Positions 1 through 64,000 of a stretch of 64,000 nucleotides of DNA are shown here, piece by piece. Position numbers and translations under genes: made by a program. The notes under the pieces were generated by a model. That model made no database searches. It saw only the letters and a program-made list of their open reading frames with translations, and was not told where the DNA came from. The stretch is from Branchiostoma floridae (lineage: Eukaryota > Chordata > Leptocardii > Amphioxiformes > Branchiostomatidae), in NCBI RefSeq assembly GCF_000003815.2, contig NC_049991.1:11690917-11754916 (forward strand), read 5' to 3'. How positions within the stretch are numbered: the first letter of the stretch is position 1; each line of letters starts with the position of its first letter.

Positions 1-3000
1 TTCCAGAGAAACAACGAATTTTCCCGTTTTGTTTGTACTATAGATTTATGTGCTTTGTTGTCTTAACTTTTACATCAGACATCAAACAACTAACACTTAA
101 ACATCAGGCATCATATTCCAGTCATCAAATCAAGGGGCACACAAATCTAATCTCGGTCACTCAAATGTCAGGGATCGTCGTCTAGTAAAGAAAAGACTAG
201 TCTACCAGTAGAACATATTGATCTATAGAGCAACTAATTTACTTAATAATTGATGCAAACCTTCGTCAGATAGCTATAGCTAAGCTAAGTTTGCTAAATA
301 AGTAATATGCTAAATCGCCACCAGAGCTGCTGCATCAAACGATGCAATGATAGCCGGGAACATATGGAGGGCGGCTATTTTCATCGGCAGTCTGATGATG
401 ACATATAGGTACGGTTAGCTTATAACGCCTGGAGTTATGTCCAAAAACAGTATCTAACAGAATACAAAGTGTCCGAGATTAAGAAAATCTATAAGTGTCG
501 GGACTTTGGCTTGAGGACTCGAGCCAGATAAAAAGACCTTGCAAAGGGAGATACTGCCCTTCCAAAGCAGCTGTTATTGGATCTTGCGTATCATTCTGAT
601 CTCCATTGTTATGGATTTTAGCCTTCAGGACAATGGTCAAATATCACAAATGCACACTCTGTTGGAGTCACAATGGTCACTGAACAATCTTTACAGGCAG
701 CTTGTGTACCAGTCAGTTTTTTATTTATTGGCTTGGCTGTTCATCCAGGGCAGCTCAACTTGGCTAGACTGTGGCTATAACAAAGGGCTAGCCCTGCTAA
801 CAAAAACAGAGACAATTCAAAATGAGCTTGAGAAGGACTTTTCTCGTCCTTCGAAAGAATCCAGTACTGTTAATGGCTCTATGGGCCTTGTTTTGTGGTG
901 AACTTCAAGTTGATAAAAAAACTTCCAAATAAGTCATGACTAGTAGGACGTCTATAAAGGTGAGACAGATTTGAGAGGGTTTTAGATTTCAGGTAGCATC
1001 CGCTACCTTTCATTACTAAACAATAGGACAAAACAACAAGTATTTTCTTTGTTGAATACCTGGTTAGACAGTCCAGTAGTCACTGGCGAAAAGAAGTTGA
1101 TGCTATATATGAAAAATATGAAAGTTCCAAAAACCTCCCCAATCTCTTGAGCAAGTATTCCCTTCCTTTGGGATATGCTTTCCACGCTAAGGAAGCTTCC
1201 CTGGCGTTATTGATCTCCTTGATATGTCCAACGTCTCGCATGATTGATGATAAAGCACATGGCGAAAAGGGTCAGCATTTTCAGAGATGGCTACATATTG
1301 CGCACCTATGGAAAGTGGAAGAACATTCTTCACCCTTCAGAGAATTTCCCGGGGACTTACTTTTGCTGAGTGTCCGATCTGGAGGAAATAATGGGAATGC
1401 ATTAGACGAGAAAGTTGCGTAATTCAGTGTTGCCGAGTGCTGGTAACTTTCCTTTTAGTCTAACAAATGTGCGAAGTCTTCTTTACGCATCAACGATAGT
1501 CTTCCCGAGTAGACAATCTGACCATTGCAGTGTGGACTGCAGTTACGTGGTATGCAAGGGTGATCCCTGTATCAAATAGCCGATGAAATTGTCCTGGATA
1601 CCCTACCTCAAACACATTTCTGACGCACCAGCAACCATTTTAACTTGCATAGAAAGGTTAAGTGTAATGGAAAAAATAGGAGGATCTCAGTAAAGTTCTG
1701 CATCATTGATACATTCAAGCCCTAGGTCAACTATGACGTGGGGAGTGATCTATCTGTATACAGCTTATTCCATTCCTTCGTGAACGTTACTTTAATCAGT
1801 TCCCAAGGTGCCCCTGGTCACGCGCTTTTACAACAAACTGGCCTTTAGGACTGCAATAAAGCGCCCTGCAATACTGTTACTAAGTGCCCTTTATTACCCT
1901 TACTGTGTGCTTGGGCAGTTTGGTTATTACGTGTAAGACATGGATAGACCCTGGGGTGACTTAGATATCTTTATATGTCTGTGGCATGTTTTTTAGGGAG
2001 ACATGCCCATTTCAGGAGTAACGGGAGCTTTTGCTGCACGTGAACCTGAGCCTACTACGACACAACAGTATCATCAAATAATCGAATAAAAAACACATAA
2101 TGAAAGCTCCACATAGCCGTGATTAGGGACAAACTGACAACTTTTACTCGTCTTGCCACTGTTGCCCTTTGTTAAAAAAGTATAGACGGCATCCTTTGTA
2201 CAGAACGCCAATCGTTGAACTAGCGTGGCGATAACAGTATCATTAGCCTTCTTTTGTTGTACTTAGGACATCCTTCTTCTATCGACACAGTTAGGCTGTC
2301 CACTCCCAAACGGCCATAAAGCGATGGACCTGCCATTGCTGATTCCAATCAGACGTTAGAAGGGAACGTTAACATTTTCTGACTGGGTAAGCGGCATTGT
2401 TTGAGAAACGAGGCAATAAGAACACGTTCTGGTCATCATTTAACACTGGAGGACACTGCGAAATATGGCTGAGCAAGCAACGAGATGGGAAACATCTGTT
2501 CACCCCAACACAAAGTCAATATGTCGATGCTCAGTGATAAATAACATCCTTTCATCGACTCTTTCTTTCAGTAGAACCCAGGCATGGCGGATGAGTTCAG
2601 TGGATAAAGGAGAAACTCAGAGAATGGAATTTGAATTAAGCTTCAGTGAGTCTAATGGACAAAACAAACCATTGCGACAATGAATAACCGTTACGTTAGA
2701 AGCCATTATGTCATGTCATTTCCTTAGACCAAGTCAATGACAAGACGTGCAGAACTTACTTGGCAGAAGTTTAGCGCTATATCTCATCCTATGTTGATAT
2801 AGTACAGCAATTTAACTTCCATATTTTCTATATTCAACACTTATTTTTTGTGCTAGACGTTTATTGCAATCCCGCGAATAGTAAAACCCATATCCCATAT
2901 AGTATGCAATTCTAATAAAGAATATCCTACCTCTGGAGGGCTATTTATATTACATATTTATGCGCGTCAGATTGTTACCTAAATGTAGGACACCAGCTCA

Positions 3001-3657
3001 GCCTCTTAAGTGTGTGATTGCCTCAAGCCATTCCTCTCCAAAGTGCCGATGATCTGACCCAAGGTTGTCATTGAGTTAGCATTGGTTTATCAAATATTGA
3101 AGGCAGATGATATTGAAATAAATCGACGGCTATTTAGTTAATAAAAACACGGATACATCTTTGACGATGGTAGGTAAATGCTACATTACCCACTTCCGGC
3201 TTTGTTAACTTTGGGATAGATAGATCCGTAAAATTCAACATGCTTCTTCGGAACAGCTTTCCTCTACTAGGAGAGATAGAGAAAACTTGCAACGACTCAA
3301 CAAAATGTTTAGGAGAACTAGTCCCCGTCGCTTTGATGGATAACATCCTCCGGGAACCAAAAAATTGATGCGAGCTTGCGGAAAAAAAGTTTGGCCAAAA
3401 ATACGTTGACTTCATTTTGACATATAAGTAGTCTTGACTTCATTTTGAAATATAAGTAGTCAGGAAGGTTGAACAACTGGCCTTACAACACAGTATGGAA
3501 TACTAAACATAGATTTTTCTTTTCTTTTTATCTCACGTACTCACGTATTCTTCAAGGTTTTGACCTTATGACCTTAGAAGTATGATTGCTATCTATCTAT
3601 CTATCACGAACAAGTCAAAACAAGCAAACAAGCTAACGGTGATCCCTGTGCCCACAG
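1..3657. other. Upstream region without a recognised gene
   Basis: No exon with recognisable homology was found on either strand. The missing first exon (signal peptide) of the acetylcholine receptor gene would be expected here or further upstream, but no convincing short Met-plus-hydrophobic exon with a donor site could be picked out. Near the right end, about 3340-3415, lies a fragment resembling the termini of the element at 33461-34334 (a degenerate 'gatg-acatcc' stretch followed by a Ser/Ala-Arg-coding CG-rich stretch). A 28-bp unit is duplicated at about 3406-3462. Confidence 0.5.
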
Positions 3658-5699
3658 GAAATGACACCAGGTTGTACCGCCACCTGTTCAACCATTACAA
3701 CAAGGCGCTGAGACCAACCAGCGGGCCGGAGGACATTCTGATGGTGGAGATAGGGGTCACGCTGACGCACATCATCGACATGGTGAGATTATTGCTCATG
3801 ATTTGTTGCACAGGGGCATGACCTAATATTGAACCATTGCATCGGACGTCATACCTCTTCTAAACTTGGTACATAAGACTTGCGCTCGGGATTTATGGAC
3901 CAACCTTTGAACCAAGGCCAACTTTTTCTCCTCCTTGTTGCCTGATTGCAATCTCGTGTCCCACTTTTCACGGCTTTCATAATTGATTCTCGGAACGACT
4001 GCTAGGACTTAGTTTCGATTTTCCGTCTCAGTCCATGGGGTTATTTTCACAGCTTCCTGTAAATGTATTGACTTTGTACAGGTGTTTACAGTTTTCTTTG
4101 GTTGGCTTTATTGATTATCATACTATATACATTACTTCTGGGAAAAGAACCACCTTGCAAGAGCGAGTTTTGCCACAATTCCACTTAAGATACGAAACAA
4201 GGAGAATGCAGCTAAGTCTTAGACTATTATCTTTTGAAAAAGCCTTTGACAATTGATCCTAAGCATTCAGCCAGATAAAACGTCTGATGTCTGTGATTTT
4301 TAAATGAGCTTCTGCAATACCACTGTTATCTGCGTTTTAAGTGTTATGTGTGATCGGTTGGGAACTCTAGACGCTGTACGTCCCTTGCAAACTCAAGACG
4401 CTGTAAGTCCCATGCAAACTCTCGACGCTGTAGGTCCCCTGCTGTTCTGATAAGTCCTACCTCATCATCCAGCAATTCTGACCTAAATAGGAAGTAGACC
4501 TGATAAGTCCTATAACCCCATCGGAAGATTATTTTCACATTAATCATGCACGAAACCTCGTTCTGGCACTTGTCAATGTTCTCTTGGCGTTTGGCCACCC
4601 GCCGAACACCCTCCTCTGGTGGGGTAATTAAACACACAGGAGTATGGCAGAGTCGTGAGCGGAATCACTAAATGTTGTGTAACTTTCCTCCAACTTTGAA
4701 ACTTGTCACTTTCCATGGTATCGACATAATTGAAGGCCTTCCATTAGACCTTAGCTGTTTTGCCATTTCTTTGACCTTTTCAATTTATTTGATCATTCAC
4801 ACTATTAGATAAAGAAAGAATGGAGCTTTAGGAATTATCTGCTGCATTTTTCTAAGAATGACCATGCGCTTGGGTACGCGGTAGTTGTATCAACTGACCG
4901 TTGCCAAGCCAAACTATCAGAAGTATAGAGCGGGAGAGATCTATCAAAACGTGGAAACAATATGGATAACGAAAACAGCAACACTGACTCATCACTAGTA
5001 AAAGATAAGTATGCTAAACTTTGCCATAAGCGGGCTGCGGGAACAATATGTGTGCAATTCTTCTTCTTCAATTCCTTTGTGACGGGATGAAAGTTACTGC
5101 ACCATGCATATTTGCCTGAATCCGTGAGTAGCGTATGCGCACAATATATCATATGAAGTAAGTAAAACCCTATGAAGCGTCTGAGTGCCTTTAATGATCT
5201 TTTAATGACGATGAAGTACATGGCAAAGTACCAAGGGTGGACAGATTTATCAGCTTAATCGTCACGAGACCATCATGCTTTTCCGGATCACGTAGCACCG
5301 TAAATAACAGCAGTGTGCCCACCGTGCAATATCCTAACTCTTCAACCTTAATGGAAAAGATACCAATCTCACGATTGCTACTGGCGTGGTGCCTGGTGCG
5401 ATTATTAATGCATGTTTGGTTCCTCCAAAGGGACTTCACAAAGGTTTCACGGCCTGTCCAACACACAGACAAGCTGTTGACTGTAAAACAATTGTACAGA
5501 CAGACTCGTATTATATGCCTAAAATCATGTGTTTAACACAATTTCTAAACATAATTACACTAATGAAAGGGGGGAAGGAATATGAAGAGAAAGTTTTCCC
5601 ACATGGTCATAAGGCGTTTTTGAGTGTACATTCCTTCTACTAGAGGCGACGGTCGAGAAACCACAGAGTGACTAAATATTCAACAGATCGCTCAACTCA

Positions 5700-5783
<84 letters not shown>

Positions 5784-8700
5784 CGTGCGTTTAATCATAG
5801 TCTTACATATTGCGTCATATTTCAATTTTGAAATCAAGGGTCAAACAAAGCTAATTTTGGTCTCTGTACTACTGTTCAGCGATCCACGTCTAGTGGAAGG
5901 GGCCTAAACGACGGCAATGACCTGAGAAAAGGACAAGCATGATTGAAGTATACATCAAATGAGAGAGCAAAGCAAGCTTAAGCCTTGATATAATCATTGG
6001 TCAGTGCATGTATCATTACTCTCACCCCTGTGACTCAATAATTGCTTTTATTCCTGCCCAGAACGAAAAGCACCAGACTCTGACAGCAAACATCTGGATG
6101 ACAATGGTAAGTAATGGCACCAATGGCTTCATTTCAGTACCTCGAAAATAGATCAAAATAAATCAAATGATAATGACTTCATAAAACAACTGTAAGGTAG
6201 CCACTTAAGCCTGACTCCATATAAACGATGATGGGCTTTTTCTTTTGAAAAATCGATCCATCGTCTATTTCAGGACCACCTGGTTGACAATTAGGTCAAC
6301 ATAGTGCCTCGACTGCGTCAAAAAACCATGTGATCAAACTAGAAGTTTGGGAGAAAGGCGATTCGGACGATTTGATCTTTGCAGCTCATTAGTTTGAAGA
6401 TTCTGATGTACAAATTAGAAGTAGAAGTTGTCATGGGAGGTGCCCCAGGTCTCAGAAGTTGCTCCATATCAGGTGAGTGTGTGGAAGGGATCAATACGAG
6501 CTGTCCATGGGGAAATCACACATCACGGGTGAGAGCCAGGATGAGTTATTATGACCGGCGTTTTCACATGGGAGTTCGTCATTAAGTCGTAGATGAGTGT
6601 CTTGAAGCTAATCACACCTGAGGGGATATATGTGAATCGCGTTGAGCTTAAAATGCGGGTAGTCCGTAATCTCCAAGCAGATCCTACGATGGAATAAGAT
6701 AGTACTAAACTGGCCAAGGAGTGTTGTCAGCTAAGAGGTGTGCATTTGCCATGTAGTCCCGGTAGCGAAACACAATCCTAAGCCGGCTTCACTCCTCTAC
6801 CAGCTTTTGATACTATCTTATGCTACCGTAGGATCTGCTTGGAGATTAGGGAGTCCGGACCGTGGGTCTCCAAACGTTCCTTATATATCGACAAGCAATT
6901 TCTTTGTATTCACAGTCTTTAACGTTTTCAACAATTAATTAGGCAATAGTAATGTAAAACTAGGTAGCTGAAACTCTGTACTGATAACTTGCCTCATCAT
7001 TCAAGCACAGGTGAGCATAAATTAACACAAATGCACAATAGTTAGGTTCAATATATTACCTCAAATTGTATTAAACATCTGCTGTTCTTGTGATAAATAT
7101 TAGGTCAAATGACCAATAATTTAGCATGCAGATTTGTTCACAAACACATCGTAATTTTTTATGGTGGGCCGACAGATTTGCACAATTACAGCAGTACAGT
7201 TCGTCACTGTCCTTTTGCATCCCTCTTATAGCGTTACTACGTTATGGGCCACAAAGTGATAAAAATATGTATGCAATTGTTTATTTTTTTAGTATCCCTA
7301 TTGTGGACAGAATCTTTGCTGAACAATGATATAAATCAATAGAACAGCAGTCATTGGAACAGTTACGTTGAATGGAAGTAGTCGATTGACCGTTTAGCCA
7401 AATGAAGGCGTATTATGTACAATCACACCAGTCCAATATGTATCCTATTACATGGATACTTTTATTGACCACTACAAATCAAGCACTGAATAATCAATTG
7501 TATTCCACAGAAGTATATTAAACAGGTGTGTCGTGCTATTCGGGCTATGTAAGCGTACCGGCTCGACGGCGTCAAAAGTGCACAGGAATCACGCTATTCC
7601 TTTTTTGGGTATTACCCGATATGGACCCACTAATTTTTAATTCCATAACTTCCAATACGGCAAAAGTGCATTTGTCAAAATCTAGCGTATTGGTGATAAC
7701 TAACTGATACGAATTGTCTGTCGAGTTTTCTGTTGTGGCATACTGTATATCATACTCGCACCTTGTTATGTTATAACATATGCAGTACGTGTGTGGTCCA
7801 CAGGCTTGGAACGACTCTCACCTGACGTGGGAACCAGAGGACTTCGGAGGATTCAAGGCTCTCACTCTACCGGCAGGCGAGATATGGAAACCCGACATCG
7901 TCTTGTATCAAAAGTGCGTGCGGTGGTTTCTTCAGAGAAGTTTTGTGGGATGTTTGTCTCTCTGTTGTTGCCATCGATGTCTCATTTGTACAATGCGGTT
8001 TTGGTTTTTCATTTCTAATGCCATTTTTATGCCAGGGTCACCTGTCTAAACCGGGGCCCGGTCGGGGTGTTTGCGTTGTCTCTCTATCATACTTTTTTGT
8101 TACCGCAAACTGCCAGGCCGAGCACCGGCTTGGGAATAGGGTCCTGACATAAGCAGCCATGCGTTCTATTTGTCACCAGTTCATGTAACTTTCCATTCTG
8201 AGTTGTATCCGTTGCTAGCTGTAATTCTTGAATGTTGTGTCTGTATGTATCTTTTTCTGTATAGCAGGTATAACCACCATCCGGCCATCAGTTCACAGAG
8301 TGTCATATGATGTTACCAGCAATAACTTCAATGACTAACCTTACAATGAAACGTATAACTTTAACTAGAGTTCGGCGACCTCATACCTCCATGAAAATTT
8401 AGAGCTTTTGTAAATTTCATGCAATTGACTAATACATTAACATAATTTATGCGTGTTGTTGTTCATCATTGACTAACGTACACATGTCACAAGTATTCCA
8501 ATCATTGGACTTAAAGCGGCTTTGCAATTTTTACATAAATTATGCAAATAAGTTCCTCATTACCATATTTGGTTTCTGCTTATATTCCATCTATCATAAT
8601 TAATAAGTGTTACATTTATTGAAGTCCAGTTATTAGTAATAATGGTATTATACAATTTCCTCATTAATTATGCAAATAAGGTCCTCATTTGCATAACATG

Positions 8701-11362
8701 TATATCATTATGAACACCTTTGCCTAAGCTACCTGCACTCCTAAACTGATGCCAATCCGTCAATCCTTTCTGCAGTTATCCACTTTGGAATGTCTTGACA
8801 AAAACGCCCCTGCAGTTCCGAAATTACATGTTAGGGGGCTGAAATCTGCCCCACTTTGTCATGTCACTGCAAGCTATCTACCACCCAAATGTCAAGACTA
8901 TATCATGTCCGGGACAAGAGATACATTGAAAAAACTGCCATGATAGAATATTCTCATCAATTATGCAAATTTACTCCTATTTTGCATAATTGGTATCTTA
9001 TCTTGTACAACATTGTCTAAGGTACCTACATACCAAAAATCATGAAAATCCATTGTTCCCTTCTTGAGTTATCCTCTTCAGAAGTTTTTGACAAAAATGC
9101 CCCTGCTATCCCAAACGTAGTCGGTAGGGGGCCAAAACTTATGTCACTTATTCCTGAGCACAAGAGCTATCTAACACTCAAAAATCGTGACCATAGCGTG
9201 TTCAGAACACGAGATAGCAAAACCGGAAGTTGCACTGCAGTACCAAGGGAAGCCGCTAGGGGGCCCAAAATCTAATCACTTCTAGCTTTCACCGCACCCC
9301 ACTAACACACCAAGTATGAAACTAATCCATCCAGCCGTTCTTGAGTAATCTTGTTGACAGACAGACAGACAGACAGACAGAAACACACACACACAAACGC
9401 TGGGTAAAATATAACCTCCATGACATTTCATGGAGGTAATGACACTGCCAACCAGTTAGCTTTCACCTGTCTCTCACCATTGTCACTGAATTTGTGTGTC
9501 CCTTTGTGGATCTTCAGTGTCGATCCATACTTCAGCGGATGGTCAACGGACGACACGTACATCAAGGTCTACAGTACGGGCTACATCCTGTGGGAGATGC
9601 CCACCGTCACCATGTCTTCCTGTCATCTCGACGTCTCCAGCTTCCCGTTCGACTCACAGACCTGCGTCCTCAAGTTTGGACCCTGGATCCACAGCGGCAA
9701 GGAACTAGACATGCGAAGCATGGCTGATGAGGGAAGCCTGGAGAGCTTCATCGACCATCCTGAATGGGAAGTCGGCTCCTTCAAGGCAAAGCGTCACATG
9801 ATCTGGTACGGTGAAGACTTCAACATCGGAACGCCCTACGCAGACGTCACCTTCAAACTTGTACTCAAACGGAAGTCGACGTTCTACGTGTTCAACCTGT
9901 TGCTGCCGTGCCTGTTGCTGACGTTTGTTATGACGGCTACCTTCTTCTTACCGAGTAACTGTGGGGAGAAACTGTCCTTCGGGGTTTCACTCCTTCTGTC
10001 CATGGTGGTTTTCCAACTTGTGCTCACAGACGTACTCCCAGAGTCCGACAACTTGCCGTGGATAGGTAAGCATGAAAACACTCACTTTTCACTTTTAACG
10101 TTACTATGTAAGATAACTATTTTTCCAGGAAACAATGTATGTTTTACAAACTGACAGTCACATTCCAAACAAACTCCATGAAGATGTGGATGGCTATACT
10201 TGGTGCGTAAGTTTGCACCACATTCCCAACCTGTGTGAAACAATAAGGAAATTTTCATCCTTACGTCCACAGGAAGGTTTGTCATCATCACTATGATCCT
10301 AATGGCTGTCTCTCTCGGCATGTCGGTGTTCGTCATGTACGCCTGCGACTCGTCCATGGGAGCGCGCACCATACCGGACTGGTCCAGAAAGGTTCGTTCT
10401 CTTCCTCCCCTCTCATGATCTATCTTGTCTGTCTGTGTCTCTCTCTCATTGTCCACATCTCTCTCATGAGACAAGAGTCATGTAGACAAGAGAGAGTACA
10501 GAACAATTCTATATTTGTTTCCTGTGTAACAATTTGAATAACAAGGGGCTTCGCTATTCGTACAAGTGTTCTCTGTAATTTCAAGGAAATAGTTTTTTTA
10601 AGGTTTTTAGTTCCAATAGCACCTGTGCTCGTCAGGGATGTATCCCCGGTCGGGTCCCGCAGTCACAACTCTGTCCCAGTGGACTGCCGGATGCCACGGG
10701 TGTACCTCTCAGTGTGCTTAAGATTAGCATACGTTACTGGGTCCTGGGTTCATTTTAAGTCCGACTTAAATTCAACCCGGGCCTCGGCCGAGCCCAAATA
10801 CCCGGGGCCACAAGGTGTCCCATGGGGGCCACGTAGATATCACGCCCGGAAATGCTAAAACACAGTCCGTGGGCTGCCCGACAGGGCCCCCTTTTCCGAT
10901 TGGGACCGTAGCCTAAAGCAGGGACGTCTGTTGCCTTTTTACCGTATGAAATAGCACGTGCGTTTCTGCCATGTCGCTCTGCAGGTGTTCCTGAAGTACG
11001 TGGCGACCCTACTGTTGATGGGGGACCTCTCCAAGCAGGGCATGGCGGAGTCTGCTGACTGCCAGGGAGAGTACAGCCCACCGGACCTGACCGCCCTCAA
11101 TAGTGTGGACAACAACAAGCACAACGACAACAACACCAACTCCAACGACAAGGCCACGTTAGCGCTCCATCACCTGGTGGACAATCTGCAGTGCGTGCAG
11201 CAGAACCTGGCGGGACTGCTGATGCACGCGCGGAGGATGGAGAAGAACAGGGCGCTGGAGAGGGAGTGGAGGAGCCTGGCCAAAGTGCTGGACCGCATCT
11301 GCATGCTGCTGTATCTGGTGACAGCAACTTCATGTTTAATCGCATTCGCCACGGAGGCCTGA
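3658..11362 (+). CDS. Nicotinic acetylcholine receptor-like subunit, non-alpha type (5' end missing)
   Basis: Cation-selective Cys-loop channel subunit. Exons seen: 3658-3782, 6062-6106, 7804-7913, 9518-10065, 10273-10391 and 10985-11362 (stop). They join in frame to 440 codons. The 45-nt and 110-nt exons match the classic nAChR exon sizes. Visible features are the N-terminal RLYRHLFNHYNK motif, loop A DIVLYQN, a Cys-loop with 13 residues between the cysteines (SSFPFDSQ inside), and loop B WIHSG. TM1 is followed by the TM1-TM2 GEK motif of cation channels, then TM2 ending LTDVLPESD, TM3, a short (about 80 aa) cytoplasmic loop, and TM4 after EWRSLAKVLDR. Loop C reads WYGEDFNIGTPY, so the vicinal Cys-Cys pair of alpha subunits is absent. 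That suggests a complementary subunit or an altered ligand. The signal-peptide exon was not located. The family is certain; the orthology group is not. Confidence 0.9.
4371..4441. repeat. 29-bp tandem repeat, about 2.5 units
   Basis: Three consecutive degenerate units share the core 'gacgctgta(c/a/g)gtcc' followed by 'tgcaaactc'. They lie in the first identified nAChR intron. No function is suggested. Confidence 0.7.
5702..5790. repeat. (GT)n microsatellite
   Basis: About 40 uninterrupted GT dinucleotides end in a GTGC variant. The apparent Cys-Val open frame through it is a by-product of the repeat. It lies in an nAChR intron. Confidence 0.98.
6655..6862. mobile_element. Small inverted-repeat element (MITE-like)
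   Basis: Two arms of about 50 bp, at 6655-6706 and 6808-6862, are near reverse complements sharing 'ctccaagcagatcctacg' and 'aagatagtact'. The spacer is about 100 bp. A related 'ctgcttggagattaggg' sequence recurs in GGH intron 3 (about 39090), so this is a dispersed family. No coding capacity. Confidence 0.65.
7804..7913 (+). CDS. nAChR exon of 110 nt (loop A region)
   Basis: This is an internal exon of the receptor gene, listed separately because its boundaries are diagnostic. It is flanked by an acceptor after 'tggtccacag' and a donor at 'gtgcgt'. It encodes AWNDSHLTWEP and DIVLYQ, and its last two bases combine with the first base of the 9518 exon to give Asn. The exact 110-nt length matches the corresponding exon throughout the nAChR family. 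Confidence 0.88.
8382..9440. mobile_element. About 1.06-kb element with short terminal inverted repeats
   Basis: The left end 'atacctccatgaaaat' and the right end (reverse complement 'ttacctccatgaaatg') form TIRs. The interior holds two diverged direct repeats of about 290 bp, each containing 'attatgcaaat' blocks and 'gacaaaaa(c/t)gcccctgc'. A (GACA)n run (9356-9380) and a CA run precede the right end. It sits in an nAChR intron only about 80 bp before the 9518 exon. No transposase frame is visible. Related AT-rich blocks appear at about 14510 and 15740-15980. Confidence 0.6.
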
Positions 11363-12573
11363 ACATTCGCATATATAGACATTGCATTAGACTCTACACC
11401 GGCGGAAAGCAACGATGGGGAAACAAACTGACAGGATCACAAAAGCTTAAGGCCACATGATTGTACATTCCATTTGGCAAAAGGAATATTTAGTTAGACA
11501 TGGGACGGACACCGTTACAATGGGTGCAGTCACGCTTCAACTATGATATCACAACAGATAGTAGCCTGGTAGGTCCGAGAAATACTACGATTAATATCAC
11601 CACATTCTCCAAAGATGACAGTGACTGTATGATATCATATTAGTCAGCATATATCCATGCTATCACGTAACTATGGTCTTGATGAATAGGTTAACTATCA
11701 AGAAATATCTTTAGAAGAGGTAACAAAGAAGACAGAAACAATACATAAATTATTTTGTCTGCTGATTATAGTTTAACCCTACTACATGATACTTGAGATC
11801 CCTGTATTTCATATCAGGGGAAATGGACATACTTTAGAGGAGTCTGTTAAGATATAAACATTGATAGCTTGTTGGATATGTCACGTGCTTTACCTTGTTG
11901 GTGTTCTTCAGGAACAGACATATGGTATATATGAAATAGATAATAATCGCTGCATAAACGGCAGCCAGTCTATCACACATATGCACCGAAATAGAGCCTT
12001 ACTATCATCTCCCATGATCATGAGAAACTGTAGTCCTACACAGCACCCTATAGCTATAGCTAGTAACGTTCGCAGATAAGGCTTTAACATACGGTTAGCA
12101 TGCTGGTCGGTTTTAACACCGCAGGGCTAAACAAAGCGTTGTTCTATCTTATCTCACCTATTATTCGTCATGCACACCAGAAACGAAACATGGAAGTGAG
12201 AATGATATCGATGACAGCCCTAATTCAAGAATTACAGACATGAAACCAAGACAATAAGATCGTGTATCAAGCAAACAATGTTTGGTGATGATAAACGCGA
12301 ACTGGGGGACTCAGAAACCCATTCCTCTATCAGGCTTCACCACTGTGCAACCAGACTTTGTAGGAACTCTTTCAGAGACAATCACTTTCCACAATTCTTA
12401 AACGAATTTTCAGACGACATAACTTTGATTGTAGAGAACTATTAACATTTGTCTCATTGTATCCTTGTTATTCTGTTAATTCTCGTGCGCATCATGTGTA
12501 AATGATTTTAGATGTTGAGATTTACAATGTAGCACTGTCGACCATTCAGTTGTTTTTAAACTGCCACAAACCA

Positions 12574-12579
12574 AATAAA
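12574..12579 (+). terminator. Candidate polyadenylation signal for the nAChR-like gene
   Basis: A canonical AATAAA about 1.2 kb after the receptor stop codon is followed by T-rich sequence. It is the first clear hexamer downstream on this strand. Assignment is by position only. Confidence 0.45.
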
Positions 12580-14631
12580 GCTCTAATATTATCTTAGTCT
12601 ATTTTTGTCGAAATATGAAAATGCACACTACCACTTTATCGAATTCTTTCTTAAGTAAGCTTCTGTACGTGCTGTAATTAATACAATACGTTTGCAACAA
12701 TAGATTACATAAATATGTACAAAAATAAATACATGAGAGGTGAAACGATGACTATTAAACATTTGAACAAAGCTTATTATATGCATTATAATAATATGTG
12801 TATACAAGCCATTTCCTGAAGACGGCAAAAAGTATTGAGTCTAAAATAACTGCTTTAAAAAAAACCTATATAGCTAGTGCACGTGCCTGCATATCAACTT
12901 GACTGTTCTGCATTGACTGGTCATAAGATGACTCAGTTCAAGCGTGTTACTTGATGGTTGGATATAAAAGTCTCGTTTGCTTCCTGGCCATCAAAGTTAT
13001 GGCTGTAACACATAAACGTTACCAATAACGTCAGCATACCTCACAAGCGTCTAATCCTAACACGAACTAAATGTTCTGCTGCATAGTGTCTAAGTCAGCT
13101 TAAGCCTACTACAATGGCTGCCATAATTAAAGCGAAATGGCATAGTTCCAGGCCGAACTTCCCCAGCCTGAAGCTAGTTTTATGAGTTCAAACCAAAGAG
13201 GACCACACTTAACCACTTGGCAAGCCTCCAGTACTCATGGTTGCAAAGGTGCGCAGTAACTAATACCTATTCATCAATCATGCACCAAAGTTTAACTGTA
13301 CTGAGCACATGTGTCAAAAGTTAGACATGAAAACTGTCTCCAAGGTACTCCAAAGAGGCGCCAAGAAACCGTTTCCCAGACATGCATAAGTCCAGCCCAT
13401 TACCTTATACCTGAAAACTGTCGCATTCTTTGCCCATGGGTCGATATGGAATCTCGAGAGAGTGAGAGACTAGAGGATAGGGATCATTGGATCTGGAGAG
13501 ATGTGAAGCTTGATTTATGCACAGCTGTGTTGGCCAGTATCCGTCAGCCTTGCAATCTAGTGCTATAATTTTGTTTTGCGGGAAGAAGGGTCAATGAAGT
13601 TTGCGCGGGATGTTTTAAGTTCGCGGTTGAATCTGTAGCTAGGTAGTAATTCGCGGCGACTTGAATTCGCGGCTAGCCTGACTAAATCGCGCTTCTACCA
13701 GCCGGCCCTGCATTTGTCAGTCAGCCAACAACACAGGCGAGAGGTAACCACTAAAACCGCTAAGATAAAATCACCACAAACATTTTGGGATTGACGGCTT
13801 GGGAAGATGGCAGACAAAGGAGACTTGTGCGTAAAAGATTTCCCGAACATCTATCAAACAAAGGGTTAGGGGACGTTGTCCACAACAAATGTAAAAAGTG
13901 GTTACATTAAAAGCAATTGCAATGCATAGAAAATTCCTTTATGCGGTGAATCTTCCTTCGCAATTTGTTGGTCTTCATCATTGCGGAATTCTATTGATCA
14001 AAGTGTCACTCGTTGGGTAAATGATTCAAGGTGAAATATTAGAACTTGACCTATGTCTTATGTATAATTTATCGTGTGAACTTACTGCGATACATGTCAC
14101 AATACCTTCTGAAATCAAATCAATTATTTAGTTTCATTAACGTGTTTGGTTGACCAAATCGCCAATGCCCCGTGAAGTTAATTTAATTCAAAAACGCTTC
14201 ATATATCGATGTACGCGTAACCAGTACATATGGGTTGGCAGATGAGACGCAATCACTCTTCTGTAATAACATTTCTTCAGTCATTCTAAGAAAACGATAA
14301 ATACACGTAAACTGTACCTCATTATCGACGAGTGAAAATATGATGAAGACAAAAGGAGTCACTACGCCTGGAGTTCTGCAGTTCAACAAATTCCTGCTAG
14401 AGGCATTACTGAACGGTAACATTATCCTGGAAGATACTGAAAACTTCTTCATATCTTCGCCAAATTATCTTGACCTTTACATTTTTTTTACCTTTATAAC
14501 TGTTTCTCATTGATTATGCAAATAAGGTATTCATTTACATAAATTGTATCATAGCTTTTCTCCACTAAATAACAGACTGAGGTTGCCCCAAGTATCAACA
14601 TTTGATAAGTCTATTCTAGCATTTACCGTCA

Positions 14632-14731
14632 NNNNNNNNNNNNNNNNNNNNNNNNNNNNNNNNNNNNNNNNNNNNNNNNNNNNNNNNNNNNNNNNNNNNN
14701 NNNNNNNNNNNNNNNNNNNNNNNNNNNNNNN
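14632..14731. other. Assembly gap (100 N)
   Basis: Exactly 100 N characters. The gap sits at the left edge of an inverted-repeat element, so its true size is unknown and sequence may be missing. Confidence 1.
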
Positions 14732-14814
14732 TAGGCCGAGCTAAATTCTTGATTTGTAAAGGGGGCTTTAAAGTTACTTAACTCCGTGTAGGATAGTTCT
14801 GAAGAGTTAAGTTC

Positions 14815-15415
14815 AGATCGTACACGGTATTTGTGTCCGTATAACGTGCTAGAGGTCAAAACCATAGACGATGGGGGGATCATATCTATTACTGTACGTC
14901 AACATTGGAACCCTTCAAAGTTGGGCTCTTTCGGTCATTGCGAAAGATCAAACAGAACAGATAGCAGATCAATGGGGGAAGGAGATAGGAGAACTCTAAC
15001 TCTACCGGCCCTGATCAAATACTACCTGCTCAGACCTGTATTTCGCAGTCACTTTTTTGGAGATCGTATCGTGTGCAAACTACACCACCATGCCTCGGAG
15101 CTTTGCTCTGGCGTTCCCCTCGCCGGTACTATGTATTTAAGCCCCCGTGAGGGAAAGGGGCCCTGGCGTTGCAAGCCAAACATATAGATCCTTAGGCATT
15201 TTTATTCCGGGCAAGTAGCCCGCACCAGCCTCCATAGTCCTATAAACAAGGCATATAATTTAGATGTCCATACTTGGTGGTGTACAGAAGCCAATGTTTG
15301 CACACACGTTGCCGAAATGAAAGTCGGTGTTAATGTCCACTGTATTAGATATGATCACCCCACTCTCTATGATCTTGACCTCTACCAAGTTGTACGGACA
15401 CAAATAAGGTGTATG
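14815..15415. mobile_element. Inverted-repeat (foldback/TIR) element
   Basis: Arms of about 90 bp at 14815-14905 and 15325-15415 are near reverse complements, sharing 'tatacggacacaaata' / 'tgtacggacacaaata', 'gacctct' and 'agatatgatc'. The interior contains a paired GC-rich block. The element may extend beyond both arms, and the N gap abuts its left side. No transposase is seen. Confidence 0.6.
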
Positions 15416-18357
15416 CGACCTGGACGTGACACTTGAGAACTGGCCTCTTCGAAGGTAGGCATCTTTCAGGACTGTACAATCGTTTGCCTGTGGTTTTCCT
15501 TTCATTTTTCGACGCAAGGTTTGCAATCTGGTTTGTTCCCGGTGCTGTAACCTAGAAGGCTGGGTCACCTGCACCGGCTACTTGCAGGGCCTTTCTGTTT
15601 TCTTTCACGTTACGATTGAAACTCCTAAGGAAGTTGATAGGCATGTTTGTTAAAAAGGCTATAGATAATAGAATAGGCATTTAGTATTCTGTACTGATCT
15701 AACATCTCTTAATGCGATTGAAACGAGTGACTCATCATGAATTTGCATCATTGATTATGCAAATTGTGTCCTTATCTGCAGAAATCATAACAGTCACAAC
15801 CCAAATTGTAAAAAATATGAAGGACCAATGAGGTTCTTTAACCTCCCTAGGACTCATCTTGGTGAAGATTTGAGACTATATAATTGATCTGCATGATTAA
15901 GTTGTATGTCTGATAAAGTTCACCTTAAAATGAAATTTCCATCTTTGACCGACAAAGAATTATGGCTTCTTATCAATTATGCAAAGTACGTCTCCGTATG
16001 ATATGATTGATATCTATCGATATTTCACTTTCTCTATTACACGTCACATTCTAGAGTGCATTGGATTCATAGTTTCCGTGTTAATTATGAAAATGAGACA
16101 TCGCACCTGGCGAGACAGTATCTCTTTACACGTCTAAGGTGCACAGTGCCTCATCCCTGCTGTCAACATTGCATCCAATAATCTACGTTTGGAACATTGC
16201 TAAAACATATCGCTAGGTGGCGCTTTTGCCACCACAAGCAAACAGATCAAGGGCATTATATAAAACGTCCTTGAACAGATGTTTCCAGAACTTGTCATTC
16301 CATTTTCCAATATTGAACAGGGATAACATACAAGACACGGGATTTGTGCGATTGAAAATACAGTACCAGTCACATTGTATGACCATGTTGAATAAAACGC
16401 TTCGCCTTTCGCTTAACATTAACCAAGGAGCTCCTTGCATTAACAACGCAAAGAAGAATTCTAGACAAACGGTTAACTTGCCTGGTACTGGGTATGCTGC
16501 GTCACACTGTCGAATCCAAAGTACTCTGACAGTTCTTCCCAACCGCTCACAAAATTTTGCCCCGTCATTCTCGTCCAAGTTATTCCAGAAGCCCGTCTCT
16601 GCATTTTTTAGGAAAGCTGTCCGCGAAAACTTAAGAAAACTGCAAGTTTTGTTCGCCTGATGTAACAAAACGCACGAGATGCTCACGGACCACGCGACAA
16701 TAAGAATGCAACACCTGTTGAACCTGACGTCATCGCGCGGAAAATTTGAATATAACTTGAAGTGATTAGACCCGGGGCGTTTTTGATTGGCTGATGTTTG
16801 TGTTATCACTTAAACACGTTTTACAAGCGCTGGCTCGTCTCACTTAGAATGTTTAGATTTATGGCAACAATGTCCCCAGAGTACAATATTTTCTGAGTAC
16901 ATGTATCATTCAATGAACATGGCACGGGTAAACTCACTTCATAGGCCCTGTGAGAATTTGGTCATGCGCCACCCATTGTGCACCATTGTCAACAGACGGG
17001 AACGCACTAGCATGTTCGCACTCTCGGACTTGTCCCAGCTATAACATCGTGCTGTTTTCATCAGTATCTAAATGAGAAAACACTTTGACATTAATCACTA
17101 CTTGTTACCATTTGGAGAAATAAAATTTAAATCTTATTTGACTTTGGAATTGATTTTGGCATTCTACAATATCAGCATCATTTCCGATATTTTTTGCATA
17201 CAGCAGATATTTTATCACTTTGCAGGTGCTTTGTACAAGTTTCAGTAACTTAAAATTTTGGAAACGGACTAAAATTGTTGCGCGCACGGATGTCATCCAT
17301 ATACTCAAATCAACATGGCTACAAAATCTATCAGGCATTAGAAAGTACTTCACAGTGGTAGTCTTTGTGATGATTTAATTCATGTAGCTAGAAAATGCAG
17401 AAACATGTAGGAAAAAAAAAACATATTATAGGTCATACTATTGCCGGATTGAAGTAACCAAACCTGTCCGATGTAAAATCCATTTTGTCCAAGACAATGT
17501 AATAACAGTCTTGTTAAACAAACTCATTGGTCATAGATATTGACATTGTTATCATAGTGGCCTTTTACAACATCACTTACATAGAATCTTATATTCTATA
17601 ATTCTGTGGATCAGGTATTGCTACAACCTTTCTTCTGTTGCATGTAACATCTCTATGTCAGTAGTCAAAACAGTTGTATCTTTTCCGAAAACCATAAAGT
17701 TACAGGTAATACACATGTATTTCTTACAAAGATATCATTACACATCACACTTACTTTCAATAGTGATCTGCTTTTAATATTTTCATTGAAAGTGACATTA
17801 CTGGCATCAATGTATCAAAGGGATTTTCAGAATTAGCACCAACTTCTGCCAGGATTATTACACAATGCTAATAAAGTACTTTTCTTGCCACAAAGTAGCA
17901 GAACAATAAATAAAACCTTTACATAACATATGCTTATATACAGAGTGAAAACCTGTGCCAGTAAACAACAAAACAGGAGTCTACGTCTAACATTATGAAA
18001 GTCTTTCAGAAAGATTTACAAAATACCAGTCCTTTTACGTGCCAGTCTATAACTATAGTGCCTGTTGGCATATACAGCTACATGAGTAAAGGTAATTTAC
18101 AAGCCACCGACAGCACAAAGCACAAGACTTAATATTATGGTGATATTGCACCTTGATACTTTCCTTGATCTTTCCCTGCTAAGCTGCCGTTCAGACACCA
18201 ATCTGTGTTGTTTCATGATTACGAAGGCTATAGCTAACGATAACATCTCAAATACTATCAATCCACATTACACTAATGCCTCTGAAAGTTTGAAAAAGAC
18301 AATAGAATCTTCTAATGGGATATTTTTTGACAGAAATGGCAGTGATCCCAGCTAGCA

Positions 18358-21300
18358 TCATCTGAAGTCTGGTTTGAGTGCCCAAACACCATTCCCTCCA
18401 GGGCCTCTGTGGAAGGTACAGATTCTATTCAACATGGAACGGAACACCACATTCTTATTGGTCCCTAGCTTCCCCTTGAACTCATCCAGAAGCTCATCAG
18501 TGGTAGCCTGTCCATCAGTGCTTGCCTGGAAAGCGATGTAGTTCCTGATTTCTACGATCATCTCATCATACTCGGACCCAGCTGGTGCAGTGGGTGCTTC
18601 CTGGCTGTTGTCTTCGTCTCCGCTCTCGTTGCCAGCTTCCAGCGACAGTTTGATGTGATTTCGAAGGCGCATCTGGTTGAGGAGGCTTTCCGAGGAGACA
18701 TCTTCTGCGGAGGATTTTGTGCCGGCCACATGGCCACTGAAGTGCTTCTTCTTTGGGATGACAAACTTGGCAGCCTTGGTCTCGGACTTTCCGGAACCAG
18801 AAGCACCAGCTGCTGCTGAGGTTCTCTTCTTACCAAACCTTGGCCTGTGGAGACAGAACGGGATATCAGAACAACTAATCAATGATGCAAGTGCTGTAAA
18901 TGCCGAAACGTTCGCGGTGGTTTAATGTTCATGGTTTTCATGGTGGCCACTTTACTGAGAACTTAAAACCACCGCAAAAAGTCCTTTTTCCCACTACCAT
19001 GAAATTAAATCCCTGCGAACTTAAATGCATTTACAGTAATGTCTACTCTATTGATCCTATTCCAGAAATCTGCAATTTTCACAAGCCATCATCAACTCAA
19101 ACCTAGCAGAGTATAAACAACAGAATCTGATGGTTGCAATCTGCACTTACTTCTGCTTGACACCAGGGGGCGCTCCTGATCCACCGTGTCTGCCTGTCCA
19201 GGTCGGCACACCCGACGTGGCCCCCAGACACTGCTGCCTGGTCCGCTTCAGGGCCCTGGCCGCCTCCTTGGCCACCCTGTCGGCCTCGCCCTCCACCAGC
19301 AGGTAGTCTGGGTTAGAGGACATCATGATCTTGTCATGCTGCAGGGCACTGTGAACACCTGAAACAAACCGCTGTGTTAATCATACAACTCTACACATAA
19401 CAAAGGGTCTGGGTTAGAGGACATCATGATCTTGTCATGCTGCAGGGCACTGTGAACACCTGAAACGAACCGCTGTGTTAATCATGCAACTCTACACATA
19501 AGAAAGGGAACACACAAAATATGTTAGGCATACAGCCAGATGTTGGTTTTGTGACACTATTATGAATGTGCTTTCCTTAGTCCAGATTAGGACCTGCGAT
19601 GGTCATCACTACTTTATTCAACAGGTGACCATCAAAATGGCTAGAAGAACACACCTGTAAACATTACATACTAGTACCGTCAAATGTATTCCTTAATGTT
19701 AGCTGAGCACTACCATCTAGTTACAAGTAGCTATAGTACTTGGCTCTAAGAATACAGAACTTGAACTGATTAACTAAGAACATCTTTCTGTTTATGAAAT
19801 TATCATGAACGTTGAAAGGTACCACTCTCCAACTTAAATTAAGTACTATTCACACCATATGACAACCCCTAACCTGACTTTTTGAAGAGTTTCTTCAGGA
19901 CATACTCCTCAGTAGCCTTGTGTGAGCCCTCTTCCTCCTCTTTAGCTGATGACTGGTATGCTGAGTGACGAGCCAGGTATTCTATCCTCTCTCCTTCCAA
20001 AGCTGAAAAGCACAATCACAACTAAATTAAGACTTGTCTATCTCAACCTTAAATAACTAACAAATTGGTTTATCCTTGGGATAGAGCTTTTAAGTGACTG
20101 ATACAATACTGACACAAACTAGAGACAGAGATATCAGAAGATCTACACACAAGAATCAATGTTTCTTTCCTAACAAATATTGGTCTATTAAACAAACGTA
20201 CCTGCATCCTTTCTCTTCTTTTTCTTTAGTTTCTTTCCCCGCTCACGAGATGTTGATGGCTTGCAAGTTTTCAATTTGGCAGTGGTGGCAGATTTCTCTG
20301 GAATGTCAGTCTGTGAGGTAGATACTTGGTTCAATGCCTGAGTGTCCTTGGATGACTTCTGGCTGTCTTCTATAGCACCATTATCTACATGCCTGTGCTC
20401 TTTGCTCTTGCTTTCACCTGCTTCAGCTCCATTACAGCCGGGACTGCTGCCAGCATCACCATTGGCTGACACTTTCTTCATCACTGAGTTTAACGTAGAA
20501 TTTCCCAGTTTCCATTTTGCCAACAGTCTGCTGACAGTTGCCTTGTCCTTAGAGCTGTCTGGTGTGGAAACTTTCTCTGCTGTTTTCTGTTTCCTTCTGT
20601 TGGGCAATAACTTCACATCAGGTTTTGGTACCTTCCCTGCATTCTTTGCCTTCCTCATGTCAACTTTAACCTCTGACCCTGTGCCAGCAAAGATGGCGCC
20701 CGTCTCCGTGCCTTCCTTGTTGTCATCACAGGTCAGGGTGAACAGCTCGTACATGTCGTTGGACTTGAAGAATCGCCGCTGCCGAGGGTCCTTCAGCACC
20801 CTGTTGGTGAGGAACTGTTTGAAGATCTGTCGGTGGTAGATCTTCTCCTCAATGGTCCCAGTGGTGAGGAGGCGGTAGATGGTCACATCCTTGCTCTGGC
20901 CGATGCGCCAGGCCCGCTCGCGCGCCTGCATGTCCGTGCTGGGGTTCCAGTCCGGGTCGAAGATGATGACACGGTTGGCTCCGGTAAGGTTGACCCCCAG
21001 GCCGCCAACTCGAGTGGTCAGCAGGAAGACAAAGATGGAGGTGTCCTGCAGAGATAAATCATTCAAAATCAAGTTCAAGTCCAACTGTCCTGTAGGCTAC
21101 TGACAAATATTACATGTAAAATCTCTATATGCAAATATACTTATGAAGAGAGCTTTCTATTGCTTACAGCCCAACCACGTGTTAAAAAAATGTACATGTA
21201 TATGTTTATTTTTGATTGAAAAGAAGCTGATGAAAAAAATTTGGCTAAAAATGTATATGTATATATTGTTGATGATTATACATGTATATCATTTAAACAC

Positions 21301-24300
21301 ATTAGAAACATATGAATTGTACCTTGTTGAACTTGGTAATTTTGGGTTGTCTGGATGAGATGGTTGTTGTTCCATCCATCCTCATGTAGGTGTAGCTCTG
21401 GTCCTGGACAAACTCCTCCATCAGGTCCAGCATCTGGTAGGAGGAGGATGGGTACAGTTTATCTCAAACCTCATCATGACAACAGAGTAATCCTACTCAT
21501 ACACTCACTAACACATTAAAATACATCAAACTCTCCAATTTTCATCTATTTCTAAACGTTCACCACCCCATTTCTGCCACCATCTACATAACAGGTGAAC
21601 ATCATCTTTTCAAGATGTTCACCTGATGACCTTACTGTGAGCTTGGATCCACTCACCTGAGGATTCATGACAACTCTTTTGATAACTGTTATGTGTTCTG
21701 AAAAGTCCTTGAGGCATTTCTCCATTTAAGCATTGTTGGCATATTGAGGAAGCTTTGAATACAAGTAAGAGCTACACAGTTACAACCCTAAGACCTGAAT
21801 CTGTTTGTTGAATGTTGCCCTACCTGTTTGCTCTGAGAGAAGAGCAGCACCCTGTGGCCCTGTTTGTGCCACATCTTCAGCAGGGTGTTGACGACGATCA
21901 TCTTCCCCGAGCGTTTCCAGTACCCGTAGTGCTGGTCCTTAGTCAGGGTGCTCTCGTCTGTCCCCACCATGATGCGGGGCCCTCCCGTCACCAGGTCAGG
22001 GTGGTTACAGATCTTCCTTAGAGTTATCAGGCCTGCAAACACCTACATGGACAAGTTTGATAAGACATATCAGTGAATGAAAATATGCCTAAATAATACA
22101 TGTAGAGAGCAACAGCAATACTCAGTCACTCACACACTATCCTGTTTATAGCCTGGTGCTCCCTATCAGGCAAGGGTTACACATGCTTGCATGCAGATCT
22201 GGAGATTTGATGGCAGCAACCTACTGTAAATTCATCTATTTTTATGAGGATTACTTCTGGAAAAGGGGAAATAAATTTTACTGTGTCTTAAGTTTGCAGT
22301 TGCAAATATTCCATATTTTGGTACATATACAATGTATAATACTGGTACATTGTAATACAATACATTGGAGTTGCATATAGATGTACTAGTATTTAGGCAA
22401 AGACACCACAAGAGTTTCTATCCAAGCAAAATTGAAAATACTTTCAAGTTGGACCTATGTTCTTCAACAAGGTAACAAACTCCTTCTACCTGATACTGCC
22501 CATCCAGTATCTGCTGACATTCCCTGGAGCCCAGATAGTCCTTGTATGCCTCCTTCTGTTCCTCAGTTATTCTGCAGAAGAGCACCTGAGAGGAATATTG
22601 AATATATGAGACAATAGGCCAAATGGGAAGTTCATCCAACAACACAAATAGCACTACTTTTTATTGCCATGCATAGTCAATATAAGGATTGGTACATTGT
22701 AGGTAAAGGTCCTATAGCCCTTGAGGACATAGGGGCAGTGAGTTGTTTATCTACTGTGTCTACAGCATGGTATTGAAAGACTGAGCCCAATCTCTCCTTC
22801 CACTGCCTTTTACCATACCAACCAATGTTAGGTAACCATTTTCACACCTTGGTAGAGTGGTGAAGGTCGCATAAAGAGCCTGTCTAAAGGACCCAACGTC
22901 CAGCAAGGAACATCAAGAATTGAGCCCGTGACCCCTTGACATCTGCTTACCTTGCCACTTAGCCATGCAATGCCACATAATGCTAACGACACAACAAAAC
23001 ACAACACAATACAACAAATCACCTGTTCGCTCTTATTGGGCAGATTCAAGTTCATCTTGACGTCATTCTTCATCCTCCTGAGCAGGTAAGGGTTGATGGT
23101 GTCTCTCAACACACAGGCACACTTATAGGCTGTCTGGACCTGTAAACAATGAAATACAAAAACCCTTTCATTATAGCACGCACCACAAAACAAGTGCCTT
23201 AATTCATCACTTTCTTAAATATTTTCCACAAATCAATAGTGAATCTTGAACATCCTTGAATCTCATACATGTATCTTGTCAGCAAAGTTCAGACTTTAGC
23301 ATTGATGCAATACAAGCCCACAAACATTCTACACAAGTCACCACAACCCATATACAGGTATATGATAATCTAACAACAGCAGATTTAGAATTATGTCTTC
23401 AAATAGAGCACATCTACCATGGAAGGTGTTCTTACCTGTACAGGTGTAGCATTAGCGTATCCTCCCTGAGTGATGGGTACTGAGAACTGCTCCATGAACA
23501 CCGGCAGTGTCCCCAGCTTCCCAGGAAACACGAAGTCACACAGGGACCACAGCTCCCGCAGGTTGTTCTGCATGGGAGACCCTGACAGGATGATCCTGGA
23601 GAACAGAGCATTGCCACAGTGAGATGCATAAATAATAACGCTTAACAGGATTTCAAATGTTCTAGTGTTATAAAATGTCAACAATGAAGACATGCTTACA
23701 TTCTTGATGATTGTGACAATACAAGAGATGACAAATATTTGTCTAGCACTTCCATACAGTTCAACAGTAGCCTGGGTACCATTCAGATAGTAGTTCAATC
23801 TGACGTTTACTACGTACAGTCGCTTCTCTGCTATTCTGTCTGGGAACCTTGACATTTGTAGGTTGAAATTTGTACGAGGGCGCTGATTGTTCCCTACATA
23901 TCAGCGAATGGAGGAATGGGTTCAAGCGCTCACTCAAAAAGGCATTCCAACACTTAGGCTAGTTCAGCTACGGAAATTTTAGGAGAATTGGTGGTTTATC
24001 ATTGGACCAGTAACAGGCAGTGCCAGTATTAATGCTGTTTGTACCTGTGAGGGGTTCTGAACTGTTTACAAGCCAGCGTGACTTTAGCATCAGGGTTCCT
24101 GATCTTGTGCCCCTCGTCCAGGATGACGTAGTGCCAGTCGTAGTGCAGGAGGGAGTCCTGTCTCAGGTTCACCTCCTGGTATGATGTCACCAGCACCCCA
24201 CGATCACGGGCGATCTCACGGATCAGCCGGTCCTGATAAGACAGTGCACACAGTGCTTAATGACTTTTCTTTTACAAAGTTTCAAATATATGATACTTCA

Positions 24301-27300
24301 GCAACCTAAAATCTATGGAGACTTTACATTTACAATAATGCTAGGCAGGCATTTCAGTTAGTAACATTACAAGCTGGGACAGCATTCTATTACATGATGT
24401 AAGGAAGCATTTTGAGTTAAGATGAGCCATGTTCAGGAGGACCCTGACGTTTGTAAGGCTGTGAAGTTACCTTGGATGTGGTGAAGGTGCCAGACTCGTG
24501 CAGTATGGCAACTCTAACACGAGGGAACCAGGTGTGGAACTCACGAACCCACTGGTGCAGCACTGTCACAGGAGCAACCACCAGGCATGGGCCCAGACCT
24601 ATATATCTGTGCAACAATAACACACAGGTTAGTCAAAGTGTGTTTAACTATCACAATCACTGTAGAGGAATACTCTTAGCTGACACTGCTGTTAGTGTCT
24701 TCATCTTCTTTGTGTTTAGGTGGCCACCACCATCATCTTGTTGATGTTTCTGCCATACTTATCAGTAGTGCTGGTGCAAAAGGTTTCAGGTAATGGTAGG
24801 TCTTGAAATTGGGGGTCTACTGTAAGTGTTAGTGTAGATGATGTCTTACTTGGTCATGATGCCCCTGTTCCTGACGTTGCCGTACTGCAGGCCGTACAGG
24901 AACACGATGGCCTGGATAGTCTTGCCCAGCCCCATCTCATCCCCCATGATGCCTCCTGCCTGCTGACTGTGCAGCTCCCATAACCACCTCACACCTGTCT
25001 GCTGGTACCTGGGACAGAACATGGGTTAAGTCGTACAGTAATGTTGATTCACCTTTATCTATGGGGCAACCTATATCTGTTGCTTTTAGATATGCCAAGT
25101 TGACAGGCGGTGGTTTCAAACTGCAGTAGTTTGATGAAAGAATTACAATTCAAAGCCACCTTCCTTCGACTTGATATTCCTCAATACCCCTTTTCAAAAG
25201 CAACAGATAGCAGCAACAAAGCAACAATAGATCTGACAGCCACCTCTCCTGGTATTCTACAAAGACAACAAATACATGTGTTTGGCAGATGATGCTCTGA
25301 AGTAAACATAAGAGTTTGGAAATGTACTTCTGTGCAACTTGTTTACAGTGCAAATTATATACTCCCAATCTTCATTTTCTACAAGATTAACCAGTCCTAC
25401 CAAAGGGAAAATTCATCACTGAAAACTAAATCCGTGAAATGGCATCTCTATGTCTAACAGTAGACCTACTTATAGAGCTTGTTCCATGTTTCCACTGGCA
25501 GTTTAAACCCCCCATCCATCTCCACATCTGATGTCTCACTCTCACTGTCCTCACCAGCATCATAACGAGCCTGTTTCTGTTGCAGCTTCTCCTTGTGATT
25601 TTGCCTGAACAATTGACATAGTGATCACAATAATTAACAAATGCAGTAAAGCTAAGATGCCACTATAATCATTACAACAAAATTAAGCTTATAATCATTA
25701 CAGCATAATTGAGCTGGAATAGCTCCAGATCTCATTTTCCTCAGGCAATAATAGCATACAGGCATCAATACCAGATACAGTAAAACCTTCCTTACTAACA
25801 AACTTTGCCTTTTAGCAGTCTTCAAGTGTTCAATGTATATGTATTATCTTCTCATTTTTATTCACATTACATAAAAGGCCAAACAGATACAGTATACTTG
25901 TTTTGTGTTACATGCAAGAGACTTGTTATGTTTATAGAATAAGGAGAAGAACATGGTATTATGATGTAGAGTCTCTCTATAAAACAAACCTCGACCCACC
26001 TGAGTCTCTTGTGGAAGTACCTGAGGTTCCCATCATCCCTACACCTGTGCTGAGGTTTCTTCTCTTTTCCTTTCTCATCGTCTCCACTGGAGTCAGGGTG
26101 ACCTGCCAGCCCGCTGTAGTCCTGGTTGTGCTTGGACTTCCTCTTCATACCTTTCTTCTTTTCAGATGCATCATCTACGGACAAAAAAGATGAGTCCATA
26201 AGCTTTGTTATACACCGCACATGCACTAGCCAATAATAGTTTTTTATCATCACACATCCTTGATCTCAAAAGATGATATCCTTTGAGTTGCTGATAATAT
26301 GTAATGGATTATATTACAGCATGGCGACAATTTTGTTTTAGCTATGCTCCTGTAGCTGTTATGATCCATCTAACAGACAAAATACATGTATTAGACTACT
26401 AGTAGTAGAAGCTGCTTAATTGCACGGCCTATTTGTCAGTGAATTTCGTGCAATTATCCAGATGGTGCAATAATACGAAGTTATCTAGCTGGACCGCACC
26501 GGTTTGGGATTTGGGGATTCCGTGCAGTTAACAGAAGTTGAGCTATTAACTGGCTTCTACTGTACTACTACCAAAAGTAAGGTAAGGCTCACCAGATACG
26601 TCTCCGATGTCCACATCATCTAACCAGGAGTCCCTCATCTCCTTCTTGGAAGGCACATACTCATCATCACTGCCTGACCAATCACCACCTGACACATCAC
26701 TGTCATCACTGTTACGTATCCTTCCACCCAGTCTGGGACTATTTCCTTTCCTTGTCCGGGGGGATGAACTGTTTGAGGAGTCATTCCACAAGTCTGGTGA
26801 TTCCTGCTTCAGTTTTGCAGGTGAAGATTTGGACTTAACCAGTTTTGGACTGTCAGCAGAGCCTTCTGATGCTGACAAAGACTGTCTTCTTCTATCTTTT
26901 GCCAAGTTTGATGTCTTTTTAGATGTCTTATTTTTCTTGCTAGGAGTCTCTGGCTCCTCACTATTGTTTCTTCGTTTTGGCTTCTGTTTTGTCTGTTTCA
27001 TCATTTTCTTCTTTTGCTTTGACAGTTGGTCTTGCTCAGCTAGGTACTTCTCAAAGTCTGACATGACGTCTGTCACAATTTTCTTTGGTCCTTGAGGTTT
27101 GGCAGCATCGGCTGAGGCAGGGGTGGGGTCAAAGGGCGTGATCTGTCCAGTCCTGATCAGACGTTCCCTCTCAGTCTCCTGCTTATTTGCACCTGACATC
27201 AGGCCTTCCAGTGCAGATACATTATCTGTTGGGTCTGCGGACAGAAAACACCAAACCTCAACAAAGATGCAGACACATGTACATAGACTCCATGCCAGGG

Positions 27301-29498
27301 ATAACATTCAAGTGTTTTACTGGTAGCAACGATAGAGTTAGTATTGTTGCATCAGAAGATTATATATACATGAATTAGAAGATTTAACTGTTATGTCAAA
27401 GGTGTCAGGATTTTAGTTGCAAAATGCAAAATTCATGCGAAAAATAGTTGACTAATGTAGGTATGAATGATGTAGAAATAAAGTTCCATACAGAATCACA
27501 GTGAAAACAACAATAGGGATAGCTCACGTACCAGGTTCCTCCTCCTCTTCTGCATCAGGCTCATCTGTGTCCCCTCCCAGGATGTTCATCAGCTTCTTGT
27601 GTTTGGCTCGCAGCTTCTTCAACTGTTTCAGCTGTAATAAACAAACATATATAAACTCATTAATACCTGGATAGCTTCCTGTTGGGTTGTCAATATTTCC
27701 TTTCAGATGTTCTACAAAGAGACATTTCTGTAAGGATTCTGCAGTCTTTAGACTATACTTTCATCACTACATGTAGATTGTCATTTAATGGCACCACTGC
27801 ATTTTATGTTGCTAAGGGTCACAATTCTACCGTGACTATCCTTTCAGGAAAATGATACAGCAGATAGGACACAATAGCCTGAACACCCATCTCTTTGTGT
27901 GACTCACCTTGTTTTCCTTCTGTCTCTTGATGCTGTCCACCCTCCTTTGTACATCCCTGTTGTTGAGCCCAAAGGAAGCAGGCAGACCTGAGATGGCGCG
28001 GTCCATCCGAGTCACTTCTTGTTTTACTGACCTACATCATACAGGAACAACTTTATTCAAACTGTTGGTAGATAAAATGTGCTAGATACCAGTTTGTAGC
28101 AAATTATACAAGATCTTTCTTCCAAATACATTTTATTTCAAATTGTACTGTATTGTTGGTGTGAAGAAATAAGCTGAGTTAAGATACTGTACCAATGGGT
28201 TCTTACACTATTTTTTAATGAAAGTTTATGTTGAAGGTCCCACCTGATGTCATCTAAGACATTCTTGAGTTCTCTCTCTGCTGAGGCCTTCCTTTTCTCC
28301 TCCATCTCTGCCTGCACAGCCATGTCCACCTGGCACAACAGAAGGTCATGGTAACTGGTTTTAGCACACTATTGCAAATGTTTGCAACTCTTGTTTGTAT
28401 TTTCATGTCTTTCACAGACTTCTCTACCGCTTGTATGTTTACTGTGTCCAGAATTGTTTCAACCCTTGTACTGTGAAATCTAATCAATTAGCAGTATCAT
28501 GAGGCAAATTTGGATGTTATCTAATACATACAATTTACAAATGTACATTCTGTACCCTCTAGGTGTTAGAATGGACAGTCAATACATCACTACAACACAG
28601 AGGAAGCCAGCCCAGAAGTAAGCATGTGTGTCCCTACCTGATACATGATGCCATGTTCCAGGGTCTCCTGGTTGTACACATCCACCCCCAGTCCCTGCAG
28701 CTCCGAGGCCTGGTCCTGAGGAGCCACTGCCTGGATCTGAGTAGTGTCGATACTAAACATGGACGGTCCTGACGTCTTCCCTGTGGTTATACCCTGACTG
28801 AGGGCTTCAGCCAGCTCTAATGCCGCTTTGCCATCTTCATCCAAAGCTTCATCACTCTTTACTGTTTCCAAAGTGACGTTACTTGCGCCATCCATAGGTT
28901 CTAACTTTGGTGTTGTTTGCAGTGGAGTTTGATCAGCCATAGACAATGGCCCAGCCCCATACATGGATGTGTCTGTAAGAGCAGCAGTGATACTGGGGAA
29001 GTCTGAGGACATCGTGGAAGACATGGGCTGTTCCAGTGGTGGCAGGTTATTACCCAGATGCACATCTCCCTGTCCTAACATAGGAAGTTGTGGGAGGTGA
29101 AAGCTGTTCAGTGTCCCAAAGTTATCCACAGCATTTCCATTACCTAGTCCCTGATGTCCACCACTCTGACCTGGTATGTGGAGTTGTGGGTTATGAAAAC
29201 CGCTCATTGAGCCAAGGCCATCCACGGCATTGCTGAAACCCAGTCCCAGATCACCCTGTCCAGACATTTGAAGCAGTGTGTCCTGAAAATTGCTCAAAGA
29301 ACCAACCCCATCCATAACATTGCTGTTACCCAGTCCCAGATCACCTAGATCAGACATTTGAAACGGTGTGTCCTGAAAACTGCTCAACGAACCGAGGCCA
29401 TCTGAGATATTGTCGTCAGCCGTCATGTTGAGTTGGCCTTGCTGTTCCACTCCTTCTGTCTTGAAGACTGGAAGGATGTCTTCTAGCGTTGCCTCCAT
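18358..29498 (-). CDS. ERCC6: ERCC6/CSB, SNF2-family transcription-coupled repair ATPase
   Basis: CSB remodels RNA polymerase II stalled at DNA lesions and recruits nucleotide-excision repair. Coding exons (high to low): 29498-28638, 28329-28244, 28031-27908, 27631-27532, 27234-26593, 26174-26000, 25604-25470, 25008-24850, 24606-24471, 24232-24045, 23595-23436, 23139-23023, 22585-22490, 22042-21824, 21433-21323, 21045-20202, 20002-19874, 19358-19151, 18844-18358. They total 4977 nt with no frame break, giving 1658 aa (human 1493). Landmarks are the N-terminal [12 protein letters not shown] motif, Walker A DEMGLGKT (732-738), DEGH box (845-848), motif V/VI region ending [11 protein letters not shown] (1143-1153), and C-terminal [10 protein letters not shown]. 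The winged-helix/ubiquitin-binding tail ends WALKPDFR. The ATG chosen is the first after the acceptor at 29515; a non-coding first exon is likely near 30220-30330. The N-terminus carries a ~30-aa repeat array absent from human CSB. Confidence 0.97.
18894..19036. mobile_element. 143-bp MITE in an ERCC6 intron
   Basis: The element begins 'ctgtaaatgc' and ends 'gcatttacag'. Longer imperfect arms include 'gttcgc' / 'gcgaac' and the 'ggtggtttaatg' / 'gaacttaaaaccacc' pairing. It lies between the last two ERCC6 coding exons. A fragment with the same 'ctgtaaatt' start is seen near 22224. Confidence 0.7.
19306..19507. repeat. 101-bp tandem duplication carrying an ERCC6 splice acceptor and 5' exon fragment
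   Basis: Two nearly identical units (19306-19406 and 19407-19507) each hold about 50 nt of the ERCC6 exon beginning at 19358, its acceptor, and about 45 nt of intron. Only a few substitutions separate them (for example aaacaaacc versus aaacgaacc). On the transcribed strand the extra copy comes first and offers a decoy acceptor near 19459. Using it and reading through would add a stop codon soon after NPD. Confidence 0.92.
22826..22985 (-). mobile_element. tRNA-derived SINE fragment in an ERCC6 intron
   Basis: Read on the minus strand it has an A-box-like 'tggctaagtggcaagg', a B-box-like 'gggctcaatt', and the tail module 'aaggtgtgaaaatggttacct'. The same tail module is seen in the GGH intron 8 SINEs. 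This identifies a member of the same tRNA-headed SINE group. Confidence 0.55.
26403..26562. mobile_element. MITE with CAGTAGAAGC-type ends
   Basis: The right end, read in reverse, is 'cagtagaagcc'. The left end is 'tagtagaagctg'. Internal 'aattgcacgg' / 'ccgtgcagtt' pairing continues the arms. Termini of this kind are found on Tc1/mariner-pogo type MITEs, which insert at TA. It lies in the ERCC6 intron between exons 26593-27234 and 26000-26174. Confidence 0.55.
29046..29399 (-). repeat. Protein-coding tandem repeat in the ERCC6 N-terminus
   Basis: It encodes four consecutive units of 30, 30, 32 and about 26 residues (ERCC6 residues 34-151). The units follow the pattern G-L/V-G-S-L/M-S-x-F ... 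Q-x-P/S-x-Q-G-D-L-G-L-G-N-x-N-A-V-D. It lies before the segment that aligns to the human CSB N-terminus. Codon-level divergence between units suggests an old duplication kept in frame. Confidence 0.85.
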
Positions 29499-29559
29499 TG
29501 TGATCTGGCTATGTCCTATGACAAGTAAACAGAAGATCAGAACACATATAAACATTTCA

Positions 29560-30657
29560 AGGCCATAGCATAACTTATGTGGTTAGGGACTGAGAGATAT
29601 TTTACAGGTTGTGTGAGCACTTATTATCTGATCTCAATTATAATGATAACCTGTCCCCATAACATTTGTATATAACCCTAACGGTTACCTCACCAAATAC
29701 TGAGGTTGGACTTATTTTTATTTTTATTTAGACAACATAATTCCTTGTATGTGAGTAGTACTGCCTTCCTCCTTTCATATCTATGAGTACAGAAGTTGCT
29801 GTGATGGTCAAATTTCGAGAAAAAAACTCCTGATCCGATGGACGATGTTGATTTTAACAACAGATGAATAAACAACAACATAGTTTTTTTGCCCAGGCCA
29901 GAGTCACTTGATTGTGCACAGTTATATCTAACGTTTACTTCCAAATAAGTCTAGCAAGCGATAGATTCGTGCAACAATTTCTATCTATAAGATAGCAGAG
30001 GTAAACCTGTGTTTGCAGAACGGTGTTAATGGCAGTGACTGTCCCAGGACGGGACACATAGCCGGTATGTTACACAAGATGATTGCTTATGATTACGCAA
30101 GAATTTCCGACCGTGCATCATTGTTTACAGCATCTTGTTAGGAATCTACAAGACCCAGTGCCTTTCTGTTCATTCCTGATGACACCAAGACTTATTAGTA
30201 ACATATAGGAAAGGTTTTACCCACCCAAACGACAGGAAAATGCTAGGAATCTTCAGCGATATATAGCAGCAGTCCCTTTCTACTGCCGTCTGTCCACCAT
30301 TTTGCCCCATTCACTTCACATAGGTGGCCATGCTAGAATATATGCTGCCTCCACAATTGCATGCATACTCGCTTACAAACAAAACGTTAGTTTCAGAAAC
30401 AATCAAGCTAGAATTATAAAGAAAAATATTTAAGTGATAGAGACAATGTTTTCTTGAAGTGTTATTAATCGAGTCCGTCTAGAAAAGATAGTTCAAGCAG
30501 GCACAAGAAATAATGTCCAATTTCGTTATGCAATGGGCAGCCTAATGATAGGTCATGACAGGTCACACAGGTCAATGTGACAGCTGGTCACATGGTCACA
30601 CGATCGGAGAAAAACATAGTCTTGTTTATAGTGTCTTTCCATCTGTACTAAACTAGT
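29560..30657. promoter_or_regulatory. Shared 5' region of ERCC6 (-) and GGH1 (+)
   Basis: The two genes are head to head, with coding starts 1160 bp apart. A plausible ERCC6 non-coding exon ends at a minus-strand donor near 30223 (reverse strand 'gggtgg|gtaaaa'). The right part, 30494-30657, is duplicated upstream of GGH2 at 38098-38259. It contains direct repeats of the nuclear-receptor half-site AGGTCA. Confidence 0.55.
30550..30574 (+). promoter_or_regulatory. Triple AGGTCA cluster (DR4 plus DR3) upstream of GGH1
   Basis: Three perfect AGGTCA half-sites start at 30550, 30560 and 30569. They are spaced by 4 and 3 bp, forming DR4 and DR3 arrangements known as nuclear receptor response elements. 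Two further TGGTCAC half-site-like sequences follow by 30600. The cluster is about 85 bp before the GGH1 ATG. The same cluster is retained at GGH2. Confidence 0.6.
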
Positions 30658-33600
30658 ATGATGGCGAATCTTGCCGTGTTGAGCTTTGTGATCGTCGCTG
30701 TTGGTACAGCACAAGGCTTGTCAGTTCGGGACTTCCCTGAAGTGAATGACAGGCCGATCATCGGTGAGTAAACATGGCCATAATTACTTCATTCAGGCCA
30801 TCAAGAATTATATGATATTTTTGCACGGTCATTGTGCCAATTAGTGGTGACATTTGACAACAGGAACTCCCAAACAGATTAAGTTTGACGGGAAAAATGA
30901 AAAGCTGGGAACAACTCTACCTCACATGCAATGCTCTCTTTTCTCACCTTCCTTTGATCTTCCTATGACAGGTGTAATTGCACAGGCTTCAGAGGGAGCC
31001 AGAGCAACGTTCGGGAAAACCTACATCCCTGCCTCCTATGTCAAGTACCTGGAAAGCGCAGGTGCACGTGTGGTGCCAATCAGGTTAGAATTTTTTTGTC
31101 AAAATTGTAGGGCAGTTAACCTTAATTAATTAATTCCACCAAAATCGTATACTAAATGTATTGCAGCATTGTCATATTTGTGACAGGGTTGTTGATGTTC
31201 ATTGTGTGCAAATGTTGACTTAACTGTACTGTTGCCTTATTGTAAATCATCTAATTGTTGTTACTCATTTATGTTTTAGTTATCATTTGTGTCCCATTTC
31301 AATTATTTCAATCGAATTGTGTTCATTAGTTGTTAGGAGGAGGGCTCCGATAAGCCTTTTTGGCCTCTCCCTCGCTCCCGCGCATTTTTTTATGTATCAT
31401 TTATCTTTACTTTATATATTTCCTTTTTTAATGTGCAAATAAAAATCAAACTGAGTACTCCTTCATAGACATATTCAATATGTTGGCACCATTTTCTGTC
31501 CCCAGGGTTAACTTGACTACAGCTGAATACACCAAGCTCTTCAACTCCTTAAATGGGTATGTAAGTTGTGAAAGTGTGTAGTTTATAATAATAATAATAA
31601 TCACCAGGTGTATTTTGCCAGCCAGTAGGTGCCCATTATGAGTAATGAGGCTGATTAACGTGGTCGAGGCACCTCCTCGAGCACGGGACCCCCGTTTTAC
31701 GTCCCTCCCGGAAGACGATTTCGTGGAAAGCTTCGTGAGGCTACAGCAATCCGGACGTCCTTGGTTGGTCTCCCATCCAAGCACTGTCCGGACCGTCGCG
31801 TTGCTTAACTTCCGAGATCGAGGGATCGGGTGTACCAACGCGCCACGCGGCCGTAGCTACATAAAGCAGTATCACATAGATACTGGGAGCCTTGGAAACA
31901 TTACGATTTTGCCTTCCTAATTCTGCTTGGATATCAGGGTATCCCACTATAGCAGGTGTGTTTTATCAATGAGCTTTTATCTTGCTTGTATGGAGGACAT
32001 TATATAATGTCCTTGGTTGTAAATCTATTGACAGCAAGCAGTGACACAGCATTTCTTCCTGTTGTTCAGGGTCCTGTACCCAGGGGGCGGTGTTGACATG
32101 TTCACTTCTGGCTATGCTAAGTCAGCCAAGATATTTTATGATCTTGCTCTCAATGTAAGTTTCACCTTGGTTTCATCAAGGAGGTTAAGATAAGTTTTAA
32201 AAATAAGTTTTAACTCGTTTTAACCTTCTTAGTTTCTTTCATACAGCCCAAATGTAACTGTGTAAAACTAATGAGGCTTCAATGGAGCCTTCTTGGCACA
32301 AAGTTTACATCTAAAGTACCAATGTACCAGTATAGTGCTCCTTTGATTAACAGGTGTTGTGACTGCAATATTCATTATATTCCCATTTACCAATCCCCAA
32401 GGACATAAGTTTTTGCACAAGCTTTAATCATTTTCCTTTGCTTGCTATTTTAGTGGGCAGACATGGGGTTTTCAAGAATCACTGACATATTTGAACCCCT
32501 CAGGCTTTTGATGAAGGGGACTACTTCCCTGTGTGGGGGACCTGTATGGGGTTTGAGCAGCTGACAGCCCTGACCAGTAACAGGAATGTGCTGACCACTT
32601 GCAAAGGAACAGGAAACAAATCTTACAAACTGAACTTTTCAAAAGGTAAGGTTCCAGAGTGGCCAGGATTGGGTAACAGTATATGGATGAGTGAAAGCTT
32701 TGACTCTCGAGCTAGGAAATGCATATTGGATAGGAGCAGTTTTCTTCAGGTGTGTACTTTGTATGAATGCCACCAATAATTAATTTTTCACAGCTTACAA
32801 TAAGATAATGATAAAAGGTACAAAATTAGATCCTATAAAATTAATGCATTTTTTTATTTACAGATTAGTACATGTAGCAGTAGTAATAGTACGTACCACA
32901 GAGATACTGACATCATTTCTTCCCCATAGATTACAAGTCCAGTAGGATGTTTGGCAAGGTTCCTGTGGACATCCTGACAGACATGGCAACTTTACCTCTC
33001 ACACCAAACTTCCACGAGTACTGCCTCACACCTCAGGTAACATGAGTACTGCCTCACACCTCAGGTAACATGAGTACTGCCTCACACCTCAGGTAACATG
33101 AGTACTGCCTCACACCTCAGGTAACATGAGCACTGTCTCTGACACCTCAGGTAACATGAGTACTGCCTCACACCTCAGGTAACATGAGTACTGCCTCACA
33201 TTTCAAGTAACATGAGTACTACCTCACACCTCAGGTAACATGAGTACTGCCTCATACCTCAGGTAATATGAGTACTGCCTCACACTTTAGGTAATGAGAT
33301 AGTGGAAAGTTAATAGAACACCATATTAAATGTGACAAGAATACTTACAGGTAGCAAGGTAAACTAGACAATCCTAGATTTGTGATGACTGCTTAGAGGA
33401 CTAATGTTACAGTACCAAATAATTTATTTTGTTCAAATGTCTTCATTTGATTTTTTGTTAGGCCATGTTGATTTGATTATATGGATGACATCCACGCTCG
33501 CACCAATTTTCGGCCATTTCCACACAAAAAAAAAGTTTTGGACCACACAGTACATTGTGCAAAGCAGCTGTAAAATGAGCACAAATATTCCGTAGATTGA

Positions 33601-36044
33601 AAAAAAAGTATCAGAAAATCGATAACTGATGCCATAGAATGCCAAAATAAATCTCTAAAGTCAAAGAATAGGATGTGAAAGGACAGAAGGAAAAAAAAAG
33701 TGTTTTTGGTAGGGGTTTGTACATGTACCAGTAAATTCAGGATAGGTCCCGTTCAGGTCCAGAGGATCATTTCCAGGTGGACGTGAACCTGGACCTGATT
33801 GTCTGTGGAAACTTGAGAACTGATAATACTCAAAACAATGGTAATTGGTCAATTTTGCTACAAAGGAATCTCTTTGGTGGATCATTGGACTACCACTGGT
33901 ATTTTAAAATCCCATCTTCATGTAATAAAGGCTAACTGTCTCTGTACCTTTGCTTGTAGAAACTTGGTACAAGTGACTATAACCTCTACTCACTTCGCTT
34001 TTGGTGTCTTCTTGGCCCGGTAAGACCTCAAACACCCGCCGACATAGTGTGTCCATTTTGCAATTGGCGAACCTCGTTCGTCTGATTTTTTTCAGGTCTG
34101 TTTATTTCAGATTGGTCCAAGAAGAAGAAAAAAATGTTTTGCACCCGTATGATGTACTGGTCGCAACATCTAACTGCTGGTATACCATACTATGTGTTTG
34201 TAGTCCTATGTTCAACCTTCCTGGCCACTTTGATTTCATACTGAAGCCAACTTTTTTTTTGGCCAAACTTTTTTTTATTCGCTCGCTCGCATCAATTTTG
34301 GAGTTCCCAGAGGATGTCATCCATCAACATGGCCTTATTCTTGAATTCATGACATTTGCTTCATTGTGTGGTTGTCAGTCATGAAGATTTTCATTTATTT
34401 CTTGAATATCTGCACATTCCAGAATTTTACAGATGATGCAAAGTTGAAGAGCTTTTACAAGATTCTGTCCACAAATACTGATGATGATGATATGGAGTTT
34501 GTGTCCAGCATGGAAGGTAAGTTCTAATAGGAACAACCCTAACTTACATGATAGTATTCATGCAGCTTGGGAATATGAATTGTGGTTTATGCATTAACAT
34601 TTTAACTGCATGACATCTACAATGTTTGGATTTAATGTTTCTATTGTTGTGTTTGAGTCGCCACACTTTATCATTGTGTGAAACTGCTCAAGAAAAGTAC
34701 TACAGTTATGATATTTCATATCAGATGAACTTATTCTGACACATAAATGTCAAGGCTGATGGTTAACCAGACATTAAACAAAATTTATACTTACTCGCAC
34801 GTCTCCTGCCATGGAAATATGTTTTCTGTCTCTTGTTGCAGCCATCAAATATCCTGTCTATGGAGTCCAGTGGCATCCTGAGAAGAACAACTTTGAATTT
34901 GGCTCTCTACTGAAGATCACACATTCAGATGCTGCAACCAGGGTGTCACAAGCCATGGCAAACTTCTTAGTCAGTGAAGGTGGGTTGTAAGGACCATTTG
35001 TCATGTGTGAATGACTGTCAGTTTTAAGCCCATTTGTGGTCTAAATGTTCATCGGACTCCTTGATGTTGAAAGGCCAAGTAGCTAGGCTAGCGGACGAGA
35101 GATCAGTTGGTCATGGGTTCAGCTCCTGGCATTCCTGGCTAGATGATGTGTCTTTGGGAAAGGCTTGATTTCCTCACTCTACCTTGTCAAAATGGTTACC
35201 TGACTTCAGTTTGGGATGTTAAACTTCGGTAGAAGAAGATAGGGTCTGCCTTACCATGCCGTATACACTAAGGCTATGGGACTATCTTAACCATTGATGA
35301 TATGTGGTTTACATATGTTTATACCAAGATCAACTTTAGAGGATCTGCAATTCCTTTGGTTGTCTATGATTGACTGAGAAGTTGCTTTAATAACATGTAC
35401 CATTTATCTTACTCAATACAGTATGGTTGCAATGCTCTGTGCTGCACTGCATGTTTGCTCTACTCTGTACAGCTCTGCATGACATCATCAGCTGACTTCC
35501 GACCATCCTTGACTTGAGGGTTTCGACCCCCATCAGTACTATCCCTGCATGACATGTGGAGCGGCAACAGTGGCCAATCCGTTACACAATGTCATCATGC
35601 TTGTTTTCCATGCATGTGCTTTCCCTTCTTCTCTGCCATACCCATTAGAACACTGCCTTAGCCACTTCTACAAGGTTCTTAACAACTACCTTTCTCTTCA
35701 GTTCTTTTGCTAATATACAAGTAGTCCCCAGTGCTCCCAGAGCCCTCCACACTGGCTCACAAAACATCCTAGTACTTTCATTTGGAGTCTTAGGTCATGG
35801 TATTTCTCTGCTTTCTTCTAATTTGCTTCCTTCTAGAGCATGGTGAGCTCTATTATCAATTAAGTGTGCTAAAGGAAAGAATAACCATTCCAATGTCCCT
35901 GCTTTACCGCATGATGCTGCAGCGAGGAAAAGCGCACACAAATTCCCCACCCCGGCAGAGGAAGTGGCCGCTCTAATCTACAACTATGCACCCGTCTACA
36001 CCGGGAATGTCACCATCAGTGACCAGACATACTTCATTGACTGA
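30658..36044 (+). CDS. GGH: Gamma-glutamyl hydrolase, copy 1 (isoform ending in exon 9a)
   Basis: Folylpoly-gamma-glutamate hydrolase, a class I glutamine-amidotransferase-like Cys peptidase acting in lysosomes or secreted. Exons: 30658-30763, 30972-31083, 31506-31556, 32070-32154, 32504-32645, 32930-33036, 34423-34516, 34842-34979 and 35923-36044. They sum to 957 nt, 318 aa, the same length as human GGH. The product starts with a hydrophobic signal peptide ([16 protein letters not shown]), then [18 protein letters not shown], and YPGGGVD. The nucleophile is Cys132 in [15 protein letters not shown] holds His244 and Glu246. The alternative last exon 36634-36761 can replace 9a. The ATG at 30658 is followed by a second in-frame ATG at 30661; either is possible. 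Confidence 0.95.
31588..31860 (-). mobile_element. 5S rRNA-derived SINE in GGH1 intron 3
   Basis: On the minus strand, 31858-31741 (118 nt) aligns along its whole length with 5S rRNA. Shared blocks are 'ctacggcc', 'gatctcggaagttaagca', 'gtgcttggatgggagacc' (the internal pol III C-box region) and the terminal 'gctgtag'. A non-5S body follows, then an (ATT)n tail at 31588-31602. GGH2 has the uninterrupted site 'tttataaagcagtatca', so insertion postdates the GGH1/GGH2 split. This is the organisation of SINE3-type (5S-headed) retroposons. Confidence 0.88.
31741..31858 (-). pseudogene. 5S rRNA-like head of the SINE
   Basis: This 118-nt segment matches the length of 5S rRNA (about 120 nt) and keeps its internal control region. 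Its helix I/V sequences diverge, and a SINE body is attached. It is a retroposon promoter module, not a functional rRNA gene. Confidence 0.8.
33019..33297 (+). repeat. Minisatellite of about 10 x 28 bp containing the GGH1 exon 6 splice donor
   Basis: The unit is the last 18 nt of exon 6 plus the first 10 nt of the intron, so it includes 'cacctcag|gtaacatgag'. The first unit is the real exon-intron boundary (exon end 33036). Units 2-10 lie in the intron, and most keep a perfect CAG|GTAAC donor. In frame, reading past the real donor gives Gln-Val-Thr-stop. GGH2 has a longer array; GGH3 has none. Confidence 0.95.
33461..34334. mobile_element. 874-bp TIR element in GGH1 intron 6, TTA target duplication
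   Basis: The ends 'ggccatgttgat' and 'atcaacatggcc' are perfect inverted repeats, extended by 'ggatgacatcc' / 'ggatgtcatcc'. Flanks are TTA on both sides. GGH2 has the uninterrupted 'ttttttgttattcttg', so the boundary is exact. A 3-bp TTA duplication is typical of PIF/Harbinger. Nested within (about 33720-34010) is a copy of the hAT-like MITE interior seen at 43151-43577. No transposase frame. Confidence 0.85.
35060..35300 (+). mobile_element. tRNA-derived SINE in GGH1 intron 8
   Basis: It has a tRNA-like head with an A-box-like 'agtagctaggctagcgga' and B-box-like 'gggttcagctcctgg'. The conserved body 'gggaaaggc...ttcctcactctacctt' follows. Matching copies lie at the same place in GGH2 (about 41540-41795) and GGH3 (about 53205-53450), so it inserted before the gene triplication. 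Confidence 0.7.
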
Positions 36045-36633
36045 AGTAGGTACGCCATGCTGGCTGATGTGTGCGCAACTGTCACTTCTTTGTACATGTA
36101 CTAACAACTTCCTTATACCTCAAACCACACTTCTTTCGTTTTGTTTCACATAACCTGCACTTAGTTTTTGTACAGTAGGTACAATACAGGACAGGTAAGT
36201 TTAATCCACTCACACTGGGACAAACCCTTACCCTTTTTTAATTTTAATAAGTGAGGTTTGGCTCTCCTGATGGGACTTTGCATGCCATTTGAGGAGTCGA
36301 TTGAGGACATAATGTTAGGTGTTAAGTACCTTTGCAAAGGGCAGAAAATCAGCTAGGGATTCAAACCATGGAAATCATGCACACTTGATGCATTATCATA
36401 TACATATAGCTTGTTTTCAATTAGTACTCAAATATTGTAAGTTTTCAGGTGGAGCCAACTACACACCAGTACATGCACATTCAGATGCCTTAAGTATCAG
36501 GTAACTACCATGTAGACAAAGTTAAAAAATGTTCTAATGTGCTTATACAGTTTCAAGTAACAGACCTTGTACTAAGTTGTATCTTTATGTTGTTCTATGA
36601 GAGAAATGTCATTCAAATTGTGTTTTACTACAG

Positions 36634-36761
36634 CCAGAAGAAGTCAGCACAAGTTCACCAGCCCTGAAGAAGAGCGCTCAGCTCTGATCTACAACTACAC
36701 ACCTGTGTACACTGGGACAACAGCTGCGGCACACTTCGAGCAGTGCTACTTTTTTGATTAG
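36634..36761 (+). CDS. GGH: GGH1 alternative terminal exon 9b
   Basis: Strong acceptor 'tgttttactacag', same phase as exon 9a. Joined to exon 8 it encodes [14 protein letters not shown], then [10 protein letters not shown], and ends FEQCYFFD with a stop (320-aa isoform). Its final Glu-Gln-Cys-Tyr resembles the human C-terminus (FQQCYIFD) more than exon 9a does. AATAAA follows the stop by 3 nt. Since exon 9a has its own stop, the two exons are mutually exclusive alternatives at protein level. Confidence 0.88.
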
Positions 36762-36764
36762 GAA

Positions 36765-36770
36765 AATAAA
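36765..36770 (+). terminator. Polyadenylation signal next to the exon 9b stop
   Basis: AATAAA begins 4 nt after the GGH1 exon 9b stop codon. GGH2 keeps it at 43735-43740. GGH3 has AAGTAA instead. A second AATAAA at 38082-38087, just before the GGH2 promoter duplicate, may be the main 3' end. Confidence 0.5.
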
Positions 36771-38081
36771 TGATCAAACAGGATCTAAATGCAGTTATAT
36801 ATTTTAAGGTGGTGGTACCATAATGACGATCAAGCAAAAAAAATCCAAAGCAAGTCACTCTATGAGGTTTTTAATCCTTCAATCCATATTTTTACTCAAG
36901 AAAGAAAAGTGTACTTTTAGTAAAGTCCTAAGATCACTACCTCCAATACTACAGCAAAACAGTATGTTTTAAGAATTACTTTGATAGCTTCATCAATGTC
37001 TTTTTATGTGCATGTAGCTTTCGGACTTCCATATTGTTTTAAATAAGGAAAGAGCAGGTTATGATCCAGCTATGACAGCAAGCAAGCAAGCAACTAGCAA
37101 GCTTTACAAACATGGACCAAATTCCTCTGTGTGCCTATTACTGTTTGAAATGAAATGAAACTGCTATAATCAAGGTTGAAAAAAAACCTACCTTGCTATG
37201 ATGATTTCCCTGAACTCCAGGCATCATCATCTCCACAAGATGTGAAAAATTGGAATTTAATACATTGAGAGGTAGAGAGAAAGTCTAAAAGTGTAGAAAA
37301 GATTTTTAAAAGACTCTGAGATAGTTACAAGGTGAATAATTATGGTAATTGTAATGTATTGTGCTCAGTACTGCTTTATCTTTTACAATGACATTACGTC
37401 AGTATGAATTTTGATTTTTGGGATAGGCACAAAATGAATGCAAATTATGGTCACATTTCAGTTGAACGATATCAGTTAACAAAGATTGTAAGACTTTTCA
37501 GAGCATACAAAATTACCAATGTACGTTCCAAGGTGTAAGCACATGTATACTTCTTTGAAGTTGTTGCATTACTTCACCTGTAGTATTGTTTTAGCTTGTC
37601 TGTGTGTATCTACACTATGTTTTGCCAGTGGGTGCTCACCTCAGAGGGGATGATGTCTATCAATATAAAGCTCATACTATTGGATACCATTTATTTTTTG
37701 TCAGATGAGAATGATTTTCATTGGAGTATTTTTGTAGTACATGTACATGACTATGATTGAAAACTTGCACATAAAAGTTCTGAAGATTGCTGAAAATTTT
37801 GAATGACAGCAACCTGAAGCCCGTATATGCTTTATATTAGTTGTATGATGTACATGTAACTAACTTGCATTATGTTAGCACTGCTATAAAAAGAATTTGA
37901 TCTATGCAAACTGGTTGTTTTTAAATGTTAACATGCAATGTTTATTGTGCCTGTAAGGACTGTCTGTATTTCAGATCACATTGCTGCTATGACTTTCAAA
38001 AATACAAATCTTGTGTATATTACTAGTCTTCTGTGGTGATTTTATATTTTTATTTTCTGATCTTGTGTTCCTAATTTCTGT

Positions 38082-38087
38082 AATAAA
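38082..38087 (+). terminator. Distal polyadenylation signal of GGH1
   Basis: An AATAAA about 1.3 kb after the GGH1 exon 9b stop lies immediately before the duplicated promoter block of GGH2. Position makes it a natural gene boundary. Confidence 0.5.
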
Positions 38088-38152
38088 GATAGGTGAATCA
38101 GGCACAAGAAATAATGTCCAATTTCGTTATGCAAATTGGGCAGCCCAATGAT

Positions 38153-38177
38153 AGGTCATGACAGGTCACACAGGTCA
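38153..38177 (+). promoter_or_regulatory. Triple AGGTCA cluster upstream of GGH2
   Basis: AGGTCA half-sites start at 38153, 38163 and 38172 with the same 4- and 3-bp spacing as at GGH1. The surrounding duplicated block differs at several positions, but all three half-sites are unchanged. The block is absent directly upstream of GGH3. Confidence 0.6.
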
Positions 38178-38259
38178 ATGCAGACAACTGGTCACATGGT
38201 CACACGATCGGAGAAAAACATAGTCTTGTTTAGTGTATTTCCATCTGTACTAAACTAGT

Positions 38260-41200
38260 ATGATGGCGAATCTTGCCGTGTTGAACCTTGTGATCGTCGC
38301 TGTTGGTATAGCACAAGGCTTGTCAGTTCGGGACTTCCCTGAAGTGAATGACAGGCCGATCATCGGTGAGTATAAAACATGGCTATAACTTTATAAGTAT
38401 AACCTGTTTATCAACTTTTGCCTCATTACATTATATATTTTTGCACTGTCATTGTGCCAGTTAGTGGCGACATTTGGCAACAGGAACTCCCAAACAGATT
38501 ATGAGTGGGGCGGGAAAATAAAAAGCTGGGAATAGCTCTGCCTCACATGCAATGCTCTCTTTTCTCACATTCCTTTGATCTTCCTATGACAGGTGTAATT
38601 GCACAGGCTTCAGGAGGAGCCATAGCAAAGTTCGGGAAAACCTACATCCCTGCCTCCTACATCAAGTACTTGGAGAGTGCAGGTGCTCGTGTGGTGCCAA
38701 TCAGGTCAGGATCTTTAAAAAAGGGCTGTCAAAATTATCTGGAAATCATCATTAAGTTCTATTGAAAATCATATACTATCAAATGTTAAATGTATTGCAG
38801 CATGATCATATTTGTGACAGTGTTGATTTTCATTGTGTACAGATGTTGGCATTTTACTTTACTATTAAAAGTAAAGTAAAATGCCAACATTTGTACACGA
38901 GTCCCTCATAGACATATTCTTTATGTTGACACCATTTTCTGTCCCCAGGGTTAACTTGACTACAGCTGAATACACCAAGCTCTTCAACTCCTTAAATGGG
39001 TATGTAAGTTGTGAAAGTGTGTAGTTTATAAAGCAGTATCAAGAGGATACTGGGATCCTTATCAACATTACGATTTTGCCTTCCTAATTCTGCTTGGAGA
39101 TTAGGGTATCCCACTATAGCAGGTGTGTTTTATCAATGAGCTTTTGTCTTGGTTGTATCAAGGACATTATATAATGTCCTTGGTATATATTTAAGGACAT
39201 TATATAACCTCCTTAGTTGTATTGTCTGCAAGCAGTGACACAGCATTTCTTCCTGTTGTTCAGGGTCCTGTACCCAGGGGGCAGTGTTAACCTGTTCACT
39301 TCTGGCTATGCCAAGTCAGCCAAGATATTTTATGATCTTGCTATCAAGGTAAGTTTCATACTGTAAGCAAATTAAGCACTTCTGTATCATGATTTTCATC
39401 ACTGTTACCACAGATTGATTAGTAATTCCCTATTTTTCTCATTTAGTAATTTGTTAACAAAGATAGGCATTGATGGGGCAACTAGGTGTGAATTTCCTCC
39501 TACAATGCCCGGAAACAAGAACTGAGTGCAATAGAACTGATATGCCATCACATAAAATAGCCAGACTTGTAGAGCCTTCTATCAAAAGAGGCTATGCTTC
39601 ACAGTTTTATGTCTTTTGTCAGGATGAGGATTCAATGGAGTCTTCTTGGTGCCTATCCTAAGGTTTACCAGAATCACTGACACATTTGAACCCCTCAGGC
39701 TTTTGATGAAGGGGACTACTTCCCTGTGTGGGGGACCTGTATGGGGTTTCAGCAGCTGACAGCCCTGACCAGTGACAGGAATGTGCTGACCACTTGTAAA
39801 GGAACAGAAAACAAATCTTACAAACTGAACTTCTCAAAAGGTAAGGTTCCAGAGTGGCCACGATTGGGTAACGGTATATGGATGAGTGAAAGCTCTGATT
39901 CTCGAGCTTTGAAATGCATCTTGGATAGAAGCAGTTTTCGTCAGGTGTGTACTTTGTATGAATGCCACCAATAATTAATTTTTCCTAACCTGCTCAGGTT
40001 CTAACACAGCTTACAATGTGGTTATGATAAAAGGCACAAAATTAGATCCTATAGAATTATTGCATTTTTTTATTTACAAATTAGTACATGTAGCAGTAGT
40101 AATAGTAAATCATTTCTTCCCCATAGATTACATGTCCAGCAGGATGTTTGGTAAGGTTCCTGTGGACATCCTGACAGACTTGGCAACTTTACCTCTCACA
40201 CCAAACTTCCACAAGTACTGCCTCACACCTCAGGTAACATGAGTTCTGCCTCGCATTTCAAGTAACATGAGCATTACCTCACACCTCAGGTAACATGAGT
40301 ACTGCCTCACACCTCAGGTAACATGAGTATAGCCTCACACCTCAGGTAACATGAGTATAGCCTCACACCTCAGGTAACATGAGTACAGCCTCACACCTCA
40401 GGTAACATGAGTACTGTCTCACACCTCAGGTAACATGAGTACTGCCTCACACCTCAGGTAACATGAGTACTGCCTCACACCTCAGGTAACATGAGTACTA
40501 CCTCAGACTGCAGGTAACATGAGTACTGCCTCACACCTCAGGTAACACGAGTACTACTTACACTTTAGGTAATGAGATAGTGGAAAGTTAATAAAACACC
40601 ATATTAAATGTGACAAGAATACTTACAGGTAGCAAGGTAAACTAGACAATCCTAGATTTGTGATGACTGCTTAGAGGACTAATGTTACAGTACCAAATAA
40701 TCTATGTTGTTCAAATGTCTTCATTTGATTTTTTGTTATTCTTGAATTCATGACATTTGCTTCATTGTGTGGTTGTCAGTCATGAAGATTTTCATTTATT
40801 TCTTGAATATTTGTACCTTCCAGATTTTTACAGATGATGCAAAGTTGAAGAGCTTTTACAAGATTCTGTCCACAAATACTGATGATGATGGTATGGAGTT
40901 TGTGTCCAGCATGGAAGGTAAGTTCTAATAGGAACAACCCTAGCTTACATGATAGTATTCTTGCAACTTGGGAATATGAATTGTGGTTTATGCATTAAGA
41001 TTTCAATTGTACATGTATGACATCTACAATCTTTCGATTTAATGTTTCCATAGTTGTGTTTGACTCATCGTGTTTGACATTTTAAATCATTCTACATTCC
41101 AAAGCCTTGGATCACTTTATCATTGGGTGGAACTGCTCAAGAAAAATACTACAGTTACAATATTTTATATCAGATGAACTTATTCTAATACATAAATATC

Positions 41201-42552
41201 AAGGCTGATGGTTGACCAGACCCAGACATTTATTAAACAAAGTTTATCCTCACTCTCAAGTCTCCTGCTATGGCAATATGTTTTTTGTCTCATGTTGCAG
41301 CCATCAAATATCCCGTCTATGGAGTCCAGTGGCATCCAGAGAAGAACAACTTTGAATTTGGCTCTATACTGAAGATCACACATTCAGATGCTGCAACCAG
41401 GGTGTCACAAGCAATGGCAAACTTCTTAGTTAGTGAAGGTGAGTAGTAAAGACCATTTGATATGTGTAAATGGCTGTCAGTTTAAGGCCATATGATATGT
41501 GGTCTACTTTCAAAAGTTCATCAGACTCCTTTCCTTAGTGTCAAAAGGTCAAGTAGCTAGGCTAGCGGACACGAGCTCAACAGGCCATGGGTTCAGTTCC
41601 TGGCATTCCTGGATAGATGATGTGTCCTGACCTTGGGAAAGGTATTTTCCTTGACTTTTCTCACTCTGCCCAGGGTACCTGACTTCATTTTGGGATGTAA
41701 AACAAAACACAGTGGAAGGAGACAGGCTCTGCCTTCCTGTACCATGACCTATACACAGGCTATGGGACTACCTTAACCTTTACCTTAATGATATGTGGTC
41801 TACATAATATGTTTTACCCATAATACCAAGATCAAATGTACATGTATCTGCAATTCCTTTGGTTGTCTATGATTGACTATGAAGTTGCTTTAATAACATG
41901 TACCTTTTAGTTGACACAGTATGGTTGCAATGCTCTGTGCTGCACTGCATGTTTGCTCTACTCTGTACAGCTCTGCATGACATCATCAGCTGACTTCCGA
42001 CCATCCTTGACTTGAGGGTTTGCCCCTCCTCATCAGTGCTATCCCTGTATGGCAGGTTGGAGCGGCAACAGTGGCCAACCGTTACCCATCTTGCTTGTCT
42101 TCCATGCGCTTTCCCTGCATCCCTGCCATACCCAATGGAACACTGCCTTAGCCACTTGTACAAGGTTCTTAAAAACTACCTTTCTCTTCTCAATCAGTTC
42201 TTTTGTTAATAGTCCCCAGTGCTCCAAGAGCCCTCCACACTGTTTGGCTCACGCTCAAGTACTTTCATTTGGAAGCCGCGGCCCTTCCAATCGTGCCATA
42301 GGTCATGGTATTTCTCTGCTTTCTTCTAATTTGTTTCCTTCTAGAGCATGGTGAGCTCTATTATTAATAAGGTGTGCTAAAGGAAAGAATAACCATTCCA
42401 ATGTCCCTGCTTTACCGCATGGTGCTGCAGCGAGGAAAAGCACACACAAATTCCCCACTTTGGCAGAGGAGGTGGCTGCTCTAATCTACAACTATGCACC
42501 TGTCTACACTGGGAATGTCACCATCAGTGATCAGACATACTTCATTGACTGA
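38260..42552 (+). CDS. GGH: Gamma-glutamyl hydrolase, copy 2 (isoform ending in exon 9a)
   Basis: Intact paralog of GGH1. Exons: 38260-38365, 38593-38704, 38949-38999, 39264-39348, 39699-39840, 40127-40233, 40824-40917, 41301-41438 and 42431-42552. Every exon length equals its GGH1 counterpart, giving 318 aa. The signal peptide is [16 protein letters not shown]. The catalytic Cys is in [11 protein letters not shown], and His/Glu are in [10 protein letters not shown]. Differences from GGH1 include YPGGSVNLF and a DDDG linker before MEF. The alternative exon 43604-43731 replaces 9a. The same promoter block as GGH1 lies upstream. No disruption is seen, so it should encode an active enzyme. Confidence 0.95.
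38835..38897. repeat. Snap-back palindrome in GGH2 intron 2
   Basis: Arms of about 27 bp, 'atgttggcattttactttac' and its exact complement, surround an 8-bp loop. GGH1 and GGH3 have only one arm at this point, so the palindrome arose in GGH2 by local inverted duplication. Confidence 0.9.
40216..40573 (+). repeat. Minisatellite of about 13 x 28 bp containing the GGH2 exon 6 splice donor
   Basis: Same unit and register as at GGH1, with the true donor in unit 1 (exon end 40233). Unit sequences and order differ from GGH1 (for example a run of 'tatagcc' variants), which shows expansion after duplication. Nearly every unit repeats CAG|GTAACATGAG. Confidence 0.95.
41540..41795 (+). mobile_element. 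tRNA-derived SINE in GGH2 intron 8
   Basis: Orthologous to the copy at about 35060. It preserves the best B-box-like stretch ('gggttcagttcctgg'), the 'cttgggaaagg' body and a tail with repeated 'aaccttt/acctt'. It is shared by all three GGH genes. Confidence 0.7.
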
Positions 42553-43150
42553 AGTAGGTACGCCATGCTGGCTGATGTGTGCGCTAGTCACTTCAGTACT
42601 AACAACTTCCTTATACCTCAAACCACATTTATTTCGTTTTGTTTCACATAACCAGTGCCTTTAGAAGTAACACACTTAGTTTTTGTACAGTAGGTACAAT
42701 ACAGGACAGGTAAGTTTAATCCACTCACACTGGGACGGACCCTTACCCTTTTTAAATAAGTGAGGTTTGGCTCTCCTGATGGGACTTTGTAATGCCATTT
42801 GAGGAGTCGATTGAGGACATAATGTTAGGTGTTAAGTACCTTTCCAAAGGGCAGAAAATCAGCTAGGGATTCAAACTATGGAAATCGTGCACACTTGATG
42901 CATTATCATATACATATAGTTTGTGTTCTTTGTTTTCAATCAGCACTCTCCTATATAAGTACTCAAATATTGTAAGTTTTCAGGTGCAGCCAACTACACA
43001 CCAGTACATGCACATTCAGATGCCTTTAGTATCAGGAAACTGCCATGTAGACAAAGTTAAAAAATGTTCTAATGTGCTTATACAGTTTCAAGCAACAGAC
43101 CTTGTACTAAGTTAAAGCTTTATGTTGTTCCATGAGAGAGATGTCATTCA

Positions 43151-43577
43151 TAGGGGTGGGTACCGTTATAGAAAATTCAGGTCCAGAGGATCAGGTCCAG
43201 GTCCGGACCTGAACCTGGACCTGCTTCATTATGTGAAAGCTTGTGAATGGACGATACTCAAAACAATGGTCCATTTTGCTACAAAGAAATCTGTTTTGTG
43301 CAGTATTCGACTCCCACTGGCGCTTTAAAAAATCCGACAAGGCTAACTACCTCTGTACGATTGACTGTAAAAGTTGGTAAAGATGACTATAGAGTCTACT
43401 CTGCTTTGACCTTGTTATTTTCCTAGACCAGTAACCCCGAAAACGTGCGAATGCCTGGCTATATAATCAGTTCAAATTCCAGTCAGTCCAACATCCGGTC
43501 CATGGAATTTTTTCAGGTCCGGTTTTTCTGGAACGGTCCAATGAGAAAAACCGGTTTTCTACTGGTACCCAGCCCTA
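43151..43577. mobile_element. 427-bp hAT-like MITE with 8-bp target duplication
   Basis: The element begins 'taggggtgggtacc' and ends with the complement of 'tagggctgggtacc'. Perfect 8-bp direct repeats GTCATTCA flank it (43143-43150 and 43578-43585). GGH1 has a single 'gtcattca' at the same place, proving an insertion. An 8-bp duplication with this terminal type indicates hAT. It lies between GGH2 exons 9a and 9b, ending about 27 bp before the 9b acceptor. Confidence 0.92.
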
Positions 43578-43603
43578 GTCATTCACATTGTGTTTTACTA
43601 CAG

Positions 43604-43731
43604 CCAGAAAAAGTCAGCACAAGTTTGCCAGCCCTGAGGAAGAGTGCTGTGCTCTGATCTACAACTACACACCTGTGTACACTGGGACAGCAGCTGCGTC
43701 ACACTTCGAGCAGTGCTACTTTTTTGATTAG
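43604..43731 (+). CDS. GGH: GGH2 alternative terminal exon 9b
   Basis: It encodes [24 protein letters not shown] and a terminal FEQCYFFD with stop. Same 128-nt length and phase as GGH1 9b. A Cys-Cys replaces Arg-Ser in the middle (EEECCAL). AATAAA begins 4 nt after the stop. An hAT-like MITE inserted just upstream leaves the acceptor intact. Confidence 0.87.
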
Positions 43732-45024
43732 GAAAATAAATGGTCAAACAGGATCTAAATGCAGTTATGTATTTTAAGGTGATGGTGTCATAATGATGAT
43801 CAAGCAAAAAAATCTAAAGCAAGTCACTGTATGAGGTTTTTAATCCTTCAATCCATATTTTTACTCATGAAAGAAAAGTGTACTTTTAGAAAGTCCTAAG
43901 ATCACTACCTCCAATACTACAGCAAAACAGTATGTTTTAAGAATTACTTTGATTGCTTCATCAATGTCTTGTTATGTACATGTAGCTTTCGGACTTCCAT
44001 ATTGTTTTTAACAAAGAAAGAGCAGGTTATGATCCAGCTATAATAGCAAGTGTGTACGTACTGTACGATGTACCATAATTAATGTAGCCCAGAGTGTTTT
44101 AACTTAAGTGCCATGAGCAAACAATAAGGAAGCTTTACAAACATGGACCAAATTCCGCTGTGTGCCTATTAATGTTTGAAATGAAACTGCTATGATCAAG
44201 GTTGAAAAAAAAAAAACTCTCTTTGCTATGATGATTTCCCTGAACTCTAGGCATCACCATCTCCATAAGATGTGAAAAACTTATATTATGTTTGATCTAT
44301 GCAAATTGGTCGTTTTTAAATAATGTTCACATGCAATCTTTATGGTGCCTGTAAAGACTATTTGTATTTCAGTTCATATTGCTGCTATGACTTTCAAAAA
44401 TATAAATCATGTGTATATTACTCGTCTTCTGGAGTGATTTTATTTTTCGAGTTTTACTTTCCTGATCTTTGTGTTCTTCATTTCTGTAAATGTGTGTAAT
44501 GCTAATGCCACTGCCAGCTAGTGTGAGGATCCCGGGGTAGAATTAGGATGGTACCCATGCTAATTATAATGTCACGTTTGTGAAGATTATACATCCAGGA
44601 ATATAATGAATAGATGAAAGTTGAATCTCTTCTTCTGGATAAATCAAATTTAATTCAGACGTTTCAAACGACATCCGTCGTTCTTCTTCAGTGAAATAAA
44701 AATAAAAGTTTACAACTCTGCGGAATAAGGAATACTTCTTACGTTCTAAATAAACAAAAAGGTAACGGCTAAGGTGTTCTAAAGTAAATATGGTAGGTAA
44801 CTACAGAGGTATTCTAAACAGTGTTCTAAATAAACAAAAAGGTAACTGACAAAGGTTCTGTGATACATTCTAGCAAAATAAGAAAGGCTAACAAGGGATA
44901 TAATGATAATAAGTGTCTATATATCAATAAAACCACCATTTATCGTCCATCTCTCAATCGGAAGGGGGGGCTGAGAACTGACCTTTCCAGTGCTTGGAAT
45001 GATGTTTTAAAGTAAATGATGGTG

Positions 45025-46860
45025 GTAATTAGCCTAGAATCCAGTCTTGTTAGCTGCTTTGTTCCGCTCCCGAAGGTCGCTACTCGCCAGTAGCGAGTAG
45101 CGACCTTCGGGTGCGGAACAAAGCTAACAAGACTGGAGTAGCGAGCTGACTGGAGTAACACATGTAGTTTACATGTGTCCATAACGTTACATCTACTACG
45201 GGTACTAAACCATCACGATGGTGAATCTTGCCGTGTTGAGCCTTGTGATCGTCGCTGTTGGTACAGCACAAGGCTTGTCAGTTCGGGACTTCCCTGAAGT
45301 GAATGACAGGCCAATCATTGGTGAGTGACATGGATAATTTCATATTTACAAACAGGAGGGTCAAGTTTATGATGGCGTTTATGACCCCCTCCCCCCAAAA
45401 AAAGTATGTTGGAGAGGAGCAAAATCAAGCTGAAACACTGGTGTATTTTTCATTTCAGAGAGTCCTGATTTCAAAATTTCGTCAGACCTCCCAAGGACGT
45501 TATATCTGATAGAATGTCCTTGGACCTCCTTTGTGACGGTTCGCCCCTTAGGGGCTAGACATGGTGAAAATAATGTTGCGGGAGCGTCCCTCTCAAAAAC
45601 CTTTAACTAATAGAAATTTTACTACTTGAGTTAGTTTACAAGCAGAATGACTGCCCTTCAAATGCAGAAAATGACATTTCAGAGGGTCAAGATTTCAACA
45701 TTTTCTCTGGACCTCCCTGCAACGGCCTGTGCCTCCGGCACTCATGACAACACAGTGAAAATAGGTGGGGGGTTGTCCTCGCCCACAAACGTCTCTTTCT
45801 TTAACATCAAACTTAACAGTCTGCCAGCAAAATTTTGAGAAATATAGGAAATGGCGTTTCAGATCTGCCAAGTGTGTACCCGGGAAGACATCTATAGATT
45901 TTCCTTTTTTCTCAGAAACATTTCAGTGGAATGCCCTGCCTGCCTCGGTGGTAATTAGCCTGGAATCCAGTCTTGTTAGCTGCTTTGTTCCACTCCCGAA
46001 GGTCGCTACTCGCTACTGGCAAGTAGCGACCTTCGGGAGCGGAATAAAGCTAACAAGACTGGAGTAGCAACCTGACTGGAGTAACACATGTAGTTTACAT
46101 GTGTCCATAACGTTACATCTACTACGGGTACTAAACCATCACGATGGTGAATCTTGCCGTGTTGAGCCTTGTGATCGTCGCTGTTGGTACAGCACAAGGC
46201 TTTTCAGTTCGGGACTTCCCTGAAGTGAATGACAGGCCAATCATTGGTGAGTGACATGGATAATTTCATTCAAATTTGATTGTTGTTTACAAACAGGAGG
46301 GTCAAGTTTATGATGGCGTTTATGACCCCCCCCCCCTCCAAAAAAAAGTATGTTGGAGAGGAGCAAAATCAAGCTGAAACACTGGTGTATTTTTCATTTC
46401 AGAGAGTCCTGATTTCAAAATTTCGTCAGACCTCCCAAGGACGTTATATCTGATAGAATGTCCTTGGACCTCCCTTGTGACGGTTCGCTCCTTAGGGGCT
46501 AGACATGGTGAAACTAATGTTGCAGGAGTGTCCCTCTCAAAAACCTTTAACTAATAGAAATTTTACTACTTGAATTAGTTTACAAGCAGAATAACTGCCC
46601 CTCAAATCAGAAAATGACATTTCAGAGGGTCAAGATTTCAACATTTTCTCTGGACCTTCCCTGCGAAGGCTTGTGCCTCCGGCACTCATGACAACCAAGG
46701 ACATGCTTGTGACAACACAGTGAAAATATGTGGGGGTGTGTTATCGCCCACAAACGTCTCTTTCTTTAACATTTAACTTAACAGTCTGCCAGCAAAATTT
46801 GGAGAAATATAGGAAATGGCGTTTCAGATCTGCAAACGGCGTACCCTGGAAGACATCTAA
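45025..46860 (+). repeat. About 926-bp tandem duplication of the GGH3 promoter and first exon
   Basis: The region around 45025-45945 is repeated from about 45951. Each unit contains a palindrome (arms about 42 bp, 45042-45135 and about 45968-46061), a short leader, a complete exon 1 with donor, and similar intron sequence. The second unit carries an extra block at about 46860-47050. The palindrome starts 'tagcct-gaatccag' like the 57436 element. Confidence 0.92.
45218..45320 (+). CDS. GGH: GGH3 alternative first exon, copy A
   Basis: It encodes the signal peptide MVNLAVLSLVIVAVG and [17 protein letters not shown], with the donor GTGAGT in the normal phase. It differs from copy B (46144-46246) by Leu versus Phe after the signal peptide. 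Either could splice to exon 2 at 48250. It gives the GGH3 gene two possible transcription starts. Confidence 0.8.
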
Positions 46861-49800
46861 CGCTAGTTAGATTCGTTGTTTTATAAAAATGGGTATTTTA
46901 ACATTTCAGACCAACGACATGGGTTTCAAATGTCAAAATTTCAATATATTGCAATGCGAAACTATCTTCCATCCACTTGACGATCGCAAAATACCCTATT
47001 TTTATATACAATGGATATAGGTTACCCTACGGATAAAGGTGAACTAACGTTATAGATTTTCCTTTTTCCCAGAAACATTTCAGTGGAATGCCCTGCCTGG
47101 CTCGGTGGTAATAGCTCAGAGCACTGTTGAGTCTTTACATGCCAGGCAGGAGGCCTGCCCACCCTGATCAGGGACCTCAAGGTGTCAGAACACAGTATTT
47201 ATCCGCGACCCCCGTCCCCAAAAGTAGTTTGTGTTAAAATAGTGCACCGCTGTACTTGCAAGTGCCGTAGTTATTCTTCCGTGCACAACAGCGATGTGGA
47301 AACTGTGGTGAATGGTAGAGGATAATAATTGGTGTTATATAAGTTGGATTACGTTGCTTCTTCGGCCAGCGGGAATTTGTGCCTTAATTGATACTGTTAC
47401 CGGCACTTCCTGTTCGTCGACTGCAGTTCCTTGACCTCCGATGGGGGTCAAATCAAAGTGTCTTTTATAGAAAAACGAGCAGGCAAATCTATGCTCATTT
47501 TCAGATATTTTGTAGGTTGTACCCTCGACTTCAACACAAAATTCTTGTAAATTGTATCTGCACCTTTCTATAGGTTTTGAGTCGTCGAACCACTTCACTT
47601 TGAGGTCCTTATATCCATGTAAATCCCCATAGGCGAAAAGCTGTGTTCTGAGACCTCAACCATTCCCCCCCCCCCCCTTACGTTGCCCCTTGCGGGGCTA
47701 TGGGGGGGGGGGGGGGGGAGGTAACCTCAAAGTAGTAGAGAGTTTCCCCAGACCAACTTTGCGACAGCTCTCGCCTTCCACGCTCAAAATCGTGAAAATA
47801 TTTTTGGGGCATCCTCAATAGCTTAAAACTAAAACCATGCATGTGTCTTGCTGATAGAATTGCCAGTTAACCTTAGCTCAATTGTCTGGCAGCAAAATTT
47901 GCCCCTCGAAATGCAGCAAATAGCATTTTTGAGGGTCAAGATTTCAATTTTCCAGACCCCCCCTGACGCGTCGCACCTTTCATGCTCCATGTGCTGACAA
48001 TTTTGTCAGAAAAAGTTCGCCCCCCCAACGATTTTTTTTTTTTCGCCCTATCGCTCCATATTCTTTATGAAAAAATCCGTGAACCAAGAAATTAAATGGG
48101 TGTGGCCTTATTGCCAAAAATCGACAACAGGAACTCCCAAACAAATTAAAAGAATGGGATAGGATTGGGAAAAATGAAAAAAGGTGGGAACAGCTCTGCC
48201 TTACATGCAATGCTCTCTTACCTCACTTTCCTTTTATGTTCCTGCACAGGTGTAATTGCACAGGCTTCAGGTGAAGCCAGAGCAAAGTTCGGGAAAACCT
48301 ACATCCCTGCCACCTACATCAAGTACTTGGAGAGTGCAGGCGCACGTGTGGTGCCAATCAGGTTAGAATCTTTCTGTCAAAATTGTCTGGAAATCAAGGA
48401 GCTTTCATCAATCTGATGAAAGCTCCTTGCTGGAAATAATCATTAAATTCCATCAAAAATCATGTACTAAATGTATTCCAACATGGCCATATTTGTGACA
48501 GGGTTGATGTTAATTGTGTGCAAATGTTAGCATTCTACTTTACTGAGCAGAGTCCTTCGTAGACATATTCAATATGTTGGCACCCTTTTCTGTCCCCAGG
48601 GTTAACTTGACTACAGCTGAATACACCAAGCTCTTCAACTCCTTAAATGGGTATGTAAGTAGTGAAAGTGTGTAGAAATATAGAGGGGCGAGTAAGAAAA
48701 GAAAGAAACAAACATGCTGACACCCGGGATCGAACCGGAGTCGGCGGATTACAAATCAAAGGTGCAGACCATTCGGCCGAAAAGGCTTAAGCCGTTTGGC
48801 GTCTTCAGTTTAGCAGTCCATGAAGCACACTGTTACAAGTAACTTTACAAAGCAGTATCAACAAGATGTTGGGAGACTCAGAAAAGTTGTGATTTTGCCT
48901 GTCTACATCTGCTTGGGGATTCAGGTGTTGATTGATGTTGTATTGACAGCAAGTGAGCAAGCCAGTGACACAGCATTTTTTTCCTGTTGTTCAGGGTCCT
49001 GTACCCAGGGGGCGGTGTTAACAAGTTCACTTCTGGCTATGCCAAGTCAGCCAAGATATTTTATGATCTTGCTCTCAAGGTTAGTTTCATGCAGTCTTTT
49101 CTCAAGACAGTATACCATAAGCACATTAAGACAGTTTTGTATCACTGCTATCACATATTGATAAGCAGTTTCCCATTTTTTTCTCCTTTTAGAGAAGTTT
49201 TAACAAAGATAACGTTAGTCATTGATGAAAATGAAGGCAAATAAGTGCTCATTACATTTAGCCTCCTACAAGGCCCAGAAATTAACAAGAAACTGGGTGC
49301 AACAGAACTTATATGCCATCAGACTGATAAAGAGGCTACTATTTCACAAAAGTATAATCTAAGTTTGATGTTTCTTGACAGCTACGATGATAATAAAACT
49401 GATAATGTTTAAAACTCTTGAGGCTTCAATGGAGCCTTCTTGGTCCAATGATTAACAGGTGTTATGACCGCATATTAAATAAATTCACTATAAGGACATC
49501 ACATCTAACTTTAACCAGTTTATGATTTCCTTGAAAATTTTGCTTCATGTTTTAGTTGGTAGCCATGGGGTTTACCAGGATCACCAACAAAATTTGATCC
49601 CCTCAGGCTTTTGACGAAGGGGACTACTTCCCTGTGTGGGGGACCTGTATGGGGTTTCAGGAGCTGACAGCCCTGACCAGTGACAGGGATGTGCTGACCA
49701 CTTGTAAAGGAACAGGAAACAAATCTTACAAACTGAACTTTTCAAAAGGTAAGGTTCCAGAGTGGCCAGGATTGGGTAACTGAATAGGGATGAGTGTAAG

Positions 49801-52800
49801 CTCTGACTCTCGAGCTATGAACCAACCAGAGGGGCGAGTAAGAACAGAAAGAAACAAACATGCCATCACCGGGGATCGACCCGGGTCGGCGGATTACAAA
49901 TTATGACCACTATCGCTGTCACCACAAATGCACTAGCGCCCTTGGGCAAGGACGATAGGCAGTACTTGAAGAACACCACTGTTACATTTAGTATATTCGA
50001 TAGGAGGCTTCAAGCAGTCTTCTTCAGGTGTGTACTTGCTCAGGTTCTAACACAACTTACAATGTGGTTATGACAAAAGGTGCAAAAGTTGATACTGTGT
50101 AGAATGCATTTCTTTTAATTTACAGACTAGTACATGTAGTAGCAGTAGTAGAGCATACCGCAGAGAAACTGAGAGAGTCCTTTTTCTCCCACAGATTACA
50201 AGTCCAGTAGGATGTTTGGTAAGGTTCCTGCGGACATCCTGACAGACATGGCAACTTTACCTCTCACACCTAACTTCCATAAGTACTGCCTCACACCTCA
50301 GGTCAGTAACATGACTACAACCTAACCCTAGGAAAAGAGTATTAAATGTGACAAGAATATTTGCAGGTAGCAATGTAATAGACGATCAAACATTTCTGAT
50401 GACTGTTTGCATGTTTGAAGGATCAATGTTATACACCAATGACATATTTTGTTTAAATGTCTTTCTTCGATTTTTTGTTATTCTTAAATTCATGAAAATT
50501 GCTTCATTGTGTGGTTGTCAGTGATGAATATTTGTACATTTCAGAATTTCACAGATGATGCAAAGCTCAAGAGCTTTTACAAGATTCTGTCCACAAATAC
50601 TGATGATGATGGTATGGAGTTTGTATCCAGCATGGAAGGTAAAGTTTTGTTAGGAACTGTCAACCCTAACTTATACGATAGTATTAATGCAGTATGAGAA
50701 TATGAATTGTGGTTTATTACCTGCATGTATGCAGGTATGGTTTTGATGCTGGTGGGAACTTTTCGGTAGCCGGGGATGTAGGGCGCTGTATCTCGTGAAC
50801 GGATGGTGCGAGCACGACGATTTTTGGTTCGTGGGTTGGGGGTGGTAGCCTAACACTCAGGTTTGATTTTGGGCCTCCTGGCGTTTGAACTTGACATTGC
50901 AGGTGGCATTTTTGGTGTTTTTGGGGCACTTTTGGCGCTGTGTGTCCGGAACGATACGCGCGATTGCGACGATTTTTGGTGCATGGGTGGGGGGTTGTTG
51001 CCTGTTGCCTAGGATTGACTTTGGGCCTTGTCGCGTTTGAACTTGACCCGGCAGGTCGAATTTTGTGTCCGGGAGGGGTGTTTCCGGAGTTATATCTTCT
51101 GAACGGCTGGTGCTGGCGCGATGATATTTGGCACATGTGTTGGCGGTGGCTGAATAATGCTCAATTTTGATTTTGGCGCCCTTGGTGCTTGAACTTGACA
51201 TTTTAGGTTACCTTTTGTGCGGGCACGGGGCGTGCGCTGTATCTCCGGAACGCAAGGTACCATTGTGTTGCTATTTGGTACGTGAGTTGTTTGTGGTGTC
51301 CTGGTGGTCAGGTTTGATTTTGGGCCTCCTAGTGCTTGAACTTGATACTGTATAGGTTGACCCTGTTTTTGTGTGGTTGGGGCATCCTCCCAATATCTGC
51401 TTGGTTTTAAAAACAGATTATGGTTGGGTGTAGAACCATCATCTGGCCTGGGCCACCTTCAATGTATCAGGTTACTTAGTGGCACTGACAGTTTGCCAGA
51501 TGACGGGAGTGTACAAGATTATATATCTGTTGGTCAGGTATAATTGGAGTTTGCTTATTACTCTTTGTGGTGTTTCTAGAGCTGTATAGTACTGAGTTTT
51601 AAGTTTCGGTACAAGTTCCTTTACCCTGTTGGCAATCATGGTTGAACTTGAACTTAAACAGAAGAAGATGCAATTTTCTAATGTGGAGGAGAACTGTATA
51701 GAGTGTGGGCATAAGAGAAAGGTATGTGTATGATTTGTCCTGTGTTTCTTTTTGTTTCTTTGGTAATGCCATTTCCATACTGTATACAGGTAATTTGTTG
51801 TTTTGGGCTAGTCATATTCGCTTGGTTTTTGGGCCTGCTTAATCTATGGTACAGGCAGGGTTAAGTGGTGGAGGCTTAGCTTTGTTCTGTTTTAAATTCA
51901 GTATCGTTTGTTGCATTTTGTCGCGGCAAATATATGATGAAATTCCCCTTCTAAGCAACTGCTCATTGGTTTGCGGGGATGTTTGCTGGGTGTTTGCTCT
52001 GACTACAACAGCTTCTGAACTTTTCAAAGCTTCCATTGCCAGCAGCTTGCCATCTATAAATGGGATTGACAAGGACATTTTTCATAGTAAATTATGCTGT
52101 TAAATTTGGCTTTAATAATAGATACTACAGGAGATTTAGGTTTGGGTTGGATGGATTGAATGAAAATATCATACCGCCCTGGGGACTAACTGTTGCTGCT
52201 GCATGGGGGCTACCACTATTCATATTGTCTAATGTCTATGGAACTACAGATAAAAGTATCATTGGTCAAATTATGCAAGTAACATTCCGATGTCAAGTGA
52301 ATAACACCCCAGAAATAAATCTTTAATGAATATCATTGGAAGAACACAAACCAAGGAGACTTAGCAGCTGCATTAGGTCAGTACATTGAAATAGGAAGAT
52401 ATTAGTATATCATGTGACAGAGTAACTACATGTGCATGGGCCATCTGAGACAAAAAAAGGTAGCGTCTCAACAACTTCAAAGTACTGTGGTTGGTTACAT
52501 ACTTAAGAAATCCAAAATAAGTAATGTTCATCCATGTCCAAACTTACAAATTCAGAAAATGGAATTTCAGAGTCAGACTTTTGCATGGTGCACAACCAAC
52601 ACGGTAAAAAGCTCATTTTTCCAACCACGTACCACAGACAAAAAGGCAAAAATACACAATAGGTCTACAGAAACCCAATACATTTCATGCAGGCCTGAGG
52701 TCTACGAACTCTTGTTCATTAAGATTTTAACTGTATGCCATTAACAATGTTTGGACGTAATGTTTCCATAGTTTGACTCATTTTGTTTGACATTTCAAAG

Positions 52801-54156
52801 CATACTACATTCTACAGACTTGGGTGGCTGTATCATTGGATGGAACAGCTCAAGAAAAGTACAACAATATTTTATTGTCAAGGCTGATTCAGCCTTGACA
52901 ATGAGTGATGGTTGACCAGACATAGAACAAAATTTAAACTAAGTCTCTAGTCTCCTACCACTATGTTTTTTCCTTCTTATTTTGCAGCCATCAAATATCC
53001 TGTCTATGGAATCCAGTGGCATCCGGAGAAGAACAACTTTGAATTTGGCTCTCCACTGAAGATCACACATTCAGATGCTGCCACCAGGGTGTCACAAGCC
53101 ATGGCAAACTTCTTAGTTAGTGAAGGTGAGTAGTAGGTCCGTTTGTTATGTGTAAATGGCTGTCAGTTTATAGCCATATGATATGTGGTCTACAAGTTCA
53201 GCAGACTCCTTTGTGTTGAAAGGCCAAGTAGCTAGGCTTGCGGACACAAGATCAAAAAGCCAAGGATTCGGTTCCTGGCATTCCTGGCTAGATGATATGT
53301 CCTTTGGAAAGGCATTTCCCTTGACTTTCCTCACTCTACCTTGGTGTAAAAATAGTTACCTGACTTCAGTTTGGGATCTTAAATTCAGTAGAAGATAGGG
53401 TCTGCCTTACCATACACAGGCTAATGGGACTACCTTTACCTTGATGATATGTAGTCTACATGTTTTAAACTTAATACCTAGATCAACTGAGTATCTGCAA
53501 TTCCTTTGGTTGTCTATGATTGACTAAGAAGTTGCTTTAATAACATGTACCTTTTACTTGATACAGTATGGTTGCAATGCTCTGTGCTGCACTGCATCAT
53601 TGCTCTACTCTGCACAGCTCTGCATGACATCATCAGCTGACTTCCTATTAAGGGTTTGCCCCTCCTCATCAGTATCCCTGCATGGCAGGTTGGAGCGGCA
53701 ACAGTGGCCAACCGTTACCCATTTTGCTTGTCTTCCATGCATGCGCTTTCCCTGCTTCCCTGCCATACCCATTAAAACACTGCCTTAGCCGCTTCTACAA
53801 GGTTCTTAACAACTACCTTTCTGTTCAGTTCTTTTGTTAATCGTCCCCAGTGCTCCCAGAGCCCTCCACACTGTTTGGCTCACAAAGCATCCTAGTACTT
53901 TCCTGGGCCTTCCAATCGTGTCTTAGGTCATGGTATTTCTCTGCTTTCTTCTAATTTGTTTCGTTCTAGAGCATGGTGTACTGTGGGAGATAATAACCAT
54001 TCCATTGTCCCTGCTTTACCGCATGATGCTGCAGCAAGGAAAAGCGCACACAAATTCCCCACTCCGGCAGAGGAGGTCGCTGCTCTAATCTACAACTATG
54101 CACCCGTCTACACTGGGAATGTCACCATCAGTGACCAGACATACTTCTTTGACTGA
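46144..54156 (+). CDS. GGH: Gamma-glutamyl hydrolase, copy 3 (isoform ending in exon 9a)
   Basis: Third intact paralog. Exons: 46144-46246 (or 45218-45320), 48250-48361, 48600-48650, 48995-49079, 49607-49748, 50195-50301, 50545-50638, 52988-53125 and 54035-54156. Total 954 nt, 317 aa; it starts at MVNL, one Met shorter than the others. Catalytic Cys is in [11 protein letters not shown]. The His motif is GIQWHPE, with Ile in place of Val. Exon 6 carries Pro-Ala-Asp where the others have Pro-Val-Asp. This copy has no donor minisatellite, but intron 7 holds a 2-kb insertion, introns 3 and 5 hold tRNA-like SINEs, and intron 1 is 2 kb. Alternative last exon: 54839-54966. Confidence 0.94.
47665..47719. 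repeat. C-run / G-run pair
   Basis: A run of 13 C and a run of 18 G are separated by about 25 bases in GGH3 intron 1. The pair can fold as a hairpin and the G-run could form a quadruplex. It is also a likely sequencing and assembly trouble spot. Confidence 0.85.
48392..48424. repeat. Snap-back palindrome in GGH3 intron 2
   Basis: 'aaggagctttcatca' and its complement surround a short loop. GGH2 reads straight from 'ctggaaatca' to 'tcattaa' at this point, so the palindrome is a GGH3-specific insertion. Confidence 0.85.
48682..48800 (-). mobile_element. tRNA-like SINE in GGH3 intron 3
   Basis: On the minus strand a T-arm/B-box 'ggttcgatcccggg' follows a tRNA-like anticodon-arm region. A tail module (plus strand 'gaggggcgagtaagaa') follows. 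A second copy with the same tail lies at 49829-49950. Neither is a folded, complete tRNA gene. Confidence 0.6.
49829..49950 (-). mobile_element. tRNA-like SINE in GGH3 intron 5
   Basis: It shares the tail 'gaggggcgagtaagaa' and the 'gtcggcggattacaaat' block with the 48682 copy. Its B-box region reads 'gacccgggtcgatccc'-like on the minus strand and is partly changed. The corresponding introns of GGH1 and GGH2 lack it. Confidence 0.55.
50730..52716. mobile_element. About 2-kb insertion in GGH3 intron 7
   Basis: GGH1 and GGH2 run from 'gaattgtggtttat' directly to 'gcattaa-attt-aactg'. GGH3 has about 1.99 kb between these points. The first part (about 50750-51370) is four diverged direct repeats of about 150 bp, each with 'ttgattttgggcctcctxgxgxttgaacttga' spread over the unit. 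The rest has short open stretches (51639-51719 ending at a donor-like site; 51846-52103; 52060-52326). None were recognised. It could be a decayed or chimeric element. Confidence 0.7.
52875..52903. repeat. Snap-back palindrome in GGH3 intron 7
   Basis: 'attgtcaaggctga' is followed at once by its complement. GGH1 and GGH2 have one copy followed by 'tggttgaccagac'. This is a local inverted duplication specific to GGH3. Confidence 0.88.
53205..53450 (+). mobile_element. tRNA-derived SINE in GGH3 intron 8
   Basis: Third copy of the SINE shared with GGH1 and GGH2 intron 8, with 'gtagctaggcttgcgga' and 'ttcggttcctggcattcc'. Its presence in all three genes places its insertion before the triplication. 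Confidence 0.68.
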
Positions 54157-54838
54157 AGTATGTACGCCTTGCTGGCTGATGTGTGCACAACAGTAACTTC
54201 TTCATACATGTACTAACAACTTTCTTGTACCTGAAAACCACATTTCTTTTGTTTTGCTTGACATAACCGGTAAACTGTCTTTAGGAGTTATACAGTGTCA
54301 CTAGTTTTAGTACAGTAGGTTGTACCTACAGGACTGTTAAGTTTGACCCACTCACACAAGGACAGACTCTTTATAATAAGTGAGGTGTGGCTCTCCTCAT
54401 GAAACTTTGCATGCTATTTGAGAGGACATCCCTAACTGAAGCTGGGTATTCATGTTCCCCTGAGTCGAGTGAGAAAATAGGTGTTTACCGGGGGTAAGTT
54501 AAGTACCTTTCCAAAGTGCACAAAATCAGGAACTGCTAGGGATTTCAACGCGTGAACCATGGAAATCATGCACATTTGATGCAGTATCATATACATGTAG
54601 TGTGATCTGCACTTATGCTGTGTTTTATCTCTTCTAAGTACTCATGATGTAAGTTTTCAGCTGCAGCCAATTACACACCAGTACATGTACATTCTAACAC
54701 CTTACAATGTAAGTATCAGGAAACTACCATGTAGTCCAAGTGTTCTAATGCACTTATGCAGTTTCAAGTCCTTGTACTAAGTTGTAGCTTTATGTTGTTC
54801 AATGAGAGAGATGTCGTTCAAATTGTGTTTTACTACAG

Positions 54839-54966
54839 CCAGAAGAAGCCAGCACAAGTTTGCCAGCGCTGAGGAAGAGCGCTCAGCTCTAATCTACAAC
54901 TACACTCCTGTGTACACTGGGAGAACAGCTCCAGCACAGTTCGAGCAGTGCTACTTTTTTGATTAG
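54839..54966 (+). CDS. GGH: GGH3 alternative terminal exon 9b
   Basis: 128 nt, same phase, encoding [30 protein letters not shown] and terminal FEQCYFFD. The hexamer that follows the stop in GGH1 and GGH2 is AAGTAA here. A 2-kb insertion begins about 10 bp later, so 3'-end formation for this exon must differ. The acceptor 'tgttttactacag' is unchanged. Confidence 0.86.
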
Positions 54967-54977
54967 GAAAGTAAACT

Positions 54978-57020
54978 AGAAAGGCCGACATTTGCTTGAG
55001 AGCAAATGCAGCATATTTCAGCCATCTCCCTCCCCATGCAACAACAGACTATTCCAAAATCACCCATGTGCAAGAATCGAACACTTTTGTTTAAAAGTCA
55101 CTTCCACTAATGACACTTAAGTACACCCAAAAATGAATCTTACAAAATTCCTAGTGCAAGAATGGACTCTTCCAGTGCACCCCATGTGAATTTGCACAAT
55201 AGACCAGTCCAGAAATACTCTCACTGAAAACATGGTCAAGGTTGAACTAAGCAAAAAAGGCATGAAAAGGTAAAATAGACCAGTCCAAAAACACAAAGTC
55301 CATAAACAAATTTTTAAAAAATGCCCCCCTCCATGCAACAATGGACTCTTCCAGTACACCCCATGTAAAATTGCAAAATAGTCCAGTTCAAAAATACTCC
55401 CATTGAGAGACATTATATAATCAACAGTCCAAAGATGAATTTAAAGAATATGTACCCCCTCCGTGCCAGAATGGACTAATCCAGATAACACCGGGCTCAC
55501 TGATTGGCTGCCAATCCCCTTCGGGATGTTGACTCAGGCTACGTGATTGGTTGCCTCTTTAACGGTGCACACCCCAGTTCTTCCGCGACTGGGGTCCGTG
55601 GTAGTCCGCGACCAAAAAGTGACGAAAGGCTTCCGAGGGCCCATGTTTGAGTTGACATTTCTCATTATTTCCTGCGAAATGACATTAAACGGTTACATGG
55701 CTGAAAAGCGTAGGAAATGGTGTGTTTTTGGTGCAAATTGTGTTTTGGTCCGCGCGTTGCTTCCGCGATATCCCTACGCCTGAATGTAAAGAGGCCGGTG
55801 ACCTAGATTTACCTCTGAAGCGCTGTGTCAAGCAAAGTTGCAATGCCGCGCGCCGTGGATGATTAAAAAAACTGTAGTACTAGAATTTTCTTTATAATTG
55901 GCTGGATTAGTCTTTAGATTTTCCTCTTTCTGGCAGTATCAGTCGTGCTTGCCGGAAAAATCTTCTTCATCTGTTTTATCCAATGCGAAAATGCCCGATT
56001 TTGTGCATCATTTTTGACATGAAAATAATGTTTTTTCCCTATAATTTTTCAAAATTAGAGAAGTTGAAGGATCGAAACTCAGTTGGTCTTGAAGCTGAAG
56101 GTGTATCCTCTCACCCCATATACAGTTATTTTCCTTCAGGATAATTCCCTGGAAGAGATGGTCGCTAGACTTGAGGGTGTGCCGCCTCCATTTGAACCCC
56201 CAAATAAACTGGTGTGTGCCCCCTTAATCAAGTTACTAGTATATATAGACATGTGCACATGCTGTCTTCAGGTGGGAGAGGTCAACGACCTTGAGGTCGT
56301 TGACCCTCTGGCCAGTGGAGAATTACAAAAAAAGTACCCAAATATATCATTTTGAAGTGGTTCATGTCAGAAATTATACATGGGTCATTTGAATGAATAT
56401 CTAGTGCACCTATTTACCAAAATGTAGGTCATTTGGTTACAAGACCAGGGAACAGGAGCCAAAAGCGTACGTTTTTGGTCAAAAATGGCCAAAAAATTCC
56501 AAAATTAAGCATTTTGTTGTACCGTATGTATACCAAAGGTGTCAATGAATTCATGTGCGCATATGTAGACGGCACTCCTATACCAAATTTCAGGTCATTT
56601 GGTTATAAAATGGGGGTATAGGAGCCAAAAAATGTCATTTCTGGGGCAAAAAATGGCAAAAAATGCCAAAATTAAGCATTTTGCTGTACCATATTCAAAA
56701 ATTGTTTTTGGAATTTTGTGGGCATATGATCAAGGCACCTCTGTACCAAATTTTAGGTCATTCGGCTGTAACACCAGGGAACAGGGGGGCAAAATGTACA
56801 TAAAAATTGCAAAAAACATGAATAAAATCATTTTAAAGGAAGATATGAAAAAAATGAGAAAAAAGCACCTGGGTATTGATCCACTCTACCCTTGTGCCAA
56901 ATTTCAAGTCATTCGGTCCAGGAACGACGGAGTTGAATCGATGTGAAGATTTGACAGGAGAAAGAAAGAAACATTACGAATACAATATATTTCACCATAC
57001 CTATGGTATGGCTGAAATAT
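54978..57020. mobile_element. About 2-kb insertion directly after the GGH3 9b stop
   Basis: GGH1 runs from the stop codon through 'ataaatgatcaaacaggatcta' (21-nt stretch split by variation). GGH3 has about 2.04 kb inside this interval. Near the ends are 'tatttcagccat' (about 55014) and 'atggctgaaata' (about 57010), forming inverted termini. Inside are imperfect repeats with 'atggactcttccagt' (55140-55460), a GC-rich patch (55490-55860), a 26-bp palindrome at about 56278-56304, and three direct repeats of about 150 bp (56410-56940) sharing 'aattaagcattttg'. No transposase recognised. Confidence 0.75.
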
Positions 57021-57435
57021 AATGATCTTACAGGATCTTAATGCAGTTATATATTTTAAGTTGATGGTGGCTTAGAGATGGGCAAGCAATGAAAAGCAAG
57101 ATATGAGGTTTTAATTCTTTATATTTTTACTGAAGAAAGACAAGTGTGCTTTTAGAAATTGCTTATAAGTTGCTTCTTCCATGTGCAAAACAGTATCTTT
57201 TAAACATACTTGGATAGCTCTTCATGTTTTATGTAGTAGCCCCTTTCAGACTTCCATGTCATGTTAACAAAGAAAGTGCAAGTTGTGATCCAGGTATGAT
57301 ATCTGAAGTGTGTAAGATGAGTAATTAGCAGAGCCCAAGGTGTTTTAAGTGCCATATAAAGCAAGCTTTACAAACATGGACCAAATTCCTGTGTGTCTAT
57401 TAGTAACTCTAAAATGAAATGAAACTGCTATGACC

Positions 57436-57755
57436 TAGCCTGGAATCCAGCCGTATTGTGCTTTGGTCGCTCCCGAGGTTCGCTTCCTGACAATACGACT
57501 GGCCTTCGTTACCATTCGAACGATCGGCATTTCAATATTCGCACGCTTTATGTGTGCGATTTCTGATTGGCTGTTAGCACCACCAAGGTGGAAATCGAAC
57601 ACAATCATGTTTACAGTTTGTAATCGAACGGAACACTACTTCTATCTTTCGACTCATTAGTAACGTAAGGGCCGATTGTTCCAATCCTAACGAAGGCCAG
57701 ACGTGTTGGCAGGAAGCAGAGCGACCAGAGCACAACACGGCTGGATTCCAGGCTA
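57436..57755. mobile_element. 320-bp TIR element with 9-bp target duplication
   Basis: It starts 'tagcctggaatccagcc' and ends with its exact complement, with arms continuing imperfectly for about 60 bp. Perfect 9-bp direct repeats GCTATGACC flank it. GGH1 and GGH2 have a single 'gctat(a/g)atc' at this point in their 3' regions. Long TIRs with a 9-bp duplication are typical of Mutator-like (MULE) MITEs. Confidence 0.88.
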
Positions 57756-58003
57756 GCTATGACCAAGGTTTTAAAAAAAAACCTTGCTTATGATGATTTT
57801 CCAGAATTCAATCTTATAAGATGTTAAAAAAAATGGAATAATTAATGCATTGACATGTGGAAAAAGTCTAAAAGTGTAGAAAAGATAATGAAGGATAGCG
57901 TTACTGGATGAACGATTATGATAATGTACATGTACTACAATTGAACACTTTCTGAAGATTGCTAAAATTTTGAAGACACTTTATATTAGTTGTACGCTGT
58001 ACA

Positions 58004-58110
58004 TAGCCTGAGTATCATCTTCCGTAGTGACCGCTGGCTCATGACTTTCGCTTGTTAACCACACAAAAGTCGTGAGCCAGTGGTCACTACGGAGGATGAT
58101 ACTCAGGCTA
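58004..58110. mobile_element. 107-bp near-perfect palindromic MITE
   Basis: The element starts 'tagcctgagtatcatc' and is palindromic around about 58055. It is flanked by 'gctgtacat' and 'gctatacat', a 9-bp duplication with one mismatch. GGH1 shows an uninterrupted 'gatgtacatgtaac'. The TAGCCTG terminus links it to the 57436 element. Confidence 0.85.
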
Positions 58111-58716
58111 TGCTATACATGTAACTAACTTACATTATGTTACACTAGTACTGCTATAACAAGAATATGATCTATGCAAACTGTTTCTTTTTAAAAGTGC
58201 TAAATGCAGTATTTATGGTGCCTGTAAGGACTGTCTATTTCAGATCACATTGCTGCTATGACTTTCAAAAATGCACATCTTGTGTGAATATTACTCATCT
58301 TCTGGGGTGATTTTATTGAGTTTTACTGTAGTGAGTTTTACTTTTCTGATTTTATTTTATGTATTCTTCATTTCTGCAATGCTAACGGCACTGTCATTAG
58401 TCTGGCCAATAAAATATCCTTTGTCTGGTGAAAAGTGTATACACCATTGATGATAGCATGTAAATCAGACCAGGTGTGACCATCCAGGTGGTTACTATGA
58501 GACAAAGGCATTTAGCAGAACAGCAGCGAGGGCATAACTTTTGCCAGAGGTGTGGAAGGCTGACACACCTGCCCAACAGAGCATACCATAACCCAGTTGT
58601 CTCTTGTTTTGTTAATACCCACTGGCCAAAATAGTACCTTGGGCAGCTGGGCTAGCCCTTGATACTGTTTCAAATGTCTTGCAACCACGATATCTTGGAG
58701 ATACTTTTTCCCCACT

Positions 58717-58816
58717 NNNNNNNNNNNNNNNNNNNNNNNNNNNNNNNNNNNNNNNNNNNNNNNNNNNNNNNNNNNNNNNNNNNNNNNNNNNNNNNNNNNN
58801 NNNNNNNNNNNNNNNN
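58717..58816. other. Assembly gap (100 N)
   Basis: Exactly 100 N between the GGH3 3' region and the ATF4 3' UTR. True size unknown; no gene evidence at either edge. Confidence 1.
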
Positions 58817-59225
58817 ACAAGACATGCACAAAACATGCTTGCTGCAGCAGGCGGGCAAATTATCCAAATTTGAGTGTTAACTATTCATCCAATTACAGTA
58901 ACTGTGTGGCATTGTCTGTAGGCAATTTGTCTTTTACGTTTTTTTTTAAATAGGATATTTTCTTCCAGATCATGTTCCAGTGCAGAGAGTGGCATTGATT
59001 CCAGTTGCAGTTTGTGTTTCATAACTAGTCCATTTGGCAAAATAGCTTGCTACTTACTTCTTTGGACCTGTTTACTGTATGTCCTTGGTAGTGCTGTAAT
59101 TTATCTATTTCAGGTAGCTATCTCACCTGGAACTTTAGTTGCTCATGTTCAGTCACTACATCTCAACCTACTGTCACAGCTTTATAAATGACACAATAGC
59201 CACAAATATGCAAGATCTAAGGATA

Positions 59226-59231
59226 TTTATT
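59226..59231 (-). terminator. Candidate polyadenylation signal of the ATF4-like gene
   Basis: AATAAA on the minus strand lies about 520 nt after the stop codon. This gives a 3' UTR length plausible for this gene. It is the first clear hexamer seen downstream. Confidence 0.5.
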
Positions 59232-59748
59232 TAAGTGTGCTAAGAAATTTCTATTGGACCAAAAGGGACATATAAGGAATCATAAGCATTTCTACAGAGA
59301 AATCAAGTAGCTTACAACATACAGACAGCTCTTTGACTGGAATGTTATTTACAATGGAAAAGGGGGTTACGCATACAAAAATAAGACAACACCAGTTTCT
59401 ACAACTTTCCCACTTTAAATAAGTTCACCCTTTTACTTTGTCAGAATAAGTAGGACATAACATAGATTTTACTTTTTAAACACCTCCCCTACTGGGTCCC
59501 TAGTACAAGACGTAACAATGAAACACACCATATCACCTGTGTGGCCGAAAAACTAATGTCTGGCCACTTGATACACAGGTGTAAATATCTTAAGCACATC
59601 AAGCTATGAACAAAAAAGTTCTTGTGTAATGTAACTTTATCACATTAAAGACCAACAAAAAGTCTTCTCTCAGAGCTAAAGGGACAGTACATAACAAAAG
59701 TTGTTGAAGCAAACTTAGTTGAAAAGTCAGTCCTTGTTCACTCCATTT

Positions 59749-61321
59749 CTACATTTGACCCTTTAGGACATACACCTCAGACATGAGGTCCTTGAGGTAC
59801 TTTATTTCCCTCGTCATTTGATCAACTTTTTCCTTTAGCTCAGCATTGCGCTTCTCCAGACCTTCGTGCTGTGAGAGCAGGGTCTGCTGCTCAGAGCGTT
59901 TCTTCTCACGGTAGCGCGTAGCTGCGTTCTTGTTCTGGTCCCGCTTCTTCTCTTTCTTCTGCCGGGGGCAGGCTGAAGTGCGAGCTGCGCTCTTCGTACG
60001 CGGGCTGCGTGGCTTCTTGGCCTCGGGCTGCCCGACGGATGAAACATCAGACACACTTGATGCGTGACGTTTGCGGCTGGCGGGACTTGACGCGGGCGTG
60101 GACTGGTAGGACTCAGGGCTGGATGGTGGGGTCGGCTCACTGATGGGTTCAACCAAAAGCTTTGCAAGCAGCTCAGTGGAGGCGAAACTCTGCTGGGTTG
60201 GGGACGAAGGCGCAGACACCGGAGGGGTGGACACGGTGCTGGACGCTACAGACGTGGTGAGGAAGTCTGCTCCGCTCAGGGTGGTGGCCACTGGAGTCAG
60301 GTTGGAATAGCTCATGGGGGCGGGGAATGGGCTGGGCTCTTCCTTCACGTCGGCCAACAGAGGGAGCAGCTCACCTGGCCCGGAGGTCAGCAGGGGGCTC
60401 CCGATCCCAAACTCTGTCAGGGGCTTCTCCTCCACCAGGTCCATGCCAAATGCGGACTCCAGGCTGAAGGGGCCCACGGACATGCTGTCCAACAGGGCTG
60501 TCGGGTTGGGCATGTTCATGTCCTGCGCCGTCTTCTCGATGAGAGACTCCAACAGGTTGAATTCTGTCATCCAATCCGCTTCAGGGAAAGGCTCATCACC
60601 TGTAGGAACACATTAGTAAGAAATTTATTAGTATAATTTCATCAAAATTAAAAGAAAAAAAAACGTGGGTGCATCCAATGCTGTCACAAACAAGGCCATT
60701 AAACATTTTCCTTCGGGAGCCATCCAACAGATGTGATCTGAACCATTAAGGGAACAGGTAGGGCCGGGTAGCAACAGGGCTAAAAATAGCACCAATAGGG
60801 AAGCCCTGCCATTCCCTTTCATTTCATGCTAATCACCTGTTTTTCCCCGCAGCAGGTCAGCTGCGACCAATGGGGCTCTACATTTTGATGAATCTGTTTA
60901 CAAGAAAGGAGCCGAAAACAGCTGATTCAGGGAAACACGACAAGCCCCTGGGGAACCGTGACGTATCGGGATTCAAAGACTTGAGAAAAACATGTTTGTT
61001 CGCACAATGGCGCTGAGAAAAACAAGTCGTCATTTCCGGTCCCAAAGATCTGTTTTTGGACAAAACGGTCAGCAACGACAGATGGAAAATTATGCGTTGA
61101 AAGGAAAATATTATTAACTTACCAAGAGGAGGCAGATCCAGGGGGCCCGTGAGACCGATGCCGTCGGGCTGGAGTTGACTGCCTCCCGCGGCGGCTCCTG
61201 TGTTGCTCCCGGTGGCTTCAGGTTGGCCACTACCTTTGATCGGCGAGAAGACGTCGTTGGGGAGCAGGTCCCCGCTCAGCAGGGACAGCTCGTCGCTGTA
61301 CAGGCTCATGCTCAGACTCAT
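59749..61321 (-). CDS. ATF4: ATF4/ATF5-like bZIP transcription factor
   Basis: Effector of the integrated stress response that binds CRE/C-EBP-ATF sites as a bZIP dimer in the nucleus. Two coding exons, 61321-61123 and 60599-59749, total 1050 nt, 349 aa (human ATF4 351). Key matches: DWMTE (75-79), which mirrors ATF4 DWMLE; a Ser/Pro-rich SPESY motif in the middle; and a basic region with NKNAATRYREKKRSEQ (about 289-304). The leucine zipper ends EIKYLKDLMSEV, as in ATF4 KEIQYLKDLIEEV. The DSG phosphodegron that precedes SPESY in human ATF4 is not present here (PTPPSSPESY). It is probably the pre-duplication homolog of vertebrate ATF4 and ATF5. Its translation is likely uORF-controlled (see the two uORF entries). 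Confidence 0.93.
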
Positions 61322-62061
61322 CGCTCGTCGTTTTTATTCTGAAGACAGGGAAGAAAAGCTGACGTTCGGGTTCACGTTCAAGCTCAGTTCTGTCGAAGTC
61401 CGTTTCCGTTGGGGCCAAGATTATACTTGGTATGATAAAGCCATTTTGCGAACTGTGGGAGACAAAAAAATAACACGGATGAGTTTGAGTCCTTCTGCGA
61501 TGATGACAAAATGCTTTTAGCTGCCATCGCCAAGCCACGCAAACCGGTTTCCTTTTGTGTACTGCGCCATGCCACATCATAATCTCACCATATACAAGGA
61601 CACCAAATATACCCTATCATGTGGACTGATTTTCCCACATCAAGACACATAAGTAACAAGAGTCATTTACGTTGCTAAAAAAAACATGAAAATCAAACTT
61701 TAAAATCAATACTTTTTTAGTCTTCCAAGAAATGCCGAAGGAAGTGCGAACAAGCCAGACTGTTACCTACTTTTTGGACAAGGTAAGGCCGATGACAACC
61801 CATTTACGGAACAGAAGCTTGAGCTCATACATAACTATAACTATGTAACAGATCATAACGTACAATTCGTTTTAATTTAGTCACCAATAATTTTAACCAA
61901 AAATCTGCCAGGACTGAAATGGCGCCAAATAGTAACAAAGCCGGATCTAACCGGGGTGGCCACCATATTGTGTTGCGAAATCATGTTGCCAACAGTCTGA
62001 AATACACCATATACATCACAAAATCTCTCAAAATTTTGACCAGAGTGAATACTTACTCCAT
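61230..62061 (-). promoter_or_regulatory. uORF2: spliced 75-codon uORF overlapping the ATF4 start
   Basis: The ATG at 62061-62059 is in strong context (CACCATGGA). Two more bases are followed by a consensus donor (GTAAGT) at 62056. Joining to the acceptor at 61452 (after 'tttttttgtctcccacag') gives 5 + 223 nt, exactly 76 codons with stop. The frame ends at 61230, overlapping the ATF4 CDS by 92 nt out of frame. Vertebrate ATF4 uORF2 overlaps its CDS by 83 nt. Translation of this uORF would bypass the ATF4 start. An ATG at 62166 is in the same frame and would lengthen it if transcription starts upstream. Confidence 0.75.
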
Positions 62062-62102
62062 GGTGTGAAGTGCAGCGGTTGCCAATGCAATCCGCGGTTC
62101 TG

Positions 62103-62114
62103 TTATACGGCCAT
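62103..62114 (-). promoter_or_regulatory. uORF1: three-codon uORF (Met-Ala-Val-stop)
   Basis: ATG GCC GTA TAA has A at -3 and G at +4. It lies 41 nt upstream of the uORF2 ATG in the same leader exon. Vertebrate ATF4 also has a 3-codon uORF1 that permits re-initiation. Its place just ahead of the overlapping uORF2 repeats that order. Confidence 0.72.
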
Positions 62115-62481
62115 CCTGAAAGGATTTTCCTAGCAATGTGAGTTCACTTCGTCGTCGGTTGTGCATTGAGAGAAGAATGTCGTCCAGACAGAGGGTCGGG
62201 GTTTTCTACACCATATCACTGCTAAATCACATATATTCATGCGCTAAAACTAAGATATATATCAAATACAACGTGAATGGATAGTTTTGAACAGTATAAA
62301 TCAATGGTTATAAAAAAAATATATTTTTCTAATGTAGCTATGTTCCATTTTTGTCCATATATGAGATAAAATGATTTTTATGAATAAGAACTCTTTATCA
62401 TACAGTGGGCAACAGTGCGGCAGTACATACGGAACTGTGGCTGTGCTGCGGCAGATGTTGCATCAGCCGGTGGTAAGGTTC

Positions 62482-62489
62482 TGACGTCA
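62482..62489. promoter_or_regulatory. Palindromic CRE (TGACGTCA) upstream of the ATF4-like gene
   Basis: A perfect CRE about 370 bp upstream of uORF1. Within 65 bp are an inverted CCAAT box (ATTGG, about 62519) and an E-box CACGTG (62542-62547). Such a cluster suits a promoter, which may face either direction. Confidence 0.5.
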
Positions 62490-63507
62490 TGAGCAGGATC
62501 ATGTGAGAGCTTTCAGCTGATTGGTCAGGCCAGGCGCCAGCCACGTGGACTGTGGCGGACACCTAGGAGAAAGTGAAGGTCCAAAGTACAGATGAGGATA
62601 GAGCTTTGGCGTATGTTTGTTTTGTTCACGTGAAACCTGGGTACAAAGTATCGGTCAGTAACCTCAAAACGGCGTCCTTCTTTCCGTTACATAAAATATA
62701 CGGTCGTTTTCAGTTGGCAGTTTATTCAGCTATCAGTGTGAATGTCCTTGGTCAAAATTACTTTTATTATTGTCCGACTCTGAGTATGGAGGGCATACCT
62801 CGCTGTATTTCAGCCATCGGTGAGAAAATGCCACGTACATTGTCTACAACTGCAGCAAAGAAATGCCAAGTCACGACTCTTGCGGCGCAGTATGTGTATA
62901 TAATGCGCCCGACAATGCAGGAGAGGTGTACCATGTCAGACCTCAGGCGCCTTTCAGAACACAATGTGTCACACCTATATAAAGGTGGTGAGCCACAGAC
63001 AGGTACAGGTGAATGGCCTGGTGTGTACTTTACAATCTTTACAGGTGGTGTATGTACCGTATGGCACCACTACATTCAAATTGGCGGCCTTAGATAAGCA
63101 CTGGATCATTGAAATTTGGCGTAAAGTAACGTTACAGAAAAAAAAAGCTAAATTTTTATCATTTGTCTTGTCTATTAAGATTTTCTTTTCAAAAGGAAGT
63201 GATAGATATAACAAATACAGCAATTGTCACAAAACTATAAGTTGTCATGTACTGGTATAAAATGGATCTGAATGGCAGTGCGTGCGTGCTCGGTTTGTGG
63301 GTGTGCGCACGCGCGCGTTAGCACCTGCATTAGCACGTTAGTGCACATGTAAGTTTTATCCAAGTGCAGTTTCAACCATCTCGAAGAACCTGACATGGTG
63401 ACATTTTACCAACCCATCCCTTCCGCCACCACAGGATCCTAAAACATTCAAGGTTGAGCGGAACTCTGATAACAGCTCTATAGTTATAAACTAGTGCTAA
63501 AACACTA

Positions 63508-63642
63508 CTATGAACAAGTTTTTAAAAAGATTTTACTATGAACAAGCTTTTAAAAAGTTTTTACTATGAACAAGTTTTTTTTTTTTTTATTTTACTACGA
63601 ACAAGTTTTTAAAAAGTTTTTACTATGAAGTTTTTTTAAAGT
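63508..63642. repeat. Tandem repeat of about 27-33 bp
   Basis: Four to five units share 'actatgaacaag' followed by a T-run and 'aaaaag-tttt'. One unit carries an expanded T-run. AT-rich and non-coding. Confidence 0.85.
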
Positions 63643-64000
63643 TCGATGGTCCTTCCCACACCGTTTTTCGTTGTATCCCTTTGGTTACACAGGAAACTCA
63701 ACTCAACTTTACTGTCACTGTGTTCAACTCTTATACTCTTCCTCATGAGTACTGGGTGCAAAAAGATCAAAATTCTTACCGTCTAGAGAGAGTCAAACCC
63801 TCCGACCTTGTGAGCTTTCCAACTACTAGTATCTTACGTCTTCTTTTTTTTACTCACCTCTGGCATATCAAAGCCCCTTTATTGCTTGTGATAATAATGT
63901 GCTGTCTTCTTGTTTTCTGCTTGCTACTCCTTTTCTTTTTATTCCCAACGGGTTCTGATAACGTTACGAACCACAAAAGCATACACACGCCGGTCACAGA

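Follow-up and report, generated by a model that had tools for sequence, protein, structure and literature searches.

Small upstream open reading frames (uORFs) in the ATF4 leader act as decoys through which animals produce this stress regulator chiefly when stressed. In human and mouse, the ATF4 coding sequence (CDS) is preceded by a short uORF1 (four codons with its stop) and by a uORF2 that overlaps the CDS out of frame, and the vertebrate overlap contains a conserved hairpin (PMC11058473). Paired ATF4 uORFs were reported in 2014 to be conserved in metazoa except nematodes, including insects, a mite, Aplysia, and Hydra; the same report describes a weak-context uORF upstream of uORF1 in ATF4 leaders and, in non-arthropods, an often present third short uORF overlapping uORF2 (PMC4176352). 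In Drosophila, according to PMC4433282, crc-RA contains two uORFs of opposite effect, the second of which runs 125 nt into the CDS out of frame; in mutation tests, loss of uORF1 lowered reporter output and loss of uORF2 raised it. The lancelet is not named in the main text of PMC4176352, and no lancelet ATF4 leader in print was present among the matches listed in our literature searches.

The locus described here is encoded on the minus strand of the window, i.e., the whole 64,000-nucleotide stretch of Branchiostoma floridae DNA that was analyzed. Its features are as follows:

59749..60599, minus strand: ATF4 coding exon 2, which encodes the bZIP domain; the whole protein has 349 residues
61123..61321, minus strand: ATF4 coding exon 1, with the main ATG at 61321 and a second in-frame ATG at 61309
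61230..61452, minus strand: remainder of uORF2 as modeled, the last 92 nt overlapping the ATF4 CDS out of frame
61338, minus strand: exon start for a second possible acceptor, lying 114 nt (38 codons) 3′ of 61452
61421..61444, minus strand: uORF3, MALSYQV-stop, in strong context (A at -3, G at +4), nested in uORF2 in a different frame
61453..62056, minus strand: proposed 604-nt intron within uORF2, predicted from donor and acceptor scores and a branch site
62057..62061, minus strand: uORF2 start ATGGA (context ACC ATG G), the last five bases of proposed leader exon 1
62103..62114, minus strand: uORF1, Met-Ala-Val-stop (ATG GCC GTA TAA), in strong context (A at -3, G at +4)
62164..62166, minus strand: weak-context ATG (T at -3, C at +4) in frame with uORF2, giving 110 residues if used
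62458..62547, minus strand: promoter-like cluster of an E-box (62547), CCAAT (62524), and a CRE (TGACGTCA, 62482-62489), together with TGATGCAA (62458-62465)

The gene at 59749-61321 is probably the lancelet ATF4, as had been proposed in the initial annotation. The best PDB match of its bZIP part is 1ci6_A, transcription factor ATF-4 (E 2e-14), and coding exon 2 matches Pfam bZIP_1 (E 2.5e-10), identifying the domain as ATF4-type; the CDS, joined from exons 61321-61123 and 60599-59749, is intact over 349 residues. Its N-terminus aligned to that of human ATF4 with a score of 49, which was reached by 0.05% of 2000 shuffles. Across the 513.4-Mb genome, 13 bZIP family matches were detected, with no further ATF4-like match at E 0.01, and no second ATF4 copy was found among the best-scoring candidates of a search with the DNA of 62200-61100 and of a protein search. 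A retrocopy or haplotype copy that could have served as proof of the splice junction was likewise sought among these best candidates, and the searches returned only the ATF4 locus itself. A single ATF4-like locus fits an unduplicated gene of the ATF4/ATF5 ancestor type, ATF5 being the vertebrate paralogue of ATF4.

Several other elements were recorded in the window and genome. An inverted repeat downstream of ATF4 (57973-58141), with 76-nt arms that are 78% complementary and 17 nt apart, is possibly, at a guess, a small mobile element; upstream of the gene, at 63502-63629, an AT-rich 41-nt unit occurs in four imperfect copies at a spacing of 28-31 nt. A neurotransmitter-gated ion channel exon is located at 9408-10151 on the plus strand (Neur_chan_LBD, E 1.6e-22), and a Helicase_C domain (E 2.5e-13) at 20191-21096 on the minus strand belongs to a protein that is probably SNF2-type. 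A genome search for the W2 domain gave 11 matches, 10 of them over the cut-off, none of which was assigned to the eIF5-mimic protein (5MP).

Within the leader, the Met-Ala-Val-stop uORF1 (62114-62103) is short and in good context, and 41 nt separate its stop from the ATG of uORF2 at 62061, which is also in strong context and lies two bases before the donor GTAAGT at 62056, all in agreement with the initial annotation. The 76-codon spliced frame described there was likewise reproduced: joined from 62057 to 61452, uORF2 would comprise 75 residues plus a stop and would end at 61230, overlapping the first 92 nt of the CDS (start at 61321) in a different frame. On this spliced RNA, the uORF2 and main ATGs would be 136 nt apart. 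The two-uORF picture itself was incomplete, having overlooked the strong-context uORF3 at 61444, whose ATG would follow the uORF2 start by 13 nt on the spliced RNA and whose stop precedes the main ATG by 99 nt. In the unspliced sequence, the uORF2 frame stays open over 127 codons (61230-61613, minus strand), reaching back into the proposed intron.

The identity of the gene, the positions and frames of these elements, and the quality of the splice sites suggest that the leader acts as an ATF4 delayed-reinitiation switch, a reading to which a probability of roughly 0.75 is assigned. In this model, with splicing and transcription start as predicted, ribosomes would translate the 3-codon uORF1 and then resume scanning. 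With abundant ternary complex, reinitiation would occur at the strong ATG of uORF2 and translation would terminate in the wrong frame inside the CDS, yielding little ATF4; when eIF2-alpha is phosphorylated, ternary complex would be rebound late, uORF2 as well as uORF3 would be passed, and the 136 nt remaining before 61321 would give time for initiation at ATF4. A point against the switch is that the strong start of uORF3, downstream of uORF2, could intercept ribosomes; those late enough to skip uORF2 should mostly skip uORF3 too.

Compared with the human leader, the lancelet leader as modeled has the same uORF2-to-main distance modulo 3 (a remainder of 1 in both), and uORF2 would overlap the CDS by 92 nt, versus 83 nt in the human sequence. 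The human leader differs in its uORF1-uORF2 gap (87 nt versus 41 nt, the shortness of the lancelet spacing counting against the switch) and in the distance from uORF2 to the main ATG (97 nt versus 136 nt), while the nested third uORF of the lancelet is a further difference from human and mouse. Whole uORF2 aligned to its human counterpart with a score of 37 (shuffle mean 21.6; 0.4% of shuffles as good). The non-overlapping part showed no peptide likeness to the human sequence (score 20, shuffle mean 18.2, 30% as good), and the overlapping part was marginal (8% as good); a conserved uORF2 peptide was therefore not used as support. In contrast to the conserved vertebrate hairpin (PMC11058473), no folding signal was detected in the 92-nt lancelet overlap, 61321-61230 (z 0.50); a neighboring 101-nt stretch gave z -1.93, with 7 of 200 shuffles as good, and no claim of a conserved hairpin is made. 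No statement on an intron position in human ATF4 uORF2 was found in the literature searched.

As modeled, the lancelet leader also resembles the invertebrate leaders covered by PMC4176352, in that it would have paired uORFs with a third short uORF overlapping uORF2, and the weak-context ATG at 62166 (T at -3, C at +4) corresponds to the weak uORF preceding uORF1. As in Drosophila crc-RA (PMC4433282), there would be two uORFs, the second overlapping the CDS in another frame, the Drosophila pair having been shown to function and the lancelet pair being predicted. Of the vertebrate-type switch initially proposed, the part that holds is the ability of this ATF4 leader to adopt the paired-uORF arrangement of the human gene with a matching relative frame; the label "vertebrate-type" does not, as insects, a mite, Aplysia, and Hydra share the layout (PMC4176352). 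Likewise, an origin before vertebrates, put forward as a new inference, is not new, because PMC4176352 and PMC4433282 already report it across metazoa (2014) and with experimental tests in Drosophila, respectively.

On donor and acceptor matrices, the donor at 62056 scores 6.1, fourth of the 89 GT sites in 62600-61100, with an exon side (GGA) that is off consensus, and the acceptor for an exon starting at 61452 also scores 6.1, second among the 86 AG sites in 62450-60590. The latter had been called the only strong acceptor, which is incorrect, because 61338 ranks first among the same sites (6.6). If 61338 were the main acceptor, uORF2 would stay in frame (114 nt being 38 codons) and shrink to 37 residues, uORF3 would be lost, and the leader would be mostly repressive; delayed reinitiation would hardly help, because only 22 nt would separate the uORF2 and ATF4 ATGs, with the acceptor itself just 17 nt before the main ATG. 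This outcome is considered unlikely: no YTNAY branch site lies within 50 nt of 61338, which also faces a rival AG at -20, whereas 61452 is preferred because its branch site, CTCAT, sits at -28 with the stretch up to the acceptor free of AG. Since the two exon starts are 38 codons apart, both keep uORF2 overlapping ATF4, and only the distance from uORF2 start to ATF4 start changes (136 nt versus 22 nt); that splicing itself sets the switch, acceptor choice turning the gene from stress-inducible (61452) to nearly constantly repressed (61338), is very improbable. The 92-nt out-of-frame overlap is produced by three of the four acceptors tested (61452, 61338, and 61494, but not 61674), and intron retention would not free ATF4, because the intron itself carries ATGs (61580 and 61577) that begin the same overlapping frame. 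An additional leader exon joined at 62115, immediately ahead of uORF1, is not favored (acceptor score -2.0, AG at -14), and a cassette exon at 61674-61589, which would terminate uORF2 early, was set aside, albeit compatible with the data.

The main weakness of the switch model is the 5′ end of the leader. Transcription from upstream of 62166, near the cluster at 62547-62458, would produce a longer leader in which the AUGs at 62348, 62214, and 62166 come first, such that multi-uORF repression and leaky scanning would matter more than a simple pair; this is possible, if doubtful. The cluster is located in a GC-richer stretch (62600-62401), the next 200 bases having 21-29% GC, and from 62428 to 62166 there are eight further ATGs, of which 62348 and 62214 are in strong context. 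Splicing would not remove them, since none of the 17 AG sites in 62480-62060 is a good acceptor (best score -0.0). In the 9.9 kb beyond the cluster, all five ORFs of at least 110 residues are on the minus strand, and Pfam gave no name for either of the two that were scanned; because these ORFs revealed no neighboring gene, the cluster is possibly the promoter of ATF4; the start would then be upstream of 62166 unless transcription begins about 300 nt downstream of the cluster. Such a distance between a regulatory cluster and a start would be ordinary, however, and such motifs, taken singly, are not uncommon in the window (three TGACGTCA versus 0.56 expected, nine TGATGCAA versus 4.7 expected); moreover, the context of 62166 is weak, and a weak-context uORF before uORF1 is known in ATF4 leaders (PMC4176352). 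Alternatively, the ATGs might be incidental and the lancelet leader built otherwise. The strict arrangement was defined as a first strong ATG opening a short uORF and a second strong ATG opening an overlapping out-of-frame uORF. Among 10,000 dinucleotide shuffles with the splice fixed, it occurred in 0.63% for a leader starting at 62140 and in 0.45% for one starting at 62200; a strong overlapping uORF alone occurred in 9.6% and 7.7%, respectively, and an overlapping out-of-frame uORF in any context in 52% and 51%. When the start site and a single intron were allowed to vary, 131 of 4000 shuffles reached the strict arrangement, which counts against the switch. Sequence alone is thus only moderate evidence, and given the fixed-splice and free results, gene homology is the strongest argument; the gene being ATF4, where such a layout is expected, a chance origin appears quite improbable.

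Overall, with the switch as the preferred reading, the lancelet leader is probably a further example of the known ATF4 mechanism, useful but expected, in which the choice of acceptor and the nested uORF3 are worth testing. The known age of the switch is unchanged, as published work already places it across metazoa. If transcribed as modeled, this leader would add the cephalochordates to the known cases of the ATF4 switch, in an apparently unduplicated gene, and would show that spacing, uORF2 peptide, and nested uORF vary freely while the order of a short uORF followed by an overlapping one stays.
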